Source of the DNA: Planctomycetota bacterium
GTDB taxonomy: Bacteria > Planctomycetota > Planctomycetia > Pirellulales > Pirellulaceae
NCBI GenBank assembly: GCA_026692865.1
Contig: JAPLNI010000029.1
Coordinates: forward strand, 1-64,000
DNA length: 64,000 nt
Direction: 5' to 3'
In this document: piece after piece, positions 1 to 64,000 of the stretch
How the letters are laid out: every line of letters begins with the position of its first letter
How positions within the stretch are numbered: the first letter of the stretch is position 1
Notes under the pieces: generated by a model
Told to the model about the DNA's origin: nothing
What the model saw: the letters and a program-made list of their open reading frames with translations, nothing else
Databases searched by the model: none
Made by a program: the position numbers and the translations under genes

Positions 1-419
1 TCGTCCACGTGCTTCGCCACGTTTGGGAAGAGCTCGCTAACGGGAAGTCCACTCTGACCGTGCTGATGAAACTTCCACGGAGACTTAAGCAAGTTACCCT
101 GAGCAGCAAAGAGGACTTTGGGCAAATCGAATGGTGGTGGTTTGCCGTCGTCACGATCTAAGAGCGGCTTTGGATCAAACGTATCAACGTGAGACGGACC
201 GCCTTTCATGAATAGAAAAACAATCCGTTTAGCACTAGCGGGAAAATGAGGTTCTTTGGCAGGTGCGAGGTTCTCTACTTCAGGCTTGTCGGACGCTTTT
301 GATTCCTTTTGCAGCATAGCGCTGAGTGCGAGGTAACCAAAACCTGCCGCAGAATCTCTCAAGAGAGTTCGTCGCGAAGAAAGTGAGCCAATAGGTGAAC
401 TAAAAGGTTTGCAATTCAT
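1..419 (-). CDS. DUF1501 family exported protein (partial, C-terminus outside window)
   Basis: This is the N-terminal 139 residues of a DUF1501 protein; the gene runs off the left edge. It opens with ATG at 419 and carries a twin-arginine-like leader (SRRTLLRDSAAG near residues 15-26), then the family block FMKGGPSHVDTFDPK. DUF1501 proteins are exported, sulfatase-like proteins of unknown activity, abundant in planctomycetes and normally paired with a DUF1549/DUF1553 protein. That partner lies immediately upstream here, its stop only 4 bases before this start, so the two are almost certainly one transcript. Identity is firm; the biochemical role is unknown. Confidence 0.9.
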   Translation of the reverse strand, partial: MNCKPFSSPIGSLSSRRTLLRDSAAGFGYLALSAMLQKESKASDKPEVENLAPAKEPHFPASAKRIVFLFMKGGPSHVDTFDPKPLLDRDDGKPPPFDLPKVLFAAQGNLLKSPWKFHQHGQSGLPVSELFPNVAKHVD

Positions 420-423
420 CCAA

Positions 424-3366
424 CTATCTCAAATAGAAAAATTCGTTCGAGGAGAAAAGACTCTGACAAACCAAAGTCCACGCTTGCCTTTGGTTGGCTT
501 GTAGATCATCCGCTGTTCGATCGACAGAATCATTGTTGCTGACGTCTGAAATGAATCGAGCAATCTCTGCAATTTCGAAATCGGTTGGGTCTCGCGAGAG
601 CGTCTTGCGAAAGGCGATTTCGAGCCGCCCCGGAACGTCTTGAGATGCAGCGATAAGCTCAGCGGCCATCTCGTTTGAAGCGTCCAGCATTAAATCGGAG
701 TTCATCATAAAAAGTGACTGAGGAGCAACGGTCGTTACGTTGCGATGGCCAGTTGGCATGGTTGGATCAGGAAAGTCAAATTGCTCAAAAAGGCTGTACA
801 GATTGTTTCTGATAATCGGCAAGTAAATTGATCGTCTTGGACTGTCGTAAGTGGTTCGATCACATGAAGTATGATCGAACACAAACTGTCGATTTCTTAA
901 AGGCAATGTCTTGCCACCGACGGAACGATCCAAAAGCCCAGCGATCAATAAGATTGAGTCTCGAATCTGCTCAGCGTCCAACCGTACCATAGGAAAATGC
1001 GACAGCAGTCGATTCTCAGGGTCGATTATTCGATGCTCCGAGCTCGCGTCTGATGCTACCGACATCTGATAGGTACGCGAAGCCAGAATCAAACGGTGGA
1101 GTTTTTTCACGGACCAATCGGATTGGATTAGATAGCTTGCGAGCCAGTCAAGGAGTTCTGGATGCGTCGGTCGTTCTCCTACGACGCCAAAGTTTTCAGT
1201 CGTTCTCACAATCGCGTTACCAAAGTGCCAGCCCCAGATGCGATTCACGCATACTCGAGCGGTCAAAGGATGAGATGATTGTGACATCCATTGAGCTAAC
1301 TCTAATCGGCCACTTTGATTCTTAGGAAGTGAATCTTGCGGCGTTGATCCACACATCACTTCGGGGAATCCGCGAGCCACATTACTACCCAGGTTCCGAT
1401 GGCTTCCGCGAATGTGAATCGGGATCTTCTCGAGCGTTGTTCCCTCGCAAACAGCCATAGCAGCCGAAAGATCCGGCGAGTGGCTCTCTAGAATTCGAGC
1501 TTCGTCTGCAAGTCGATAGTATTCATTCAGCGTTTCATCATCGAATGCCGAAGCTGGCTTCGCAGGGACTGCAAGAAATCCTGCTACGTCAAACAAAGCT
1601 TCTCGAGCTGATTCCAACAACGCATCGTTCAGCTTTACCGTCGACTTCGCATCCGTAGCGGCCGCGGCTTTCGCTTCTTCGGCAGCCTTGATCGCGGCTT
1701 CAAAAAGCGGTCGATAGTGCAATGCAATACCAGCGGAGTCGTGATGCGTGGCCAGTTCATGCCACATCGAAAAGAAAGGAGACTCGCGATTAAAATCGAG
1801 GTGCTTTCGGCAGTGATGCAAAATGCGTGGATGTAATCCGAGCGGATGTGCAACCTCAGAGATCTCCTGAAGCGAGCTCGTTGGAGAAATGTAACTGGCT
1901 GCGACGAGATATTCTGTCGCCTTCGACCTCGCTGCAATCCGCAACTTGTTGATCGCTTCGGATTTGAACGAGTTCGCAGCCCGCTGTTTTTTAGCGATCT
2001 CATCATCGATCGATTTGATCTTTGCCTGCTCGTCAGCGTTGGCAAAGACCTCTTCATTCCAGTAGCGGATTCCTTCCTTGCCTTTGTCACGAAAAGTCTT
2101 CGTGCTCTTAAATATCGCTGCTAAGCGATAGTAGTCGCTTTGCTTGACCGGATCGAACTTATGATCATGGCACCTTGCACAACCTAGGGTCATACCCAAA
2201 AACACTTTTCCTAAAGTGTCGATTTGCTCATCAATCGTATCCATCAAAAGTTTTTCAGGATCACGTTCGGCAAGAACTTTAGCACCTAAGACGAGAAAGC
2301 CCGTAGCGGTTCGTGTCTCTTGATTCGCGTCGGGTAACAGATCGCCCGCGATTTGCTCTATCAAGAATTGATTGAACGGTTTATCGCGGTTGAACGAATC
2401 GACGACATAGTCTCGATATCTCCACGCGTTTCCCAAAGCCACGTTTTCGTCCAGCCCATTGGAGTCGGCATAGCGAGCAACGTCCAACCAGTGTCGCCCC
2501 CAACGAATTCCATAGTCGGGTGAATCGAGTAATCGATCTACCACTCGTGAATACGCATCCGGAGAATCATCCGCGATAAACGCGTCGACTTCTGCGGGCG
2601 TTGGCGGTAGTCCTATGAGGTCGAAAGTCACACGTCGAATAAGGCTGCGTCTACTTGCAGCCTTCGACGGTTTCAATCCCGCTTGCTCGAGCTTGCTTAG
2701 AACGAATGCGTCGATAGGATTATTGAGCCAGGAAGGATCTTTCGTGGTTGGTACCGAAGGGTTTTCAACAGGCTGCATCGACCAGAACTTCAAGCCTTCC
2801 TCGATCGACATTCCCGCCGGTTTAGATTGAGCCCGTTGATTCTCCTCCGTGACCGCATCTTCTGCGTTATTCGAATTAGTCTCGGCCCAGGCAGGATAGA
2901 CTCCTCCCTGACTGACCCATCGCTCGAGCGTTTCAACATTCTCCGATGAAAGTCGATTCTTGGGCGGCATCTGGAGATCGTGATTTTTATATCGAACGGC
3001 ATCAATTAATAAGCTAGAGTCTGGTCGACCTGGTTCGATAATAGCCCCCGAGTCACCGCCCGCGTTAAGCGACGATTTTGAATCCAGTCGAAGCCCTCCT
3101 TTGGACTCGTTCCCAGCATGGCATTCAAAGCAATTATCAACCAGAATCGGGCGGATGTGCTTTTCAAAGAACTCGACTTGATCTTTCGAGTCGCCCGAGC
3201 TCCTTTCGATTGGCTTGTCTGCTGCAAATCCAATTCGATCCGCAAACAAAAGAGATACAACAAGCAGGAAAATATAAACAATCCGCCAACGCGTGTGCGA
3301 ATTCTGCGGCTCCACATTGCAGCTTGACTTATGGGTTTTTGAGTCCGAAGCGTATCCCAAAGTCAT
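424..3366 (-). CDS. PSCyt1 / DUF1549 / DUF1553 exported cytochrome-like protein
   Basis: This 980-residue planctomycete-type protein has a membrane/signal segment at about residues 29-48, then a planctomycete cytochrome C (PSCyt1) domain with a CFECH haem motif at 79-83. DUF1549 follows (LTFDLIGLPPTP-like block near 250, LDVARYADSNG near 297, and a second CxxCH motif, CARCH, near 395). DUF1553 occupies the C-terminal 250 or so residues (NRIWGWHFG, QSLFMMNS). The two CxxCH motifs suggest covalent haem, which is inference. The start is ATG at 3366. The DUF1501 gene follows after 4 bases. Family members are often found near polysaccharide or sulfatase genes, but no substrate clue is visible here. 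Confidence 0.93.
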   Translation of the reverse strand: MTLGYASDSKTHKSSCNVEPQNSHTRWRIVYIFLLVVSLLFADRIGFAADKPIERSSGDSKDQVEFFEKHIRPILVDNCFECHAGNESKGGLRLDSKSSLNAGGDSGAIIEPGRPDSSLLIDAVRYKNHDLQMPPKNRLSSENVETLERWVSQGGVYPAWAETNSNNAEDAVTEENQRAQSKPAGMSIEEGLKFWSMQPVENPSVPTTKDPSWLNNPIDAFVLSKLEQAGLKPSKAASRRSLIRRVTFDLIGLPPTPAEVDAFIADDSPDAYSRVVDRLLDSPDYGIRWGRHWLDVARYADSNGLDENVALGNAWRYRDYVVDSFNRDKPFNQFLIEQIAGDLLPDANQETRTATGFLVLGAKVLAERDPEKLLMDTIDEQIDTLGKVFLGMTLGCARCHDHKFDPVKQSDYYRLAAIFKSTKTFRDKGKEGIRYWNEEVFANADEQAKIKSIDDEIAKKQRAANSFKSEAINKLRIAARSKATEYLVAASYISPTSSLQEISEVAHPLGLHPRILHHCRKHLDFNRESPFFSMWHELATHHDSAGIALHYRPLFEAAIKAAEEAKAAAATDAKSTVKLNDALLESAREALFDVAGFLAVPAKPASAFDDETLNEYYRLADEARILESHSPDLSAAMAVCEGTTLEKIPIHIRGSHRNLGSNVARGFPEVMCGSTPQDSLPKNQSGRLELAQWMSQSSHPLTARVCVNRIWGWHFGNAIVRTTENFGVVGERPTHPELLDWLASYLIQSDWSVKKLHRLILASRTYQMSVASDASSEHRIIDPENRLLSHFPMVRLDAEQIRDSILLIAGLLDRSVGGKTLPLRNRQFVFDHTSCDRTTYDSPRRSIYLPIIRNNLYSLFEQFDFPDPTMPTGHRNVTTVAPQSLFMMNSDLMLDASNEMAAELIAASQDVPGRLEIAFRKTLSRDPTDFEIAEIARFISDVSNNDSVDRTADDLQANQRQAWTLVCQSLFSSNEFFYLR

Positions 3367-3607
3367 GGTCTTCGTAATCTCTATCGAGGTGGGAATGCAA
3401 AAGCATTTCGAGATTGTTACGGGCAGGCAACTTCAGCATGACCGACAGCACTCGTCATGTCAACAGTTCTGCAACGTTAGTAAATGAGTTCGCCTTATCT
3501 GAGATTTGCTAGAAATCCTAAGTGATTAGGCGAATGAATTCGATGGGCTTTTTCCGATTGTTGATAAAGAACACTATATCAACAATTCGACGCTAACTTT
3601 CGGTGAG
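3367..3607. other. intergenic with hairpin after the MutS-like gene
   Basis: This 241-base spacer lies between two minus-strand genes. It contains a perfect 10-base inverted repeat (arms 3557-3566 and 3577-3586) about 20 bases past the MutS-like stop. On the minus strand the hairpin is not followed by a T-run, so it is at best a weak terminator or an mRNA 3'-end stabiliser. The promoter for the DUF1553 gene should also lie here but was not recognised. Confidence 0.4.
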
Positions 3608-5500
3608 TTAGTTGAGCCCCACTAAGTCGAGTAATTTCAGGGCGTTGGTGGTTGGTGCTACCCCGGGATAGAGTTGGTAGTCGAAGCGCATTTGCGACTT
3701 GCCATCTTGTTCGATAAAGTGCTCGCGGAAATGGATGATCTGGCTCTTGTTGGTAAAGCCGTCCATGTCTGCCAGTTGAAGGTCGTGGGTGCTGACCATG
3801 AGTAGAGGTTCGAACCGGAGTAGCTTTTGGATGATATGACTGACTGCGATTTGCCGTTCGCGCGAGTTGGTTCCTTGCAATATTTCATCCAGGATAACAA
3901 GTGACCGACGATTTAAATCCGTTTTGTTGGTCGCGACATAGTCGACCACTTTTTTCAATCGCAGGAGTTCGGCCATGAAGAACGAAACGCCATCGGCTAG
4001 CGAATCTCGAACGCGAATGCTCGTTGCCAACTCAAGTGGTTGACAAGCAAATGAAGTCGCACAAACGGGGGCGCCAATTCGTGATAGCGCAATGTTGACA
4101 CCCAGAGTTCGCATGAGTGTGCTCTTCCCAGCCATATTGGAGCCCGTGATCAGAAGCACCGGATGACTCTCCTGAATTGTTAGGTCGTTGCAGACACGTG
4201 ATTCATCTTGCAGCAGTGGATGCCCCACGGAGTTTGCCTGAGACAGAATACCAGAGGGAGTGTCGGTGAGCGGGAACGTCCAATTTGGATACTCTTCGGC
4301 AATCGAAACTGCCGAAAGAATCGCTTCAAGATTTCCGATACTCGTCAGCCAGTTTTGCACGTCGTCAGCATGACGCACTCGCCATCGATCTAGCCAATTG
4401 ATGATCCGGAAATCCCACAAGATGACCAACTGAAGGATCAGAAACGGAATGTACAAAAGTGGTTGCAATCTCATGCCAGCAAGACTCATCGGCCAACCAA
4501 GCTTATGCAAAGCCGCAATCGCTGCACGACTGTTGTTGCTGTCGGCCAAGGATACGAAAAGCTCTTTGAGCAGTTCGGAGTTGGGATGTGCAGCGTTGAA
4601 CGCGATCTTCAGCTCTTTACAGACTGCCTCTAAATCACGATGCGAGTCGAGACTTTTGAACACGTTGTGGATCGGACCAACGAAGCCGATTACGAGTGTA
4701 AGATTGATTAGAGCACCAATCACCATCAACGCAAAACCAACGAGTAATTGAATCCCAGTCGCATTGATATCCGCGGCCAGTATCGCCACTCCGAATAGAA
4801 GACAAATCGGACCCGCGATAGAAAGCGATCGAAGCCAGGAAGGTTGATGAAATGGCTGAGAAACCCAAGTCGCGAAGTTCTCGAGCGATCCCGATGTCGC
4901 TCCAAGGGTCCATAGATGAAGAAGAGTTTTTCGACGCGGTTCCTGCATCGGAAGCAGTTCCATGGACGCCTCTTGCCGCTTCTTCAACGTGGATGCATCG
5001 GCAAAGCTGGTCAATTGCTCGGCTAATGTTTCGATGCCCGTTTTAGTTCCGGCGAGCGATACCCAACGAATAAGGCTGCGACCTTTGATGAGATCCAAGT
5101 CTTCGGCCGTGTCGATGACTGTTTGGTCAAGCCCTGGTAGATCGATCTCAGGAAGCTTCTCCCAGTCTCGGAGCATACGAGCTAAAAGACGACGATATAG
5201 CTGCGTCTCGATTTGGATACGACGCAAACGTTCGTTGAGGACTTCATGAAAGTAAGCGACCAAGATAAAGCCCGCTGCGAAGGCGAATCCGACAGCAACG
5301 ACTGAACTTGAATTGGTTATCCGAAGGTAACCGGCACCGAGAAAGCCAGCCGCGACGAGAAAAAGAATCGTTCGCAGCGCGATCAATCGTCGCCAAGTTT
5401 GCTGGCACGCGTGCAGTCGAATTTGACTATCGTCGAATAGTTTTTGATAACGACTGCTGGCTGTTTCAGTGGCTTGATTTCGAAATTCTGAATTATTCAA
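3608..5500 (-). CDS. membrane-anchored MutS-like ATPase (MutS domain V)
   Basis: This 630-residue protein ends in a MutS-family ATPase domain: Walker A GSNMAGKST at 453-461, Walker B LVILDE at 534-539, and the STHDLQLAD segment near 570. It lacks the mismatch-recognition domain I of MutS proper. Instead it has hydrophobic pairs near residues 42-82 and 226-272 and another near 348-364, so it should be membrane-bound. Such proteins form a poorly characterised branch of the MutS family and are unlikely to do canonical mismatch repair. The apparent start is TTG at 5500, three bases after the SNF2 helicase stop, so translation is probably coupled. The MutS-type ATPase is clear; the function is unknown. 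Confidence 0.85.
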   Translation of the reverse strand: MNNSEFRNQATETASSRYQKLFDDSQIRLHACQQTWRRLIALRTILFLVAAGFLGAGYLRITNSSSVVAVGFAFAAGFILVAYFHEVLNERLRRIQIETQLYRRLLARMLRDWEKLPEIDLPGLDQTVIDTAEDLDLIKGRSLIRWVSLAGTKTGIETLAEQLTSFADASTLKKRQEASMELLPMQEPRRKTLLHLWTLGATSGSLENFATWVSQPFHQPSWLRSLSIAGPICLLFGVAILAADINATGIQLLVGFALMVIGALINLTLVIGFVGPIHNVFKSLDSHRDLEAVCKELKIAFNAAHPNSELLKELFVSLADSNNSRAAIAALHKLGWPMSLAGMRLQPLLYIPFLILQLVILWDFRIINWLDRWRVRHADDVQNWLTSIGNLEAILSAVSIAEEYPNWTFPLTDTPSGILSQANSVGHPLLQDESRVCNDLTIQESHPVLLITGSNMAGKSTLMRTLGVNIALSRIGAPVCATSFACQPLELATSIRVRDSLADGVSFFMAELLRLKKVVDYVATNKTDLNRRSLVILDEILQGTNSRERQIAVSHIIQKLLRFEPLLMVSTHDLQLADMDGFTNKSQIIHFREHFIEQDGKSQMRFDYQLYPGVAPTTNALKLLDLVGLN

Positions 5501-5503
5501 ACG

Positions 5504-7477
5504 CTATGCTGCTTTGGAATTGCGGTGCGGAAGGTTTAAGTTGAACAGCCCGAAGATTTCCTTCTGAGTCAATCCCAGACTCTTCGGCTGGCCAGTTTCG
5601 GCAAATAGAGTATTGATGAGAGCCCGCTTTTCTTCAAGCACATTATGAATTCGCTGTTCGATCGTGTTCATTGCCATCATCCGACTTACGGTCACTGTCC
5701 CTTTAACACCCAATCGATGGGCACGGTTGATAGCTTGGTCTTCGACTGCCGGATTCCACCAGCGATCGAACAAAAATACGTAATGGCAAAACTGAAGATT
5801 CAGGCCGACTGCCCCTGCTCCATAGCTCATTAAAATCACAGTGTGCTTCGGATCGTTCTTGAAACGCTCGATCACCGAATCGCGTTGACGCGACGGTATA
5901 CGCCCGTGGTAATGCAGTGGCGAGAAGCGATCGAGCTTTGTAGAGATCTTATCAAGCGTATCGACCCATTGACTGAACACAATTGCTTTCTGGCCACTCG
6001 CAGCGACTTCCTCTAAGTCCGCTTCCAATCGTTCAAGTTTGCAACTTGCTCCCGTTATGGGATCAAAATTGCAAATTTGTTTGAGTCGTAGTACAAGTTC
6101 GAATACGTGTTGGATCGTGATCTCGTCGCCCATCTCGGTCAGTCCAATGACACCTTCTTCTTCGGCGATTTTATAAGTTGAAATTTGTTCGCTCGTGAGA
6201 TCCAGCTCAGCATCACGAAACATCTTCGGAGGCATCTCTGTGAGCACTTTATCTTTGGTGCGGCGTAGAATGTAGTCGCGAGATGCTTGGCTCATCGCTT
6301 TGAGCGGCATGTCATTGTTCAAGTAACCCGGTGAGAGGAATTCGAAGATGCTGACCAAATCATCTGTCGAGTTCTCGATGGGTGTTCCGGTCAACGCCCA
6401 AGATCGCGTTCTTGAAATGCTTCGAACGATCTCGCTGGTAGTACTGTTCCGGTTTTTGATGCGTTGTGCTTCGTCCAAAACGACCAAGTCAAAGTGGAGT
6501 TGCGGCGTCGCATTCACCGTTCCATCGTCGGCTTCCGATAGGTTGCTTTCTAGTAGCGATCGGTCTCGCATCATCAGTTCGTAGTTTGCAATCTTGACAG
6601 GTGCTTGCGGATGATTCCAGACCCAAGCTCGCTTTGTTTGATCACCTTCAATGACAGCCACCGGAACCTCGGGCGCCCATTGACGGAACTCGCGAACCCA
6701 GTTGGTCACAAGCGGCTTCGGACAGATTAACAATACAGATTGCAATTCACCTGACAGCAAAAGCATGCGGATCGTGGTGATCGCTTGCATGGTTTTTCCT
6801 AGCCCCATCTCATCAGCGAGAATAGCTGCGGCTCGTGAGAAAAGAAACGCAACACCTTCGAATTGATACGGGAAGGGCTGAAAGGGGAACGTCAGTTTTG
6901 CCGACTGAATTAAAGTCTCCAGCGGTGGTTGCAAGACGTAATAAAGTCGGTCTTCCAACTTGACCAAGTCGCCAGGTGGTCGCATCCGTGTGAGCTTGGG
7001 ACGCGACTTAGGCTTTGCCGCAAGATCGCTCGATACATCTTCCGCGTCGTTGACATGGCTGCTCGAGGAAGCGTCTGCCGAAGGCGAGGAGCTCGGCTCT
7101 TTTGGAGTCGCCTTTGCAACCGTCCACGCCGGTGACTCCGGAAAAGTGAACCCGATTGTTTTTGGGAGTTGTGCTCCGAGGGTCAGGGCAAGCGTTCGAA
7201 CTTCTTTTGTCGTGAACAACGAATCGGATAGCGAATCACAAAGATCCACCGTGAGGCCTGCCTGTAAATTACCATTCGAAAACTGACATATGTTCGAATC
7301 CGTATTGTGATCGGATTGCAATGGCATTGTGAATGCCGCCAGATCGAATGGTTGGATTGTTGAAATTTCTTCCGGGTTCGGACTCGGATAACGATCAAGA
7401 GTTTGCTCAGTGGTTGATTCCGTAACCGATTTAGTTTCGACGTCAAACATATTTGGCATCTCGATCGAGCGATTCAA
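5504..7477 (-). CDS. SNF2-family DEAD/DEAH helicase-like ATPase
   Basis: This is a 657-residue SNF2-type translocase. Helicase motif I (DEMGLGKT) is near residue 218, motif II is DEAQ near 330, motif III is the LTGTPIEN segment near 360, and the C-terminal RecA lobe carries GAVGLNLQ, FLFDRWWNPAVEDQ and QAINRAHRLG near 560-600. The first 130 residues are low in conservation. Members move along double-stranded DNA and remodel protein-DNA complexes; the precise target is unknown. The longest reading uses TTG at 7477, directly after the upstream stop, but ATG codons at 7459 and 7450 are equally plausible starts. It forms a compact set with the unknown gene before it and the MutS-like gene after it. 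Confidence 0.9.
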   Translation of the reverse strand: MNRSIEMPNMFDVETKSVTESTTEQTLDRYPSPNPEEISTIQPFDLAAFTMPLQSDHNTDSNICQFSNGNLQAGLTVDLCDSLSDSLFTTKEVRTLALTLGAQLPKTIGFTFPESPAWTVAKATPKEPSSSPSADASSSSHVNDAEDVSSDLAAKPKSRPKLTRMRPPGDLVKLEDRLYYVLQPPLETLIQSAKLTFPFQPFPYQFEGVAFLFSRAAAILADEMGLGKTMQAITTIRMLLLSGELQSVLLICPKPLVTNWVREFRQWAPEVPVAVIEGDQTKRAWVWNHPQAPVKIANYELMMRDRSLLESNLSEADDGTVNATPQLHFDLVVLDEAQRIKNRNSTTSEIVRSISRTRSWALTGTPIENSTDDLVSIFEFLSPGYLNNDMPLKAMSQASRDYILRRTKDKVLTEMPPKMFRDAELDLTSEQISTYKIAEEEGVIGLTEMGDEITIQHVFELVLRLKQICNFDPITGASCKLERLEADLEEVAASGQKAIVFSQWVDTLDKISTKLDRFSPLHYHGRIPSRQRDSVIERFKNDPKHTVILMSYGAGAVGLNLQFCHYVFLFDRWWNPAVEDQAINRAHRLGVKGTVTVSRMMAMNTIEQRIHNVLEEKRALINTLFAETGQPKSLGLTQKEIFGLFNLNLPHRNSKAA

Positions 7478-7478
7478 A

Positions 7479-8045
7479 CTAAGCAGCTTTCGCAGCAGGA
7501 TTGGCTTCGAACAAAGCTTCTGTGATTCGTCCGAATGGTTCCATCAAGTCGATTTGGGGAGCGAGCTTTTTCCAAGTGGTTGCGATGATCTGCCCATCTT
7601 CGAGAAAGGCTTCAGGAACCTGAACCACCGTGTCGTCGACTCGATTGGAGCGGTAGCTACGGTTTGAACTCGAGACAGGAATCACCAGTGCTGATTGCTC
7701 GTTGTCTTTCGATTCAGTTTCAATCCAACCGATCGGTATGGAAATGAAATGCCTTACGGAGAGTACCGCGCTCGTGTCGGTGAAGATCGAGACTGGCTTC
7801 GACTTCGACTTTGCAAGTAGTGCTCGAGCAATCTGTTCGCCACAAACGAAATCATCGAGAGTTGGTCCATAGAGTATCGATTGAGCGCGGTTTGGTTTAA
7901 CTGGAAGTGTGCAATGGAACTCGAGAGGCCTAGCAAGCGAGTTCACTACCAGTAGTCCGCCAAAGTATCCATGCTCTGGATGAAGCCGAACGGTAACAAA
8001 ACCAAAACAGTTACCCTTATCGATTTCAGCGGGATTGTCACTCAT
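7479..8045 (-). CDS. conserved protein of unknown function, first gene of SNF2 operon
   Basis: I do not recognise a named domain in this 188-residue protein. The reading frame extends to a GTG at 8189, but the ATG at 8045 (MSDNPAEIDKG) is preferred because it leaves a normal divergent intergenic region and avoids overlap with upstream sequence. The protein is soluble-looking with a mixed strand pattern (FGFVTVRLHPEHGYFGGLLVVN near the N-terminus) and ends in an alanine-rich helix. Its stop is one base from the TTG candidate start of the SNF2 gene, so the two are co-transcribed. A role with the helicase is inferred only from this spacing. Confidence 0.65.
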   Translation of the reverse strand: MSDNPAEIDKGNCFGFVTVRLHPEHGYFGGLLVVNSLARPLEFHCTLPVKPNRAQSILYGPTLDDFVCGEQIARALLAKSKSKPVSIFTDTSAVLSVRHFISIPIGWIETESKDNEQSALVIPVSSSNRSYRSNRVDDTVVQVPEAFLEDGQIIATTWKKLAPQIDLMEPFGRITEALFEANPAAKAA

Positions 8046-8318
8046 CAAAAGAAACACGCCTCGAGTTAAGGTGGTGATCACAAGTCCGTAGAGATGTGAT
8101 CGGTTGATGAAGGATCTAGCTCGATGACGATCGTTGTAGACTGGATTCGTTTCGCAACCGGAACAGATTAACAATCTAAAATGCGTCACAATTGGAACAG
8201 ACGCAACAATCGATACAAATTACATTTTCTAAAAGCCTATTCTTTCCTAGGAAGGGGTGACTATACTAGAGCCAGCATACGACTATCCTTGATACCCGCA
8301 CAATTGGTTGCATATCTC
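8046..8318. promoter_or_regulatory. divergent intergenic region
   Basis: This 273-base region separates the minus-strand SNF2 operon from the plus-strand coiled-coil gene and must hold promoters for both. A TATACT hexamer near 8263-8268 could be a -10 element for the rightward gene, but no convincing -35 partner was seen. No operator palindrome was recognised. Confidence 0.3.
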
Positions 8319-8783
8319 ATGGCTCAAGAAAACTCGCAATACTCACCTATCTTTCGAATTGATGTTTCTGCAGAACCTACCACTGGTGCAATGAATCAGG
8401 GCGATGCAGGGCTTGCAATGGTTGCTCTGATGCGACAAATGATCGCAAATCAAGAACGCCAAAACCAGATGCTGGAACAACTGGTTCAGAATCAGCTTGG
8501 AGCACAAAAACAAAGGACTAACGAGCTACAGCAATGGAAAGATGCAAACCCGCGTCTTGCTCGTGCTTGCAGGAACGCGGCGGAAACTCTTGCGAAAGTC
8601 CAAACCAGTTTTCTGGAAGGAATTACGGATGAAATCGCTGACAACGAAGAAAACCTTACCGATGGTGACTTTGTCCTGAACGAATTCATCGATCGTTTCG
8701 GCCCACGAATGGCTCATCTCAACGGAGTCCTTCAAGTGCTAGCTCAACTCGGAAGCGGAACACCGAACCCCATGCATGGGTAG
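8319..8783 (+). CDS. hypothetical coiled-coil protein
   Basis: This 154-residue soluble protein starts with MAQENSQYSPIF at ATG 8319. The frame is open back to 8181, but the upstream part is basic and irregular and overlaps the presumed promoter. The middle is a Gln-rich helix (MANQ/QNQMLEQLVQNQLG type, residues about 35-65), consistent with a coiled coil. An acidic helical segment (DEIADNEENLTDGDF, about 110-125) follows. No enzyme motif is visible. It looks like a conserved planctomycete hypothetical; the function is unknown. Confidence 0.7.
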   Translation: MAQENSQYSPIFRIDVSAEPTTGAMNQGDAGLAMVALMRQMIANQERQNQMLEQLVQNQLGAQKQRTNELQQWKDANPRLARACRNAAETLAKVQTSFLEGITDEIADNEENLTDGDFVLNEFIDRFGPRMAHLNGVLQVLAQLGSGTPNPMHG

Positions 8784-8945
8784 TTAATTAGACTGCTGGT
8801 TGTAGTTTGCAACCGATTAGTTGAGGGGCGAGCGTCGATCGGGCTTGCCCTGAATTGTGGCTAGACGCAATAACTTTGGTGGGTTAACGCTTTTGCCTTA
8901 TGACAGTCTCACAATGCGTTGATAGTCACGCTTTCCATCGAGAAG
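8784..8945. other. convergent intergenic
   Basis: This is a 162-base spacer between convergent genes. A small stem (GGTTG / CAACC near 8799-8814) lies shortly after the coiled-coil gene stop; it lacks a T-run and is only a weak terminator candidate. Confidence 0.25.
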
Positions 8946-9917
8946 TCAGGCTACTGAACGAAATCGCAGGCTTCCCAACATTGCCGCTCCGAGCCCGAGA
9001 AGCATCAAGGTGCTCGGTTCTGGTACCGCACTGGCATTGATGAAGGCTTGAATCGCGATTGCGTCGTTACCCAGGTAACTGACTCCGGTTGCTGTTGGAT
9101 TCGCAACGGTACCAAACAGCACACTGTTGACTCCTAGCAAAAGCGGAGAGCCGGCTCGCTCGATGAAAAACGGAGCTCCCGAGTCGCCGGGTTGCACGGC
9201 TGCTTCAAAGCCCGCGGGGTTACTTGCGTCGCGATTAAGATACAGAAGATCCAAGGTGCTATTAATGTCGGGTGCGAAGATATTTTCAATGTAACCTGTG
9301 ATTAGATTTCGACCCACGGCGACATCTTGAGTAGGAATTCTTGCAGTCGGAGAGACCCCGAATACATACCCGTTTTCTCCTTGTAAAGATCCCGCAGCCA
9401 CCAGATTCGGATCCGGACTTGGTGGAGGCCCAGAAAGGAACTCTGTTGCAAACGCGTAGTAAGAGATAGAAGCGTCAACAGGTGCATTCAATTGGCCCAG
9501 CCAAAGGTCTGTCGTTCCGATTCTTTGCGAACTCACCACGCTGTAACTGAACGGCGTGGTGCCAGGATTGTTGTTCGGATAAAAGAAAATCGGACTGTTG
9601 GGTATGTTGTGATTTGCTGAGATGACAATGTTCGGGCTTATCAAGGTTGCCCAAATGCCGTAGCCGTTAAACCCACCTCCGTTGGTTAGCCCAACGCCAC
9701 TAAGATTCCGCCCGTTCAGCACAAATAACGGGTTATTCGCGAAGCGATCGTTCGAACTGGCGTCAAACCCTTGGATAAAAATATCTGCCGAGGTGTTCGA
9801 TGCAAAAGAAGCGATGAGGCACAAAACCACGAAAATTCGACTAATGATTATTTGATTTCGCGAGGGGAGGCCTGTTTCTCTCGGAGCCGCTTGATCAATG
9901 CTGGACTTACTTTTCAT
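8946..9917 (-). CDS. trypsin-like serine protease-fold protein with PEP-CTERM anchor
   Basis: This 323-residue exported protein has a hydrophobic signal segment at about 24-44, preceded by a long basic n-region. The trypsin-fold landmarks are in the right order: His103 in ISANHN, Asp137 in GTTDLWLG, and Ser246 in the PGDSGAP block, so the catalytic triad looks complete. It ends with a PEP-CTERM sorting signal (VPEP at 298-301, a hydrophobic stretch, then RFR). PEP-CTERM proteins are exported and processed by exosortase-type systems in organisms with exopolysaccharide. Active protease is a reasonable inference; the substrate is unknown. The gene is transcribed alone. Confidence 0.82.
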   Translation of the reverse strand: MKSKSSIDQAAPRETGLPSRNQIIISRIFVVLCLIASFASNTSADIFIQGFDASSNDRFANNPLFVLNGRNLSGVGLTNGGGFNGYGIWATLISPNIVISANHNIPNSPIFFYPNNNPGTTPFSYSVVSSQRIGTTDLWLGQLNAPVDASISYYAFATEFLSGPPPSPDPNLVAAGSLQGENGYVFGVSPTARIPTQDVAVGRNLITGYIENIFAPDINSTLDLLYLNRDASNPAGFEAAVQPGDSGAPFFIERAGSPLLLGVNSVLFGTVANPTATGVSYLGNDAIAIQAFINASAVPEPSTLMLLGLGAAMLGSLRFRSVA

Positions 9918-10083
9918 GACACGTGTTCTCGGGAGGAGAGGGAATAGTGGCAGACCCTTCTCAGATTTTAGCTGTCCTGTGGCGAAAAGTCACGCATAGA
10001 CCACTCGAAGCCAGCTCGATTTCCAACTAAACTTGGGACTTTCCAATACGCCCAGAAGTTACACTCTCGAATTAGTAAGTCTT
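9918..10083. promoter_or_regulatory. divergent intergenic region
   Basis: These 166 bases separate the minus-strand PEP-CTERM protease gene from the plus-strand dehydrogenase and should hold both promoters. No strong sigma-70 hexamer pair or operator was recognised. Confidence 0.25.
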
Positions 10084-11187
10084 ATGAAAGCGATCGCCGT
10101 TCGTCCCGGACAACCCCACAGTGTTCATCAGCGAGAAATCGCGAAGCCTTCGTTGGACAAATATCCTCAAGGAAACGGGGTTTTAGTCAAAGTTTTAAAG
10201 GTTGGCGTCGACGCGACGGATCGTGAAATCAATGACGCTCTGTATGGCAACTCGCCGCCGGGAGACGACTATCTCGTTCTTGGGCACGAGTGCTTCGGAA
10301 TCGTCGAAGAAGTCGGATCGAAGGTGACTCGAGTTAAAAAAGGGGACTATGTCACGGCAACCGTCAGACGTCCTGGCGGGTCGATCTACGACAAGATCGG
10401 TACCTACGACATGACCAGCGAAGAGACCTACTACGAGCGGGGCATCAATTTGCTGCACGGTTTCTTGACGGAGTATTTTGTCGAAACGGATGATTACATT
10501 GTGAAGGTGCCTCAAGGACTCAAGCACCTTCACGTGTTGATGGAACCGATGAGTTGTGCCGCGAAGGCTGTGCACCAGGCTTACGAAGCTCAACGACGAA
10601 TGAAGGTCTGGTCCCCGAAGCGAGCTTTCGTGCTCGGGTCTGGACAAATCGGTTTGTTGTCGACATTGGTTCTGAAGCTTCGAGGCTTGGAAGTCTACAC
10701 GCTCGCTCGAGCACCAGGACCGCACTTGAAGAGCGAGATTGTCGCCGGCATGGAAGCGACTTACATTTCGACGACAGAAACACCACTCATGGAACTGGTC
10801 AAGAAAGTAGGCAAGGCTGACTTGATTATCGATGCAACGGGCTCCTCCAAGATTGCCTTCGAAGCCATGCAAGCACTTGGGCACAACGGCGTTTTGGTTT
10901 GGACAAGTATCACCGGTGGCAAAAATGAAACATCGGTCCCATCGGATAAAGTCAACATCGAGTGGGTGCTCGGAAACAAACTCTTGGTTGGGTCGGTGAA
11001 CGCCAATCGTGAGCATTTCGAAGCGGGCATCAAGGATCTCGCACTCGGCGAGATGATGTACCCAAATGTTCTCAAGAAGATTCTCACGAATCCGGTCGTC
11101 GGGTTAGACAACTACAAAGAGATGATGCGTTTACTCGTCGAAGATAATTCGGCACTCAAAGTCTATGTGGATGTTGCTAGCGAGTAG
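10084..11187 (+). CDS. zinc-dependent glucose 1-dehydrogenase-like (MDR family)
   Basis: This 367-residue medium-chain dehydrogenase resembles archaeal-type glucose dehydrogenases, which oxidise glucose to gluconolactone with NAD(P)+. The zinc-site pattern fits that branch: Asp43 in GVDATD where alcohol dehydrogenases have Cys, His68-Glu69 in LGHECFG, and a Glu in VLMEPMSCA near 155. The Rossmann loop is [11 protein letters not shown] near 184-194. The ATG at 10084 is chosen over the earlier in-frame start at 10033 because MKAIAV is the standard family beginning. The gene stands alone. Family assignment is firm; glucose as substrate is inferred from the family. Confidence 0.85.
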
Positions 11188-11204
11188 CAGTCCGGGATGA
11201 TGAT

Positions 11205-11272
11205 TTAGCCTCGGCTGTCGTCTGACAAGTTGTGGCAAAGTCGAAACCCGTGGCTAGCGCCATCGGCTCAGG
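11205..11272 (-). repeat. GAGCCG-type dispersed repeat, copy A
   Basis: Between the convergent dehydrogenase and RFAP synthase genes lies a copy of a dispersed element with the core GGCTAGCGCCATCGGCTCAG (reverse orientation). It shares the GTGGCAAAGTCGA interior with copy D at 54085. Other copies are at 31603 and 37523. The left terminus is degenerate. It overlaps the 3' end of the RFAP synthase gene by a few bases. It is probably a REP/MITE-like element. Confidence 0.6.
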
Positions 11273-12302
11273 CTTTATCAACGCGGTAGCAGCCTGTGCG
11301 ATTGAATCGAGTTGTCATGACTTCGATGTCGGTTGAAAATCGGAGGGATAGCTGTCGCAGCAACTCATCTGCGTCAACTTGGTTGCTCAGGATGGCATAC
11401 ACCGTAGGTCCCCAACTAGTTTGACCGGTCGCTAAGACTCCTTGGGAGCGTATCCAATCGATAAGCGAAGCGACAACCTGATCGCGATAGATGCCACCCT
11501 GCACTTTCGCAAACACTCTTCCCGCGTCGCGACCATACTCGTAAAGTGCCGATCCAAATTGAGCCAGATCACCAGCGTTTAAAGCCGGAATGATTTCGTT
11601 TTGAATTTGCTCCCACATTGAATCGCGATATGGATTTGGAAACTGAGATTGACCAAAGTAGTCGTTCTCAACAACTCCACTGATGGTTGCTGTCGATAGA
11701 GGCTTGGCTAGGACAACACACCACTCTTGGGGTATGTCATAATGATCGATCTTTCGCTCGACACCCGAAGTCGCAACTCCATGATCTATGATGAATCCGC
11801 CTTGTCGATGACCGGCAAGTCCCACATAGGAACGTTTACCTCGTTGAGTAATCTTTGCAAGGTTCTCAGTGGACATCGGCGATTCGGTTTTGCTCCAATG
11901 CGATAGAAGACTCACCGTAGCACACGCGATCTGGGTTCCGCTGCCAAGTCCCGCATGCATTCGGGGTTGATTCTCCAAGCGAATTTGAATCGATGGTAAC
12001 CCTGGGTTCCCGTTTGAAGTTATCCAGCGATTTAAAACCGATTCAATTCGAGATCGCCACGGTTCCTCGGCATCAATGTTACAAGTCCAAGGTTTGTTTG
12101 GGACGCTTGAGGGATTAATCTTCAAAGACAGTTGTGTCGATGGCTGCTCGATCATCGCTCCCAAGCCGCCGAAGAGTCGATCTTGGCCTGCACACACTTC
12201 GAGTAGTCCGAAGTGCAAGCGAGCGGGACTTTGAATAGCCACGCAATCACCCCAAGCGATTTCGCTAGGCAAGTCACAAGGGTTATTCTGCGAAGAAGAC
12301 AT
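11268..12302 (-). CDS. beta-ribofuranosylaminobenzene 5'-phosphate synthase family protein
   Basis: This 344-residue GHMP-fold protein is related to beta-RFAP synthase, which joins 4-hydroxybenzoate/4-aminobenzoate and PRPP in methanopterin biosynthesis. The N-terminus has the family block SPARLHFGLLE and FGGLGAMIEQP, and the GHMP loop is HAGLGSGTQ near residue 117. The C-terminal TGQTSWGPTVYA segment is also typical. In planctomycetes this serves the H4MPT-linked C1 pathway for formaldehyde oxidation. The DUF447 gene lies 9 bases upstream, and DUF447 is a standard companion in such clusters, which supports the call. Confidence 0.88.
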   Translation of the reverse strand: MSSSQNNPCDLPSEIAWGDCVAIQSPARLHFGLLEVCAGQDRLFGGLGAMIEQPSTQLSLKINPSSVPNKPWTCNIDAEEPWRSRIESVLNRWITSNGNPGLPSIQIRLENQPRMHAGLGSGTQIACATVSLLSHWSKTESPMSTENLAKITQRGKRSYVGLAGHRQGGFIIDHGVATSGVERKIDHYDIPQEWCVVLAKPLSTATISGVVENDYFGQSQFPNPYRDSMWEQIQNEIIPALNAGDLAQFGSALYEYGRDAGRVFAKVQGGIYRDQVVASLIDWIRSQGVLATGQTSWGPTVYAILSNQVDADELLRQLSLRFSTDIEVMTTRFNRTGCYRVDKA

Positions 12303-12311
12303 GTTGTAAAG

Positions 12312-12896
12312 TCACGAATGTTTTGGGCTGTCGACGCGGTCGCGAGAACGTTCGTCAATGCAATCGACCAACAATTGAAAGGCCTCAGTTTCGCTTTCGC
12401 CAGCCGTTTTGTCGATAAGGATTCGTAATCGTTCGATTTCGGCCTGAATAAAATCGGGAGCGAGCATCCCAAGCCGGCTCGAGAGAATCGCTAATTCGAC
12501 CACGGCATGTTTGGCTCGATTCCAACCAAAGAAAGGTCGTTCGTTGCCCGTCGATTCCACGTGGCATAACGCCACCGCCCGCGGCTGCGAAATGTCCCAC
12601 AATTCGATCGAAAGGGAGTACCAGTGACAGGCTCCCAAAAGTATAAAACCTGCACCTTCAACAAATCGCGAGGGCGAACCGCTCGCTTGCCCGGTTACCG
12701 CTCTTGCAAGCAGCAACGCGTCATCGACAACATGAACGACGCAACGATTCGTACAATACAAATTCTGAAAGGTCTTCGAAGTTTGAAACGGCTTCAAAGT
12801 CCATTGCAAAAGATCATCAGAAACATGCGGCCCCATCGGTGAAACGTGCATCGTTCCATCTGGATTCTCCGTTGTAATAATCGCTTCGAGAATCAC
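12312..12896 (-). CDS. DUF447 family protein (H4MPT gene cluster companion)
   Basis: This 194-residue protein begins MILEAIITTENPDGTMHVSPMGP, the DUF447 signature. The family has a flavin-reductase-like split-barrel fold and occurs in archaeal and bacterial H4MPT/C1 clusters. The C-terminal third is helical (FFGWNRAKHAVVELAILSSRL). It precedes the RFAP synthase gene by 9 bases, on the same strand, which argues for a two-gene operon in cofactor biosynthesis. No reaction has been assigned from sequence. The start is ATG at 12896. Confidence 0.85.
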   Translation of the reverse strand: MILEAIITTENPDGTMHVSPMGPHVSDDLLQWTLKPFQTSKTFQNLYCTNRCVVHVVDDALLLARAVTGQASGSPSRFVEGAGFILLGACHWYSLSIELWDISQPRAVALCHVESTGNERPFFGWNRAKHAVVELAILSSRLGMLAPDFIQAEIERLRILIDKTAGESETEAFQLLVDCIDERSRDRVDSPKHS

Positions 12897-13173
12897 GAAG
12901 GAATTTTCATAGTAGAAACGAAATGTGAGGTGGAGTAATCGAGATTTTCGACGTTCAGCACCTTCGGCGGTGCATTATAGATAGATCTTACTCAATAGTA
13001 CACACTACGCAAAATCTACGCCCGTTATCACAAACATTTAGTCTCACTATCATTGACCCAATCGTCCAATTGGGGCTAGCCTTTAAACATCGCAGGCTCG
13101 CATTAATCCGCGCTCAACTGCGTTATTCGCGGGCCAAAAGAGAGATCGGTTTGTTGTATCCATCGGGCTGTAA
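12897..13173. other. intergenic, promoter of the DUF447 operon expected
   Basis: This 277-base non-coding stretch lies between two minus-strand genes. I see no gene, no repeat shared with the rest of the window, and no clear terminator or promoter hexamers. Confidence 0.3.
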
Positions 13174-13617
13174 TCAGCTTAATTGCCGGTAGGCTTCGTA
13201 GGCGGCTATTCCAACCGCGGTTGCGAGGTTCAAACTTCTGACTTTTCCGGGCATGGGAATCGAAAGTCTTTGCTCGGCGTACTTTTGGTGAATACTATCG
13301 GGTAATCCGGATGTCTCGCTTCCGAAGACTAGTGCGTCGTTGGAATTGAACTGGGCATCGGTGTAGGCGCGTGTTGCAAACTTGGTAAAAAACCACATCG
13401 CATCTGGTTGCAATTTCAGGCAAAGATCATCCCAGGATTCACAAATTTCGTAGTTAAGATGCTCCCAATAGTCCAAACCGGCCCGCTTCACTTGGGTCGA
13501 ATCCAATCGGAAGCCCATCGGCCGTACCAGCCAAAGCTTCATGTTCAAAGCCACACAAGTCCGGCCAATATTGCCAGTATTTTGCGGGATTTCCGGTTGG
13601 TAAAGTACAATGTTCAT
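13174..13617 (-). CDS. trmL: tRNA (cytidine(34)-2'-O)-methyltransferase
   Basis: This 147-residue SPOUT methyltransferase methylates the ribose of the wobble base in certain leucine tRNAs, using S-adenosylmethionine. The family motifs are complete: NIVLYQPEIPQNTGNIGRT at the N-terminus, VFGSETSGLP near 91-100, and IPMPGKVRSLNLATAVGI near 117-134 forming the SAM-binding trefoil knot. The length matches TrmL (about 150). It stands alone, divergent from the zinc-ribbon gene. Confidence 0.93.
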   Translation of the reverse strand: MNIVLYQPEIPQNTGNIGRTCVALNMKLWLVRPMGFRLDSTQVKRAGLDYWEHLNYEICESWDDLCLKLQPDAMWFFTKFATRAYTDAQFNSNDALVFGSETSGLPDSIHQKYAEQRLSIPMPGKVRSLNLATAVGIAAYEAYRQLS

Positions 13618-13764
13618 TGCTGCTTCAGGGGACCCTTCTGGGAGTGTATAATCGCTCGTCGCTACAGATGTAATGAATCGAATAGGATTCTAGCGTAGCA
13701 AAACGGCTCATTTTTTCGAGCTTTCCAACACGACCCGTACTCTCGAAACATAAACGCAAATTCC
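13618..13764. promoter_or_regulatory. divergent intergenic region trmL / zinc-ribbon gene
   Basis: These 147 bases between divergent starts must carry both promoters. No sure hexamers or operators were recognised. Confidence 0.25.
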
Positions 13765-14553
13765 GTGAGCAAAATTCTAGTCACTTGTCCGGGTTGTCTT
13801 GCTCGATTCGAGGTTAGCGATAAGTACGCCGGTAAAAAAGGGCCTTGTCCGAAATGTAAGAAAGAAATCATTGTCCCCGACAAGCAGGATGAAGTCGTCA
13901 TTCATGCCCCGGCTGACAGTGGACCCACCGATTCCAAGGGAGTCGCCGTCCTCAAGCCGATCAAGCGAACCGAGTTTGCCGTCGGCAAATTAATTTGGAT
14001 AGCAGTCGCCGTCGGTGTCATTGCCACTTTGGGATTTGCCATTTCAATGCGGCTCTCGAACACCGTCCCATCCACCTTGCTGTTGGTGATCGGATCGATT
14101 CTGCTTGCTCCACCGATCGTCATGTTCGGCTACACATTCCTACGCGATGATGAGTTCGACGGCTACAGCGGTCAAGAATATTTGATTCGTACCGCGATTT
14201 GCTCCATTCTTTTTGCAGCAACTTGGCTGTTCTATTGGCAAATTTCTGCTTACTTCGAAAACAAAGTCATGGCCGACATTCCCACGGGTCAGATGGCTGT
14301 TTTCATGATCGTGATGATCGCTATCGGAACAGTTACATCATTAGCAACCTTCGAACTTGAAACGCCTCAAGCGGCCGCTCACTATCTAGCTTACTTCGTG
14401 GTTACCTTTTTGCTGTGTTGGATGATGCGAGTAGAACTAGCAGAACCAATCGCTGCACCGAAGAGCTTGAATGTTCCGAGAAGCACTCTTCAAAGTCCAC
14501 CAGCAGTAAAGCCTGCGATAAATCCTTTACCCAGCAATACGACACCGAAGTGA
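13765..14553 (+). CDS. zinc-ribbon plus multi-pass membrane protein
   Basis: This 262-residue protein begins at GTG 13765 with a rubredoxin-like zinc ribbon. Two CxxC pairs are visible (CPGC near residue 8 and CPKC near 28), around a basic loop of the MJ0042 type. After a linker with acidic and proline residues come about five hydrophobic segments between residues 72 and 220. The tail is Pro/Ser rich. Proteins with this architecture are common and uncharacterised in planctomycetes. Membrane location is supported by the sequence; the function is unknown. Confidence 0.78.
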   Translation: MSKILVTCPGCLARFEVSDKYAGKKGPCPKCKKEIIVPDKQDEVVIHAPADSGPTDSKGVAVLKPIKRTEFAVGKLIWIAVAVGVIATLGFAISMRLSNTVPSTLLLVIGSILLAPPIVMFGYTFLRDDEFDGYSGQEYLIRTAICSILFAATWLFYWQISAYFENKVMADIPTGQMAVFMIVMIAIGTVTSLATFELETPQAAAHYLAYFVVTFLLCWMMRVELAEPIAAPKSLNVPRSTLQSPPAVKPAINPLPSNTTPK

Positions 14554-14608
14554 ACATAAGTCGCTTGGTGTCAGAGAGCGGGGCCTGATTAGAGATCCAG
14601 TATTTCTG

Positions 14609-14727
14609 CATTTTCGTACTCGTACTCGTACTCAGGCGTAAGCCGGTACTCGTACTCGATCGGATTGCGGTCGAAGCGAGCACGGGGGTAGGGTACGAGC
14701 ACGAGCACGAGTACGAGTACGAAAATG
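14609..14727. repeat. inverted repeat built from TACTCG/CGAGTA hexamers
   Basis: The left arm (14609-14633) runs CATTTTCG followed by tandem TACTCG units. The right arm (about 14700-14727) is its reverse complement apart from one or two A-to-G changes (TACGAG versus CACGAG). More TACTCG units lie at 14646-14658 inside the loop. The whole can fold as a long stem of about 25 base pairs. It lies between the convergent zinc-ribbon and exbD genes, a typical place for REP-like elements. Confidence 0.75.
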
Positions 14728-14769
14728 CCCAGATGTTTTATTTCCAAACGGGACGCAACCTAGCGGTCG

Positions 14770-15246
14770 TTACTTGACGGCGAAGAAGACTTGTTGGCCG
14801 CCGAGTCCTCTTGCTGCATCGTAGACTCGGATGGCGACATCCATCGCGACGGAAGGGTCGGGATCGACAATAATCGGGACGTCTTGGCGTATTGAGAGAA
14901 TCGATTTCATCCGCTCATTCAGCGATTCGAAATCGGCAACAGGTGCGCCATTGAGGCTGTATTGATAATCACTCTTCGCAGGGGCATCAGAGGGGCCGCG
15001 GGAGATGATTCGAACGATGCAGTCGTCAAGCTCTCGCACAATTTCGGGTGGAAGGGCGTTTTCATTTCCAGTGCCAATGATCGGTTTCGCCGCTTGAGAA
15101 ACTCCTCCTGGCAGCAGTTGTTCGGGTTTATCGAAGCTGGATGTCGCTAAGAAAAACACCAACAACAGGAAGACGACATCGATCATTGGAGTCATCATGA
15201 TCTCGGTCGATTGGCGTTGTCGCGCGGAAGAGTAGTCAGTTCGCAT
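14770..15246 (-). CDS. ExbD/TolR-type biopolymer transport protein (second copy)
   Basis: This 158-residue ExbD/TolR family protein has a short cytoplasmic start, the family TM segment with its conserved Asp (TPMIDVVFLLLVFFL), and a periplasmic domain ending YDAARGLGGQQVFFAVK. ExbD/TolR couples proton flow through ExbB/TolQ to an outer-membrane process. The start is set at ATG 15246 (MRTDYSSARQRQ), overlapping the preceding exbD by 11 bases; the longer frame to 15339 would lie mostly inside that gene. No exbB/tolQ or TonB-like gene is visible in the window, so the motor partner must be elsewhere. Confidence 0.88.
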   Translation of the reverse strand: MRTDYSSARQRQSTEIMMTPMIDVVFLLLVFFLATSSFDKPEQLLPGGVSQAAKPIIGTGNENALPPEIVRELDDCIVRIISRGPSDAPAKSDYQYSLNGAPVADFESLNERMKSILSIRQDVPIIVDPDPSVAMDVAIRVYDAARGLGGQQVFFAVK

Positions 15247-15730
15247 GATTTGGCTCCACGGTTCGACTAGCGACGCTTGAGCTGCTCCGATTCCGAGAAC
15301 TACTGCGTCGAAGGTCCTCGTAAACAGAGAACACAACATCGCGGATATCTAAATTCGCACACGCCTTGAGCAGCGGGCTCACTTGCTCGTATGCGACCGA
15401 CTTATCGGTGCGTATTCGAACCCGTAGCCCGCCTGGTGTGTTCGCGTTGCGTTGACCAATCGCATCGATGATGGTTGCCAGTGGTAATGGATTGCTTCCG
15501 AGGTGATACGATCCATCGGGTAAGACATGGACAGTTGTAGTTGGACGATCTGCGATGACTTGGCTTCCTAAAGCAGTATCAGACACAGGAAGGTCCAACG
15601 GAAGTCGGTGGTCTTGTTTGGCGATGTGGCTGCTCACCAAAAAAAAGATGATTAGCAGAAAAGTAACATCGATCATCGGAGTCATGTTGATCGATGTTCC
15701 TTGGGACCCGCGATAGGCTGGAAGCTTCAT
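15236..15730 (-). CDS. ExbD/TolR-type biopolymer transport protein (first copy)
   Basis: This 164-residue ExbD/TolR protein starts at ATG 15730 (MKLPAYRG). The TM helix contains the proton-path Asp in NMTPMIDVTFLLIIFFL, and the periplasmic part includes VRIRTDKSVAYEQVSPLLKAC. Its Ser/Arg-rich C-terminus runs over the start of the second exbD. The tandem pair suggests a heteromeric ExbD unit, as seen in planctomycetes. It sits about 30 bases after the SpoU methyltransferase gene on the same strand. Confidence 0.88.
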   Translation of the reverse strand: MKLPAYRGSQGTSINMTPMIDVTFLLIIFFLVSSHIAKQDHRLPLDLPVSDTALGSQVIADRPTTTVHVLPDGSYHLGSNPLPLATIIDAIGQRNANTPGGLRVRIRTDKSVAYEQVSPLLKACANLDIRDVVFSVYEDLRRSSSRNRSSSSVASRTVEPNHAN

Positions 15731-15760
15731 GTGTTTACATCCTGGCAAACTTAAAGTCGA

Positions 15761-16582
15761 CTATTGCTTCATTCGCTCCATCGCATCATACATCAAGACG
15801 GCCGCTGTGACCGAGACGTTCAAGCTATCCACGGAACCTCGCATCGGAACGTTGATCCCTTGAATCGACGATTCTTGCCAGCGCTCGCCAAGCCCTTCGG
15901 CTTCACTCCCTAGGACAATCGCTGTGCGTGAAGTCCACGTAAATTTGGAGTAAGCAACGGAAGCTTCGACGCGAGCGGTTACGATTTGAAATTGATTCTG
16001 TTGAAGCCATGTTTGTGTCTCCAAAGCGGTCGAGACGGCGATGGGGAGTCGAAATACCGCCCCCTGACTTGCTCGGATCGCATTGCTGTTCCAAACATCA
16101 CAAATGGGGTCCGACAAGATAACCCCAGCCACTCCAACGGCATCCGCCGTACGAACCATGGCTCCGAGATTTCCCGGTTTCTCAACGGAGTCAATCACCA
16201 AGACCAGCGAACAGTCGTTAGGTAAGATTCGGCTTAGATCGCAAGGCAGATGCTTGGCAACCGCAATGACGGGGCTGACGCGGTCTCCGTAAGAGAGCTT
16301 TTCCATCGCCGATCGGCTCGCAAGAGTTGTCACCGAGTCGATCTGGCTACGAAGACTTTCGTTGAGAGCAGGAAGATTTTGGTCTGCAAAAAGCTCAGCA
16401 ATCGACTCGTAGCGTTCGTCCAAGTAGAGCTCAACAATCTCAACGCCACCCGCGAGCGCTTGATTGAGTTCTCGCAGATGTTCGATCAGCAGAAGTCCAC
16501 GTTGGTCACGTTGGTCTCGATCGCGTAGTCGAAGGGTTTGCTTGATCCGTGGATTGTGTGGCGATGAAATGTTTTCAGTCAT
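15761..16582 (-). CDS. TrmH/SpoU-family RNA 2'-O-methyltransferase
   Basis: This 273-residue protein has an N-terminal RNA-binding part (HNPRIKQTLRLRDRDQR; SpoU substrate-binding fold, about 1-100) and a C-terminal SPOUT knot. The three SPOUT motifs are EKPGNLGAMVRTADA near 132-146, VLGSEAEGL near 222-230, and VPMRGSVDSLNVSVTAAVL near 243-261. It methylates ribose in rRNA or tRNA; length and domain order fit RlmB/TsnR-like 23S rRNA enzymes. It follows thiE by 9 bases and precedes the exbD pair, so the four genes probably share a transcript. Confidence 0.9.
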   Translation of the reverse strand: MTENISSPHNPRIKQTLRLRDRDQRDQRGLLLIEHLRELNQALAGGVEIVELYLDERYESIAELFADQNLPALNESLRSQIDSVTTLASRSAMEKLSYGDRVSPVIAVAKHLPCDLSRILPNDCSLVLVIDSVEKPGNLGAMVRTADAVGVAGVILSDPICDVWNSNAIRASQGAVFRLPIAVSTALETQTWLQQNQFQIVTARVEASVAYSKFTWTSRTAIVLGSEAEGLGERWQESSIQGINVPMRGSVDSLNVSVTAAVLMYDAMERMKQ

Positions 16583-16591
16583 GTCGGTAGC

Positions 16592-17644
16592 TTACAGTTT
16601 CTCACGGATCTGACGAGCCGAGGTCGCGGGATCGGCTGCTTTCCAAATGGCACCGCTGACCGCGACGCGTCGAATCCCAGCTTTCGCGACGACTTCGACG
16701 TTCGCCAGATTGATGCCTCCGATCGCAAACGCAGGGATTTTGATCTGCTGCGACACCGATGTCAGCCACTCGGTTCCTTTGTACTGGTCGAAGCTTTTGG
16801 TGGTGGAAGGAAAGGTCGGGCCGCAGCCGATGTAGTCAGCCCCCGCTGCTTCTGCTTGGATCGCTTGTTCCAGAGAGTGAGTCGACACGCCGATCCACAT
16901 CGATTGTGGCGCGATGCGACGAGCCTGTGTGATCGGCATGTCCTCTTGCCCCACGTGAACTCCGGCGGCTCCGATTGCCATCGCGATGTCCAGCCGATCA
17001 TTGATCAGTATCTGTGTCTTGCCAGGATCAATCGCAGCCAGTGCGGCTTGACCGTACTCAATCACTTGTCGAGTATCACAATGCTTGTCGCGGATCTGAA
17101 TCCAATCAACACCTGCTGACGAAACCGCAATCAGATTCTTAACAAACGATTCGAGAGGCAACTGGCAGTCGACTAAAAGATAAAGCTGAGCCTGCGAGCA
17201 AGCACGGCGTTTCGATTTCGTTAGCGACTCATCATGGGCAAGCATTTTCAAATCGATCGTCGCGAGCAAGTCATACGATTGATAGCGAAGCGATTCGAGT
17301 GCTTTGGCGAAATCAGGATCGACTACCTTACCATACTCCTCCAGGCAACGAAGCGATTGCTGGACTCGCTGCGAGGCGGCCACTACGACCGCTGCGATCG
17401 TTGGGCGATCAAATTCGGATGCAGTCGTTTGGGCGGTACCGACGTCACCTTGGGTGTCCCGCGATTGAAGTAGCATGCCTCGATCGATTCGTTTGCTTGC
17501 CTCTGCTAGCGAATGGCGAAACGTTTTCAGCCTCCCCGAAAGTTCTCCATCCTCCAAAATAAACCTTGCAAACTCCTCGATCGTTCGCAGCCCTTCGGTG
17601 GCTCGATTCAAATTAGCATCAAGGATTCGATAAATGGATGTCAT
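16592..17644 (-). CDS. thiE: thiamine phosphate synthase with N-terminal ThiD2-like domain
   Basis: This 350-residue fusion has an N-terminal helical domain (YRILDANLNRATEGLRTIEEFARF, about residues 5-130) and a C-terminal ThiE TIM barrel (about 145-350). The barrel has the phosphate and pyrimidine sites QIRDK, ILINDRLDIA, GVHVGQEDM, YIGCGPTFPSTTK and AIGGI. ThiE joins HMP-PP and thiazole phosphate to make thiamine phosphate. The N-terminal domain resembles the ThiD2 family, described as HMP-phosphate kinases fused to ThiE; that assignment is from memory of the family. ATG 17644 is preferred to the in-frame start at 17674. Confidence 0.9.
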   Translation of the reverse strand: MTSIYRILDANLNRATEGLRTIEEFARFILEDGELSGRLKTFRHSLAEASKRIDRGMLLQSRDTQGDVGTAQTTASEFDRPTIAAVVVAASQRVQQSLRCLEEYGKVVDPDFAKALESLRYQSYDLLATIDLKMLAHDESLTKSKRRACSQAQLYLLVDCQLPLESFVKNLIAVSSAGVDWIQIRDKHCDTRQVIEYGQAALAAIDPGKTQILINDRLDIAMAIGAAGVHVGQEDMPITQARRIAPQSMWIGVSTHSLEQAIQAEAAGADYIGCGPTFPSTTKSFDQYKGTEWLTSVSQQIKIPAFAIGGINLANVEVVAKAGIRRVAVSGAIWKAADPATSARQIREKL

Positions 17645-17844
17645 GAACTTTTCTACTTCAAATTTTGCTAGCAATTGAAAACAGGATGAATTCTGGGAAT
17701 GATCGGAAAAATCCGCAAGTTCTACCTACCTTATCATCGATAGTACTTTCAGTCCCGCAGAACGCAATTGCTACTAGAGCGACCGCTACTAGTGCATCCG
17801 CCAAGCTCGACATGCCACCAATGGATGTGAAGGATTGAAACGCT

Positions 17845-18420
17845 ATGACTTGCTTCCTCAAAAAAACCCTGGCCTGCTTTATTCTATTGACCGGAACGCT
17901 AACGCAGACCGGTTGTATTGGACTAACGTCGGGAATTAACCTTGGGCCTTTTGCCATCCCGGTGCCTGTGAGCCCATTCTATCAAGATCAAGAAGAGCTC
18001 GAATTCCACATTCAGGAACGTTACGCTCGAGTGCCCATTATGGGACCTCTTGTTTCTGGTGGACCTGTCGTCGCACTCGATCCTCCAAGCGATGACGAAG
18101 TGATGCAAGCTCTTGAAAAGGCTCGTCCTGTTCGGGGCGGTGTTCCTTTGCTGAGCGAGAAGCAACGTAATCGAGTTCGCATCGTCAAAGAGAAGATCGC
18201 CGACTATATCGACCCACCAAGGTTCATTCCGCTAATCGGATTCGCACAGCTTCACCATGCTCACTACAAATGTACCGTGTACATGGAAGAAAGGCTGATC
18301 AACGGCTGGCCGGTTCCTTACACATTGGATGACAAGGAAGTTGTCGAAGTCCTTTACATCGACCATAACCACTTCCACATGTGCGGCGATCCTGACACCG
18401 GAGCTTCCAGCCCCTACTAG
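17845..18420 (+). CDS. hypothetical lipoprotein
   Basis: This 191-residue protein has a short basic n-region and a hydrophobic core ending in the lipobox LTQTGC, with Cys24 as the lipidated residue. The mature part has a PFAIPVPVSPFYQD loop, a Pro-rich patch, and a His-rich stretch (FAQLHHAHYKCTV; later HNHFHMCG) that could bind metal, which is inference. It looks like a planctomycete-specific conserved protein; no family name is recognised. The gene is divergent from thiE across a 200-base spacer and is followed by the SDR gene after about 70 bases. Confidence 0.75.
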   Translation: MTCFLKKTLACFILLTGTLTQTGCIGLTSGINLGPFAIPVPVSPFYQDQEELEFHIQERYARVPIMGPLVSGGPVVALDPPSDDEVMQALEKARPVRGGVPLLSEKQRNRVRIVKEKIADYIDPPRFIPLIGFAQLHHAHYKCTVYMEERLINGWPVPYTLDDKEVVEVLYIDHNHFHMCGDPDTGASSPY

Positions 18421-18491
18421 GTCTATCACCAGTCGTCACGCTATCGAGAAGACATTTGCTGTTCTTGATTTCCACTCATTGAGGCTACGCA

Positions 18492-19322
18492 ATGCGATTT
18501 GATAATCAAACTGCATTGATCACGGGCGGGACACAGGGCATCGGAGCATCGATAGCCATCGCACTTGCTCGCGCCGGTGCTTCAGTCGTGATTCATGGTT
18601 TGAAACGCGACGCCGCAGCCGAAGCAACTCTTGCCGCGTGTGACAAGCACTGCTCCGATAATTCGAGCCAGTGTCATCTGGTTCTTGGCGATCTCATGGG
18701 TGATCTCAACGAATCGATCGCACCTCTTTGCGACCGCATCATGAGTTTAGTCGACTCGGTTGATCTGCTGGTAAACAACGCCGGTGCATTCATCGACGAT
18801 CCGTTCTTGGATATGTCGATCGAAACGTTCGAGAAAACCTTTCGACTCAATGTCGCATCGGGGTACTTTATTACCCAGTTCTTTGCGAGACGATGGATCA
18901 ATTCCCAAACGCGTGGTCGCGTTTTATTCACCGGCAGCATTAACGGATTCTTAGCGGAGCCCAACCACACCGCTTACGATGCTTCCAAAGGAGCAGTCGC
19001 CAGTATGGTGCGATCGTTGTGTGTGGCTCTTGCTCCTTACGATATACGAGTCAACTCCATCGCCCCCGGTCTGGTGCGAACTCCTTTGACAAATCAAGTA
19101 CTGGATGTCGACCCTGCTGGGATCGCTTGGATGAAGCTTCATACGCCCAACAATCAAGTCCCAAGTGCTGACTCGTGTGCCGGAGCGGCTCTATTCTTGC
19201 TAAGCGATCTTGCCGAACATATTCATGGCCAAACTATTTTTGTCGACGGCGGAATGAGTGCTTGGCAGCAACCCGATCTTCCAACTGAACTACGATCTGC
19301 GATCATTCCACCTACGAACTAG
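18492..19322 (+). CDS. short-chain dehydrogenase/reductase (SDR)
   Basis: This 276-residue classical SDR has a complete set of motifs: TGGTQGIG cofactor loop at 11-18, NNAGA near 95, catalytic Ser in LFTGSINGF near 150, YDASK (Tyr near 162, Lys near 166), and the IAPGLVRTP loop. It should reduce or oxidise a carbonyl/hydroxyl with NAD(P)(H). The substrate cannot be told from sequence. The end (GQTIFVDGGMSAWQ) is the usual SDR C-terminus. Neighbours do not point to a pathway. Confidence 0.9.
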   Translation: MRFDNQTALITGGTQGIGASIAIALARAGASVVIHGLKRDAAAEATLAACDKHCSDNSSQCHLVLGDLMGDLNESIAPLCDRIMSLVDSVDLLVNNAGAFIDDPFLDMSIETFEKTFRLNVASGYFITQFFARRWINSQTRGRVLFTGSINGFLAEPNHTAYDASKGAVASMVRSLCVALAPYDIRVNSIAPGLVRTPLTNQVLDVDPAGIAWMKLHTPNNQVPSADSCAGAALFLLSDLAEHIHGQTIFVDGGMSAWQQPDLPTELRSAIIPPTN

Positions 19323-19420
19323 CAACTGTTCGCGGCGACGCAACGACATGGTTTTGCTACAACAGGTGATAGCTGAACAATAAGAATTTTTACATGCATT
19401 TATTGAATTAGCGAACCGCC

Positions 19421-20380
19421 TTGAATATCAAACGAATTAAGAACGCCGCCGGTCGTCAGTCCCCCAACGGGTACACCGGCTCCCCAGATGATTCGCATGA
19501 AACGCGTGTAGTTGTTGGATGGTCTGGTCGTGCGCGTTTGATTGCAACTCTTTTAATCAGCTTGCATCTATTGGCGGTAGTTGCTGAGCCGCTACGATTT
19601 TTTTCACGCTCTCCCGAAAATTTTGCTGCAGCCGATACGGCTTTTTTGCGACGCACGCTCGGGCCTTATGTGGACGCGATGTACTTAAGTCACGGCTACT
19701 TTTTTTTCGCGCCTAACCCCGGACCAGCCCATTTGGTTGAGTGCCAAGTCACCCCCGATCGTGAACTTGCAAGCGGAAGCAACCCGGAAGCAGACAAAAG
19801 CAAATGGAAGATTTATCCCGACCGTAAAGATCAATGGCCGCGACTGTTATACCATCGCCACTTTATGCTATCCGAGTTCTATAACACACTCTTCGCGCCA
19901 ACCGAGCTAGAAAACGTCACTGAAAGCGACCAGAGAATAGCCCAAAGAATAACAGACCAATGGCGTGAGGACCGGCGAATCTACGAATCACTTCAAGACT
20001 GTGTAAAACAGAACTTGATTAGCAAATATCCTGAACACAGCGTTGCACTGAAACGCATTCAGCATGAGCTCCCCAATCCAAGGACTATTTTCGTCGATCG
20101 ATGGAAGCTAACGGATCCACGGCTCTACAATGAATTGCTCGAAGGCCCCGTAAAGGAGCCTTCAAACGGACAATCACCCAAACAAATGCCCTCAGAAACG
20201 AAGTTTCCTGCCGCATTCGACACGCCCGCCAACGTCGAGCAAATCGTCCCGCAAAAACAATTTGACGGTGATGCGAAAATACTTGACGAGAACAAAGAGC
20301 AGATTAAAGAGCCTCGTGTTGTTCCAAGTGAGATTGTTCCAAGTGAGATTGTTCCTAGTGGGAATCGAGGAGCCCGATGA
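19421..20380 (+). CDS. membrane-anchored protein preceding the HTTM gene
   Basis: This 319-residue protein has a single hydrophobic segment near residues 39-57 after a basic N-terminus, then a conserved-looking block (LGPYVDAMYLSHGYFFFAPNP, about 85-105). A long hydrophilic region follows. The apparent start is TTG at 19421; no in-frame ATG lies nearby. The C-terminus has three tandem VPSEI-type pentapeptides. The stop overlaps the ATG of the HTTM gene by 4 bases, so the two proteins are translationally coupled and likely work together. No named family is assigned. Confidence 0.75.
   Translation: MNIKRIKNAAGRQSPNGYTGSPDDSHETRVVVGWSGRARLIATLLISLHLLAVVAEPLRFFSRSPENFAAADTAFLRRTLGPYVDAMYLSHGYFFFAPNPGPAHLVECQVTPDRELASGSNPEADKSKWKIYPDRKDQWPRLLYHRHFMLSEFYNTLFAPTELENVTESDQRIAQRITDQWREDRRIYESLQDCVKQNLISKYPEHSVALKRIQHELPNPRTIFVDRWKLTDPRLYNELLEGPVKEPSNGQSPKQMPSETKFPAAFDTPANVEQIVPQKQFDGDAKILDENKEQIKEPRVVPSEIVPSEIVPSGNRGAR
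20321..20365 (+). repeat. three tandem 15-base repeats in coding sequence
   Basis: Two exact units of GTTCCAAGTGAGATT are followed by a third diverged unit. They encode repeated VPSEI at the very C-terminus of the protein before the HTTM gene. Replication slippage is the likely origin, so copy number may vary between strains. Confidence 0.85.
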
Positions 20381-21321
20381 TTGGCAAGGAATTCTCGAAG
20401 TGTTGGAACAGCTTTTGGTTTGAACCAAGTGCGGCTACGACGTTGGCCATGATCCGTATCGCAACCGGAGCCATGCTTGCTTACATCCATATTGTTTGGT
20501 GTTTGCGTCTAGATGACTTTCTTGGACCGAATGCCTTTACGACCGGGGAGTTTGCTCAAAGCCTTCATCGTGGAGACTTTGCGTGGAGTTATTTATGGTA
20601 CATCGATTCGGTACCATTGTTATGGGCGCACCAATTAGTAGCCATCGCTCTTTCTATACTTATGGCCATCGGTTTGTTTACACGATTTGTGATTCCAATT
20701 ATCTGGTTTATGACGTTGATGGTGTGTCATCGAATGACGGGATTGCTTTTCGGCTTGGATCAGATTGTCATGATGGTCACGATGTACTTGATGGTTGCGA
20801 GGTCTGGCGATGAAATCAGCATGGATCGGTATCTCGATTTAGGGAAGGCACAAGCCTCGCCTGGACTTAACGCCAATATTCAGACTTCAAACTGGTCTAC
20901 CTACAACACGATCGCGGCTCGGTTAATGCAGATCCATTTATGTGTTATTTATCTGTTTGGTGGGCTTGGGAAAATGCGGGGCGAGACTTGGTGGGATGGG
21001 TCAGCAATTTGGTTGTCTGCTGTTTCTTACGAATATCAATCGCTAGATTTGACGTGGATCGGGAACTATCCCGTGCTGATGGCACTTGCGGCTCACGTGA
21101 CTCTTTTTTGGGAAACGTTTTATGTGTGCTTGGTTTGGCCGAAGATGACGCGTCCTTGGGTGCTGGCTACTGCCTTTGGTGTTCACGCCGGAATTGGTGT
21201 TTTTCTGGGAATGATCACATTCGGGTGGATGATGATCGTTGCAAACGCGGTGTTTATAGAACCGACAACAATGAAACGCTGGCTAGATTTTTTGAATGTC
21301 AAAGCTACGACCAGCCGTTGA
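20377..21321 (+). CDS. HTTM domain membrane protein (gamma-carboxylase-like)
   Basis: This 314-residue polytopic protein with about six to eight hydrophobic helices belongs to the HTTM superfamily, related to the membrane part of vitamin K-dependent gamma-glutamyl carboxylase. Typical segments include ATTLAMIRIATGAMLAYIHI near the start, RLMQIHLCVIYLFGGLGKM and the WWDGSAIWLS block near 195-225. Carboxylation by such bacterial proteins has not been generally shown, so no reaction is assigned. It is coupled by a 4-base overlap to the preceding gene. Confidence 0.85.
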   Translation: MIGKEFSKCWNSFWFEPSAATTLAMIRIATGAMLAYIHIVWCLRLDDFLGPNAFTTGEFAQSLHRGDFAWSYLWYIDSVPLLWAHQLVAIALSILMAIGLFTRFVIPIIWFMTLMVCHRMTGLLFGLDQIVMMVTMYLMVARSGDEISMDRYLDLGKAQASPGLNANIQTSNWSTYNTIAARLMQIHLCVIYLFGGLGKMRGETWWDGSAIWLSAVSYEYQSLDLTWIGNYPVLMALAAHVTLFWETFYVCLVWPKMTRPWVLATAFGVHAGIGVFLGMITFGWMMIVANAVFIEPTTMKRWLDFLNVKATTSR

Positions 21322-21395
21322 ACGTTGTAAGATTCGGGATACCTTTAACGCCATTAGCTTAGGATGGCTTTCGCTAAGATTATCTATACGGCGAC

Positions 21396-22076
21396 TCAAA
21401 GAACTGCGCAGCGAACCCTGCGGCATAACGATCCAACGGATCTTGCGGCGCGAATCCAACGCGAGATTTTATTTGATTTGGTGTTCTCAGCAAGTTTCGG
21501 TTCGTTCAGCAACCGCACAATCTCGCGTGCATCTTCGAGAGGCGAACTCTCTTGATCAAGTCCTTGCCATTCAAATGGCATGGCCCTGAATGCGGACTCG
21601 CTTGATTCAAATTTATCATTCGATGCACAATCGGAATTGGGCGAGAACTGCGAAGACGATTGAAAATCGCAAGCTTGATCAGAAGTGGACGCATGCGAAA
21701 GCAATTTCGGTTCGGACTGCGTATCTAAAGTTGGCAGCTTGTCTGTAAGCAATGGCAATCGATCACTTGATTCAATATCGCGTGGTAATTCGTCCAGTTC
21801 GCGATAGACGATACAACTCAGTTGCACTCGATCGTAAAGTTGGCTTCGGAACCTTGGGTCTAATAGCCGGTAACCTGCCAAGGCTACTTTGGTCCGACGG
21901 TCCAACCCCTCATGCGTTCCTCTTGGCTTTACTTTCTTACGCAAGTCATTTGATGAAGCGGTCACCGAGTTTCGAATTTTGACAATGTCCGATTCGCCCC
22001 ACGCCAAGCCCAGAAGTCGGTAGTCGCCGACTCGGGTAGATTGCTGATGAAATGGGTTGGGAGTTCTGCGTTTCAC
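21396..22076 (-). CDS. hypothetical protein with degenerate J-domain-like start
   Basis: This 226-residue protein appears to start at GTG 22076. Residues 14-90 follow the spacing of a J-domain: DYRLLGLAWGE, a basic helix, then a helix leading to LLDPRFRSQLYDR. The HPD motif needed to stimulate Hsp70 is absent, so it is at most J-like. The middle is Ser/Glu/Asp rich and probably disordered. The tail is basic (KISRWIRAARSVG). It is convergent with the HTTM gene. The reading frame is credible but the function is unknown. Confidence 0.6.
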   Translation of the reverse strand: MKRRTPNPFHQQSTRVGDYRLLGLAWGESDIVKIRNSVTASSNDLRKKVKPRGTHEGLDRRTKVALAGYRLLDPRFRSQLYDRVQLSCIVYRELDELPRDIESSDRLPLLTDKLPTLDTQSEPKLLSHASTSDQACDFQSSSQFSPNSDCASNDKFESSESAFRAMPFEWQGLDQESSPLEDAREIVRLLNEPKLAENTKSNKISRWIRAARSVGSLCRRVRCAVL

Positions 22077-22668
22077 GATGCTTCGATTTTGAAAGACTTC
22101 GATTTCGGAAGTCGGGATAATTAAGTTGTCGGGATAATTAAGTTGGCAAGGAGTTTGATGTACCCAGATAGATATGCTTCAATAACCGTAGTCGAGTAAT
22201 AAACCCCAACGCTAGTGGGGCGTTTCGCAATTGTTTTGCCACAATAAATAGACGGCATTTATTTCGCAAAAGTTCATTGTTTTTCTTGGGCGCCAGAGGT
22301 GGCTCTGAGTCGCACTAGCGCCGGATTCGCATCCCCAAGAATGAATCGCACGCCCATTTTGCGCCTCGCGTTTGCTTGTGAAACATCCCGAGAATCTTCG
22401 AAACATTTTCATATGAATAGGGAATATCCTGTTCGAAGTGAAAATTCTGCTTTGAGAGCATTGCACGGAAGGTGGTTTTTTGTACACTTATCGGCGTAAT
22501 GTTGGATTTATTTCTAGCGTGACTCTCGAACGACTCACAAGTAGACACGACTCTCCGAAACGAGAAATGACTGAATCTCGGAGAGATGATACTACGCGTT
22601 TAAACACAAAGCCCACAGGTTCGATTTAGAACGATTGCGTAGTCCTAGGATACGAAAGCGAGTGCGGT
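22077..22668. other. 592-base non-coding stretch upstream of recQ
   Basis: No convincing gene is seen here on either strand; short open frames overlap each other without conserved motifs or start signals. It contains a tandem 17-base duplication at 22111-22144. The region lies between divergent genes and should hold the promoters of the J-like protein gene and recQ. Confidence 0.4.
22111..22144. repeat. tandem 17-base duplication
   Basis: GTCGGGATAATTAAGTT occurs twice head to tail without a gap, just upstream of the J-like protein start. It may be a slippage product or a doubled binding site. Confidence 0.8.
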
Positions 22669-24972
22669 ATGTTGATGCAAGAAACCAAGAAACAACAAGA
22701 CACGATAAATCAACTTGGGAAGCCGACTCTTCAGACCGCAATGAAGCAGTATTGGGGGTACGACAGTTTTCGCCCACTGCAACGAGAATCGATGGAATGC
22801 GGAATGAGTCATCAAGACAGCCTTGTGATTCTTCCGACGGGTGGTGGCAAGTCGTTGTGTTTCCAAGTCCCCGCAGTCTGTCATGACGGTCTGACGGTGG
22901 TCGTGTCTCCACTGATATCGTTAATGAAGGACCAAGTCGATACGCTTCGAGAGTGTGGTGTCGAAGCGGCACAGTTGAACAGTTCGATGTCAACAAGCGA
23001 GAAGCGTGAGATCGATATTGCGATTCGTGAGAATCGACTGAAGCTTTTATATGTCGCCCCCGAGCGACTCGCCACGGACGCGATGATCGCTTACTTGAAG
23101 CGTTGCAAAGTCTCCATGATCGCGATCGACGAGGCACACTGTATCAGTGCCTGGGGCCATGATTTTCGTCCCGAGTATCGTATGCTGGGAACGCTGAAGG
23201 AACATTTTCCTGGCATTGGTATTCATGCATATACTGCGACCGCTTCTGAAAAAGTTCGCGATGATATTGCGAGTCAACTACGGTTAGACAATGCTAAAGT
23301 TCTTGTCGGGAATTTTGATCGCCCCAATTTGACTTATCGAGTAGTTCCTTCCAAGAGTCGCTTTGAACAGGTTTGCAACTTGGTGTTAAGTCGTCCCGGT
23401 GAATCGGGCGTTGTTTACTGCATCTCGCGAAAGGAAGTGGATCGCGTTAATGTGGGGCTTCAAGGTTTAGGCGTTCGAGTGCTCCCCTATCACGCTGGGC
23501 TCGACGACATGGAGCGAAAGACTAATCAAGAAGCGTTCCTGCAAGATCGATGTGATGTCATTGTGGCAACGGTCGCCTTTGGTATGGGTATTGATAAGCC
23601 GGATGTACGCTACGTTATTCATGTAGGCGTTCCCAAGTCGCTTGAGCATTATCAACAGGAAAGCGGTCGCGCGGGGCGCGATGGATTGGAGGCGGATTGC
23701 ACGCTGCTGTATAGTCCGGGTGATATTATCACTTGGAGCAAAATGCTTACCGGTAATGGCTCCTCACTGGAAACGCAAGAAAGCCAGTTGCGATCGCTCG
23801 ACACAATTCGCGACTACTGCACGACTCCTACTTGCAGGCACCAATTATTGGTGCGTTACTTTGGTCAAGATCTTTCGAGCGATAATTGCGGTGCGTGCGA
23901 TGTATGCTTGAATGAAGTCGACGTGATGGAAGATTCGCTGCGGATCTCGCAGATGATCGTCTCGTGTGTCGTGCGATTGAATCAACGTTACGGTGTCGAC
24001 TATACAGCCAAAGTATTAACAGCATCCAGTGAACCTAGGATTACTCAACTGGGGCACGATAAATTGAGCACGCATGGATTGCTTAGTGAGTATCCAATCG
24101 CTGCGGTTAAAAGCTGGATGGACCAAGTTATCGCACAAGGCTTCTTGGCTCGAACCACTGAACAGTACTCGACAATAACGGTTACCACGTCAGGTAAGCG
24201 GCTACTCAAAGGAGATGCAACGGTTCGTCTTTCGCGACCGGTTGAATCGACAGCCAGCAAACGTACTAAGCCCAACGATTCCTGGGAAGGGATCGATAGG
24301 GGCGTTTTTGAGATGCTCCGAAACCTTCGAAGCCGATTGTCAACCGAGCGAAACGTGCCGGCGTTCGTAATCTTCGGTGACACGACTCTCCGCGAAATTG
24401 CACGAGTACGTCCGGGTACGCTTCAAGCTTTTTCGCAGCTCCCAGGAGTGGGGCAACGAAAGCTTCTCGATCTTGGACAAGCATTCATCGATGCAACAGT
24501 CGAGTATTGCAAGTCGCAAAAAATCGCAACCGATGTAATCGCTGCGCCTGTCAGAAATCAAGGAGCGCAGCCGGTTGCAAGCACATCTTCCGGCAGCAAG
24601 CAAGCAAATCTTACACCTTCATCGATCGCCACATTCTCGCTCTGGAAATCTGGCATGTCCATCGAGGCCGTATGTGAAAAGACATCGCGGGCTCGATCGA
24701 CAGTTTGCGGCTACCTAGGCGATTACATTCAAACTCACGGTATCACTGACCCATCTCCTTGGGTATCTGCAGCCGAAATTGCCGAAGTCGAGTTGGCGAT
24801 CGCTGCGACGCGGATCAATGATCGAATGCGCCCCCTATTCGACTATACCGAGGGAAAGATCTCCTTCGATTCAATTCGATTTGTATTGGGTTGCTACAAC
24901 AACCGAATGCGCGAACAAGATGCGGGGAAGGGCAATCTTGCTGTTACAAATGATCAAGGAAATTCAATGTGA
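22669..24972 (+). CDS. recQ: ATP-dependent DNA helicase RecQ
   Basis: This 767-residue RecQ unwinds DNA 3'-5' during recombination and repair. Motif 0 is FRPLQRES near 33-40, Walker A is LPTGGGKSL near 55-63, and the DEAH box with the aromatic loop is IDEAHCISAWGHDFR near 151-165. HelC has HVGVPKSLEHYQQESGRAGRD. The zinc-binding module has four Cys (CTTPTC then CGACDVC, near 385-416). An RQC winged helix, an HRDC domain (FGDTTLREIARVRPGT, about 560-620) and a C-terminal helix-turn-helix (about 650-740) follow. It is full length and appears monocistronic. Confidence 0.95.
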   Translation: MLMQETKKQQDTINQLGKPTLQTAMKQYWGYDSFRPLQRESMECGMSHQDSLVILPTGGGKSLCFQVPAVCHDGLTVVVSPLISLMKDQVDTLRECGVEAAQLNSSMSTSEKREIDIAIRENRLKLLYVAPERLATDAMIAYLKRCKVSMIAIDEAHCISAWGHDFRPEYRMLGTLKEHFPGIGIHAYTATASEKVRDDIASQLRLDNAKVLVGNFDRPNLTYRVVPSKSRFEQVCNLVLSRPGESGVVYCISRKEVDRVNVGLQGLGVRVLPYHAGLDDMERKTNQEAFLQDRCDVIVATVAFGMGIDKPDVRYVIHVGVPKSLEHYQQESGRAGRDGLEADCTLLYSPGDIITWSKMLTGNGSSLETQESQLRSLDTIRDYCTTPTCRHQLLVRYFGQDLSSDNCGACDVCLNEVDVMEDSLRISQMIVSCVVRLNQRYGVDYTAKVLTASSEPRITQLGHDKLSTHGLLSEYPIAAVKSWMDQVIAQGFLARTTEQYSTITVTTSGKRLLKGDATVRLSRPVESTASKRTKPNDSWEGIDRGVFEMLRNLRSRLSTERNVPAFVIFGDTTLREIARVRPGTLQAFSQLPGVGQRKLLDLGQAFIDATVEYCKSQKIATDVIAAPVRNQGAQPVASTSSGSKQANLTPSSIATFSLWKSGMSIEAVCEKTSRARSTVCGYLGDYIQTHGITDPSPWVSAAEIAEVELAIAATRINDRMRPLFDYTEGKISFDSIRFVLGCYNNRMREQDAGKGNLAVTNDQGNSM

Positions 24973-25064
24973 GCATCATTGAGTACAAGATTGATGGCCA
25001 CCTCAAGCAGAGCGTAACAAGTGTCTTGGATGCTCACGCGTCGACGCGCCCGTGGATAGGCGGC

Positions 25065-25092
25065 GTCGAAGAATTGATGTCGAAGAATTAAT
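25065..25092. repeat. tandem 14-base near-repeat
   Basis: GTCGAAGAATTGAT is followed at once by a copy with one change, in the convergent spacer after recQ. It is a minor slippage-type repeat. Confidence 0.7.
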
Positions 25093-25126
25093 CTGGCAAT
25101 GCAACACGCTATCGCTGTATCGAGTT

Positions 25127-26248
25127 CTACTTCAAAAGCGATAGTGTCAAAAGAGTGTAACCAGTCACTAAGTTCGTATCGCCTTCAAGCCATCGCGGAT
25201 CACTGTTCACCCACGAGCCATCTTCCTTTTGAGCATCGGCAAGCGTTGTCAGGATGTCGAGTTTCCATGACTTTGATCCATCAAGTGTCTCGAAAGTGTC
25301 GGTCCCGAGAGCACTCAGTGCTTTCGCCATCGTTTGGTAGTAGTAATACAAACCGGAAGTTCCCATTCCAGGGTTTGAGGTCAGCGAATAGTTCTGAGCG
25401 AGGAAGGTTTTCGCAGCTTGAACGCGAGGGTCGTCCTTGTTAACTCCAGCGTAGATCATGCTTTTGAGACCTGCATAGGTCATCGAAGCGTAGGATCGCA
25501 AGCCACCGTTCTCGGTCTTGCCGGCCATGCTATCTCCCCCTGCTGCCGGTGTGTAATAGAATCCACCGTCATCGACTTTGGCAGCGAATGGGGTTGAGTT
25601 ATCGCCAGAAGCACGATTCTGACAGCGAGACACAAAGACAAGTGCCCGTTTGACTGCTTCGTCGTTCCCGTCGCGTCCAAGGCTATTGAGAGCGTCAAGC
25701 AGAAACGAAGTATTCGAAAGATCGGGTCGCGATTTACTTCCGTACCCTGCTCCACCGAAAGCAGTGTCGTCGGACTTGAGCCCTTCGCCTTCGTCCCATT
25801 GCATCTTTTTGATATAGGTTTCAGCACCCTTTAAGAGTTCGGTATAGCGACCATCTTTATTCGCTTTGACCAAAGCCATGATAGAAAGGCATGTTTCGTA
25901 GTTGCTATGCTTTGAATTCGGGGCGTAGATGCCGCCATCATTTTGGCGATAGCTTTCGAGATATTTCAGTGACTTGGCGACCATCGGGTCTTCTCGTGAG
26001 ACATCCGCTGCAAGGAGTCCAGCGGTTACAAGAGCCGTAACACCTAAGCCGCTTTGCTTGCTGAAAGAACCGTCTTCAGCTTGTCCGCGGACACGAAGAA
26101 AGTCTACCGCTTTATCGATCATCGCCTGTCGATCAACGACTTTCGTTTTAGGCGCGGCCGCCTCTTGGGCAATAGTAGTCGGCATTTGCATCATCGTGCT
26201 CAGAGATGCAAAAACGAAAACCATCCGCAAACAATCAATCATCTTCAT
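25127..26248 (-). CDS. exported prenyltransferase/squalene-oxidase-repeat protein
   Basis: This 373-residue protein has a cleavable signal peptide (about 1-27). The rest shows repeated alpha-toroid units of the terpenoid cyclase/prenyltransferase fold (KAVDFLRVRGQAEDGSFS, YLESYRQNDGGIYAPN, AKTFLAQNYSL, LADAQKEDGSWVNSD). The DXDD motif of squalene-hopene cyclase is not seen, and with an export signal a cyclase role is unlikely. Planctomycetes carry many such exported repeat proteins of unknown function. The start ATG has a clear GGGAG Shine-Dalgarno site. Confidence 0.88.
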   Translation of the reverse strand: MKMIDCLRMVFVFASLSTMMQMPTTIAQEAAAPKTKVVDRQAMIDKAVDFLRVRGQAEDGSFSKQSGLGVTALVTAGLLAADVSREDPMVAKSLKYLESYRQNDGGIYAPNSKHSNYETCLSIMALVKANKDGRYTELLKGAETYIKKMQWDEGEGLKSDDTAFGGAGYGSKSRPDLSNTSFLLDALNSLGRDGNDEAVKRALVFVSRCQNRASGDNSTPFAAKVDDGGFYYTPAAGGDSMAGKTENGGLRSYASMTYAGLKSMIYAGVNKDDPRVQAAKTFLAQNYSLTSNPGMGTSGLYYYYQTMAKALSALGTDTFETLDGSKSWKLDILTTLADAQKEDGSWVNSDPRWLEGDTNLVTGYTLLTLSLLK

Positions 26249-26255
26249 GTCAGTA

Positions 26256-26260
26256 CTCCC
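26256..26260 (-). promoter_or_regulatory. ribosome binding site GGGAG
   Basis: On the minus strand GGGAG lies 7 bases before the ATG at 26248. It is one of the few good Shine-Dalgarno sites in the window and fixes that start. Confidence 0.7.
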
Positions 26261-26371
26261 TAGGCGTATTTTAAATTTGGGGTAGCTTGTAATCTGTATT
26301 TTTCAAGGACATCAGGTAGCCAAGTCTTTCCGCAGACTTGTAAAGCGAGCGGCGGATTTCAGCTTACCAAC

Positions 26372-26430
26372 GTGGCATAGACTTCCAGCCTGTGATTAGA
26401 CTGTTTACACAGGCTGGAAGCCTATGCCAC
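26372..26430. repeat. 23-base inverted repeat hairpin element
   Basis: The arms GTGGCATAGACTTCCAGCCTGTG-type (26372-26394) and its reverse complement (26408-26430) differ at one position and enclose a 13-base loop. A partial relative (AGCCTATGCCAT) lies near 27487. It resembles the dispersed palindromic elements common in planctomycete spacers. Confidence 0.85.
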
Positions 26431-26576
26431 TAGTAGTTTTTATCGTGTCGCTCGCTTAAAAAAGCTTTTCTTTGGACTGCTTGTTCCCGCATATAAATCA
26501 AACGCAGCATGGGCTAATCCTATACTGCAAATTCACGGAGGAAATGGCGATTAAAAATTGTCCACGAAGCGGTCGT

Positions 26577-27392
26577 TTAGAGCTTTCGGATGCGGATATT
26601 TCGCCACTGAACTTTGTAAGGGCCATCGGTTGGCTTGATCGAGTGGACTTGGAGGCCGATGAATCCTGATTCGGCCCCGATTGGGTCGGTGATGTCTTCG
26701 ATCAAATTGCCATTGATCCATGTCTGTAGCCGCTTACCAGATGCACGGATGATGTATTGATTCCATTGGTCGTTCTTGAACTTGTCGTGCGGTTCATGGG
26801 TAGGACTCAACCAGCCGCGTCCGGTTGCTTCACCGTAGATGTATCCGGACACTTCCGTTGCGATCTCGATTTGCGGACCGAAGACGTGACCATTTTCGCG
26901 AGCCGGGTCGCTTGCCGAACGAGTTTGGATACCCGAGTTCAATTGCGGGTCGCATTTCACTTCGACGGCGAACTCGAAGTCACCATAGCTTTCCGCAGTG
27001 CAAAGAAACGAGTTCGGACTTTTGGTGTTTGTGGTGCCTTGGATCGTGTCATCGACGATCCGATAGTTTGCCCAGCCATTCTTTTGAATCCAGCCGGTGA
27101 GGTCCTTACCATTAAACAAAATAGTCCAGTCAGATGCGTTCAAATCGGGCATCACGACCGCTGTGTCGCCGGAGTTGCGTGTCACAACAGGTTTGGATTG
27201 CTCGGAGTTTAACTTGCGAGTCGCAGCGTTTTCTTGAGCAATCGCATTGAAATTCCCAAGGATTCCGATCGAGGCAACTGAATTCCAAAACACGAAGGAC
27301 TGGAACGGCTTCCAAAAGGAGGCAATCTTAGCGGTGATACTCTTGGGAGAGGAATTGAAGAGCATGAGACAACGAACTCCGAGAAAGGACAT
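26577..27392 (-). CDS. exported DUF1080 protein (3-keto-disaccharide hydrolase family)
   Basis: This protein of about 271 residues has an N-terminal signal segment near residues 25-47 and a concanavalin-like DUF1080 domain (about 85-271). The block WTILFNGKDLTGW, the ELNSGIQTR-type strand (PQLNSGIQTRS), and WNQYIIRASGKRLQTWINGN are standard. The family includes hydrolases of 3-keto-glycosides and many sugar-binding proteins. The start is ATG 27392 or the in-frame ATG 27365; the second gives a more normal signal peptide. The gene stands alone. Confidence 0.87.
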   Translation of the reverse strand: MSFLGVRCLMLFNSSPKSITAKIASFWKPFQSFVFWNSVASIGILGNFNAIAQENAATRKLNSEQSKPVVTRNSGDTAVVMPDLNASDWTILFNGKDLTGWIQKNGWANYRIVDDTIQGTTNTKSPNSFLCTAESYGDFEFAVEVKCDPQLNSGIQTRSASDPARENGHVFGPQIEIATEVSGYIYGEATGRGWLSPTHEPHDKFKNDQWNQYIIRASGKRLQTWINGNLIEDITDPIGAESGFIGLQVHSIKPTDGPYKVQWRNIRIRKL

Positions 27393-27566
27393 CAACTGGG
27401 AATAGGCATTCGCCCGATAACGATCTAGTATACACAGTCAATGAGATGCCATGAAAGTTGAACCAGCAAAGCGAGCGGCTGAATGAAGCCTATGCCATAT
27501 TGGTTCGCTGAAGTCCGCAACTCGCTTGATAGGCAATCCTCCAGCGTAATTAGTATGGATTTTTGA

Positions 27567-28607
<1,041 letters not shown>

Positions 28608-28622
28608 TGACATTTGTGTTTG

Positions 28623-28991
28623 TTAAGCTACCGCCGCGGTGATGACTAATTCGATGTGATAGTCAGGCGACGCTAATTGAGTATGAAGACATGCACGGCT
28701 AGGAGCGTGTCCCTCGGGAACCCAAGCATCCCACAGTTCATTGAAGCTTCCGAGATCACCTGGGTTGGGCAAGTAAATCGTCACCTGGAGTAGCCGTGTA
28801 CGATCGCTGCCGACTGACTGCAATCTACGATCGACTTGATCAAAAACCATTTGGAATTGCGACTTGGGATCAACCGAGGGATCGTCGGGGACCTCGACAA
28901 AGTAAATGGTCCCCTGATGGACTACTGCATCCGCCCAGCGGCGGGTGACTCCGTAACGAACAATTGTGCGGTCATTTTTGAAGCTGCTCAA
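28623..28991 (-). CDS. RidA/YjgF-family enamine deaminase-like protein
   Basis: This 122-residue protein of the RidA superfamily typically hydrolyses reactive enamines/imines formed by PLP enzymes. It shows the trimeric fold pattern, with VVHQGTIYFVEVP, the VTIYLPNPGDLGSFNELWDAW helix and HAPSRACLHTQLASPDYHIELVITA at the end. An Arg (SRACL) sits where the active-site Arg of RidA proper is found. The apparent start is TTG at 28991. It is convergent with hemB, 15 bases apart. Confidence 0.85.
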   Translation of the reverse strand: MSSFKNDRTIVRYGVTRRWADAVVHQGTIYFVEVPDDPSVDPKSQFQMVFDQVDRRLQSVGSDRTRLLQVTIYLPNPGDLGSFNELWDAWVPEGHAPSRACLHTQLASPDYHIELVITAAVA

Positions 28992-29320
28992 AGTGTCTGC
29001 CGGTGTTGAGATAAGGATTTGGGCCTGGAAATTGGAAACTTGGAACTCAGTTCGGAAAACTGGTGCGTCAACTTCCAGATAACCTTGTTCTAAAAATCCG
29101 GATCGTACAAGCTCTTCACCCGAACAAATGAATTAAAGTTAAGAAAAAAATCGCTATTCTCTGTGGGTAATTTCTTGCGAGAACAAACCGCAAAACCGGT
29201 ATAGAAACTCTACGAATGGATTGCTACACTCGAACCTCCAACGAAGGACAGTCGACCGCCGTCAATACATGTCGGCCTTGACCAGGCTGACTTTGTCGGT
29301 TAGATAATCTGTTACGAAAA
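28992..29320. other. 329-base spacer upstream of tRNA-Cys
   Basis: I see no gene here. The region lies between the minus-strand RidA gene and the plus-strand tRNA, so it should carry both promoters. An A-rich run near 29137-29150 is visible but no certain promoter. Confidence 0.3.
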
Positions 29321-29392
29321 GGCTCCGTCGCCAAGTGGCTAAGGCAGCGGATTGCAAATCCGCCACCGTCGGTTCAAATCCGACCGGAGCCT
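29321..29392 (+). tRNA. tRNA-Cys (anticodon GCA)
   Basis: The cloverleaf is complete. The acceptor stem GGCTCCG pairs with CGGAGCC, the D-loop has TGGC, the anticodon stem GCGGA/TCCGC encloses TTGCAAA (anticodon GCA), and the T-arm is GTCGG TTCAAAT CCGAC. The discriminator base is T, the known identity element of tRNA-Cys. The 3' CCA is not encoded. It is followed by a strong terminator. Confidence 0.95.
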
Positions 29393-29402
29393 CATAATGC
29401 AA

Positions 29403-29445
29403 AACCCCGTGTGAAGCAATGCTACACACGGGGTTCTGTGTTTTT
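29403..29445 (+). terminator. rho-independent terminator after tRNA-Cys
   Basis: The perfect 11-base inverted repeat AACCCCGTGTG (29403-29413) and CACACGGGGTT (29425-29435) encloses an 11-base loop. A T-run at 29441-29445 follows, 5 bases after the stem. It sits 10 bases past the tRNA. Confidence 0.85.
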
Positions 29446-29558
29446 GCGGCCTGTTGTCGGGTTCAAATTCGCAAGAAAAGGTCCGGGGTCACCTGCACGG
29501 GTTGCTAGGACTATTTTTTTGCTTTGCCGATCAACATTCGCGGGGGTGGCTTCCCTGG

Positions 29559-30347
29559 TTAATGTCCGCCTTTGTGTTTGTCTTTGGGGGCTTCGTCGCC
29601 GTGCCCGGAGGTAGCTGCGGGGACGTTTGCGCCTTCCATTGCTTTTGCGAGTTCGGCTTCTGTGGGTGGCTTTGCTGATTGTGATGAAACCATTCGCTTC
29701 ATCATTTCTGCAGGTGCTTCGTAGGTCTCGTCCAAGAGGTAAATTTCGACTCGAGCATTGGCGTTCGGGTCTACTGATTGACCGACAAAGCGAGGCTCGG
29801 ATCCGCCAGCTTGGCTGAGCCGCATTCGCTCCGGTTCAACACCTTGTTTTGACAGAAACTCGAAGACAACGAGCGATCGACGGTAAGAGATCATCAACGA
29901 GTCCAGCAGCGCATTCTCGCCTCGTGAAGTGTCATTCACTGCGTGACCGCGAACTTCGATTCGATGAGGCTTACCAACCAACTCGGGAAGAAGTTCCTTT
30001 AATCGCGATTCCCCTTCTGGTGAAAGGTTTACGGAATTGGGATCGAACTGGATCATCGTACCGATGTTAGACCGCTTACCCTCATCGGTCATCTTGGTTG
30101 CGCCGTAGATAGGCTGCTTTCCGCGAGTACGAGTTCGTTTGCCGCCTGATGAATCGTTCCTGCTCGGTAGGATGGACTGATTTGGATTTCCGGTTATCTG
30201 TTTACCCGATGGATTACGAAAATATTCAGAGACAGCTTCTTTTAGCTCTGGCTTTTGCGAGGTGAGCCACATAACCATAAAGAACGCCATCATCGCCGTA
30301 ACGAAGTCCGCATAAGCAACTTTCCATGCACCACCTCCGCCCGCCAT
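29559..30347 (-). CDS. motB: flagellar motor stator protein MotB
   Basis: This 262-residue MotB has a short N-terminus (MAGGGGAWKVAYADF) and one TM helix carrying the proton-path Asp (Asp14 in AYADFVTAMMAFFMVMWL). A plug/linker and an OmpA-like peptidoglycan-binding domain (about 95-220) follow, with HRIEVRGHAVND and NARVEIYLL. The Ala/Lys/His-rich tail is variable. It follows motA by about 90 bases. With MotA it forms the stator that drives flagellar rotation; no other flagellar gene is visible nearby. Confidence 0.92.
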   Translation of the reverse strand: MAGGGGAWKVAYADFVTAMMAFFMVMWLTSQKPELKEAVSEYFRNPSGKQITGNPNQSILPSRNDSSGGKRTRTRGKQPIYGATKMTDEGKRSNIGTMIQFDPNSVNLSPEGESRLKELLPELVGKPHRIEVRGHAVNDTSRGENALLDSLMISYRRSLVVFEFLSKQGVEPERMRLSQAGGSEPRFVGQSVDPNANARVEIYLLDETYEAPAEMMKRMVSSQSAKPPTEAELAKAMEGANVPAATSGHGDEAPKDKHKGGH

Positions 30348-30440
30348 GATTGTATATCCTTAAAAGTTACTTGCTACGTTATCTTCCGAGCTCGGCAAAG
30401 AACTCATCCTGTCCAACACTCAACTCAATCTGATCGTGAG

Positions 30441-31304
30441 TTAGCCGCCAGTATCGATCGCCTTCATAAGCTTCTCCATCGTCTCTGCCTCTGGGCGAAC
30501 ATCACGACAGAGTCCTCGACGACCAGTCTCGATCGCCATCTTGGGTTGCATGCCGCCAAAGAAACCTTGCATTACCGTTGATAGCGTTCGGAAGTAAGCG
30601 CTTTCGGAATGGCCCAAGACCTCCATCTTTCCTGCGAGTGGCGCGAAAAATCCGTACGAAAGCAAAATCCCTAACATCGTTCCAACCAGAGCAGCACCGA
30701 CGTGGTGACCGATCTCTTCCACCGGGCCATCGATGTGTGCCATCGTGACCACAATCCCAAGAACCGCCGCGACGATTCCGAAGCCAGGTAAACCGTCAGC
30801 CGTTTTCGTGAGTGCGACAACCGGCGCGTGATGCTGATCTTCCATCGCCTTGAGCTCTATCTCCAAAAGCGGCCCGATCTCTTCGCCCTTAACCGATCCG
30901 TCGATAATTGGACCAAACGCACCTTTGATAAATTCGGTTGCATGATGATCTGCAGCTAGCTTTGGATACTTGGAGAATATTGCACTACTATGTGGGTCGG
31001 AGATATGCGATTCCAGTGCGAGCATCCCATCTTTCCGAGCAACCCGAAAAAGCTCGTACAGCGCAGAAAATGATTCTTCATAAGCCGGGCGTTCGTAGGG
31101 AGACCCCTTCATCGTCTGCATGATTCCTTTCATCAAGTCGATTAGCACAGGAACTGGAGCCATGACGATCAAAGCACCAAACGACGCACCACCAATCACG
31201 AGTACTTCGTATGGTTGCCATAACGCCATGATGTGACCGCCGGATAATACGAATCCGGCTAGCACGCACCCTGTTACAACGACAAATCCGATAATCACAA
31301 ACAT
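30441..31304 (-). CDS. motA: flagellar motor stator protein MotA
   Basis: This 287-residue MotA has four TM helices. The start MFVIIGFVVVTGCVLAGFVLSGG and the QPYEVLVIGGASFGALI block match the family. The paired helices near 165-225 include the torque-related PGFGIVAAVLGIVVTM and GTMLGILLSYGFFAPL. The cytoplasmic loop has GMLALESHI. It lies upstream of motB on the same strand and is the first gene of the pair. Confidence 0.93.
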   Translation of the reverse strand: MFVIIGFVVVTGCVLAGFVLSGGHIMALWQPYEVLVIGGASFGALIVMAPVPVLIDLMKGIMQTMKGSPYERPAYEESFSALYELFRVARKDGMLALESHISDPHSSAIFSKYPKLAADHHATEFIKGAFGPIIDGSVKGEEIGPLLEIELKAMEDQHHAPVVALTKTADGLPGFGIVAAVLGIVVTMAHIDGPVEEIGHHVGAALVGTMLGILLSYGFFAPLAGKMEVLGHSESAYFRTLSTVMQGFFGGMQPKMAIETGRRGLCRDVRPEAETMEKLMKAIDTGG

Positions 31305-31347
31305 GAGGCAGTCATCCTACGAAACCAACACGGTTCTCTTAACCATC

Positions 31348-31377
31348 TGTGGCAAGCTTGTGGGGGACCTTGCCACA
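31348..31377. repeat. 9-base inverted repeat hairpin
   Basis: TGTGGCAAG and CTTGCCACA form a perfect stem with a 12-base loop, shortly upstream of motA. It has no T-run and could be a regulatory palindrome or element remnant. Confidence 0.6.
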
Positions 31378-31602
31378 CAAACTCGCCCATGGCATATACC
31401 ACTCGGATTGGACACCTCAAAATCGGACAAACCGATTTTCACCGAAAAGACGTCGTTACGTAGGACCTGATCAGATTAGTAGGATTAATCAGGATTTCTT
31501 GCCATCTCACGTATCGCTACGGCGATCTACAGCCTGAAATCGACAGCAGGTTATCCCCTATGCTGTAGCTAGCGCCTCATGCTTTGGCTGACCTAATGAA
31601 AT

Positions 31603-31677
31603 CTGAGCCGATGGCGCTAGCCACGGGTTTTGATTTTGCCGCAATTTGCCAGATAGCACCCGAGGCGATGGCTCAGG
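31603..31677 (+). repeat. GAGCCG-type dispersed repeat, copy B
   Basis: The left end CTGAGCCGATGGCGCTAGCC and right end GGCTCAGG form terminal inverted repeats. The interior ACGGGTTTTGATTTTGCC is nearly identical to copy C at 37523. It lies in the spacer upstream of the SMC-like ATPase gene. Confidence 0.8.
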
Positions 31678-31958
31678 GAAAATCCCTTGTTCATCACCCC
31701 AGGCTCAGGAGCAGGTTTATAGATGTGGAACAGATCGGCGGATTAGTTTCGAGAAGCGGTCTCCGGAAAATTCTGACAAAAAGTTGTAAAGCTTCTATTT
31801 TTCCTGAAGTTCAGATGTGGAATTCATCTTTACCCAGAATACCGGCGTCTGCTAGTTTACGAGGAGACCGAACTGAGTAGCACGCGGCAGGAATCGCGGT
31901 AGTCGCTGAAGTTCGAGGACATTGTCTGAAAAAATTGTAGGCCACGGAGGAGCCACTG

Positions 31959-34900
31959 ATGCGACTAGTAAGCATAGATATCGACCCGCAAAACCGATCC
32001 AGCAGGATTCATCTTGGGCCATTTGTTGCGGGGCTGAACGCTGTTTGGGGTGCCCGAGGCGCTGGCAAAAGCACAATTACGCGGTTTGTTCGCGGGCTTT
32101 TGTACAACCGCCATCGCGACTCGAGCGGTAATGGCCAGGAAGCCGTCGATGGTTTAGTGGGTTCGCTTCAATGGGCCGACAGTGCGGGAACCTCACGCGT
32201 GGTTTCATCTGCAGATTGCCTAAGCGACCGCGACTACTGCCTCGATGGGCCTTATCATTTCGGTCGACAGAGTTCACTACGAACCGATGCGTCCTATCCG
32301 CACTCGCAAAGCTCCGAGCAACCATGGCATCGTATTGGAAGTGAAATCTACGACGCCGTGTTCTGCGGACGACTCGGAGAGACACTTCCCGAGCGTCTTT
32401 GGCAAGCGGCTCGCGAACTGGGAATTCATATTGCAACCGGGCATCAACATGATGAAACCTATCGTCGATTGAAGGCTGAGCAACACCGATTAGAACAACG
32501 ACTACATCACCTGCGCGTCGATGACCGTGATCGCGCTTGGTGGGCTACCGAGCGTGATCGATTGGTATGCCGCGCAGAAGAAATTCGTTTGCACCCCGAG
32601 CGTCATTTGCTACCGGCTGCCGGTCGCGGGCCCTCTCTTGCCGCAGTTACATCCGGCGTCTACGGTGGTTACTCAAGCGTATCCGGTTCTCCTGCTTATC
32701 GCGATCTAGAATCGCAATTGGTTGCCCTGCGTGCCGAAGCCTCTGAATTAGACGCTCGCTTTGCTGATCTCTCGCGAGCAATTCTCGAACACCGCCGCAG
32801 CCCTGAGTCGACTGGTTACTCTTCGGGTTCTCCTACCATATCGGAAAGCCAACAGTCGAGCGGGCGTTACGTCCGTTCCAACGCTACCGAAAATGACCAC
32901 TATGGTTCATGGGTTGGTTATTCTAAACACCGCGTTGCGCCGAAGCAGTTTTCTAGCAGTCTAGCCGATCTGCACCGTGAACAAGAAGTAGTAGCGGCTC
33001 GCAAATTGGAACTTGTTGCACTGATTGAAGAACTTCAAAGCAAGATGCATCTTGACCGCACAAAGCTTGGTCAGAATGCAACCGCTGCATGGGAATTGGA
33101 AGAGATTCAGCAGCGAGTTCTTTACGCTGAAGAAGTCCTGAAGAGCTGGGATCTCTACGAAACGACTCGTCGTCGACTGGCAGAGGTTCAACAACAATTG
33201 CGGGGCAATGGTCCCTACCACGATGCGACTCAAGGCGCATTCTTACAAACAGTCGAGCGATACGTTCGGGAGCTTTCCGCTGGTTCGCTTCGACATTTAC
33301 CATCTTGGGCAATGGAAGCACTCCGCCGCGATCTTGGCTTCGCAGCCGGTCTTGCAAAGCAAGGTCGCCCTGAAAGCTATCGCGAAGTTTATCGTGATTA
33401 TCGGCCTGATCTGAGTCGCATGGATCATGCGGTCCCGGCATCTCAATCGTCGGAACGTCAGTTGGTAGAGCTTGCAATTCGAATGGCGATTTGCGATTCG
33501 GCCGCTCATCGAATTGGACGTTTGCCATTAATTCTCGATGATGCACTCGATGGTTTCCACGGAGCCACGTTAGACCACTTGATCCGAGTCTTGATTGAGT
33601 TTGCTCGTGAGGGCCAGCAGGTTCTCTTGATGACTAGCGAATCAGAAGTCGCTCAGCGTGTTCGCGGTCACCATGGTTGGGTTGCTCAGCTGAATTCGCC
33701 GATCGTCAACGTAGCTGCTCCAACAGTGTCGACTGACTCCTTTATTCAACCAGCGCGAACTACGTTCGCACCCGCAGCTATCAACGCTCCAATGTATTAC
33801 GATCCAGCATATGTCGATATCAATGCTCAGCTGTCGGCTGCCGCTGAATCATCTGCAGGAATTCTCTTTGAAGGTGCTTGGCAAGAACCTGCACCAACAC
33901 AGTTCATACCGCAAAGTGTCTATCGACCCAGGGAGTATCCAACTGCAAGCGAAGATTCAGCGTGGTCTACGTCGCGCGTCGCTGTCGCTAGCACGAATGC
34001 CAATGCAACATTATTTCTCTCGCCTCGAAGTCCAATCGAAGATGCACCTAACATGATGATGCCATCCGCAAGAGGGCAAGCGTCACTTGCGACCGGACTT
34101 CGGTCGATGGGAATTCGATCCGTGGGTTCATTCCTGAATGTTGATCCAGTTGCGATTGCGAATAGCTTGGCAAGCTTGGGTGTGACCGCAGAAGAGATTG
34201 CCGACCGGCAGGCCGAGCAGAAACTCATGTGCACGATTCCAAACTTGCGTTCTTTCGACGCGAGAATTCTCGTCGGTTGCGGTGTACACGATGCAGCAGA
34301 TCTCGCCGCAATTCCTCGAGGAAGACTGCTCAAGACAGTTGAAAGATTTCTAACAACTCCGCGAGGTCAAAACATACTTCGAAGCGGTAGCAATTTTGAG
34401 GTTTCTCGAATGACTACATGGCTTGCCTCGGCCGGTCGCACAGTGTCTCGTCATCGATTTAACAGTGAATCGACCCAACGACCAAGTAGCCGACGAAAGC
34501 GACTTCGCGCACTCAAACAGTCAGGCGAAAGACACTCGCCACAAATCGAACAACCAACACGAGAGCGAACACAAGAGCGACCATCTGAACGAACTCGAAT
34601 CGTCAGTAGCGTTCCTGCCGCAAAGACAGTCGCGTCGAGCAAGAAATCAACACTTCAGTTCTATTTAGACTTAACCAGCCCGATTGTCGATGCGCCAAGC
34701 ATTGGACCACGCGTTGCCGAGCAGCTAAACGCGATCGGAATTCAAACGGTAAATGACTTTCTTCGCGCCAATGCGACGACCGTTGCAATGCAGCTTGAAG
34801 AGAAGCGGATAACTGCTGCAACGATCGTGGACTGGCAGAATCAAGCCACGCTCGTTTGCCGTATCCCAAACCTTCGCGGGCACGATGCACAGCAGTTAGT

Positions 34901-35090
34901 CGCCGCCGGAATCACAACCGCCGAGCAACTTGCTTCTTCAAACGTCAGCTCCTTGGTCAATAAAGTGGTCACGTTTGCATCCAGCAAATTGGGTCAACGC
35001 GTGTTACGTGGCGCGGCTGCCGCAGACGAAGTAGAGGTCCGTGATTGGATCCGCTGGGCAACAAGCAGCCGAACCCTGCGTGCAGCGTAA
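31959..35090 (+). CDS. YhaN/SMC-like ATPase fused to two DUF4332 domains
   Basis: This 1043-residue protein has an ABC-type ATPase head split by a coiled coil. Walker A GARGAGKST is at 31-39, the signature-like SSERQLVELAIRMA near 497-511, and Walker B LPLILDDALDGF near 521-532. Helical, Gln/Glu/Arg-rich arms occupy about 165-470. The start MRLVSIDID...GLNAVWGARGAGKST resembles YhaN-type AAA domains. Residues about 690-820 and 900-1040 are two related DUF4332 (helix-hairpin-helix-like) units: LMCTIPNLRSFDARILVGCGV aligns with LVCRIPNLRGHDAQQLVAAGI. No YhaO-type nuclease lies nearby. DNA binding or repair is inferred. Confidence 0.85.
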   Translation: MRLVSIDIDPQNRSSRIHLGPFVAGLNAVWGARGAGKSTITRFVRGLLYNRHRDSSGNGQEAVDGLVGSLQWADSAGTSRVVSSADCLSDRDYCLDGPYHFGRQSSLRTDASYPHSQSSEQPWHRIGSEIYDAVFCGRLGETLPERLWQAARELGIHIATGHQHDETYRRLKAEQHRLEQRLHHLRVDDRDRAWWATERDRLVCRAEEIRLHPERHLLPAAGRGPSLAAVTSGVYGGYSSVSGSPAYRDLESQLVALRAEASELDARFADLSRAILEHRRSPESTGYSSGSPTISESQQSSGRYVRSNATENDHYGSWVGYSKHRVAPKQFSSSLADLHREQEVVAARKLELVALIEELQSKMHLDRTKLGQNATAAWELEEIQQRVLYAEEVLKSWDLYETTRRRLAEVQQQLRGNGPYHDATQGAFLQTVERYVRELSAGSLRHLPSWAMEALRRDLGFAAGLAKQGRPESYREVYRDYRPDLSRMDHAVPASQSSERQLVELAIRMAICDSAAHRIGRLPLILDDALDGFHGATLDHLIRVLIEFAREGQQVLLMTSESEVAQRVRGHHGWVAQLNSPIVNVAAPTVSTDSFIQPARTTFAPAAINAPMYYDPAYVDINAQLSAAAESSAGILFEGAWQEPAPTQFIPQSVYRPREYPTASEDSAWSTSRVAVASTNANATLFLSPRSPIEDAPNMMMPSARGQASLATGLRSMGIRSVGSFLNVDPVAIANSLASLGVTAEEIADRQAEQKLMCTIPNLRSFDARILVGCGVHDAADLAAIPRGRLLKTVERFLTTPRGQNILRSGSNFEVSRMTTWLASAGRTVSRHRFNSESTQRPSSRRKRLRALKQSGERHSPQIEQPTRERTQERPSERTRIVSSVPAAKTVASSKKSTLQFYLDLTSPIVDAPSIGPRVAEQLNAIGIQTVNDFLRANATTVAMQLEEKRITAATIVDWQNQATLVCRIPNLRGHDAQQLVAAGITTAEQLASSNVSSLVNKVVTFASSKLGQRVLRGAAAADEVEVRDWIRWATSSRTLRAA

Positions 35091-35248
35091 ATTGAGATTG
35101 ATGTCCGCTCTAAATTTTTTGGTAGCTGAATTCGTAAGAATTCAGATGGAGATTGGGACACCAATAAAAACTGTAGTCTTCAGATGTCTTACGACATCTG
35201 CTACAAATACAAAATCAAGTTTTTAAGTTGGATGAAGCACTAGCTTCC

Positions 35249-36163
35249 ATGGCGCATCATCATTTCTTGTTATCGATAACTTTGGCAATCACCCTGACTG
35301 TCGCGGTATCCAAGTCGCACATGGCTTGCGCGGGAGATGACTTTCTTGATTCATTTGACCAGATAAACCCAGATGCAGCCGAGCGTCCTCAGGAACCGGT
35401 CATTAATCTACCTGTGTCATTAGACAACTATCTCCAAGCCTCGAATCCAAGCTCGTTAGCGTCGGCATCGGATGAAGAATCACTCAGCAGAATGATTCGA
35501 TGGTTGGTTCTTAAAAACTTGCCACCAAGCTACGAAGACAATCGAGGATGGGGGAAGCAGAAGGAAATCTACGATGGTTTTCGATTTCGCAACGAAGGGC
35601 TCAAAGTCGAAACCTATCGCAAATACAAAACCGTCAAGCACGGGACTTGGAAACGTTATCACCTGGAATTGGTCGATCCTCAATCCACGTTACAAATTCA
35701 TCTAAAGGATTTGCGAAACCTTTCTAATAATCGCTTTGCATTTCATCTAACCTTGGAGACGCCATTGAAAGTGTTTGGGCGAATTAGCCAATGGCAGCGA
35801 GACGTGCAACTCATCAGCATCTCCACCAACGCATCCGTTGCCGTGCAAGTAGAAATCGACGCTGAATGCAGTGTCCAGATGAACCCACTTGTTTTTCCGC
35901 CCGACATGCAATTCTCACCAACCGTAACTAAGGCGACAGTGCGACTTACCAAAATGGAAGTCGATCGAATCAGTCAAATCCGAGGCGACATCGCCGAGGA
36001 GCTCGGCAAAGGTCTGCGAGGTTTCGTCGATGAATATCTTCGTGAATACGACGACAAGCTAGTCGCTAAGATGAATAAACAGCTCGACAAACAAAAGGAC
36101 AAGCTGCGAGTCTCCACGATCGATTACCTGCCAAAGTTTATTCAGCCGACTTCGTCACCCTGA
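35249..36163 (+). CDS. exported hypothetical protein
   Basis: This 304-residue protein has a signal peptide (MAHHHFLLSITLAITLTVAV, about 1-28). The frame is open to a TTG at 35228, but ATG 35249 gives the better signal. The mature part looks mostly beta-stranded (residues about 100-230), ending in a charged helix (YDDKLVAKMNKQLDKQKDKLR). No named family is recognised; it resembles a planctomycete-conserved hypothetical. It follows the ATPase gene by about 160 bases, so co-transcription is possible but not evident. Confidence 0.7.
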   Translation: MAHHHFLLSITLAITLTVAVSKSHMACAGDDFLDSFDQINPDAAERPQEPVINLPVSLDNYLQASNPSSLASASDEESLSRMIRWLVLKNLPPSYEDNRGWGKQKEIYDGFRFRNEGLKVETYRKYKTVKHGTWKRYHLELVDPQSTLQIHLKDLRNLSNNRFAFHLTLETPLKVFGRISQWQRDVQLISISTNASVAVQVEIDAECSVQMNPLVFPPDMQFSPTVTKATVRLTKMEVDRISQIRGDIAEELGKGLRGFVDEYLREYDDKLVAKMNKQLDKQKDKLRVSTIDYLPKFIQPTSSP

Positions 36164-36481
36164 TGCAGTTAACGCCACAAATTTTGGAGCATGTTAGCGT
36201 CGTGATTTATGTGCTGGCCCGTTTCGATTCAAACTTTGCGGCTTATCACTCTTCTCAGTGCGAGACAAAACGTGCTGGCTAGCACTTTCGAATGCCGGAT
36301 TGTCCGGCTCCTAAGGGATATATCGAGATTAACGATTTTTCTGCTCAAGGTAGGCTTTGGAATCTTTCGATAGAACCGAGTGCGTAAGGTCAACGGCTTC
36401 ATCCAAGGTAGAAATCCCGCTTGGGTAGACCTCGCATTTTGGTCCTCGCATTTTGGTCAATCGGACAGAGGAATCGTGTCA
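36164..36481. other. 318-base spacer with 14-base tandem repeat
   Basis: No gene is seen. CCTCGCATTTTGGT occurs twice head to tail at 36430-36457, 24 bases before the TPR lipoprotein start. An in-frame GTG at 36380 is not accepted as the start because the sequence between lacks a signal peptide. Confidence 0.5.
36430..36457. repeat. tandem 14-base duplication
   Basis: Two exact copies of CCTCGCATTTTGGT lie in the 5' leader of the TPR lipoprotein gene. It is probably slippage; an effect on translation is possible. Confidence 0.85.
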
Positions 36482-37522
36482 ATGAAACATCCATATTATT
36501 TGCTTGCGTTCGGTATCTGCTTTTTCGGGACCACCGTTGGATGCGTTCAGACTCCTGGCGCCCGGACTTCGATTTGGCCAACCAAGCCAGTTGATGACCC
36601 TATAAAGATTGGCAGCACTTCGACAGTTGAGTCGATGGGAACAAAGCTCAGCAAGACTGCGACGGGCGTCAAAGGCCAATTCGCAACGATGGGCACTGCG
36701 ATGACTTCCGCATTCGGTAAGACCAAGACGGCAGTCAAAGGGGCCTTCACGACAACGCCTGCTGACAGTTCTGGCACTGGTGCGACAGTCGACGCAACAA
36801 CACTCACCAACAAGACGCCATCGCTTGGGCCTGAGATGTTCTTAATCCAAGGTCAAATGTATGAGGCACAAGGTCAGTTCGCAAAGGCAACCGACTTTTA
36901 CAGCAAGGCATTAGAGGCGGAACCAAAAAATCTCCCCGCACTGATGGCGATGGCGCGGCTACAAGATCGCCAATCCGACACGGTGAAAGCCGTAGAGTTC
37001 TACAAGAAAGCGATCGAAGTTGCTCCCAACCAAGCCGAACTCTATGCCGAACTAGGTAATGTTTACTCGCGGACTGCACAGCTTTCGCTCGCCAAGGCAG
37101 AGTACATGAAAGCGATCAATCTCGACCCGAAAAGCAAATCGTACCGTTCGAATCTCGCTGGTGTGTTGATCGACGAAGGTCAAGCAGAGCTTGCTGAACA
37201 AGAAATCAGGCAAGTCGAAACGCCAGCGATGGCACAATATCAAATGGCTTATCTTCAAATGACTCGCCAGAATGTCCCAGTCGCTCGTCAGCACCTTAAC
37301 AATGCGTTAGCCATCGACCCAAGCTTAAAGCCCGCTCGGGACATGCTCAACTCCATGGGGGTATCGCAACTTGCAGAGCAGGGTAGCAACTATCTACAGC
37401 AAGCAAATAATTACTACCAACAGGGCGGCCAAGTCATGCAGCAAGTCGGCCATCTCGGCACTAACTTGCAAAGCACATTCGCAACTCCTGCAAGCTATGG
37501 CACACCACAACCTCAGCAGTAG
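36482..37522 (+). CDS. TPR-repeat lipoprotein
   Basis: This 346-residue protein begins with a lipoprotein signal peptide ending TTVGC, with Cys21 lipidated. A Thr/Lys/Gly-rich linker follows, then about four to five tetratricopeptide repeats at residues about 120-290 (QGQFAKATDFYSKALEAEP, DTVKAVEFYKKAIEVAPNQ, QLSLAKAEYMKAINLDPKS, VPVARQHLNNALAIDPS). The tail is Gln/Tyr rich. TPR lipoproteins scaffold envelope complexes; the partner is unknown. The start at ATG 36482 is chosen because it opens the signal peptide. Confidence 0.85.
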   Translation: MKHPYYLLAFGICFFGTTVGCVQTPGARTSIWPTKPVDDPIKIGSTSTVESMGTKLSKTATGVKGQFATMGTAMTSAFGKTKTAVKGAFTTTPADSSGTGATVDATTLTNKTPSLGPEMFLIQGQMYEAQGQFAKATDFYSKALEAEPKNLPALMAMARLQDRQSDTVKAVEFYKKAIEVAPNQAELYAELGNVYSRTAQLSLAKAEYMKAINLDPKSKSYRSNLAGVLIDEGQAELAEQEIRQVETPAMAQYQMAYLQMTRQNVPVARQHLNNALAIDPSLKPARDMLNSMGVSQLAEQGSNYLQQANNYYQQGGQVMQQVGHLGTNLQSTFATPASYGTPQPQQ

Positions 37523-37600
37523 CCTGAGCCGATGGCGCTAGCCACGGGTTTCAATTTTGCCACAATTTGCAAGATAGAGCACCTTAGGCTACGGCTCAGG
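37523..37600 (+). repeat. GAGCCG-type dispersed repeat, copy C
   Basis: It starts one base after the TPR lipoprotein stop. The left end CCTGAGCCGATGGCGCTAGC and right end TAGGCTACGGCTCAGG are inverted repeats. The interior matches copy B. It is the cleanest copy in the window. Confidence 0.85.
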
Positions 37601-37712
37601 AAAAATGTTTAACATCACCCCAACAGTAACCCAAAGCATTAGCATTACACATGCCGCTATGTTAGCTGTTTGGCAAGTAAGTAATCAAATCTCGCATCCA
37701 TGCATGCGTTGA

Positions 37713-40547
37713 TTACTTCTGCGATGGTTCCGATTCGTCAGCCACTTCATCGACCGACTCTTTTGGCACGCGGACGATTGCCGTTAACGTGTCACCTTCG
37801 TCCATGCCCATGATCTTGACGCCTTGGGTGTTTCGACCGATGACGCTCACGTCCTTGGCGGCGACACGCTGAATCTTGCCACGAACGGTCATCATCATCA
37901 GTTCGTCTTCGTCCGTGACAGAAGTGATACCGATGACGCGTCCGTTTCGCTTGGTTGTCTTAATGTCGATCACACCTTTACCACCGCGGCGTTGTGCTCG
38001 ATAACGATTCGATGAAGAAACATCATCAGACTCGTCCGCGGCATCTTCAGTTACTGCCTCCGGTGCATCGTCTTGTATCTCTACATCGATCGCATCAACG
38101 ACGGTTCCGTCTTCGGTGACTTCCTCGTCACTGACTTCTAGATCCTTGCCAGCCAGCTCATCCCCCGGACCGAATGTCGTTCGCTTTCCGTAGCCGAATT
38201 CGCAAGCGGTGAGTAACGTTGCGGAAGGATCTGCGACGACCATTCCAACTACTTCGTCGCCACGCTTGAGCGAAATACCTTTGACACCTGACGTGTTTCG
38301 ACCCATCGATCGGCATTGGCTTTCAGGGAATCGAATCGCCATACCGCCAGCAGTCGCAAGAACCAGCTGATCGTTTGGTTTTGTGATAACCACGTCGACC
38401 AACTCGTCTCCTTCACGAAGCTTGATGGCGATAATGCCACCTTTCTTCGGACGGCTGTACTGCTCTAGGGCGGTCTTCTTGACGACCCCCTTCTTGGTAC
38501 ACATGACAAGGAAGTGGCCCGGTAGATCGAAATCACGAACCGCAACGCAGTCCATGATTTTCTCTTCAGGTGTTAGGTTCAGCAGGTTCACTAGAGCGCG
38601 ACCGCGGCTTTCGCGAGCCAATTGCGGAATCTCGTAAACCTTTTGCCAATAAACTTTTCCTTGGTTGGTAAAGAACAATAGGTAAGCGTGCGTGCTAGCC
38701 ACGAAGAGGTGCTCAACTGGATCTTCCTCTTCCTTTTTGGTTCCGGAAATTCCCTTACCGCCACGCTTTTGCGAGCGATAGGTAGCTGATGAAACTCGTT
38801 TGATATAACCGCGGTGTGAGATGGTAACCACCATCGATTCTTCGGTGATCAAATCTTCGATGTTATAGTTGCCAAGCTCCTCGTCCGAAATCTCCGTGCG
38901 ACGGTCATTTCCGAATCGCCGAGAAATGTCTTCCAGATCCGCCTTAATGATTGCATAGATTTTCGCGGTATCACCCAGGATCTCCAGATAGCCTTCGATC
39001 TCCTCGAGCAACGACGTGTGTTCAGCAACAAGCTTCTCTTGCTCAAGACCTGCTAATTGACCTAGGGTGAGTCGCAAGATCGCATCGGTTTGCACACTGG
39101 TCAGACGATAGATATCCGAAGCGCCGCGCTCGCGAGTAAAATCTGCAAAGCCGCGTTCACCCAATGCCCGCTCCATCATCGACGCGGGGCATTCGACCCC
39201 CATCAATTTTACTTTCGCTTCTTGCTGCGTGCGGCTTTGTCGAATCAACAAGATGATCCGATCGATATCGGCCATTGCCAGTAGCAGCCCCTCCACGACG
39301 TGCTTTCGCTTGCGAGCGCGGCTGAGAAGGAACTGAGTTCGACGTCGAATGACCGTAACGCGATGCCGAATAAACTCTTGAAGGATTTCTTTGATATTCA
39401 GCTCGCGCGGCTTTCCATCCACAAGTGCGAGGAAGATCATCGAAAAGGTATCTTGCAGCGGCGAGAATTGGTAAAGCTGATTCAAGACAATGTCAGCATC
39501 GTGACCTTGTTTGATATCGATCACCATCCGGACAGGTTCTTTTAAGTCGCTTTCATCGCGAATTCCAGAAATACCCTTGATACGATCCGATCGCACCAGC
39601 TCGGCAATCTTTTCGATGACTCGATCACGAAACTGCTGGAATGGAATCTCATGAATGATGATTCGCGAGCGGTTCTTGACTTCTTCGATCGACGCGCGCG
39701 CGCGAAGCACGATGGTCGAACGGCCTGTCATGTACGCTTGACGGATCCCGTAGCGTCCACAAATGATCCCACCAGTGGGAAAATCTGGGCCCGGGATGAT
39801 TTGGCACAGCTCAAGTATCGAAACTTCTGGTTCGTCGATCACACGAATCAAAGCTTCACAGACTTCGCGAAGGTTATGTGGAGGAATGCTGGTCGCCATA
39901 CCGACCGCAATACCTGTTGCGCCGTTGACAAGCAGATTCGGGAACTTCGAAGGAAGCACCACAGGCTCGGTTCGTGCTTCGTCATAGGTCGGTATAAAGT
40001 CGACCGTGTCTAGCTTTAGATCGTCAAGCATCATTGCCGAGGCGGGCGATAGACGCGCTTCGGTGTATCGCATAGCTGCCGCGGGTAGACCCGCGATCGA
40101 CCCGAAGTTCCCTTGCTTGTCAATCAACAGGTGCCGCATGTTCCATTCTTGCGCCATCCGCACAAGCGTTGGGTAGATGACCGCTTCACCGTGTGGGTGA
40201 TAATTACCTGACGTGTCACCGGAGATCTTCGCGCATTTGACTCGTTGAGCACCTGGGGTCAGGTTTAAGTCGTTCATCGCAACCAAGATTCGTCGTTGAG
40301 AAGGCTTCAATCCGTCTCGCACATCTGGAAGAGCACGGCTGACAATAACGCTCATTGCGTACGTCAAGTAGCTATTGCGAAGCTCGTCTTCGATCGGTAG
40401 CTCGATCAGCTTTCCAGCGCCCATGTCGTCCGGGTTGGTCGGCGGCAAATCACCACCAAAGTCGCCTCCTCCTCCCTCGTCACCGCTATCTGAGCCAGGA
40501 GGAAGAATACCGTCGAGATCGTCATCTTCTGGAGGTAAATTAGACAA
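37713..40547 (-). CDS. gyrA: DNA gyrase subunit A
   Basis: This 944-residue GyrA is the DNA-cleaving subunit of gyrase. Catalytic Tyr161 lies in [11 protein letters not shown]. The quinolone region reads [16 protein letters not shown], so the positions equal to E. coli Ser83 and Asp87 are Ala122 and Pro126. The C-terminal pinwheel has a GyrA-box-like QKRGGKG near 593 and a second, QRRGGKG, near 852. They are separated by a long acidic insert (about 798-847). The N-terminus adds about 40 Gly/Asp/Pro-rich residues from a TTG start; the first ATG is at Met42, so the extension is not certain. Confidence 0.95.
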
Positions 40548-40748
40548 GTGGGAGACCCTTCAAAACCGAACGAAAAAGCAGACCTTACGAACCCTCAATT
40601 TATAAGCGAAATTCAGCGATTCCACAACCGGGCATCCAACTGGAGACCGAGTTGTAAATCGTTCAAAAACAAGGAGTTACGACACCGAAAGCGGGTGGCG
40701 GATTCGCCAGCACGGGTGTCGAGAAGTGGATTGCCGGTTACAATCTTG

Positions 40749-42080
40749 TTATTGCTCCGTCGCTACCACCCGTCCGTTGATCAAGTTGCGATCGATTCCC
40801 GTAGAAAGTTCCGACCGAGAGTCGCTAGAGATGGACACATTATCACCAAGAACGTGAAACGCGTTGACAACAGGCAAGGCAAAATCGTCCTCTCCGCGAG
40901 GCCCTCGATAATGAATATCGCGGACAATGCTCATGGAGGTCATATTGGGATTTCCACCATGAACTGAAATCACAATCGGTCGCATTGCTGAGGCTTGTGC
41001 ATCGACGAATTGGTCGCTCGTGTCTAGGCACGCGTATAGGTCCCACTCGGCAGAATTCACGAATCGGTTCTTGTGATCGAAGGAGGCAACTAACAATCGC
41101 CCATCCACGACGGCTACAAGCATGCGATTCATATTCGTATCTACATCACCGGATCGTCGGTTATAACAAATTGTTGTGCATATGCGTCGGGCCGGTTGGG
41201 AAGACGGTGCAACAACGCAGTGATGATCACTGAAATTCATATCAACCGACCGCAAGAATCCTCGACTCCAAATTCCGATTGTGATCGCCGGATTGACTGC
41301 TGGAGAGCCCTGAAACTCGAACGCAATTCCTATATCGTGAACGGGTGTAAACTCAAATGGTTCATCTGCGTTGATAGGTAGTTCGTCGAGAATCGGTGAG
41401 GGGGTTCGTTGGATTTGTGCGATTGTTCTTGGCCATAGACTTGTCGACTGATATGCAATAAATGGCGAGCGACCCGTTGATTGGCGAATAAATTCGATTG
41501 CTTCTGGCCAGTCGCTTACATGAATCGCAGATCGAAAAAAATCATAGGCAGATTTTTGGTGGCGATGACCATCGACGAACAAATCACCATCTGTTATCCG
41601 AATCGATTCACCAGGGAATCCAACAAGCCGCTTGATCTGCCGCGGCTTCTCGATTTCCTGCGACTTTAACTGTAACGGCTCGTCATTGAAGACAACTGTT
41701 TCGCCGCGACGCAATTTCGTAGACTCGTTGATGCGGTCGATCAACACCGATTGACCTGGGACTTGATTGAGCGAACCGATCGTTGTGAGAGGCTCGTTGC
41801 AGTGTGGGCATCGAAGCACGGAAACTCGGCGAGCTATTTCTTCGGCGAGTGAGAAAGGACGTTCGCACATGTCGCAGCTACCGTTGACGCGCGGTCCTTG
41901 TAGGGTCGGCTCCATCGAACTGCTTCCGATGATGGCGATCTGCGTAGTTGTCGTTTGGGAGCAACTGCTTAACGACACTACGATCACAAAAAGAAGCCCG
42001 CTTGAACAAAAGTACCGACGAAGCCTTTGGAGTGCTCCGACTCCGGCGGAGCTTTGGGGCGAGCGATGCTGCGAACCCAA
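40749..42080 (-). CDS. S26-family signal-peptidase-like protein with zinc ribbon insert
   Basis: The frame is open from GTG 42230 (493 residues); TTG 42080 is preferred because it gives a hydrophobic leader ending LSSC. The Ser/Lys dyad of signal peptidase I is present: Ser in SSSMEPTL (105 of the long form) and Lys in IKRLVGFPGESI (200). The end has HVLGDNVSISSDSR (box E). Between them sits a four-Cys ribbon (CDMC, CPHC; 119-144), and about 250 residues of unknown sequence lie between the Lys box and box E. Everything upstream of the hydrophobic leader derives from a repeat element, so the native start may be lost. Confidence 0.75.
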   Translation of the reverse strand: MGSQHRSPQSSAGVGALQRLRRYFCSSGLLFVIVVSLSSCSQTTTTQIAIIGSSSMEPTLQGPRVNGSCDMCERPFSLAEEIARRVSVLRCPHCNEPLTTIGSLNQVPGQSVLIDRINESTKLRRGETVVFNDEPLQLKSQEIEKPRQIKRLVGFPGESIRITDGDLFVDGHRHQKSAYDFFRSAIHVSDWPEAIEFIRQSTGRSPFIAYQSTSLWPRTIAQIQRTPSPILDELPINADEPFEFTPVHDIGIAFEFQGSPAVNPAITIGIWSRGFLRSVDMNFSDHHCVVAPSSQPARRICTTICYNRRSGDVDTNMNRMLVAVVDGRLLVASFDHKNRFVNSAEWDLYACLDTSDQFVDAQASAMRPIVISVHGGNPNMTSMSIVRDIHYRGPRGEDDFALPVVNAFHVLGDNVSISSDSRSELSTGIDRNLINGRVVATEQ

Positions 42081-42237
42081 CAATACAGTCTTAGCGAGTA
42101 AATCTTTGCGAACGAGTCTGTTGGTGGAGGGAGCGGTTCTTGTGCCAAAGAATCGCTTGAAGAAATGGTGGAGGGAGCGGTTCTTGTGCCAAAGAATCGC
42201 TTGAAGAAAAGCTGGGACAAGTCGCAGCACTCCAAAG
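42025..42237 (+). mobile_element. 213-base terminal-inverted-repeat element (CTTTGGAGTGC family), complete copy
   Basis: The left end CTTTGGAGTGCT (42025-42036) is the exact inverse of the right end AGCACTCCAAAG (42226-42237). Inside is a 44-base tandem duplication (42122-42165 and 42166-42209). It has no protein of its own, so it is MITE-like, moved in trans if mobile. It overlaps the 5' end of the signal-peptidase-like gene, whose frame stays open through it. No target duplication was confirmed. Confidence 0.85.
42122..42209. repeat. 44-base tandem duplication inside the element
   Basis: Two exact 44-base units (starting TGGTGGAGGGAGCGG) lie head to tail. A third copy of the same 44 bases ends the partial element at 42389. 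Confidence 0.9.
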
Positions 42238-42248
42238 GGGTTGCGGAT

Positions 42249-42389
42249 CTTTGGAGTGCTCCGACTCCGGCGGAGCTTTGGGGCGAGCGATGCTGCGAAC
42301 CCAACAATACAGTCTTAGCGAGTAAATCTTTGCGAACGAGTCTGTTGGTGGAGGGAGCGGTTCTTGTGCCAAAGAATCGCTTGAAGAAA
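42249..42389 (+). mobile_element. partial second copy of the CTTTGGAGTGC element
   Basis: These 141 bases are identical by eye to 42025-42165. The right terminus is missing; the copy stops one base before the stop codon of the E2 gene. The two copies are 11 bases apart in the same orientation, which suggests a tandem duplication or a nested insertion followed by loss. Confidence 0.85.
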
Positions 42390-42390
42390 G

Positions 42391-43647
42391 TTAGACTTCT
42401 AAGAACAAACGAGTTGGATCTTCGATGACCTCTTTGATCGTCTTCAAAAACGTGACAGCTTCTCGACCATCGATGATTCGGTGATCGTAGGTGAGAGCGA
42501 GGTACATCATCGGGCGAATGACGACTTGTCCACTGACTGCTACGGGACGGTCATTGATCGCATGAAGACCAAGAATCGCGCTTTGCGGTGGGTTTACGAT
42601 TGGCGTTGAAAGCATCGATCCATAGACACCGCCGTTACTGATAGTAAACGTGCCACCTTCAAGATCTTGCGGGACCAATTTATTTTCCATCGCTTTGCGA
42701 GAGTAGTCGCCGATCGATCGTTCTACTTCTGCAAACGACATCTTCTCGACGTTTCGCAATACAGGAACAACCAACCCTTTACCGCCACCGATCGCAATTC
42801 CGATGTCACAGTAGTTTTTGTAAACAACGTTGTTGCCACGGATCTCTGCATTCACCGATGGGAATCGTTTGAGTCCCTCACAAGCGGCCTTGGCGAAGAA
42901 AGACATGAACCCAAGCTTGACGCCATGCTTCTCTTGGAAGGCATCTCGATACTTGGTTCGAAGGTTCATGACGGGTTGCATGTCGACTTCGTTGAACGTC
43001 GTGAGCAACGCTGCTGTGTGTTGAGCTTGAACGAGTCGAGTTGCAATCGTGCGACGAATCATGCTCATCGCTTTGACTTCTTCAACGCGATCACCAGTAG
43101 CAGCAGGACTCGACGTCGCAAGAGCGGTCGTTGGGGCGGCGATCGGTTTTGGTACTTCCAAGACAGATGCGGCCATGGGGGCGACTGGTGCTGGCGCAAC
43201 AGGAGCCGCAGCGTGTTGACCAGCGACATGAGCGAGGACGTCTTCCTTGAGCAGTCGTCCACCGGGGCCAGTCGCAGTTACTTGTGCCGCCGACAAATTG
43301 TTATCACCGAGAACTCTTGCGGCGGCCGGCATTACTCGACTGTCAGGACTTGATGAACTGCTCGCAGGTACAGATGGTACTGGTGTGGGGCTTGCGGCAG
43401 TAGCCGGTGCGTCGGCGGGCTCCATCATGCAGATAACGTCGCCAACGGTCGCGAATTCTTCGTTCTTCTTGATAATCTTGGTCAGTACACCCGAAACAGG
43501 AGCAGGAATCTGAACAGATGCCTTCTCGGTTTCCAAGTCGACGAGATCAGTCCCCGCTTGAACAAAATCGCCTTCGTTCTTGAGCCAACGGCTGATTTGA
43601 ACTTCAGCGATGCTTTCGCCGACTGACGGAACAGTGACTTCGATCAT
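42391..43647 (-). CDS. sucB: 2-oxoglutarate dehydrogenase E2, dihydrolipoyl succinyltransferase
   Basis: This 418-residue E2 subunit moves succinyl groups from the lipoyl arm to CoA in the TCA cycle. It has a lipoyl domain with the modified Lys in [10 protein letters not shown] (near 43), an Ala/Pro-rich linker, an E3-binding domain ([12 protein letters not shown] and [13 protein letters not shown], about 106-140), a second linker, and the catalytic domain with [12 protein letters not shown] (near 393). The [20 protein letters not shown] start favours succinyl- over acetyltransferase. No E1 or E3 gene is adjacent. Upstream lies a spacer with a TIR element. Confidence 0.92.
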
Positions 43648-43740
43648 GAATGACTCAGAAAACAGTGTAGAGATGTGTACCAGAATTGTTTAACTCAAAG
43701 GATATCCAATCGAAGCCAAAGTGTCATCCGCAGAGTGACT

Positions 43741-43984
43741 TTTTGGAGTGCTCAGACTTGTTGGAGCTTTAGGACTTATCTGTCGGTATGCGTTCTCAAA
43801 GACCAAAGTGAATCGAAAATCGTTCTATCAAGCCACGTCGCTCGCCCAATAGGTGGGCGATGAAGTCTTCGCTAAGGAGATTCTGCAAGTAAGTCTTTGC
43901 GAATAAGTCGTTCGGTGGAGTGAGTAGTGCTCGTGCCTGAGAATTGCTTTAGGAAAAGCTGTGACAAGTCCCAGCACTCCAAAG
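43741..43984 (+). mobile_element. diverged CTTTGGAGTGC element copy
   Basis: The left end TTTTGGAGTGCT (one change) and right end AGCACTCCAAAG (43973-43984) bound a 244-base element. Its right part is clearly related to the 42 kb copies (GTCTTTGCGAATAAGTCG, AAAGCTGTGACAAGTC). It ends one base before the thyA stop codon. It fills most of the 338-base spacer between thyA and the E2 gene; nothing else is seen there. Confidence 0.8.
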
Positions 43985-43985
43985 G

Positions 43986-44783
43986 CTAAACCGCCACCGC
44001 GCCGGCAATATGTGGATGGGGATCGTAGTCCACAAGCTGAAAATCTTCGTACTGAAAATCCAGGACACTTTCGCGTGGCTGAGAGAGTACCAGCCTGGGG
44101 AGCGGACGGGGCTCGCGAGTCAGTTGCAGTCGAGCCTGATCCAGGTGATTTTTGTACAAATGAACATCGCCAAGCGTATGGACGAATTCGCCCGGCTCAA
44201 GGCCGGTTGAAGCAGCCATCATGATTGTGAGCAATGCATATGACGCGATATTAAACGGAACCCCCAAAAACAGATCCGCGCTGCGTTGGTAGAGCTGGCA
44301 ACTCAATCGCCCGTTGGCTACATAAAACTGAAAAAGCAGATGGCAAGGCGGAAGAGCCATTTGAGCCACATCCGCAACATTCCAAGCACTGACAATCAAG
44401 CGACGCGAATCTGGATTGCGTCGAATTTCCTGCTCGACGCTTTTGATTTGATCAATCGTCGATCCGTCAGGACAACTCCATGCCCGCCACTGTTTGCCAT
44501 AAACAGGCCCCAGCTCGCCGTTCTCATCGGCCCACTCATCCCAAATCCGAACCTTATGTTCCTTGAGATATTGAATGTTCGTTTCGCCTCGAAGGAACCA
44601 CAAAAGCTCGACTAAAATGCTCTTAAAGTGCAATTTCTTGGTCGTAATCATCGGAAATCCATCCGCCAGATCAAACCGCATTTGAGCCCCAAATCGACTC
44701 AGCGTTCCCGTCCCGGTTCGGTCCGTTTTTTCGGTCCCGTTTTCGAGGACTTCTCTTAGTAGATCTTCATACGGATTATTCAT
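43986..44783 (-). CDS. thyA: thymidylate synthase
   Basis: This 265-residue ThyA methylates dUMP to dTMP with methylene-tetrahydrofolate. Motifs: [11 protein letters not shown] near 20-30, the folate-site [20 protein letters not shown], catalytic Cys in [12 protein letters not shown] near 147, the dUMP-binding [19 protein letters not shown], and the C-terminal YDPHPHI. The start at ATG 44783 (MNNPYEDLL) matches the family length exactly; the frame extends upstream without homology. Folate-dependent dTMP synthesis coexists with the H4MPT genes seen at 11-13 kb. Confidence 0.96.
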
Positions 44784-44977
44784 ACAAACCAATTTAATAA
44801 ATAGCGACCGATCCGTCGAACCCTCAAGAAATAGCGGAAGATCTGATTTCCACGATGTTGAATTGCTAAGAGTCGCGTCGTACTGGTCGGACAAATTATT
44901 CCTTGACAGTCGGTATATCTGTCCTTAGTATCGATCTGAATTACCCACCTTAACACGTCCCCATCCGGAATGCCTCA
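44784..44977. promoter_or_regulatory. divergent intergenic region thyA / PEP-CTERM gene
   Basis: These 194 bases carry the promoters of both divergent genes; no certain hexamers or operators were recognised. Confidence 0.25.
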
Positions 44978-46069
44978 ATGTTTTGCGAATATCGATTTGT
45001 GATTTGCCTGTTCATCTTCGGTCTTGGAAGCTTAGCAACTAGCAAGCAGACCAACGCTGACCTTTTTGGAGTCGGAATTAAGTCGAACGAGGTCTACTTG
45101 TTCAATCAGAATACGGGAGCGAGGACAGTCTTCAACACGCTCCCTACATCTATTACGACTTCGCGGTTCTTGACAGGAATTGCTGTGAATCCAAACTCGG
45201 GCCGAGTCTATGTGAGCAGCTTCGGAGACGGCGTTTTTACGTTTGACGGAACCACAGCGAATTCGACAGTTACACGTCTTCCAGGGACTTTTACCGGAGC
45301 GGGAACCACGACACTGTTCGCTGGAATCACGGTGAATCCTGTCAACGGAAACATTTACGTTGCGAATACCGATTTCAGCACCGCTTCGATACGCGTGTTT
45401 AACTCTGAAGGAATTGAGCAGGCGTCACTTCCTGGCGTTGGTACGGGAGGTTTGCTTTACCGAAACGTCGGCCCACAGGGGCAATTGTTAGTGGGATCGG
45501 GTCTGTTCGCTGGATCTCCTGGAGTTCAGGATATCGCTTCGATCGACCTACAAACGGGATTACCGGGAGGATTTGCAGTAAGTAATCTCGTGGTACCGAT
45601 CAATCAGCTTGCTGCCGACGCAAGTGGAAACGTTTATGCAGGGACGACCGACACGGGCTTCCTCGGATCTAATAACGTTTATCGCTACAATTCGAGTGGA
45701 GATCTTACTGGCAATCCGTTGCAGACCATCACCACGGGGATTCTGCCCATTGTCCCGATAGCGGGTACTCCAAGTGATTTCACCTCTCCGGCGGGGCTGA
45801 CTATTGACTCGGATGGAAACGTTTATGTTGGCGTGCAAGGAGATACTAAATTGTCTCCACTGAACGTTAGCCAGATGGCCGGTGGGACAGTGCTTAAGTA
45901 TAGCTCGGCAGGAACTTTGCTTGGTGGCTTCAATGCTGGCGCAGTGTCGATTAATTCGCTGGCGATGCAAGTCACTTCTGTTCCGGAACCGAGCGCCCTG
46001 GCACTTGCTGCTATGACGATAGGTATGACTTACTTCTGTCGAAAAAGTCGCCGAAATGACGTTAGCTAA
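44978..46069 (+). CDS. PEP-CTERM protein with beta-propeller-like repeats
   Basis: This 363-residue exported protein has a signal peptide (about 1-27). Repeated segments of NHL/SMP-30-like type follow (GIAVNPNSGRVYVSS, GITVNPVNGNIYVAN, AADASGNVYAGT, GLTIDSDGNVYVGV), spaced as propeller blades. The end is a PEP-CTERM anchor (SVPEPSALALAAMTIGMTYF, then CRKSRR). It probably sits at the cell surface or in the matrix. No enzymatic residue can be named. Confidence 0.85.
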   Translation: MFCEYRFVICLFIFGLGSLATSKQTNADLFGVGIKSNEVYLFNQNTGARTVFNTLPTSITTSRFLTGIAVNPNSGRVYVSSFGDGVFTFDGTTANSTVTRLPGTFTGAGTTTLFAGITVNPVNGNIYVANTDFSTASIRVFNSEGIEQASLPGVGTGGLLYRNVGPQGQLLVGSGLFAGSPGVQDIASIDLQTGLPGGFAVSNLVVPINQLAADASGNVYAGTTDTGFLGSNNVYRYNSSGDLTGNPLQTITTGILPIVPIAGTPSDFTSPAGLTIDSDGNVYVGVQGDTKLSPLNVSQMAGGTVLKYSSAGTLLGGFNAGAVSINSLAMQVTSVPEPSALALAAMTIGMTYFCRKSRRNDVS

Positions 46070-46278
46070 GAAGCCTTTTGGCGGACCTTGTGCGAGTCGA
46101 CGCTTCCGTGCACGCATCCTAGGAAGTGTCGCGTTAAAGCGAGATGTTGGCAAAATCCTTGATTTGGCGTTACAATCTGGGGTCTCGACTCGCTTACTGT
46201 TGAGTTTCGGGTCCGTCAGGCCAACGTCTCAGGAAGTCTGATTCGGGCGTCAATCCCGTCTTAGCCAATGCACTCAGC

Positions 46279-47289
46279 ATGACTATCACCTACCCATCCG
46301 CTCCAAGAATTCATCGCGGTTTCACGCTGATCGAGTTGCTGGTAGTAATAGGAATTATCGGTGTGTTGGCTTCGCTTCTGCTGCCAGCGATTCAGCAAGC
46401 ACGCGAGGCGGCGCGACGCATGAAGTGCTCGTCAAATCTCAGGCAGCTCGGAATCGCCGCTGCAAATCACCACACCGCAATGAAGCGTTTTCCTCCCGGG
46501 ACGGTTTCAAAGCAGTTCCCCTCGACTCCTTCACATCCGTGGACTTTCTATCGTTGGTCGACCTTGGCGATGCTTTCGCCTTATCTTGAGAATACGAACG
46601 CGTATAACGCATTGGATCTAACGCAGCCACTGTACAACACTTCTTATGGCGTGACTTTGGAAAACCAAAAGGGAGCGAAAATGTGGGTGTCCCTGTTCTT
46701 ATGTCCAAGCGATCAACCGGTTCAGTTGAGGCCCACATTTGGACCCACCAATTACGCAGTCTGCGCGGGGAGCGGTGTGGACGGAGGTAGTCCAATCGAC
46801 GCCGATGGTATGTTCTACGTGAATTCAGAAACGAGCTACTCTGATTTCTTGGACGGTAGCTCGAATACGGCCTTTATGTCCGAAAGTCTACTCGGTAGCA
46901 CTGATAATCGTAACCGTGACCCAAAACGAAGTTACAAGTTTCACTTTGCGACTCCAATAACTGACACGGCTTGTCGTAATGCGTTTGCATGGAATGTCTC
47001 GGATCCTCGGGGCTTCGCATGGGTCAATGGCGAATTTCGATGTACGCTATATAATCACTATTATTCACCTAATTCCAAGCAACACGATTGCATCAGTCCG
47101 CGAATGCTCGGACTGCCCGAAACCCTTTTTACGCCCTATGGTTGGCGCGCAGCTCGGAGCGCCCATATTGGTGGGGTTAACGTGTTGATGGGTGATGGTG
47201 GAATGCGGTTCATCAGTGACAACATCGATGAAGACATCTGGCGAGCCACTGCCACTCGTAATGGAGGCGAGGTCGTGAGTGAATTGTAA
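46279..47289 (+). CDS. DUF1559 protein with type IV pilin-like N-terminus
   Basis: This 336-residue protein has a prepilin cleavage site and helix ([36 protein letters not shown] within about 12-47). The DUF1559 domain follows ([21 protein letters not shown], and the end [18 protein letters not shown]). These are major-pseudopilin-like proteins present in dozens of copies in planctomycetes; some may form surface fibres. It stands about 200 bases after the PEP-CTERM gene and 100 bases before the next small membrane protein. Confidence 0.93.
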
Positions 47290-47388
47290 GTGGGTGTCTG
47301 TGATGGCGCCGGTAGCGCTAGCTGGCGCGTCGCGTTCGCAGGAATTACTCCTGCTCCACCTATGTGCAACCATTTCACTCGAAGTTTT

Positions 47389-47925
47389 ATGTCAACCGAA
47401 TTTCAATCTATTGAAGCCGAAGTCGCTACCACGGCTAAACTGAGTCCCGTTCGGTCGCTTTCAAAGTTTCAGCTCACTTGTTTGCTAATATGCTTCTCGA
47501 TCATTCCGCCAGCTTTTGTGGTTTCGATGGTGCTTTTCTTCCCGGCCTCGCCCGAATTGAAACTTGACGCAAAAGTTCGCTTTGACGTCACGGTTATTCG
47601 GCCTCGTAAAGATCCTGACAACCCGCGAATTCTACCGAGCGTTGTGATCAAGAATCCTACCGACGAAGTCTGGAACCGGATCGCGGTGAGCATCAATAAA
47701 GACTTTTTCTTCTACCGACCAGATTCGCTCGAGCCCCAGCAGGAGTTCTCCGTTCCCCTCGAGTTTTTCGTCACAAAAGGTGGAAACGTAGCATTTCAGC
47801 CAGGAAGTGAATGGGTCCATCGCGTAACCGTCTACGCCCAAGTGCCATCGGCCGCACGAGCCATCTCGGAGAACTACTTCAACCAAAGTGGAGAGCCAAC
47901 GGAGGCTCCCCAAAAGAAACGTTGA
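47389..47925 (+). CDS. small membrane-anchored hypothetical protein
   Basis: This 178-residue protein starts at ATG 47389 (MSTEFQSIEAEV); the frame extends upstream to abut the DUF1559 stop but that part has no sense. One TM helix lies near residues 30-55, then a beta-rich domain (VRFDVTVIRPRKD, VVIKNPTDEVWNRIAVSI, FSVPLEFFVTKGGNVAFQPGS). It resembles planctomycete proteins often found beside DUF1559 genes. The function is unknown. Confidence 0.75.
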   Translation: MSTEFQSIEAEVATTAKLSPVRSLSKFQLTCLLICFSIIPPAFVVSMVLFFPASPELKLDAKVRFDVTVIRPRKDPDNPRILPSVVIKNPTDEVWNRIAVSINKDFFFYRPDSLEPQQEFSVPLEFFVTKGGNVAFQPGSEWVHRVTVYAQVPSAARAISENYFNQSGEPTEAPQKKR

Positions 47926-48257
47926 ATAGTGCGAGTGTTTCAGGTCGAATTTAAGCTTTTTTATTAGAGACAGCTTTGCAAGCGATGGTCTCGAGTTTTC
48001 CTAGCCATTGTTGGACTTGCGAGCCAATTCACGGCAAGAGTGTCTTTCCACGCGTCACGCGAGGGTAGTGCCCTTTGAAGTTGGGCGTTGTCCTTAACGC
48101 TATAGCGCAACTTCAAAACTAGCGGCTACGGCACAGGGGATCGAAGTAATTGGATCAACCCAGGGGCCTACCATCGGCAAGATACTGTCCAATTTCGGTT
48201 CAAATGGGTAACATCCGATGCTCTGAATTGGAAATCGCACAGACGGATTGAGCTAAT
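47926..48257. other. 332-base spacer with hairpin
   Basis: No gene is seen. A 10-base perfect stem (TTTGAAGTTG at 48074-48083 and its complement at 48108-48117) is followed by AGCGGCTACGGCACAGG, which resembles the right end of the GAGCCG-type repeats. It is therefore a possible degenerate relative. Confidence 0.45.
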
Positions 48258-49226
48258 ATGAATGCCGACAACCACCTAAAAGAATCGCTGCCAGCGTTGA
48301 CTGATAGAATCGTTGACTCTTACAGTCACGATAATCGCATTCATCATCTTGGGCATTGCCCACTCCCCAAGTACGAAGTAATCATCCAGATTATCGAGGA
48401 CCTCAAGGATCTAATTTATCCTGGTTTTCGGCGTCGCGAGGGACTCCACATTGGGAACGTTTCGTATCATGTTGGGAACCTTATCGATACGCTGCATGAG
48501 AAGCTGGCCACGCAGATCGCGAGGGCTTTGCTCCATGCGGATCGGGTCTCTGGTAAAGCGGCTGTCGATTGCCAAGAACCTCGAAATTACGAAGCAATCG
48601 GGCAAAAAATTGCTTTCGACTTTTTGGAGAAGATCCCTGAGCTGCGCGAAGTACTTGCCACCGATGTCGAAGCCGCTTTCGTAGGTGACCCGTCCGTTAC
48701 CAATCGTGACGAGATCGTTTTTTGCTTCCCTGGTTTAGAAGCCGTCACGATTTATCGACTAGCTCACGCGTTGACGAAATTCAAAGTCCCCTTCATTCCA
48801 AGAATGATGACCGAATGGGCTCATAAGCAAACAGGAATCGATATTCATCCCGGTGCGACGATTGCAAAGCATTTTTTCATTGATCACGGAACGGGCGTCG
48901 TTATCGGAGAGACCTGTGACATAGGCCAACATGTTCGCATTTATCAAGGCGTAACCTTGGGAGCGCTCAGTTTTGCAACAGACGAAGATGGGCAATTGAT
49001 TCGAGGAACCAAAAGGCATCCGACTATCGAAGATCGAGTGATTATTTATGCGAATGCAACAATCCTGGGTGGAAAGACCATTGTCGGTCATGACAGCGTG
49101 ATCGGTTCAAGTGTTTGGATTACTTCTACAGTGGCTCCCCACACAACCGTCGTCCTCGAAAAACCGAGATTAAAAATGCGAGGAGTCGTCACTGCTGATC
49201 CAGTTGAATTAGACTTTCAGATCTAA
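48258..49226 (+). CDS. cysE: serine O-acetyltransferase (EpsC/CysE type)
   Basis: This 322-residue protein has an N-terminal helical domain and a C-terminal left-handed beta helix (about 195-300). It makes O-acetylserine from serine and acetyl-CoA for cysteine synthesis. The block TGIDIHPGATIAKHFFIDHGTGVVIGET is the catalytic-region hallmark, followed by hexapeptide repeats (IYQGVTLGALSF, ANATILGGKTIVGHDSVIGSSVWI). The longer N-terminus fits the EpsC group. No cysK is adjacent. Confidence 0.92.
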   Translation: MNADNHLKESLPALTDRIVDSYSHDNRIHHLGHCPLPKYEVIIQIIEDLKDLIYPGFRRREGLHIGNVSYHVGNLIDTLHEKLATQIARALLHADRVSGKAAVDCQEPRNYEAIGQKIAFDFLEKIPELREVLATDVEAAFVGDPSVTNRDEIVFCFPGLEAVTIYRLAHALTKFKVPFIPRMMTEWAHKQTGIDIHPGATIAKHFFIDHGTGVVIGETCDIGQHVRIYQGVTLGALSFATDEDGQLIRGTKRHPTIEDRVIIYANATILGGKTIVGHDSVIGSSVWITSTVAPHTTVVLEKPRLKMRGVVTADPVELDFQI

Positions 49227-49230
49227 TGCA

Positions 49231-49369
49231 CTTTGGAGTGCTGGGGCTAGGCCCAGCTTTGGGGGCGAGTGAGGTGCCTTGATGGAAAGACTTTGTATTT
49301 GCATTGGTCCTTGAGATTGAACGTCCACAGATTAGTCTTAAAGCGGCGACGAGTCGCCGCACTCCAAAG
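49231..49369 (+). mobile_element. 139-base CTTTGGAGTGC element copy
   Basis: The ends CTTTGGAGTGC and GCACTCCAAAG are exact inverted repeats. Inside, two small hairpins are visible (GGGCTAGGCCC and AGCGGCGACGAGTCGCCGC). It begins 5 bases after the cysE stop and fills most of the space to the next gene, so it may act as the cysE transcript end. Confidence 0.85.
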
Positions 49370-49397
49370 TCCTTTTGACTGATTGCAGTTTTCAAAA

Positions 49398-50705
49398 ATG
49401 GTATCGCAGGAAATCGCGACAATTCGCGTTCACCCCAAAGCTCACTCGGCAATTCTAGGTGGACATCCATGGGTTATTCGAGATTCGCTTACGATTCCGT
49501 CCGATCCTATTGAACTGGGTTCCCAAGTGATGCTGGTTTCCCCTGACGGGAAACCTATAGCCCGCGGTCTTTATCATCCCACCAGCCGAATTGCGGTACG
49601 AGTTTATTCCCGCGATGCTCGTCAAACCTTGGATGAAGCGTTTTTCCTTCAGCGACTCGATAGAGCTTTAAAGCTCCGCGAGCTCCCACTATTCAGTGAT
49701 AAACGTTGTGCTGCTCGGCTAGTCTTCAGCGAAGGCGATTCACTCAGCGGGCTTATCGTGGATCGCTATGCATCGCATCTTGTGGTTCAGCAAACGGCAG
49801 CCGTTTTAACACCGTTTGTTCCAAAGATCATCGCTCATCTTCAACAGCGATACTCGCCCGAATCGATTCGATGGATGGTCGATGAAGGCGTAGCCAAGTT
49901 GGAAGGTATCGAGATGAAGAACGTGTGTGAACATGGTGTTGCACCGGAGTCACCGGTTCCTATCGTGGAGAACGGACTCGATTGGTATGTTGATTTGATA
50001 ACTGGACAGAAAACAGGTTACTATCTCGATCAACGGGATAACAGAGCGGCTGTTGCGAAGTGGCTACCGCAAAATGCGAGCGTGCTCGATGTATGTTGCT
50101 ACGAAGGAGGATTCGCGCTAACGATCGCTGCCCACCGACACGACTGCAGCGTGCTAGGGCTTGATGCCAGCTCACGAGCTATCGCCGCAGCCGAAGAAAA
50201 TGCGAAACGGAATCAGATCACGAATGTAAATTTTCAAGAGGGGGACTTCATCAAAACATTGCAGAGCTGGAATTCAATCAACAGCGATGTTCGTGATGCG
50301 GCGGCTTCATCGGTCGAAACAGAATTAAACACAAGTTCAGCGATTCATGCCGCATCGGCGAAGTATGAATTTGACTGCGTAATCTTGGATCCGCCCAAGC
50401 TAGCTGGTTCTCGCGATTCGATCGACCGTGCGATGCGAGCTTATCATCGTCTCAATTTTCTAGCTGTTGGATTGCTGAAGCCGGGCGGTATCTTGGTAAC
50501 TTGCAGTTGCTCTGGACGAGTTTCGCACGAAGACTTCCAATGGATGCTTCGCGGGGTAGCAAGACAATCACGGCGTTCCATTCAGATTCTGGAGCGGCGT
50601 GGGCCCGCTCCTGATCACCCTGTAAATGCCGCGTGCCCAGAATCCGATTACTTAAAATGCTATATTTGTTGTATCGGAGAAGTCGAATCGTCGCGGGTGG
50701 TGTAG
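49398..50705 (+). CDS. class I rRNA methyltransferase, RlmI-like (PUA plus SAM domain)
   Basis: This 435-residue protein opens with a PUA domain (about 8-85; HPKAHSAILGGHPWVIRDS). A small EEHD-type middle domain (FSEGDSLSGLIVDRYASHLVV) follows, then a Rossmann methyltransferase with VLDVCCYEGGFAL (near 233) and the DPPKLAGS motif (near 333). That is the arrangement of RlmI, the 23S rRNA m5C1962 enzyme. ATG 49398 is preferred to the TTG at 49383. Its upstream edge is the TIR element. Confidence 0.88.
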   Translation: MVSQEIATIRVHPKAHSAILGGHPWVIRDSLTIPSDPIELGSQVMLVSPDGKPIARGLYHPTSRIAVRVYSRDARQTLDEAFFLQRLDRALKLRELPLFSDKRCAARLVFSEGDSLSGLIVDRYASHLVVQQTAAVLTPFVPKIIAHLQQRYSPESIRWMVDEGVAKLEGIEMKNVCEHGVAPESPVPIVENGLDWYVDLITGQKTGYYLDQRDNRAAVAKWLPQNASVLDVCCYEGGFALTIAAHRHDCSVLGLDASSRAIAAAEENAKRNQITNVNFQEGDFIKTLQSWNSINSDVRDAAASSVETELNTSSAIHAASAKYEFDCVILDPPKLAGSRDSIDRAMRAYHRLNFLAVGLLKPGGILVTCSCSGRVSHEDFQWMLRGVARQSRRSIQILERRGPAPDHPVNAACPESDYLKCYICCIGEVESSRVV

Positions 50706-50848
50706 TCTGGCCCGATGAAAATTGAGCCGCGAGCGCAAGCCGTGACAACCGTTTTTGGATTGAAACCGTGTCGCGGCTAGCTCTCGCGGTTCACTAATCA
50801 GCATTTCCACTAGGCCAAGTTTTATTGAAATCTTTTGAGGAGTTTTGA

Positions 50849-51166
50849 ATGTCGGTTTCTGGTTTGTCGCATATGGTTTATTTCACGTTGCATGATGATT
50901 CGCCTAAGGCGGTCGATGCGTTAATCGCTTCGTGCCATAAGTATCTCAATCATCACACGGGAGTCGTATACTTCTCGGTTGGAAAGCTGAACAAGGAATT
51001 GGCTCGACCCGTGAACGACCATGGCTACCAAGTCGCATTGAATGTTGTGTTCGCGGATCGCGAGGCTCATGACGCTTACCAAATCGAACCGCGACATCTT
51101 GAGTTTATCGCAGAACAAAAGTCGAACTGGAAGCAAGTACGCGTCTTCGATTCAGACCTCATCTAG
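50849..51166 (+). CDS. Dabb (stress-responsive A/B barrel) domain protein
   Basis: This 105-residue single-domain protein (LSHMVYFTLHDDSPKAVDALIASCHKYLNHHTGVVYFSVG) has the ferredoxin-like Dabb fold. Members bind small ligands or act as small enzymes; no substrate can be named. The start MSVSGL has a usable AGGAG site about 5 bases upstream. It precedes the large lipoprotein gene by about 80 bases. Confidence 0.85.
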   Translation: MSVSGLSHMVYFTLHDDSPKAVDALIASCHKYLNHHTGVVYFSVGKLNKELARPVNDHGYQVALNVVFADREAHDAYQIEPRHLEFIAEQKSNWKQVRVFDSDLI

Positions 51167-51245
51167 CGTTGGTTGTTCATAATAGTGTGTTGGCGAAACT
51201 CGCATGCGTTCGAATTCAATCAGTCAACTTTGAAGACGCATAAGC

Positions 51246-53906
51246 ATGAATAACCCGTGGTGCAAAGAAAATGGAATGAGCAATCGCGAGCGGTTCAAAC
51301 TACTCGGTTTACTTCTATGCATTCTTGCGATGGTTCCTGGTTGCGGAGGTTGCCGACGTGAAGCCTTAGATAAGGACTCGACGGCAACTGAAAAGAAGAA
51401 AGACAAAGTTGTCGATCGGCTCAAGGTCGACCGGCTTCGCGCTTTACCAGCCGCCTCTGGAAGTGATTTGCTTTTGCTTAAGCCCGGACATTGGTACGAG
51501 CTTCAGCAACCTGTCAAAGCGAACTTCGGTGATGAATCCATCGAGGTGTCTTGCAATATCGTCGACCAAGTTTTTCACCCGCTGTCGATGTTAGGGTTGC
51601 GAGAACCAATTGCGTTTGAACGTTCGATCGCTCTAGCACGCGGTCAAGAAAAACGACTCGATTATCAAGTCTTTGTCCCAAGCGTTCCACCACCTTTGGT
51701 CGATCTCGAATCCGCGGTGAAGCCGCAAGTCCGCGTGAACTATATGCCTCGAGGCGTTGGGGTTTCGTTGCGTGAAGAAGTTTATCCGATCACGGTGATT
51801 CCCGACTACCAGTTCTATCTGGTGGCTCTGTCGAAGGCGACTGACGCTTACCAATTCCTGGAAGGTTCCACCGCGTTGGTCTGGCCTAGTGAAGGGAAAC
51901 TGGAAGACGAAAAGGTCTTTCCGATAAGGCTAGTTAGCATCGAGGAATCGCAAGCTTCGGCAAGCTTACCGACTCGCCTGAACACGTGGAGCTCGACCAG
52001 TCATCTGCTTTGGAACGACTGCGCTGCGACAGCTTTTACGGAGCAGCAAAAAGCAGCGATCGTAGATTGGTTGCACTTCGGCGGACAAATCATTGTCAAC
52101 GGGCCAGAATCTCAATCAGCATTAGCTAACAGTTTTTTGTCGGATTATCTACCGATTGTTGAGCTAACCAAGGGATCTAATGCTGAGATCGATTGGGATG
52201 CGTTCAATAGCAAGTGGAGTATTTCAACGATTGTTGGTCAGCAGGGGACGCCGATCGTGATGCCGCAGGATCGTGATGTCCCCAGCATCAGCGGCAAACT
52301 GGTTCCTGGAGCTCGATGGGTTTCCGGTTGTGAAGGAATCGCAGCCGAACGCATGGTGGGTGCCGGACGAGTCGTCATGACTACGTTTCCTATCGCCGAG
52401 TCGACGTGGATTCGCTGGCCCAGCTACAGCAGCTTTATCAACGCGGTTCTGCTTGCCCGACCACCACGAATTTGGGCTCACGATTCTAATCAACTCGGTG
52501 ATTTGGTTTTTGTGGAGCCATTTCGCGGCTTCGAGAAGGACCCGACTTTGACGAGCCGTTTTCGCTTGCTAGCGCGCGACCTAGGAGCGAGATCGGCAAC
52601 GCTTGAACCACCATCGGATGCCTCGATAATCAATTCGTTGCGAGTGCCGGAGTCCCAGCTGAATGCAATTGCGGCTGAGGCTGAATTGGAAGCCGAGCTG
52701 AAGCGTATACGTAGCGGCGAACCAGGCACACGCCGTTCCATTGGCGAGTTATCATCGCAAGGCGGATTTACCAGACCCGCCGGACAAGTACTTCGACAAG
52801 CATCTGGCATCAATGTTCCAAGCATCTCAACAATCATAAAATTGTTGGCAGCTTATCTGGTGGTGCTGGTGCCGATCAATTGGATTGTGTTCTGGTTGAT
52901 CGGACGAGTGGAGCTTGCTTGGATCGCGGCCCCTGTTATCGCTATTATTGGTGCCTTTGCGATTGCCCGAGCTGTACAATTAGACGTGGGCTTTTCACGA
53001 TCGCAAACATCGATCTCAGTTGTCGAAGTGCCATCTGGATACTCGCGCGGATACTCAGCATCCTTCACTTCGCTTTACACTTCGCTGACAACAAACTATT
53101 CGGCTTTTAACTCCGAGAGCAATGGGATGGTCGTACCCATGTTGACTCGTGAAGAAAGGATGATGTCCTTTACTCGCGATACACCGATGATGACTTATCG
53201 ATATGCGAGCGATCGGGGAGAGGGCTTAGAGTCGTTTCCGGTGCGGTCCAATTCGACAAGCTTTATTCGAGCCGAGCAACCATGCGAGATTGGTGGTGAA
53301 GTTACGTTGACTTGGAGCGGTAACAACTCGGATTCCATTCAAGTCGAGAACCGATCGAGTTTAAATTTTGCTCGCGCGGGTATTGTCGCGATGGACAACG
53401 ATGGGCAGATGCGCAAGGGTTGGGTAGGCAATATCGATGGAGGAAATATTACCTCGGTGGCAGTTGATCTCGCTGCGGTTGCCAATGACTCGACAGAGCG
53501 CACTACAAATAGCAGGAAGGTTCGGGCTTTGTTTTTAGACGAATGGGAATTGGAGGCCGACAAAGCCGATCCCAAAATCGCGAAATCATTCGGCCAAAAC
53601 AGAGACCCCAAAGATGGCGGCGACACGAACATCTATGTAAAGCCCTTGATCACCTCGCTTTTGACATCTCACTTTTGGCAACCCGGAGAAGCGATGATGG
53701 TCGGCATCTGCAACAAGGCCTTTAGTCCTATTGTGATCAACCCGCTTGCCCCTCAACGCCAAGAACAATCACTTTTTGTTGTCCATTTGTTTACCGAATC
53801 GATTGGCACCGCCTCGCCAGACATCAACATTCCAAAGAAATCGGCAGCTTCCGAGGAGGACTTGGATCCAGCAATTTTCTCCGAAGAATTGACGCCCGCG
53901 AAGTGA
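51246..53906 (+). CDS. large membrane lipoprotein of unknown function
   Basis: This 886-residue protein starts with a signal segment ending MVPGCGGC (Cys33 a candidate lipid site). An extracytoplasmic part of about 490 residues contains a segment like the amidotransferase-like fold (WLHFGGQIIVNGP near 275). Two TM helices lie near 530-550 and 556-576, followed by a Ser/Thr-rich domain. Architecture with a C-terminal TM pair resembles planctomycete proteins associated with BatA/ABC-type systems, but no name is certain. Gly/Cys motifs near the start could be lipid or metal sites. Confidence 0.72.
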   Translation: MNNPWCKENGMSNRERFKLLGLLLCILAMVPGCGGCRREALDKDSTATEKKKDKVVDRLKVDRLRALPAASGSDLLLLKPGHWYELQQPVKANFGDESIEVSCNIVDQVFHPLSMLGLREPIAFERSIALARGQEKRLDYQVFVPSVPPPLVDLESAVKPQVRVNYMPRGVGVSLREEVYPITVIPDYQFYLVALSKATDAYQFLEGSTALVWPSEGKLEDEKVFPIRLVSIEESQASASLPTRLNTWSSTSHLLWNDCAATAFTEQQKAAIVDWLHFGGQIIVNGPESQSALANSFLSDYLPIVELTKGSNAEIDWDAFNSKWSISTIVGQQGTPIVMPQDRDVPSISGKLVPGARWVSGCEGIAAERMVGAGRVVMTTFPIAESTWIRWPSYSSFINAVLLARPPRIWAHDSNQLGDLVFVEPFRGFEKDPTLTSRFRLLARDLGARSATLEPPSDASIINSLRVPESQLNAIAAEAELEAELKRIRSGEPGTRRSIGELSSQGGFTRPAGQVLRQASGINVPSISTIIKLLAAYLVVLVPINWIVFWLIGRVELAWIAAPVIAIIGAFAIARAVQLDVGFSRSQTSISVVEVPSGYSRGYSASFTSLYTSLTTNYSAFNSESNGMVVPMLTREERMMSFTRDTPMMTYRYASDRGEGLESFPVRSNSTSFIRAEQPCEIGGEVTLTWSGNNSDSIQVENRSSLNFARAGIVAMDNDGQMRKGWVGNIDGGNITSVAVDLAAVANDSTERTTNSRKVRALFLDEWELEADKADPKIAKSFGQNRDPKDGGDTNIYVKPLITSLLTSHFWQPGEAMMVGICNKAFSPIVINPLAPQRQEQSLFVVHLFTESIGTASPDINIPKKSAASEEDLDPAIFSEELTPAK

Positions 53907-53944
53907 AAGAGTTCATGACGGAAGCGACAATATGAATAGTAGTT

Positions 53945-54001
53945 TGGGGCCATCGTCCCGAACGAACCTGAAAACGAAGGACGGACGGGACAGTGGTCCC
54001 A
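53945..54001. repeat. imperfect 16-base inverted repeat
   Basis: TGGGGCCATCGTCCCG (53945-53960) and CGGGACAGTGGTCCCA (53986-54001) pair with three mismatches across a 25-base loop, 40 bases past the lipoprotein stop. It could end that transcript or be another REP family. Confidence 0.65.
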
Positions 54002-54084
54002 TCCTACGATGTGCGGATACGGGTACACTTTAAGTCAGGTTGCACTTTGAGAAACTAGCATTTGACGATCGTCGACCTTAAAAA

Positions 54085-54169
54085 CCTGAGCCGATGGCGC
54101 CAGCCGCGGGTGCCATCTTTCAAACTGTGGCAAAGTCGACACAGAAGGCTAGCGCCTACGGCTCTGTAG
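54085..54169 (+). repeat. GAGCCG-type dispersed repeat, copy D
   Basis: The left end CCTGAGCCGATGGCGCCAGCC pairs with the right end GGCTAGCGCCTACGGCTC, the longest terminal inverted repeat in the family (about 18 bases). The interior GTGGCAAAGTCGA is shared with copy A at 11.2 kb. Confidence 0.8.
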
Positions 54170-54196
54170 AATAGAAAAAGTGTTGGGAAAATTGTT

Positions 54197-54203
54197 GGGA
54201 GGA
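54197..54203 (+). promoter_or_regulatory. ribosome binding site GGGAGGA
   Basis: A strong Shine-Dalgarno sequence lies 5 bases before a TTG codon at 54209. It supports TTG as the real start of the ABC ATPase gene. Confidence 0.75.
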
Positions 54204-54208
54204 AAGCT

Positions 54209-54970
54209 TTGGCCATTTCGATCCGCGCAATGACGGTCGCATATCAACGAAAGCCTGTCCTTTGGGAAGTCAATCTGGACATTCCAACGGGGAAGCTTGT
54301 GGGCCTCGTTGGGCCCAACGGAGCTGGTAAGAGTACGCTCCTGAAAGCCATTCTGGGCATGGTCCCAACGATTGGTGGAAGCGTGTCGATCTTCGGTCTT
54401 GATTACCAAGATGTTCGTTCCCGCGTTGCTTACGTGCCACAGCGTAGTAGTGTCGACTGGGATTTTCCGGCGACAGTTCGTGACGTCGTGACAATGGGGA
54501 CGTATGGATCTGCAGGTTGGTTTTGGCCGCTTACCAAACGCGAACGCAATCGAGCTCATGAAGCCATGGAACAAGTTGGAATTTTAGACTTGGCCAATCG
54601 CCCGATTAATCAACTCTCAGGTGGTCAACAGCAGCGCGCCTTTCTCGCGCGAGCACTTGCTCAGCAAGCAGATCTTTTTCTTATGGACGAACCCTTTGCG
54701 GCAGTAGATGCCGCGACCGAGCGAGCCATTGTGGATTGCTTGCGTCGCCTTCAAGAGCTTGGCAAGACGACCCTCGTTGTCCATCACGACTTGCATACGG
54801 TCCCTGAGTACTTCGACTACTTGGTCTTGCTGAACGTGCGGACCGTCGCAGTCGGGCCTATGGCAGAAACCTTTACCGACGAGAACCTTCAACGGACCTA
54901 TGGAGGACGACTCACGATTTTAGACGAAGTCTCCGAGGCAATTCGAAGGCGCGAGGCGGCACGGCCATGA
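54209..54970 (+). CDS. Mn/Zn-type ABC transporter ATP-binding protein
   Basis: This 253-residue ABC ATPase powers a divalent-metal importer of the Mnt/Znu/Sit type. Walker A GPNGAGKST is at 35-43, the Q-loop lies in VAYVPQRSSVDWDFP (near 75), the signature is LSGGQQQ near 137, and Walker B with LFLMDEPF is near 160, followed by the switch His in VVHHDLHT. PQRSSVDWDFP followed by MGTYG is characteristic of manganese/zinc ATPases. It starts at TTG with a strong Shine-Dalgarno site, and overlaps the next permease gene by 4 bases. Confidence 0.93.
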   Translation: MAISIRAMTVAYQRKPVLWEVNLDIPTGKLVGLVGPNGAGKSTLLKAILGMVPTIGGSVSIFGLDYQDVRSRVAYVPQRSSVDWDFPATVRDVVTMGTYGSAGWFWPLTKRERNRAHEAMEQVGILDLANRPINQLSGGQQQRAFLARALAQQADLFLMDEPFAAVDAATERAIVDCLRRLQELGKTTLVVHHDLHTVPEYFDYLVLLNVRTVAVGPMAETFTDENLQRTYGGRLTILDEVSEAIRRREAARP

Positions 54971-56445
54971 TGTCAGTTGGGATATTGTTTGGGATGTTAT
55001 TTGGAATTCATTGGGAGAGCCTTTCGTTTCACCTGCTCGGCATCGCAATGCTGCTTGAAAGCGAGGCGGTGGAAAGCTTTACTCCTTTAACATTTGATTA
55101 CAACACACAAGTCGTTGTGGTCGGCACATCGCTTCTCGGCTTTGCAGGTGGCGCGATTGGTGTGCTATTGCTCCTTCGCAAGAGAGCTCTCATCGGTGAC
55201 GCAATTGCGCATGCAACTCTTCCCGGGCTCGCGTTGGCTTTCTTCGTTGCAACAGCACTTCAAATAGATGGAAAGTCGCTTTGGGTTTTGTTACCTGGTG
55301 CAGCGATTACGGGACTAATAGGAGCAATGACCGTCGTTGCGATTCGTACGTTTTCGCCGATTAAAGAAGACGCCGCGATGGGGATAGTTTTGAGCGTTTT
55401 TTTCGGTGCGGGTATTGCGATGATGCGAATCATTCAGCAAATGCCCGATGGCTATGCAGCAGGCTTGGAAGGTTTCATTTTTGGTAAAACAGCCTCGATG
55501 CGTTTTCAAGATGCTTGGCTGATCGCGGTTAGTGGCGCGACAATTATTGGATTGCTCGTTCTCTTTCGGCGACAAGTAGAATTGATGTGCTTTGATGAGT
55601 CGTTAGCTCGCACACAAGGCTGGCCGGTAACCTTGGTAGATATTGGACTGATGGCAGCAACGACCACTATCGTCATTGTCGGATTACAAGCCGTGGGAAT
55701 GATTCTGATCATCGCGATGCTTGTCATCCCAGCAGCGGCTGCACGTTTTTGGACTTGGCGATTATGGCCGACGATCGCGACCTCTTCGTTTATTGGTTGT
55801 ATCGGTGCCGCTTCCGGAGCCATCATTAGCACGATGGCCCCACGAGTTCCTTCGGGAGCCGCAATCGTTATCGTGCTGGTAATTCTGTTTTCCTTCAGCG
55901 CCCTCTTCGGCCGAAAGAATGGAACGGTTTGGCGGTGGGCACGCCGTTACCAGCAGCGTCGTGAAACCGATCAACAGCATTTGCTGAGGTCAATATACGA
56001 ATGGTTAGAGTTAAAAGGTTCGAAGCCTCACGACTTTGGTCAAACTCGATCAGAAAGCTTTCTCCTGAACGACTTAGAGTTTGTAAGAAACTGGTCTCCC
56101 TTGCGGCTAGCACGGACGGCAAATCGATTCCAACGCGATGGTCTTCTGCTTCAGTTGAGCCAAAATCGATGGGCGCTCACCGCTACTGGAATTCAGCAAT
56201 GCGTCCGAGCGATTCGCCAACACCGTTTGCTTGAATTGTATTTCGCTCAGATTGCCAATTTGTCTCCCGAGGCGATCGATCGCGGTGCCGACTACAGCGA
56301 ACATGCGCTTAACGATCAGATGCTTGCCGAACTCGAGCGGGATATTGCTGGTGCATCGATTGGTTATGCTGTTCCTGACAGCTTGCATCCGATTGGCAAT
56401 GTCCAATCTTTGAATCATCAATCCCGAAACGAGGCAAATCCATAA
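54967..56445 (+). CDS. metal ABC permease fused to DtxR/MntR-like domain (first)
   Basis: This 492-residue fusion has a permease (about residues 35-330, with about eight helices, family block GDAIAHATLPGLALAF and GMILIIAMLVIPAAAA). A cytoplasmic winged helix and a DtxR-type dimer/metal domain follow (about 337-470). In the latter, LTATGIQQCVRAIRQHRLLELYFAQ and the GADYSEHALNDQM helix match the iron-dependent repressor dimerisation domain. The usual C-terminal PHG...IP metal motif is degenerate here (SLHPIG). Overlaps with both neighbours show a tight operon. Confidence 0.88.
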   Translation: MMSVGILFGMLFGIHWESLSFHLLGIAMLLESEAVESFTPLTFDYNTQVVVVGTSLLGFAGGAIGVLLLLRKRALIGDAIAHATLPGLALAFFVATALQIDGKSLWVLLPGAAITGLIGAMTVVAIRTFSPIKEDAAMGIVLSVFFGAGIAMMRIIQQMPDGYAAGLEGFIFGKTASMRFQDAWLIAVSGATIIGLLVLFRRQVELMCFDESLARTQGWPVTLVDIGLMAATTTIVIVGLQAVGMILIIAMLVIPAAAARFWTWRLWPTIATSSFIGCIGAASGAIISTMAPRVPSGAAIVIVLVILFSFSALFGRKNGTVWRWARRYQQRRETDQQHLLRSIYEWLELKGSKPHDFGQTRSESFLLNDLEFVRNWSPLRLARTANRFQRDGLLLQLSQNRWALTATGIQQCVRAIRQHRLLELYFAQIANLSPEAIDRGADYSEHALNDQMLAELERDIAGASIGYAVPDSLHPIGNVQSLNHQSRNEANP

Positions 56446-57806
56446 TGCAAACGCCTTGGATTACGATGGATTATTGGTTAGATGGCTGGATTGTTGTTAT
56501 AGCGATTCTCGCAAGTGTTTCTGCAGCCATTCTTGGGAACTTCTTGGTGCTTCGACGGCTCAGTTTGCTAAGCGATGCGATTAGCCATAGCATTCTTCCC
56601 GGGCTCGCTGCTGCTTATTTGCTTACAGCTAATCGCTACTCTTGGACGGCTTTGATTGGAGCCATTGCGGTCGGTTTGATTACGGTTTGGTTGACTGAAT
56701 TGATAGGCCAGTATGGTCGCGTTGACGAAGGGGCCTCAACGGGGATTGTCTTTACAGGCTTGTTCGCACTGGGTTTGATCATGATCGTACAAGCGGCCGA
56801 TCGAGTTGACTTGGATCCAAATTGCGTGCTCTTCGGGGATATTGAATTGAGTCCGCTCGATTCTATTGTGACTTCGATAGGTGTCATCCCAAGATCTGCA
56901 ATCGTTTTGACGGTTTGTCTGTTACTAAATACGTTGTTCGTTGTTTTGCTATTTCGTCTATTGCGAATCGCAACATTTGATCCGCAGCTAGCGACCAGTT
57001 TGGGCGTGAGTCCTCGCGTTCTGCACTATGCGTTGGCGACATTGGTTGCAATTACGAGCGTATGTAGCTTTGAAGCGGTCGGAAACGTGTTGGTTGTCAC
57101 GATGTTTATTGTGCCGCCCACGATTGCTTTTCTGCTAGTCAATCGACTGCCTATGATGATTCTCGCCAGCGTGGGCGTTGCGGCTCTGGCAGCTGTCGTC
57201 GGGCATCTTTCTGCAGTCGCTGTTCCCCTAATGTTTGGTTACAAAAGCACAAGTACGGCTGCGATGATCAGTGTTGTGTCGGGAATATTCTTGGCACTCG
57301 CAATTCTGTTTAATGTAAAGACCGGAGTTATGGTCCAAGCGTTTCGACGTAATCAATTAGCTTGGTCCATTCTCCGGCAAGATATTCTGGCACTCCTGTT
57401 TCGTGATAGCGAACGAGGGCAAGCAGCACGAAGCTTACGAGACATCACCACGACCTTGTTGTCACAAAGCTGGATTACAGCGATGGCGTTGCGAGGGCTT
57501 GTGTGGCGTGGATACGTGACTCGCGTAAATGATCAGACAAGTTCTCAGGCATCAAGTTCTAGTAACAGCACTGTTGGCTACACACTATCCAACGATGGGC
57601 GTCGTCATGCTCAAAACCTTGTTCGCTCGCATCGACTTTGGGAGCAGTACCTTGCAACCACTGGAACGCAATTGGATCGTATTCATGCTCAGGCAGAAAC
57701 ACTTGAACACTTCACCAACCCAGCCTTGCGGCAACAGCTGGACTCCGAAACACAGCAGCCGCAATCAGATCCCCATGGAAAAGCGATTCCGCCTGAAGAA
57801 AAATAG
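56445..57806 (+). CDS. metal ABC permease fused to DtxR/MntR-like domain (second)
   Basis: This 453-residue fusion is of the same kind. The permease (about 10-290) carries GNFLVLRRLSLLSDAISHSILPGLA and GNVLVVTMFIVPPTIAF. The C-terminal part has a winged-helix-like segment (ALRGLVWRGYVTR), then LSNDGRRHAQNLVRSHRLWEQYL, AQAETLEHF and, at the very end, DPHGKAIPPEE, which fits the DtxR-family DPHGxxIP metal motif. The start overlaps the first permease stop (TAATG). The pair probably forms a heterodimeric channel. No separate metal regulator gene is seen. Confidence 0.88.
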   Translation: MQTPWITMDYWLDGWIVVIAILASVSAAILGNFLVLRRLSLLSDAISHSILPGLAAAYLLTANRYSWTALIGAIAVGLITVWLTELIGQYGRVDEGASTGIVFTGLFALGLIMIVQAADRVDLDPNCVLFGDIELSPLDSIVTSIGVIPRSAIVLTVCLLLNTLFVVLLFRLLRIATFDPQLATSLGVSPRVLHYALATLVAITSVCSFEAVGNVLVVTMFIVPPTIAFLLVNRLPMMILASVGVAALAAVVGHLSAVAVPLMFGYKSTSTAAMISVVSGIFLALAILFNVKTGVMVQAFRRNQLAWSILRQDILALLFRDSERGQAARSLRDITTTLLSQSWITAMALRGLVWRGYVTRVNDQTSSQASSSSNSTVGYTLSNDGRRHAQNLVRSHRLWEQYLATTGTQLDRIHAQAETLEHFTNPALRQQLDSETQQPQSDPHGKAIPPEEK

Positions 57807-57957
57807 ATCAAAGGTAGACACTTCTCGCTGAACGGAAACCGAAAGTAGGTTCCGCTTGCCGAGCGGAATCCGAAAGTAGTTTCTGCCTTCTTAGCGGAAC
57901 TCTTGGGATTCGCCCGGCAGTCGAACCCTACGTCGCGTTATCCGACCAACGCTCTAT
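57807..57957. other. convergent spacer with short repeats
   Basis: These 151 bases hold two related units (GCGGAA or CGGAAA followed by CCGAAAGTAG, near 57834 and 57868). There is also a segment near 57908-57957 that looks like part of a tRNA on the minus strand but does not complete a cloverleaf. It is likely a REP-like array serving as the end of both transcripts. Confidence 0.45.
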
Positions 57958-59382
57958 CTAAATATCAAGTAAGACTTTGATGGGTTCACCTTCACTCAGG
58001 ATCATTGGCCGGCCTATCGGTGTGATGATCTCGCGATGGATGTCGATACCGAGAGCCGTTAATAGAGTCGCGTGAAGATCTGGGACAGTTACTTTATCAG
58101 CGACTTCGTCCCAGTTCTTTTCGGAATCCTTCGATGGAGATGCACTGGTTGCTCCGTGTACGTAACCGCGACGAATTGGGCCGCCGGCAATGAGAGTGCT
58201 GAAGCCAACGGGCCAATGGTCCCGACCACCCGAGACATTGATCTCAGGTGTTCTTCCGAACTCGCCTCCGCAAACAACCAAAGTCGAATCGAAAAGATCC
58301 CGAGCCTTGAGCTCTTTCAGTAACGCTGAGAGGGCAGTATCGAGAGTCTTGCATCGATCGCTTTGAAGCTCATGATTATTGATGTGACTGTCCCAGCCAT
58401 TCAATTCAACCTCGACGCAGCGAACTCCCTGTTCAATCAACCGAATCGCAGCCAGGCAGCCGCGACCAAAAGGTGTCTCGCCAAATCGCGTGCGAGTTTC
58501 TTGCGATTCCTCCTTAATATCGAATGCCTTAATCTGATCGCTTCCCATCATCGCGTTGGCTCGCTCCGTCGCGGTGATGTGCTGCGTCTTGTCGCGATCC
58601 ATGTTTTCAAATCGACCTCGAGTAAATTCGCGATCAACAACAGACGACAATCTTTGAAGACGCTTTTGAATTTCGACATTCGGAGCGGGGCTGCGAAGAT
58701 TTGGCAACGGGCCTTGGGGATCATTCATTTGGAAGGCGTCTAAGTCAGCTCCTAAGTAACCTCCCCGCGCAGGCCACTGACCACTGAGAATCGTCACATG
58801 ACGAGGGATCTCGATCGAGTCTGATGTCTCATGACACAGCACAGCTCCGATAGATGGATGCAACAAAGTTGGATCGCGTCGCCAGCCGGATTTCAGGTGA
58901 TATGTCGCGCGCTCGTGATCACCTTCTTTGCTGACCATCGATCGTACGAGCGTGGTCATATTCAAAAGTTCGGCAGTCTGCGGCATCGTGTCAGCGATTT
59001 CAATCTTGGGGATCGATGTCGAGATTGCCTTGACATCGCCGCCGATCATGGTGCCTGCATGCGGGTCAAATGTTTCGAGCTGACTTGGACCGCCTTGCAT
59101 CCAAAGGACGATCAAAGATCGAGCCGTTTTGGAAGTACGACCATTGCGATCTTCACGCGGTGAATCGGATGCTCGTGCTAACCGGTCCGCGATTTGTGAT
59201 AATCCTAAACCACCAAGCTGAAGACTCGTCGCTGTAAATATCGAACCTCCGAGCCACTGACGACGCTTCATGCGATGCCATGAATCACACTCGGCCGTGT
59301 TGTTAATGACGCTGCTAATGGGGCTGTTCACGGATTTACCCATAGCGACCGCGCTGTGATGTGTTTTATCTGCGATTGTCAT
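57958..59382 (-). CDS. DUF1501 family exported protein (second copy)
   Basis: This 474-residue DUF1501 protein has a leader near residues 40-60 (MKRRQWLGGSIFTATSLQLGG, Tat-like with RR) and the core block LIVLWMQGGPSQLETFDPHAG near 85-105. The later motifs EGDHERATYHLKSGW, GWDSHINNHE, LVVCGGEFGRTPE and SGGRDHWP follow the alkaline-phosphatase-like metal-site spacing. The start is ATG 59382 (MTIADKT) or 59397, the latter overlapping the DUF1549 stop. It is paired with that gene. The function is unknown. Confidence 0.92.
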   Translation of the reverse strand: MTIADKTHHSAVAMGKSVNSPISSVINNTAECDSWHRMKRRQWLGGSIFTATSLQLGGLGLSQIADRLARASDSPREDRNGRTSKTARSLIVLWMQGGPSQLETFDPHAGTMIGGDVKAISTSIPKIEIADTMPQTAELLNMTTLVRSMVSKEGDHERATYHLKSGWRRDPTLLHPSIGAVLCHETSDSIEIPRHVTILSGQWPARGGYLGADLDAFQMNDPQGPLPNLRSPAPNVEIQKRLQRLSSVVDREFTRGRFENMDRDKTQHITATERANAMMGSDQIKAFDIKEESQETRTRFGETPFGRGCLAAIRLIEQGVRCVEVELNGWDSHINNHELQSDRCKTLDTALSALLKELKARDLFDSTLVVCGGEFGRTPEINVSGGRDHWPVGFSTLIAGGPIRRGYVHGATSASPSKDSEKNWDEVADKVTVPDLHATLLTALGIDIHREIITPIGRPMILSEGEPIKVLLDI

Positions 59383-59384
59383 GG

Positions 59385-61106
59385 TTAGTGGTTCCATAAA
59401 AACTCAGTGGAATTGAGTAGAGTCCAAAAAATACCCGCCATCGCTTGAGAACGCGAGATATCTTTTTCAGATAAAAGTTCGATAAACGCATCTGATTCAA
59501 CTTGGGTTGGCAATCGATTTAGCACCGACATGTAGGCCGCTTCGATCGCAGTTTTATTATCGCGAGTCAGCATGGCTATCTGCGAGCTGGCATTAGCGAT
59601 CGGATTCGCCTTGACGCGTTCCCTTAGAAATCGACCGTTCATCAATAGCAATCGTTGCGGGATCGTCACACTTTGAGTGACGAATTCATCTTCGCCGAGA
59701 TCGCCGTAAGCTTTCGTGAAATCATTTACCGTCCCAAAGCGTTCCAATTGACTTACGATCGAGCTATTGTCGTCGATCATTTGCAATCGACATGCTTGAA
59801 GGAGCGATGCTGCGACTTGTTCGGGACGCAGCGGTGTCATCGGAAAGACTGCCAGCGATTCCTCGTGCTTCGAAGTCACCTCGGTCGCTTCATCTTCTAT
59901 ACGTGAGTCGCGTTGGAAGGCCTCGGTAGCGACAATCAAACGCACAAGCCGCTTCACGTCGTAATCGTGCTTTGCAAAGTCATCAGCAAGAATCTCAAGC
60001 CCTGCTGGATAGGGCCCTGTGATAGGAATGTCATCCACAGGATCGACGAGTGGCTTGCCAAATAGAAGAGCCCAAAACCGATTGACGGAAGCTCGAGCGA
60101 AAGCCTTATTTTCAGAGTTCGTCACCCAAACGGCCAGTTGCTCGCGCGGCGATCCGGAGTCGGGTAACAAATCGCGTAAGAATGGTACGTTGGGTTCGAT
60201 CTCGATTTCGTCCGAGCTCCCGAGAAGAGTGACTTTATACTTCCGTTTGTCATTTCGAACTCCGGCAAACACATTCGGAGCATGGATCGCAGCGCTGCTG
60301 TAGAAAGCGGCCAACGAATGGAAGTCGATTTGTTCGCCTTTGCGGGAAGACTCGTCGCTGCCGAGTTGGACATTTCCAACAAAATCATTATGGCACTGTA
60401 AGCAATCGATACGCATTCCAAGAAACGCTCGGGAGGTTCTTCCTGCCAGCCGAACCGGATCCGCACGATTCTTGTTCCCTCCATCGAAGGTCGCGGTAAG
60501 AAAGTTCACCTCAGGATTCGAAGTCCACAAGCCCTCCGAGGTGATCATGCTCCGAACAATTTGGTCATAACGAACGTTGCTTTGAAGCTGCTCGGCCAGC
60601 CACAGTCGGAACCGTCGACGTCGGTAGAGCAGAAACTGCCCATCGTGAGTCCCAACAAACGCTCTCGCAAGTCTCTCGGACAGATAGTTGCTAGAACGAG
60701 AGTCCGCCAGGAGGTAATCGGTCCACCAAGATATCCGATTTTCAGCCGGAACTTGCTCCAGTGTTCGGTACTCCTCGAGCGACAACCCGTTACCGACCAG
60801 CGCCAACGAAAGCCGTCGGCAGATTGCTTCCCACGAAGCAGGCAAGGCTTTCTCGAGGCCCAGGTCACCGATCGATTGGTCTTGCGCGGCGTCTACCGCT
60901 TGTGCAACTTCTTCAATCGATTCGACACGTCCCAGAAGAGCTTCGGGCGCGACGGGACGAAGCTGCGGCGTCGGTGTGATTGCACCGACAAACACTAACA
61001 AAGTCACGGCCCCGCAGAGAAGGAGCAGCAACCGTCGCGGCAGTCTACTTTTTCGAATCCAAGAAATGAATTTCATGATTTGGCTTTTCAGCAGTGGCTT
61101 TAACAT
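59385..61106 (-). CDS. DUF1549/DUF1553 exported protein (second copy)
   Basis: This 573-residue protein has a membrane/signal segment near 25-45 and DUF1549 features (RLSLALVGNGLSLEEY, ITSEGLW, a single CLQCHNDF haem-type motif near 238). The DUF1553 end has FARASVNRFWALLFGKPLVDP and PQRLLLMNGRFL. Unlike the copy at 424 it lacks the PSCyt1 domain and the first CxxCH. The start is ATG 61106 or the in-frame ATG 61076. It is followed directly by the DUF1501 partner. Confidence 0.88.
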   Translation of the reverse strand: MLKPLLKSQIMKFISWIRKSRLPRRLLLLLCGAVTLLVFVGAITPTPQLRPVAPEALLGRVESIEEVAQAVDAAQDQSIGDLGLEKALPASWEAICRRLSLALVGNGLSLEEYRTLEQVPAENRISWWTDYLLADSRSSNYLSERLARAFVGTHDGQFLLYRRRRFRLWLAEQLQSNVRYDQIVRSMITSEGLWTSNPEVNFLTATFDGGNKNRADPVRLAGRTSRAFLGMRIDCLQCHNDFVGNVQLGSDESSRKGEQIDFHSLAAFYSSAAIHAPNVFAGVRNDKRKYKVTLLGSSDEIEIEPNVPFLRDLLPDSGSPREQLAVWVTNSENKAFARASVNRFWALLFGKPLVDPVDDIPITGPYPAGLEILADDFAKHDYDVKRLVRLIVATEAFQRDSRIEDEATEVTSKHEESLAVFPMTPLRPEQVAASLLQACRLQMIDDNSSIVSQLERFGTVNDFTKAYGDLGEDEFVTQSVTIPQRLLLMNGRFLRERVKANPIANASSQIAMLTRDNKTAIEAAYMSVLNRLPTQVESDAFIELLSEKDISRSQAMAGIFWTLLNSTEFLWNH

Positions 61107-61368
61107 AAGACTATTCGGATCAACGTTCCAATTCTTGGAAAACTAATCGATATTCACGCGAAAAATCGGACGCGTCAATTTTTTTGTGACGGCCAATTCA
61201 AACTATTTTAAACGGCTGCAGGTAAAGCACCGTTTTGCACAAGAATGTTAGTGGGGAATCAACAAGGTTCTGCGATTCCTTGAAACATACTTGTTGCGGC
61301 AGGGAGTCTTTGACTGACGACGAACATTGTGCTCGTAGCCTCCGCATCACACATCTCTGCACAACACA
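61107..61368. other. intergenic spacer
   Basis: These 262 bases separate the metal-binding lipoprotein gene from the DUF1549 gene, both on the minus strand. No gene or repeat was recognised. Confidence 0.3.
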
Positions 61369-62358
61369 TCACGGTGCGAAGCGTTTATCCGTCACGGTCC
61401 CTCCTAGCCCTGCCGTGATGACTCGAAAATTGTGGTCCATCATGCCGATGTAGGTTCCTTCGTAAGTCCCCGATGGGCCCAACGCATCGGCGTAGAGCGG
61501 CCCGCCCAACTGGATTTGCTTGCCACGAGCCGCACAGCCTTCGACTAACGCTCGCATGGTGTTACTAGAAACACTCGACTCGACAAAGATGGTTGGAATC
61601 TCACGATCGACAATCATGTTGACTAGTTCAGAAATCGTTGCGAGCCCAGCTTCCGATTCCGTCGACATGCCTTGAACACCTCGAACTTCGATGTTGTATC
61701 TCTTGCCGAAATATTGGAATGCATCGTGGGAAGTTATCAACACTCGCTGATTCTCTGGGATCGTTTTGATAAGCTTTTGTCCGTACTCATCGAGTGCTAG
61801 GAGTTGTTTGCGCAGCTTCTCGCCGCGACCTAACAATACTGTTTTGTTTTCCGGTTGCAAGATTGCGAGCGTTCTCGCAATCTCCAGCGGTGCTTCTGCC
61901 CACAAACTAACGTCCATCCAAATGTGAGGGTCTTCCGCGTGGAGTGAATCTCCATCTGATCGACCATGCTGCTCCCAAACCCATTCACCGATTACGAGCT
62001 TGAGCTGAGAAGGCGGAAGATGGTTGAAGACAGCTCCCATGCGGCCTTCGAGATGAAGGCCGTTGTAGAACAACGCGTTTGCTTGTCGCACAAGGACCAC
62101 ATCATCACGCGTCGGTTTGAAAAGATGCGGATCAACACCCGCACCCATCAACGTGACGCTGTGAACATCCTCACCACCAACCGTTTCGACCAAGTTGCCG
62201 ATCATGCCGGTTGTCGAAACGCACAAGCGTCGACCATCGGCGGCACCCAAATCGTTTCTTACTGCAGTCAGCGAATTGTCCGTCAGCACTTCGGGTGTGC
62301 AACCAGCGAAGGAAGCAAACACCAATATCAGCAACGAACTTTTAACCCACTTGCTCAC
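61369..62358 (-). CDS. metal ABC transporter substrate-binding lipoprotein (TroA/ZnuA family)
   Basis: This 329-residue protein has a lipoprotein signal ending ASFAGC (Cys20). Family motifs place metal ligands at His in GVDPHLFKPT (near 80), His in EDPHIWMD (near 148), His in ITSHDAFQYFG (near 213) and Asp in LYADALG. His rather than Glu at the third position is TroA/ZnuA-like, so Zn and/or Mn is plausible. The connecting loop has few His. It is presumably the partner of the 54-57.8 kb transporter though on the other strand and 3.5 kb away. Its start overlaps the preceding stop by 4 bases. Confidence 0.92.
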   Translation of the reverse strand: MSKWVKSSLLILVFASFAGCTPEVLTDNSLTAVRNDLGAADGRRLCVSTTGMIGNLVETVGGEDVHSVTLMGAGVDPHLFKPTRDDVVLVRQANALFYNGLHLEGRMGAVFNHLPPSQLKLVIGEWVWEQHGRSDGDSLHAEDPHIWMDVSLWAEAPLEIARTLAILQPENKTVLLGRGEKLRKQLLALDEYGQKLIKTIPENQRVLITSHDAFQYFGKRYNIEVRGVQGMSTESEAGLATISELVNMIVDREIPTIFVESSVSSNTMRALVEGCAARGKQIQLGGPLYADALGPSGTYEGTYIGMMDHNFRVITAGLGGTVTDKRFAP

Positions 62359-63470
62359 GACGTGACGATCGTCTTTCCGTCACGAATCGATTCATAAATC
62401 GCTTCGATTACCTTAAGATCCTTCAACCCTTCTTCGCCGGAAACTCGTGACTTCTTGTTTTCTAACACACAGTTTGCGAAATCTTGTAGCTCCAGTTGGA
62501 ACGCATCGACTTGATCAAACTTGATCGGGCCCTTCGAGCTTTCGCCTTGAGTACCTGTGTAGCTGTAGGCCGGATCGAGTTGCATGAAACCATTATCAGC
62601 GTAGGCTCTGAATCGATTCATACCGCTAAAATTGTAACTTGTGGCGCACTGAGCCATCACCCCCGAGGGGAACTTCATTGTCCAAGTAATCGACTCGTCG
62701 ACTTGAGCAAATTTCGTGGCATCAGTCTTCGTCTCTTGAGCCGTAATCGAGATAGGCTCTTCACCGGTCAAGTAGCGGCAAGCTTGCAAAGCGTAAATTC
62801 CAACGTCCATCAATGCACCGCCACCAGCAAGTTGTTTATCAAGCCGCCACTGCTTGGGATCACCGATCTGAAATCCAAAGCCAGCATCGATCAGACGCAT
62901 AGTTCCCAATTCTTTGCTTCTTGCCATCTCGATGCATTTTTGATGATGCGGATCGAATTGACAACGATATCCAATTCCTAGCTGTCGGTCTGCGGCCTTG
63001 CACGCGTCTATCATGCGTTGACATTCGGCGACCGAGTTTGCCATCGGCTTTTCACAGAAGACATGCTTGCCAGCCTTTGCTGCACGAACTGTGTATTCCT
63101 CGTGCATGCTGTTTGGAAGCACAACGTAAACAATATCGATAGCGTCGTCTCCAGCAATCTTGTCGAAGGATTCGTAGTTATAGGTGTGAGCGCGATCAAT
63201 GTTGTACTTCGAAGCCCAAGCTTGTTCTTTCTCTGGCGTACCAGTAACTATCGCAGCCAAGTGGCAGTTACCGGTCTTTTGAAGTGCAGGGGCAATTTGC
63301 TTGGTGCTCAGACTGCCTAGTCCGACTAGCGCAACGCCCAGGCTCTTCTTTTGATCGCCTCGTGCATTTTCCGACGAATAAAAACCGCCGGTTGCTACGC
63401 CTGTTGCAAGTCCTGCCGAAACTGTTTTCACAAACGTTCTTCGAGAAGGTTGGAATGCTGCTGTCATCAA
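62355..63470 (-). CDS. Gfo/Idh/MocA-family oxidoreductase with Tat signal
   Basis: This 371-residue protein has a twin-arginine leader (PSRRTFVKTVSAG near 8-20) and an N-terminal Rossmann fold (GVALVGLGSLS near 45-55). The standard EKPMAN motif lies near 140 and the GGGALMDVGIYALQACRYL helix near 217-235. These enzymes use tightly bound NADP for sugar oxidation/reduction in the periplasm, like glucose-fructose oxidoreductase. The 4-base overlap with the metal-binding lipoprotein gene shows co-transcription, but no functional link is obvious. Confidence 0.92.
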   Translation of the reverse strand: MMTAAFQPSRRTFVKTVSAGLATGVATGGFYSSENARGDQKKSLGVALVGLGSLSTKQIAPALQKTGNCHLAAIVTGTPEKEQAWASKYNIDRAHTYNYESFDKIAGDDAIDIVYVVLPNSMHEEYTVRAAKAGKHVFCEKPMANSVAECQRMIDACKAADRQLGIGYRCQFDPHHQKCIEMARSKELGTMRLIDAGFGFQIGDPKQWRLDKQLAGGGALMDVGIYALQACRYLTGEEPISITAQETKTDATKFAQVDESITWTMKFPSGVMAQCATSYNFSGMNRFRAYADNGFMQLDPAYSYTGTQGESSKGPIKFDQVDAFQLELQDFANCVLENKKSRVSGEEGLKDLKVIEAIYESIRDGKTIVTS

Positions 63471-63496
63471 TTAATCCTTGCTAACGAGAGGGGATA

Positions 63497-64000
63497 CTAC
63501 TTTAAGTCTTCTTGCGGATTTGCCGAGTAATCAGCGTCCGCCATCTTTTGATCAAAAAGCCAACTGAAAAATTCGGGGTTCTTATAAGTTTCAGTCCAAC
63601 TGTCATGCTTGACGCCTTCATACTCAGTATAACGCGGCGATGCACCGAAAGCCTTTAAGGCGTCGATCATTTCTCGGGATCGTCCAACGGGAACAGCCGG
63701 ATCATCCGAGCCATGGAAACACCATAGGGGGAGCTTCGCAAATCGACTCACAAACTTCGGATCACCACCACCACAAATCGGGGCAGCCGCCGCAAAGACG
63801 TTTTCATAACGCGAAATTGCATCCCACGTTCCGTAACCACCCATCGAAAGGCCGGTAATATAAACGCGAGAAGCATCGACATTGGAATTCGCACACATTG
63901 TATCGACAAGATTTTTAAGCAATCCCATCGATTGACTTGGCGTTTCGGGCATCTTGCTCGTTGGTTGTGACCAATCTACCTCGACCCACTTCATGCCTTT
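63497..64000 (-). CDS. alpha/beta hydrolase, peptidase/esterase-like (partial, N-terminus outside window)
   Basis: These 167 C-terminal residues of an alpha/beta hydrolase run in from the right edge. The nucleophile elbow is GLSMGGYG (Ser). An Asp lies in FHGSDDPAVPV and the His in KHDSWTETY, so the Ser-Asp-His triad is complete in the visible part. It resembles prolyl-oligopeptidase/PHB-depolymerase-like esterases of planctomycetes. The frame is open to base 64000. It precedes the oxidoreductase gene by 26 bases on the same strand. Confidence 0.85.
   Translation of the reverse strand, partial: KGMKWVEVDWSQPTSKMPETPSQSMGLLKNLVDTMCANSNVDASRVYITGLSMGGYGTWDAISRYENVFAAAAPICGGGDPKFVSRFAKLPLWCFHGSDDPAVPVGRSREMIDALKAFGASPRYTEYEGVKHDSWTETYKNPEFFSWLFDQKMADADYSANPQEDLK

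What the first reader, a model, noticed from the sequence alone, without database searches (positions are those of the whole stretch)
31959..35090. Large SMC/YhaN-like ATPase fused to a duplicated DUF4332 region
An ABC-type head (Walker A at 31-39, signature near 497-511, Walker B near 521-532) with coiled-coil arms is joined to two internally related helix-hairpin-helix-like DUF4332 units. YhaN-type proteins usually work with a YhaO nuclease, but none is near. The fused DNA-binding-like units might replace a separate partner, or this may be a DNA-structure sensor. This is the best candidate for an uncharacterised system in the window.
Basis: partly seen in the sequence, partly recalled or inferred. 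Interest (0 to 1): 0.62.

Follow-up and report, generated by a model that had tools for sequence, protein, structure and literature searches.

The report
Orphaned YhaN-like ATPase carrying helix-hairpin-helix repeats
This gene makes a relative of a DNA-repair motor protein that no longer sits beside its nuclease partner, lacks parts of the usual ATP engine and carries two helix-hairpin-helix units, so a repair machine may have been rebuilt as a stand-alone DNA-binding or structural protein in these bacteria.

Summary
In detail: ORF 31959-35090 (1043 aa) has a YhaN-type ABC head and two related DUF4332 units, both over Pfam's cut-off; unit 2 models as helix-hairpin-helix (pLDDT 83). The interpretation needs revising. 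The same plan occurs in three families of the class (codes f1, f7, f21; no names held), and the unit duplication predates their split (99% SH-aLRT). In f21, 10 of 12 fusions lie beside a YhaO-like gene with altered metal motifs, and 12 of 12 heads keep Walker A, signature and Walker B. In f1 and f7, 0 of 66 have a detected YhaO-like neighbour; 2 of 65 heads keep all three motifs, and Walker A is lost in 23 of 65 (10 changes on the tree, at least 5 forced). True YhaN paralogs: 21 of 21 intact, each beside YhaO. So the units coexist with a partner in f21 and do not simply replace it. The window's head keeps Walker A and B, lacks signature and switch histidine, yet is under strong purifying selection (dN/dS 0.01-0.04). 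Best reading: an orphaned YhaN descendant, probably a non-nucleolytic DNA-binding coiled-coil protein that binds ATP but hydrolyses it poorly. History well supported; DNA binding and role inferred. New variant of a known kind.

The parts
31946..31952 (+). Probable ribosome-binding site GGAGGAG
   Evidence: read; six bases before the ATG
31959..35090 (+). The gene: 1043 aa, YhaN-like head plus two DUF4332 units
   Evidence: dN/dS 0.07 against L032
31959..32453 (+). N-lobe of the ABC head, residues 1-165 (boundary approximate)
   Evidence: alignment with YhaN; dN/dS 0.038
32049..32072 (+). Walker A GARGAGKS, residues 31-38, intact
32454..33248 (+). Arms with a Ser/Tyr-rich, probably disordered middle, residues 166-430; Walker A to B distance 490 residues against 931-1054 in 21 YhaN
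   Evidence: helices in the low-confidence model; distances
33249..33698 (+). C-lobe of the ABC head, residues 431-580 (boundary approximate)
   Evidence: dN/dS 0.012
33441..33464 (+). Degenerate ABC signature, residues 495-502 (SQSSERQL; YhaN e.g. LSRGTREQ)
33522..33542 (+). Walker B LPLILDD, residues 522-528, intact, with Asp as second acid as in YhaN
33639..33641 (+). Position of the YhaN switch histidine, here Glu561
33699..34013 (+). Variable linker, residues 581-685
   Evidence: dN/dS 0.218, 68% identity to L032
34014..34457 (+). DUF4332 unit 1, residues 686-833
   Evidence: Pfam core 34089-34433, 31.1 bits
34458..34649 (+). Basic inter-unit linker, residues 834-897, net charge +10
34650..35087 (+). 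DUF4332 unit 2, residues 898-1043, helix-hairpin-helix model
   Evidence: Pfam core 34695-35063, 84.4 bits; model of residues 895-1043, pLDDT 83.2

Best explanation
The gene encodes a descendant of YhaN (Rad50-like subunit of the YhaO-YhaN pair) that acquired two DUF4332 helix-hairpin-helix units, no longer has YhaO beside it and has lost part of its ATPase machinery. SHOWN by sequence: YhaN-type head; two related DUF4332 units whose duplication is older than the split of families f1, f7 and f21; no detected YhaO neighbour in f1/f7; motif decay in f1/f7 but not in f21 or in true YhaN paralogs; strong purifying selection on head and units in the window's genus. Supported by a model: HhH fold of unit 2. 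INFERRED: the window protein binds ATP (Walker A and B intact) but hydrolyses it poorly or not at all (signature and switch His gone). Its heads act as a dimerisation module. The units and the basic linker between them hold DNA or a nucleoprotein. The whole works as a stand-alone, non-nucleolytic tether or clamp in genome maintenance or chromosome organisation.
For: Head: hhalign of 24 relatives vs 12 YhaN, 100%, E 1.2e-58; profile matches to Rad50 C-lobe chains (3qkt E 1e-12, 1f2t_B 7e-7). Common descent of the fusion: all 40 unit-1 copies sampled from f1, f7 and f21 form one side of a branch (99*). Partner: YhaO-like gene beside 21 of 21 YhaN and 10 of 12 f21 fusions; a profile of these 31 finds none in 66 f1/f7 loci (63 of 66 have at least 1.5 kb upstream). 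Motifs, all of Walker A, signature and Walker B kept: YhaN 21/21, f21 12/12, f7 2/20, f1 0/45. Walker A lost in 23/65, its lysine in 18/65; 10 changes, at least 5 forced. dN/dS against L032: N-lobe 0.038, C-lobe 0.012, unit 2 0.042, linkers about 0.22. HhH; Pfam HHH_5 25.4 bits in the window (under its cut-off of 27), 41.7 and 35.9 in relatives L048 and L065. Inter-unit linker net positive in 58 of 65.
Against: DNA binding is not shown: structural neighbours include NusA AR2, which I recall as protein-binding; the units are near neutral in the family (median net charge 0 to -4; window +6 and +1). The best Z, 9.2, covers 62 residues, and the tool warns that such Z can be common in helical models; Foldseek's best E is 0.47. 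The full-length model is unusable (pLDDT 40), so head fold and dimerisation rest on sequence. 42 of 65 f1/f7 heads keep Walker A, so ATP use may persist. Partner loss happened in few lineages, so its link with motif decay is a correlation. In the head tree all 12 f21 fusions group with true YhaN rather than with f1/f7 fusions (87, not starred), five of them (genus g154) more closely (94); this speaks against one fusion event, though the unit tree speaks for it and many f1/f7 heads are long branches.
Confidence: 0.5

Rival explanations
1. It is still an active ATP-driven DNA machine: hydrolysis occurs with a non-canonical signature, and it shares the YhaO-like protein encoded beside the true YhaN elsewhere in the genome (G000:C50).
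For: Walker A and B are intact in the window protein and C-lobe dN/dS is 0.012; a YhaO-like gene exists in the genome.
Against: Signature S and G and the switch His are gone; 0 of 45 f1 heads keep all three motifs; Walker A is lost in 23 of 65 relatives of the same plan. The only YhaO match in the genome sits directly before YhaN and shows no GNH[DE] or GHxH motif.
Confidence: 0.2
2. The HhH units bind a protein, not DNA (as I recall for NusA AR2 and RAD51-paralog N-domains), and the protein is a scaffold in a process not centred on DNA.
For: Closest fold matches are RAD51-paralog N-domains and NusA AR2; units carry little net positive charge in the family; DUF4332 is also joined to a phospholipase-C-like domain in relatives.
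Against: The head belongs to a DNA-repair lineage; the inter-unit linker is net positive in 58 of 65 members; Y-family polymerase HhH regions match too.
Confidence: 0.25
3. Anti-phage defence protein (many defence ATPases share this kind of head; recalled).
For: PADLOC mads_3 match, 20.5 bits, E 7e-5.
Against: The match is weak and lies on the generic head (residues 498-575); no gene family recurs beside 46 loci; found in 33 f1 genera including the window's. Whether these loci lie in islands was not examined.
Confidence: 0.05

Closest known systems
YhaN, partner of YhaO (SbcF/SbcE by recall)
   Same: Head and arm homology over 677 columns; true paralog in the same genome, L073:6320-10225.
   Different: No YhaO neighbour; signature and switch His lost; arms about half as long (490 against 931-1054 residues Walker A to B); two DUF4332 units added.
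Rad50/SbcC and SMC proteins
   Same: ABC head in two lobes with arms between (profile matches).
   Different: No CxxC hook in the sequence, no Mre11/SbcD-like partner seen nearby, degenerate signature.
DUF4332 (Pfam PF14229)
   Same: Both units match above the curated cut-off.
   Different: The Pfam model describes a 122-residue domain of unknown function; here it is duplicated at the end of an ABC-type head.
Phospholipase-C-like proteins ending in DUF4332 (L074 and kin)
   Same: C-terminal unit close to unit 2 of the window protein.
   Different: Different N-terminal domain; no ABC head detected.

Membership tests
YhaN/SbcF | Homologous head and arms | tested here: met
   hhalign 100%, E 1.2e-58; relatives 21-91% identical to the window protein bridge the gap
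YhaN/SbcF | Complete ABC motif set (Walker A, signature, Walker B, switch His) | tested here: not met
   window: Walker A and B yes, signature and His no; control YhaN 21 of 21 have all four
YhaN/SbcF | YhaO encoded next door | tested here: not met
   none found in the window or at 65 f1/f7 relatives; control 21 of 21 YhaN loci
DUF4332 (PF14229) | Score above curated cut-off | tested here: met
   105.6 bits for the protein; units 31.1 and 84.4 against 23.2
Helix-hairpin-helix fold | HhH topology in a confident model | tested here: met
   unit 2 model pLDDT 83.2; rows headed by RAD51-paralog N-domains, NusA AR2 and Y-family polymerases, Z 9.2 to 6.9 over about 60 residues, regions I recall as HhH; one high row, 1y88, is of unknown function. 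Unit 1 was not modelled alone; the second half of the unit is not covered
Nucleic-acid-binding protein | Binds DNA or RNA | not testable with these tools
   basic inter-unit linker is indirect
Active ABC-type ATPase | ATP hydrolysis | not testable with these tools
   motif loss argues against canonical hydrolysis
Rad50/SbcC | Zinc hook CxxC between the arms | tested here: not met
   no CxxC in the translation (read directly)
Anti-phage defence (PADLOC models) | Specific model match | tested here: inconclusive
   best 20.5 bits to mads_3 on the generic head; PADLOC gives no curated cut-off

The most novel reading that the evidence does not exclude
A whole family of Rad50/SMC-like pseudo-ATPases: in Planctomycetia a YhaO-YhaN repair pair took up two DUF4332 units, its nuclease subunit decayed and was lost from the locus in two families, and the motor then decayed in several lineages independently, leaving a one-protein structural chromosome factor that uses its head as a nucleotide-locked or nucleotide-free dimerisation module.
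Probability: 0.3. Interest if true: 0.75.

Novelty: new variant of a known kind. Interest (0 to 1): 0.55.

Why it matters
Rad50/SMC-type proteins are thought of as ATP-driven machines with dedicated partners. A widespread family in which the partner gene, the signature and often Walker A are gone, while the head stays under strong selection (measured in the window's genus), is a natural test of which head functions need no ATP turnover. It would also give DUF4332 a context: one paper of the searched library mentions it, in a figure legend that lists an operon's genes (passage).

Tried and rejected
Partner gene: genes within 9 kb at 54 loci (46 fusions with the window's, 7 phospholipase-type, 1 YhaN) clustered by BLASTP; apart from the fusion, no cluster reached more than 7 loci, and one of those is the phospholipase type itself (simple ORF calling, E 1e-6, half coverage). 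The 311-aa gene downstream (35228-36163) is kept in the same genus (90%) but joins no cluster of three or more loci. Upstream order changes even within the genus. No partner proposed.

Relatives from whole genomes were not handed to the structure tool because its rule names other sources.

My first motif table read the signature columns one residue off; replace it for the signature. L046 (cut by a contig end) was left out of Walker A counts; L163's start was trimmed by hand before its N-lobe was scored. The regex for YhaO motifs I and II was crude; the alignment is used for those. In one search, 11 further YhaO-like loci were tried as positive controls: two (L189, L191) show all four motifs, L176 shows GNHD at a place I did not check, eight gave no frame with motif I.

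Defence: weak PADLOC match only. PHROGs: generic matches. PDB by single sequence: none.

Literature: DUF4332 (1 paper; passage); YhaN/YhaO (224 papers, 25 listed, none on this family among the titles shown); SbcEF (passages of PMC6452273 and PMC12748557); Planctomycet + helix-hairpin-helix + SMC; pseudo-ATPase + Rad50; planctomycete nucleoid (listing); degenerate Walker/SMC (listing, 3); Planctomycet + YhaN. 'Not in print' is claimed only for these searches of this library.

Full report
OBSERVATION. The ORF at 31959-35090 (+) encodes 1043 aa from an ATG, with GGAGGAG six bases upstream. Pfam finds DUF4332 twice (E 2.4e-30); in the genome search both units pass the curated cut-off. Walker A (31-38) and Walker B (522-528) are present. 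Against the nearest relative held (L032, 91% identical) overall dN/dS is 0.07; N-lobe 0.038, arms 0.038, C-lobe 0.012, unit 1 0.086, unit 2 0.042, the two linkers 0.22. It is a real, constrained gene.

HEAD. No PDB sequence matches the single protein, but a profile of 24 relatives matches Rad50 and SMC structures, including a short Rad50 C-lobe chain (1f2t_B, 148 aa, E 7e-7). Long coiled coils such as myosin match too, so only head chains count here. Against 12 true YhaN proteins the profile-profile match is 100%, E 1.2e-58, over 677 columns. The true YhaN of this genome lies on another contig, directly behind a YhaO-like gene.

UNITS. Units 1 and 2 are 34% identical in the window protein. A model of residues 895-1043 from four permitted rows (window and L032, both units) has pLDDT 83.2, pTM 0.77. 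VIA-align on 311 Foldseek candidates puts RAD51-paralog N-domains first (Z 9.2, rmsd 2.6, 62 residues); NusA AR2 (7.7) and Y-family polymerases (7.5 and less) follow, with one protein of unknown function (1y88, 8.1) among them. I recall the named regions as helix-hairpin-helix domains. Only model residues 7-84 are well covered, and Foldseek's best E is 0.47. Sequence profiles give a similar weak list (best E 0.014 and 0.28). Pfam HHH_5 scores 25.4 bits in the window (cut-off 27) and passes in relatives. Between the units lies a linker of net charge +10; it is net positive in 38 of 45 f1 and 20 of 20 f7 members.

FAMILY. In 199 genomes of the window's family f1, 188 have some match, but many matches are YhaN or other DUF4332 proteins. 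I fetched 45 further f1 fusions (32 genera) besides the window's, 20 in family f7 of the same order and 12 in family f21 of the same class. They were picked from the listed matches, not drawn at random. Among the 35 f1 genomes I count, by score, frame length and the loci read, 20 with the fusion and 15 without (genera g19, g44, g41, g32, g4), so it is widespread but not universal. In 196 genomes of the order, the listed matches that reach the DUF4332 part in long frames are from f1 and f7; f12 and f13 show shorter DUF4332 proteins (frames of 531-775 aa), and in some f7 genomes only weaker matches appear (list cut). In 294 genomes of the phylum 26 match the unit-1 profile: 3 of f1, 15 of f21 and eight weak ones in frames of 145-385 aa; some of the f1 and f21 ones are the shorter phospholipase type. 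Both units are found in 65 of 66 f1/f7 fusions; L081 has one. In f21, L167-L169 have one, the other nine two.

ONE DUPLICATION. In a tree of 94 single units (31 of 65 two-unit f1/f7 fusions, 12 f21, 11 phospholipase type), all 40 unit-1 copies from f1, f7 and f21 form one side of a branch (99*), and all unit-2 copies with the phospholipase-type units lie on the other (146 columns, many forks unresolved). So the tandem is older than the split of the three families. Unit 2 of genus g154 lies apart from that of the other f21 fusions, so their history may be mixed.

NEIGHBOURHOOD. Among 54 loci compared, no gene family besides the fusion recurs at more than 7. A YhaO query and then a 31-sequence YhaO profile (E up to 0.01) find a YhaO-like gene beside 21 of 21 YhaN and beside 10 of 12 f21 fusions (not L163, L166), and nothing else in any locus (simple ORF calling). 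So none is found at 66 f1/f7 fusions; 63 of 66 have at least 1.5 kb upstream in view, where YhaO would lie.

MOTIFS. Heads that keep Walker A (GK[ST]), signature (S and G) and Walker B (D then D/E): YhaN 21, 21, 21 of 21; f21 12, 12, 12 of 12; f7 13, 2, 16 of 20; f1 29, 4, 14 of 45 (L046 left out). All three: 21/21, 12/12, 2/20, 0/45. Switch His: 21/21, 5/12, 0/20, 5/45. Of the 23 f1/f7 heads without Walker A, five keep its lysine (L039, L041, L043, L049, L060), so the lysine is lost in 18 of 65. The window keeps Walker A and B, not signature or His. On a tree of the paired units (66 rows, quick method) the Walker A state needs 10 changes, at least 5 forced by starred branches; such counts cannot tell gain from loss, but regain from residues such as HRDSETIRS is implausible. 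Walker A to B distance is 931-1054 residues in YhaN, 235-770 in f1 (window 490), 523-607 in f7, 469-960 in f21.

PARTNER DECAY. In the YhaO-like partners of f21 fusions, D or H of the motif I D-x-H is changed in 10 of 10, and the D of motif II is gone. But 5 of the 21 partners of true YhaN also have N in motif II, and none of the 31 shows GNH[DE] or GHxH, while two other YhaO-like genes in the sampled genomes have all four motifs (L189, L191; L176, a YhaO close to the window genome's, shows GNHD at an unchecked place). So nuclease decay may be wider than the fusion family and is not proof for it.

INTERPRETATION. The most economical history: a YhaO-YhaN pair of ancestral Planctomycetia took up the DUF4332 tandem (kept as a pair in most f21 loci); in f1 and f7 YhaO was lost from the locus and the head's motifs decayed, while head and units stayed under selection. 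Against it: in the head tree all 12 f21 fusions group with true YhaN (87, not starred), five of genus g154, the only YhaN found in their genomes, more closely (94); and nine sampled f1 fusions group with f7 in the paired-unit tree. Shared conserved motifs and long f1/f7 branches may explain the first. Mechanism beyond this is inference: ATP binding without normal hydrolysis, head-mediated dimers, DNA or nucleoprotein binding through HhH units and the basic linker. The confidence of 0.5 is for the whole statement including DNA tethering; I hold 'orphaned YhaN descendant' at about 0.85.

KNOWN SYSTEMS. SbcEF is described as implicated in double-strand break repair with a poorly characterised role (passage in PMC6452273) and as SMC-like (passage in PMC12748557); that SbcEF equals YhaO/YhaN is recalled, not from a call. 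The window protein fails two defining features of that pair (partner, full motif set), so it is filed as a derived variant, not a member.

Noticed in passing
L074, L079 (7607-9538, 8130-10094); also L075-L078, L080, L170-L172, L174: A second DUF4332 architecture of 509-695 aa: phospholipase-C-like N-terminus (PF00882, 29.8 bits in L074, over its cut-off of 26.8; 24.8 in L079, under it) with one DUF4332 unit. Only L074 and L079 were scanned by Pfam; the others are placed here by length and unit.
   Followed up: partly
L073:4988-6271 and 30 further YhaO-like genes: YhaO-like partners of planctomycete YhaN and YhaN-DUF4332 show no GNH[DE] or GHxH motif in 31 of 31, while L189 and L191 have all four motifs: possibly widespread dead nucleases paired with intact YhaN heads.
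   Followed up: partly
L164, L165, L167-L169 (genus g154, family f21): The only YhaN found in these genomes is itself fused to one or two DUF4332 units, with an altered YhaO next to it and intact Walker A, signature and Walker B.
   Followed up: partly
G000:C57:217924-218289 (L138): A small stand-alone DUF4332 gene (133-aa frame) elsewhere in the genome.
   Followed up: no
L080, 15570-16571: A 333-aa protein resembling only the head C-lobe, a few kb from a phospholipase-type DUF4332 gene; could be a split head.
   Followed up: no
window 21392-31778 against L032: In a same-genus genome the region upstream of the gene is rearranged: window block 21392-27392 sits there inverted, and motA, motB and the ALAD gene give no match in that stretch; the break is near 31778.
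   Followed up: no
window 35228-36163: 311-aa protein of unknown function directly downstream, 90% identical in the same genus, no family match above cut-off.
   Followed up: partly
window 29559-31304: MotA and MotB genes just upstream on the opposite strand; flagellar context not examined.
   Followed up: no
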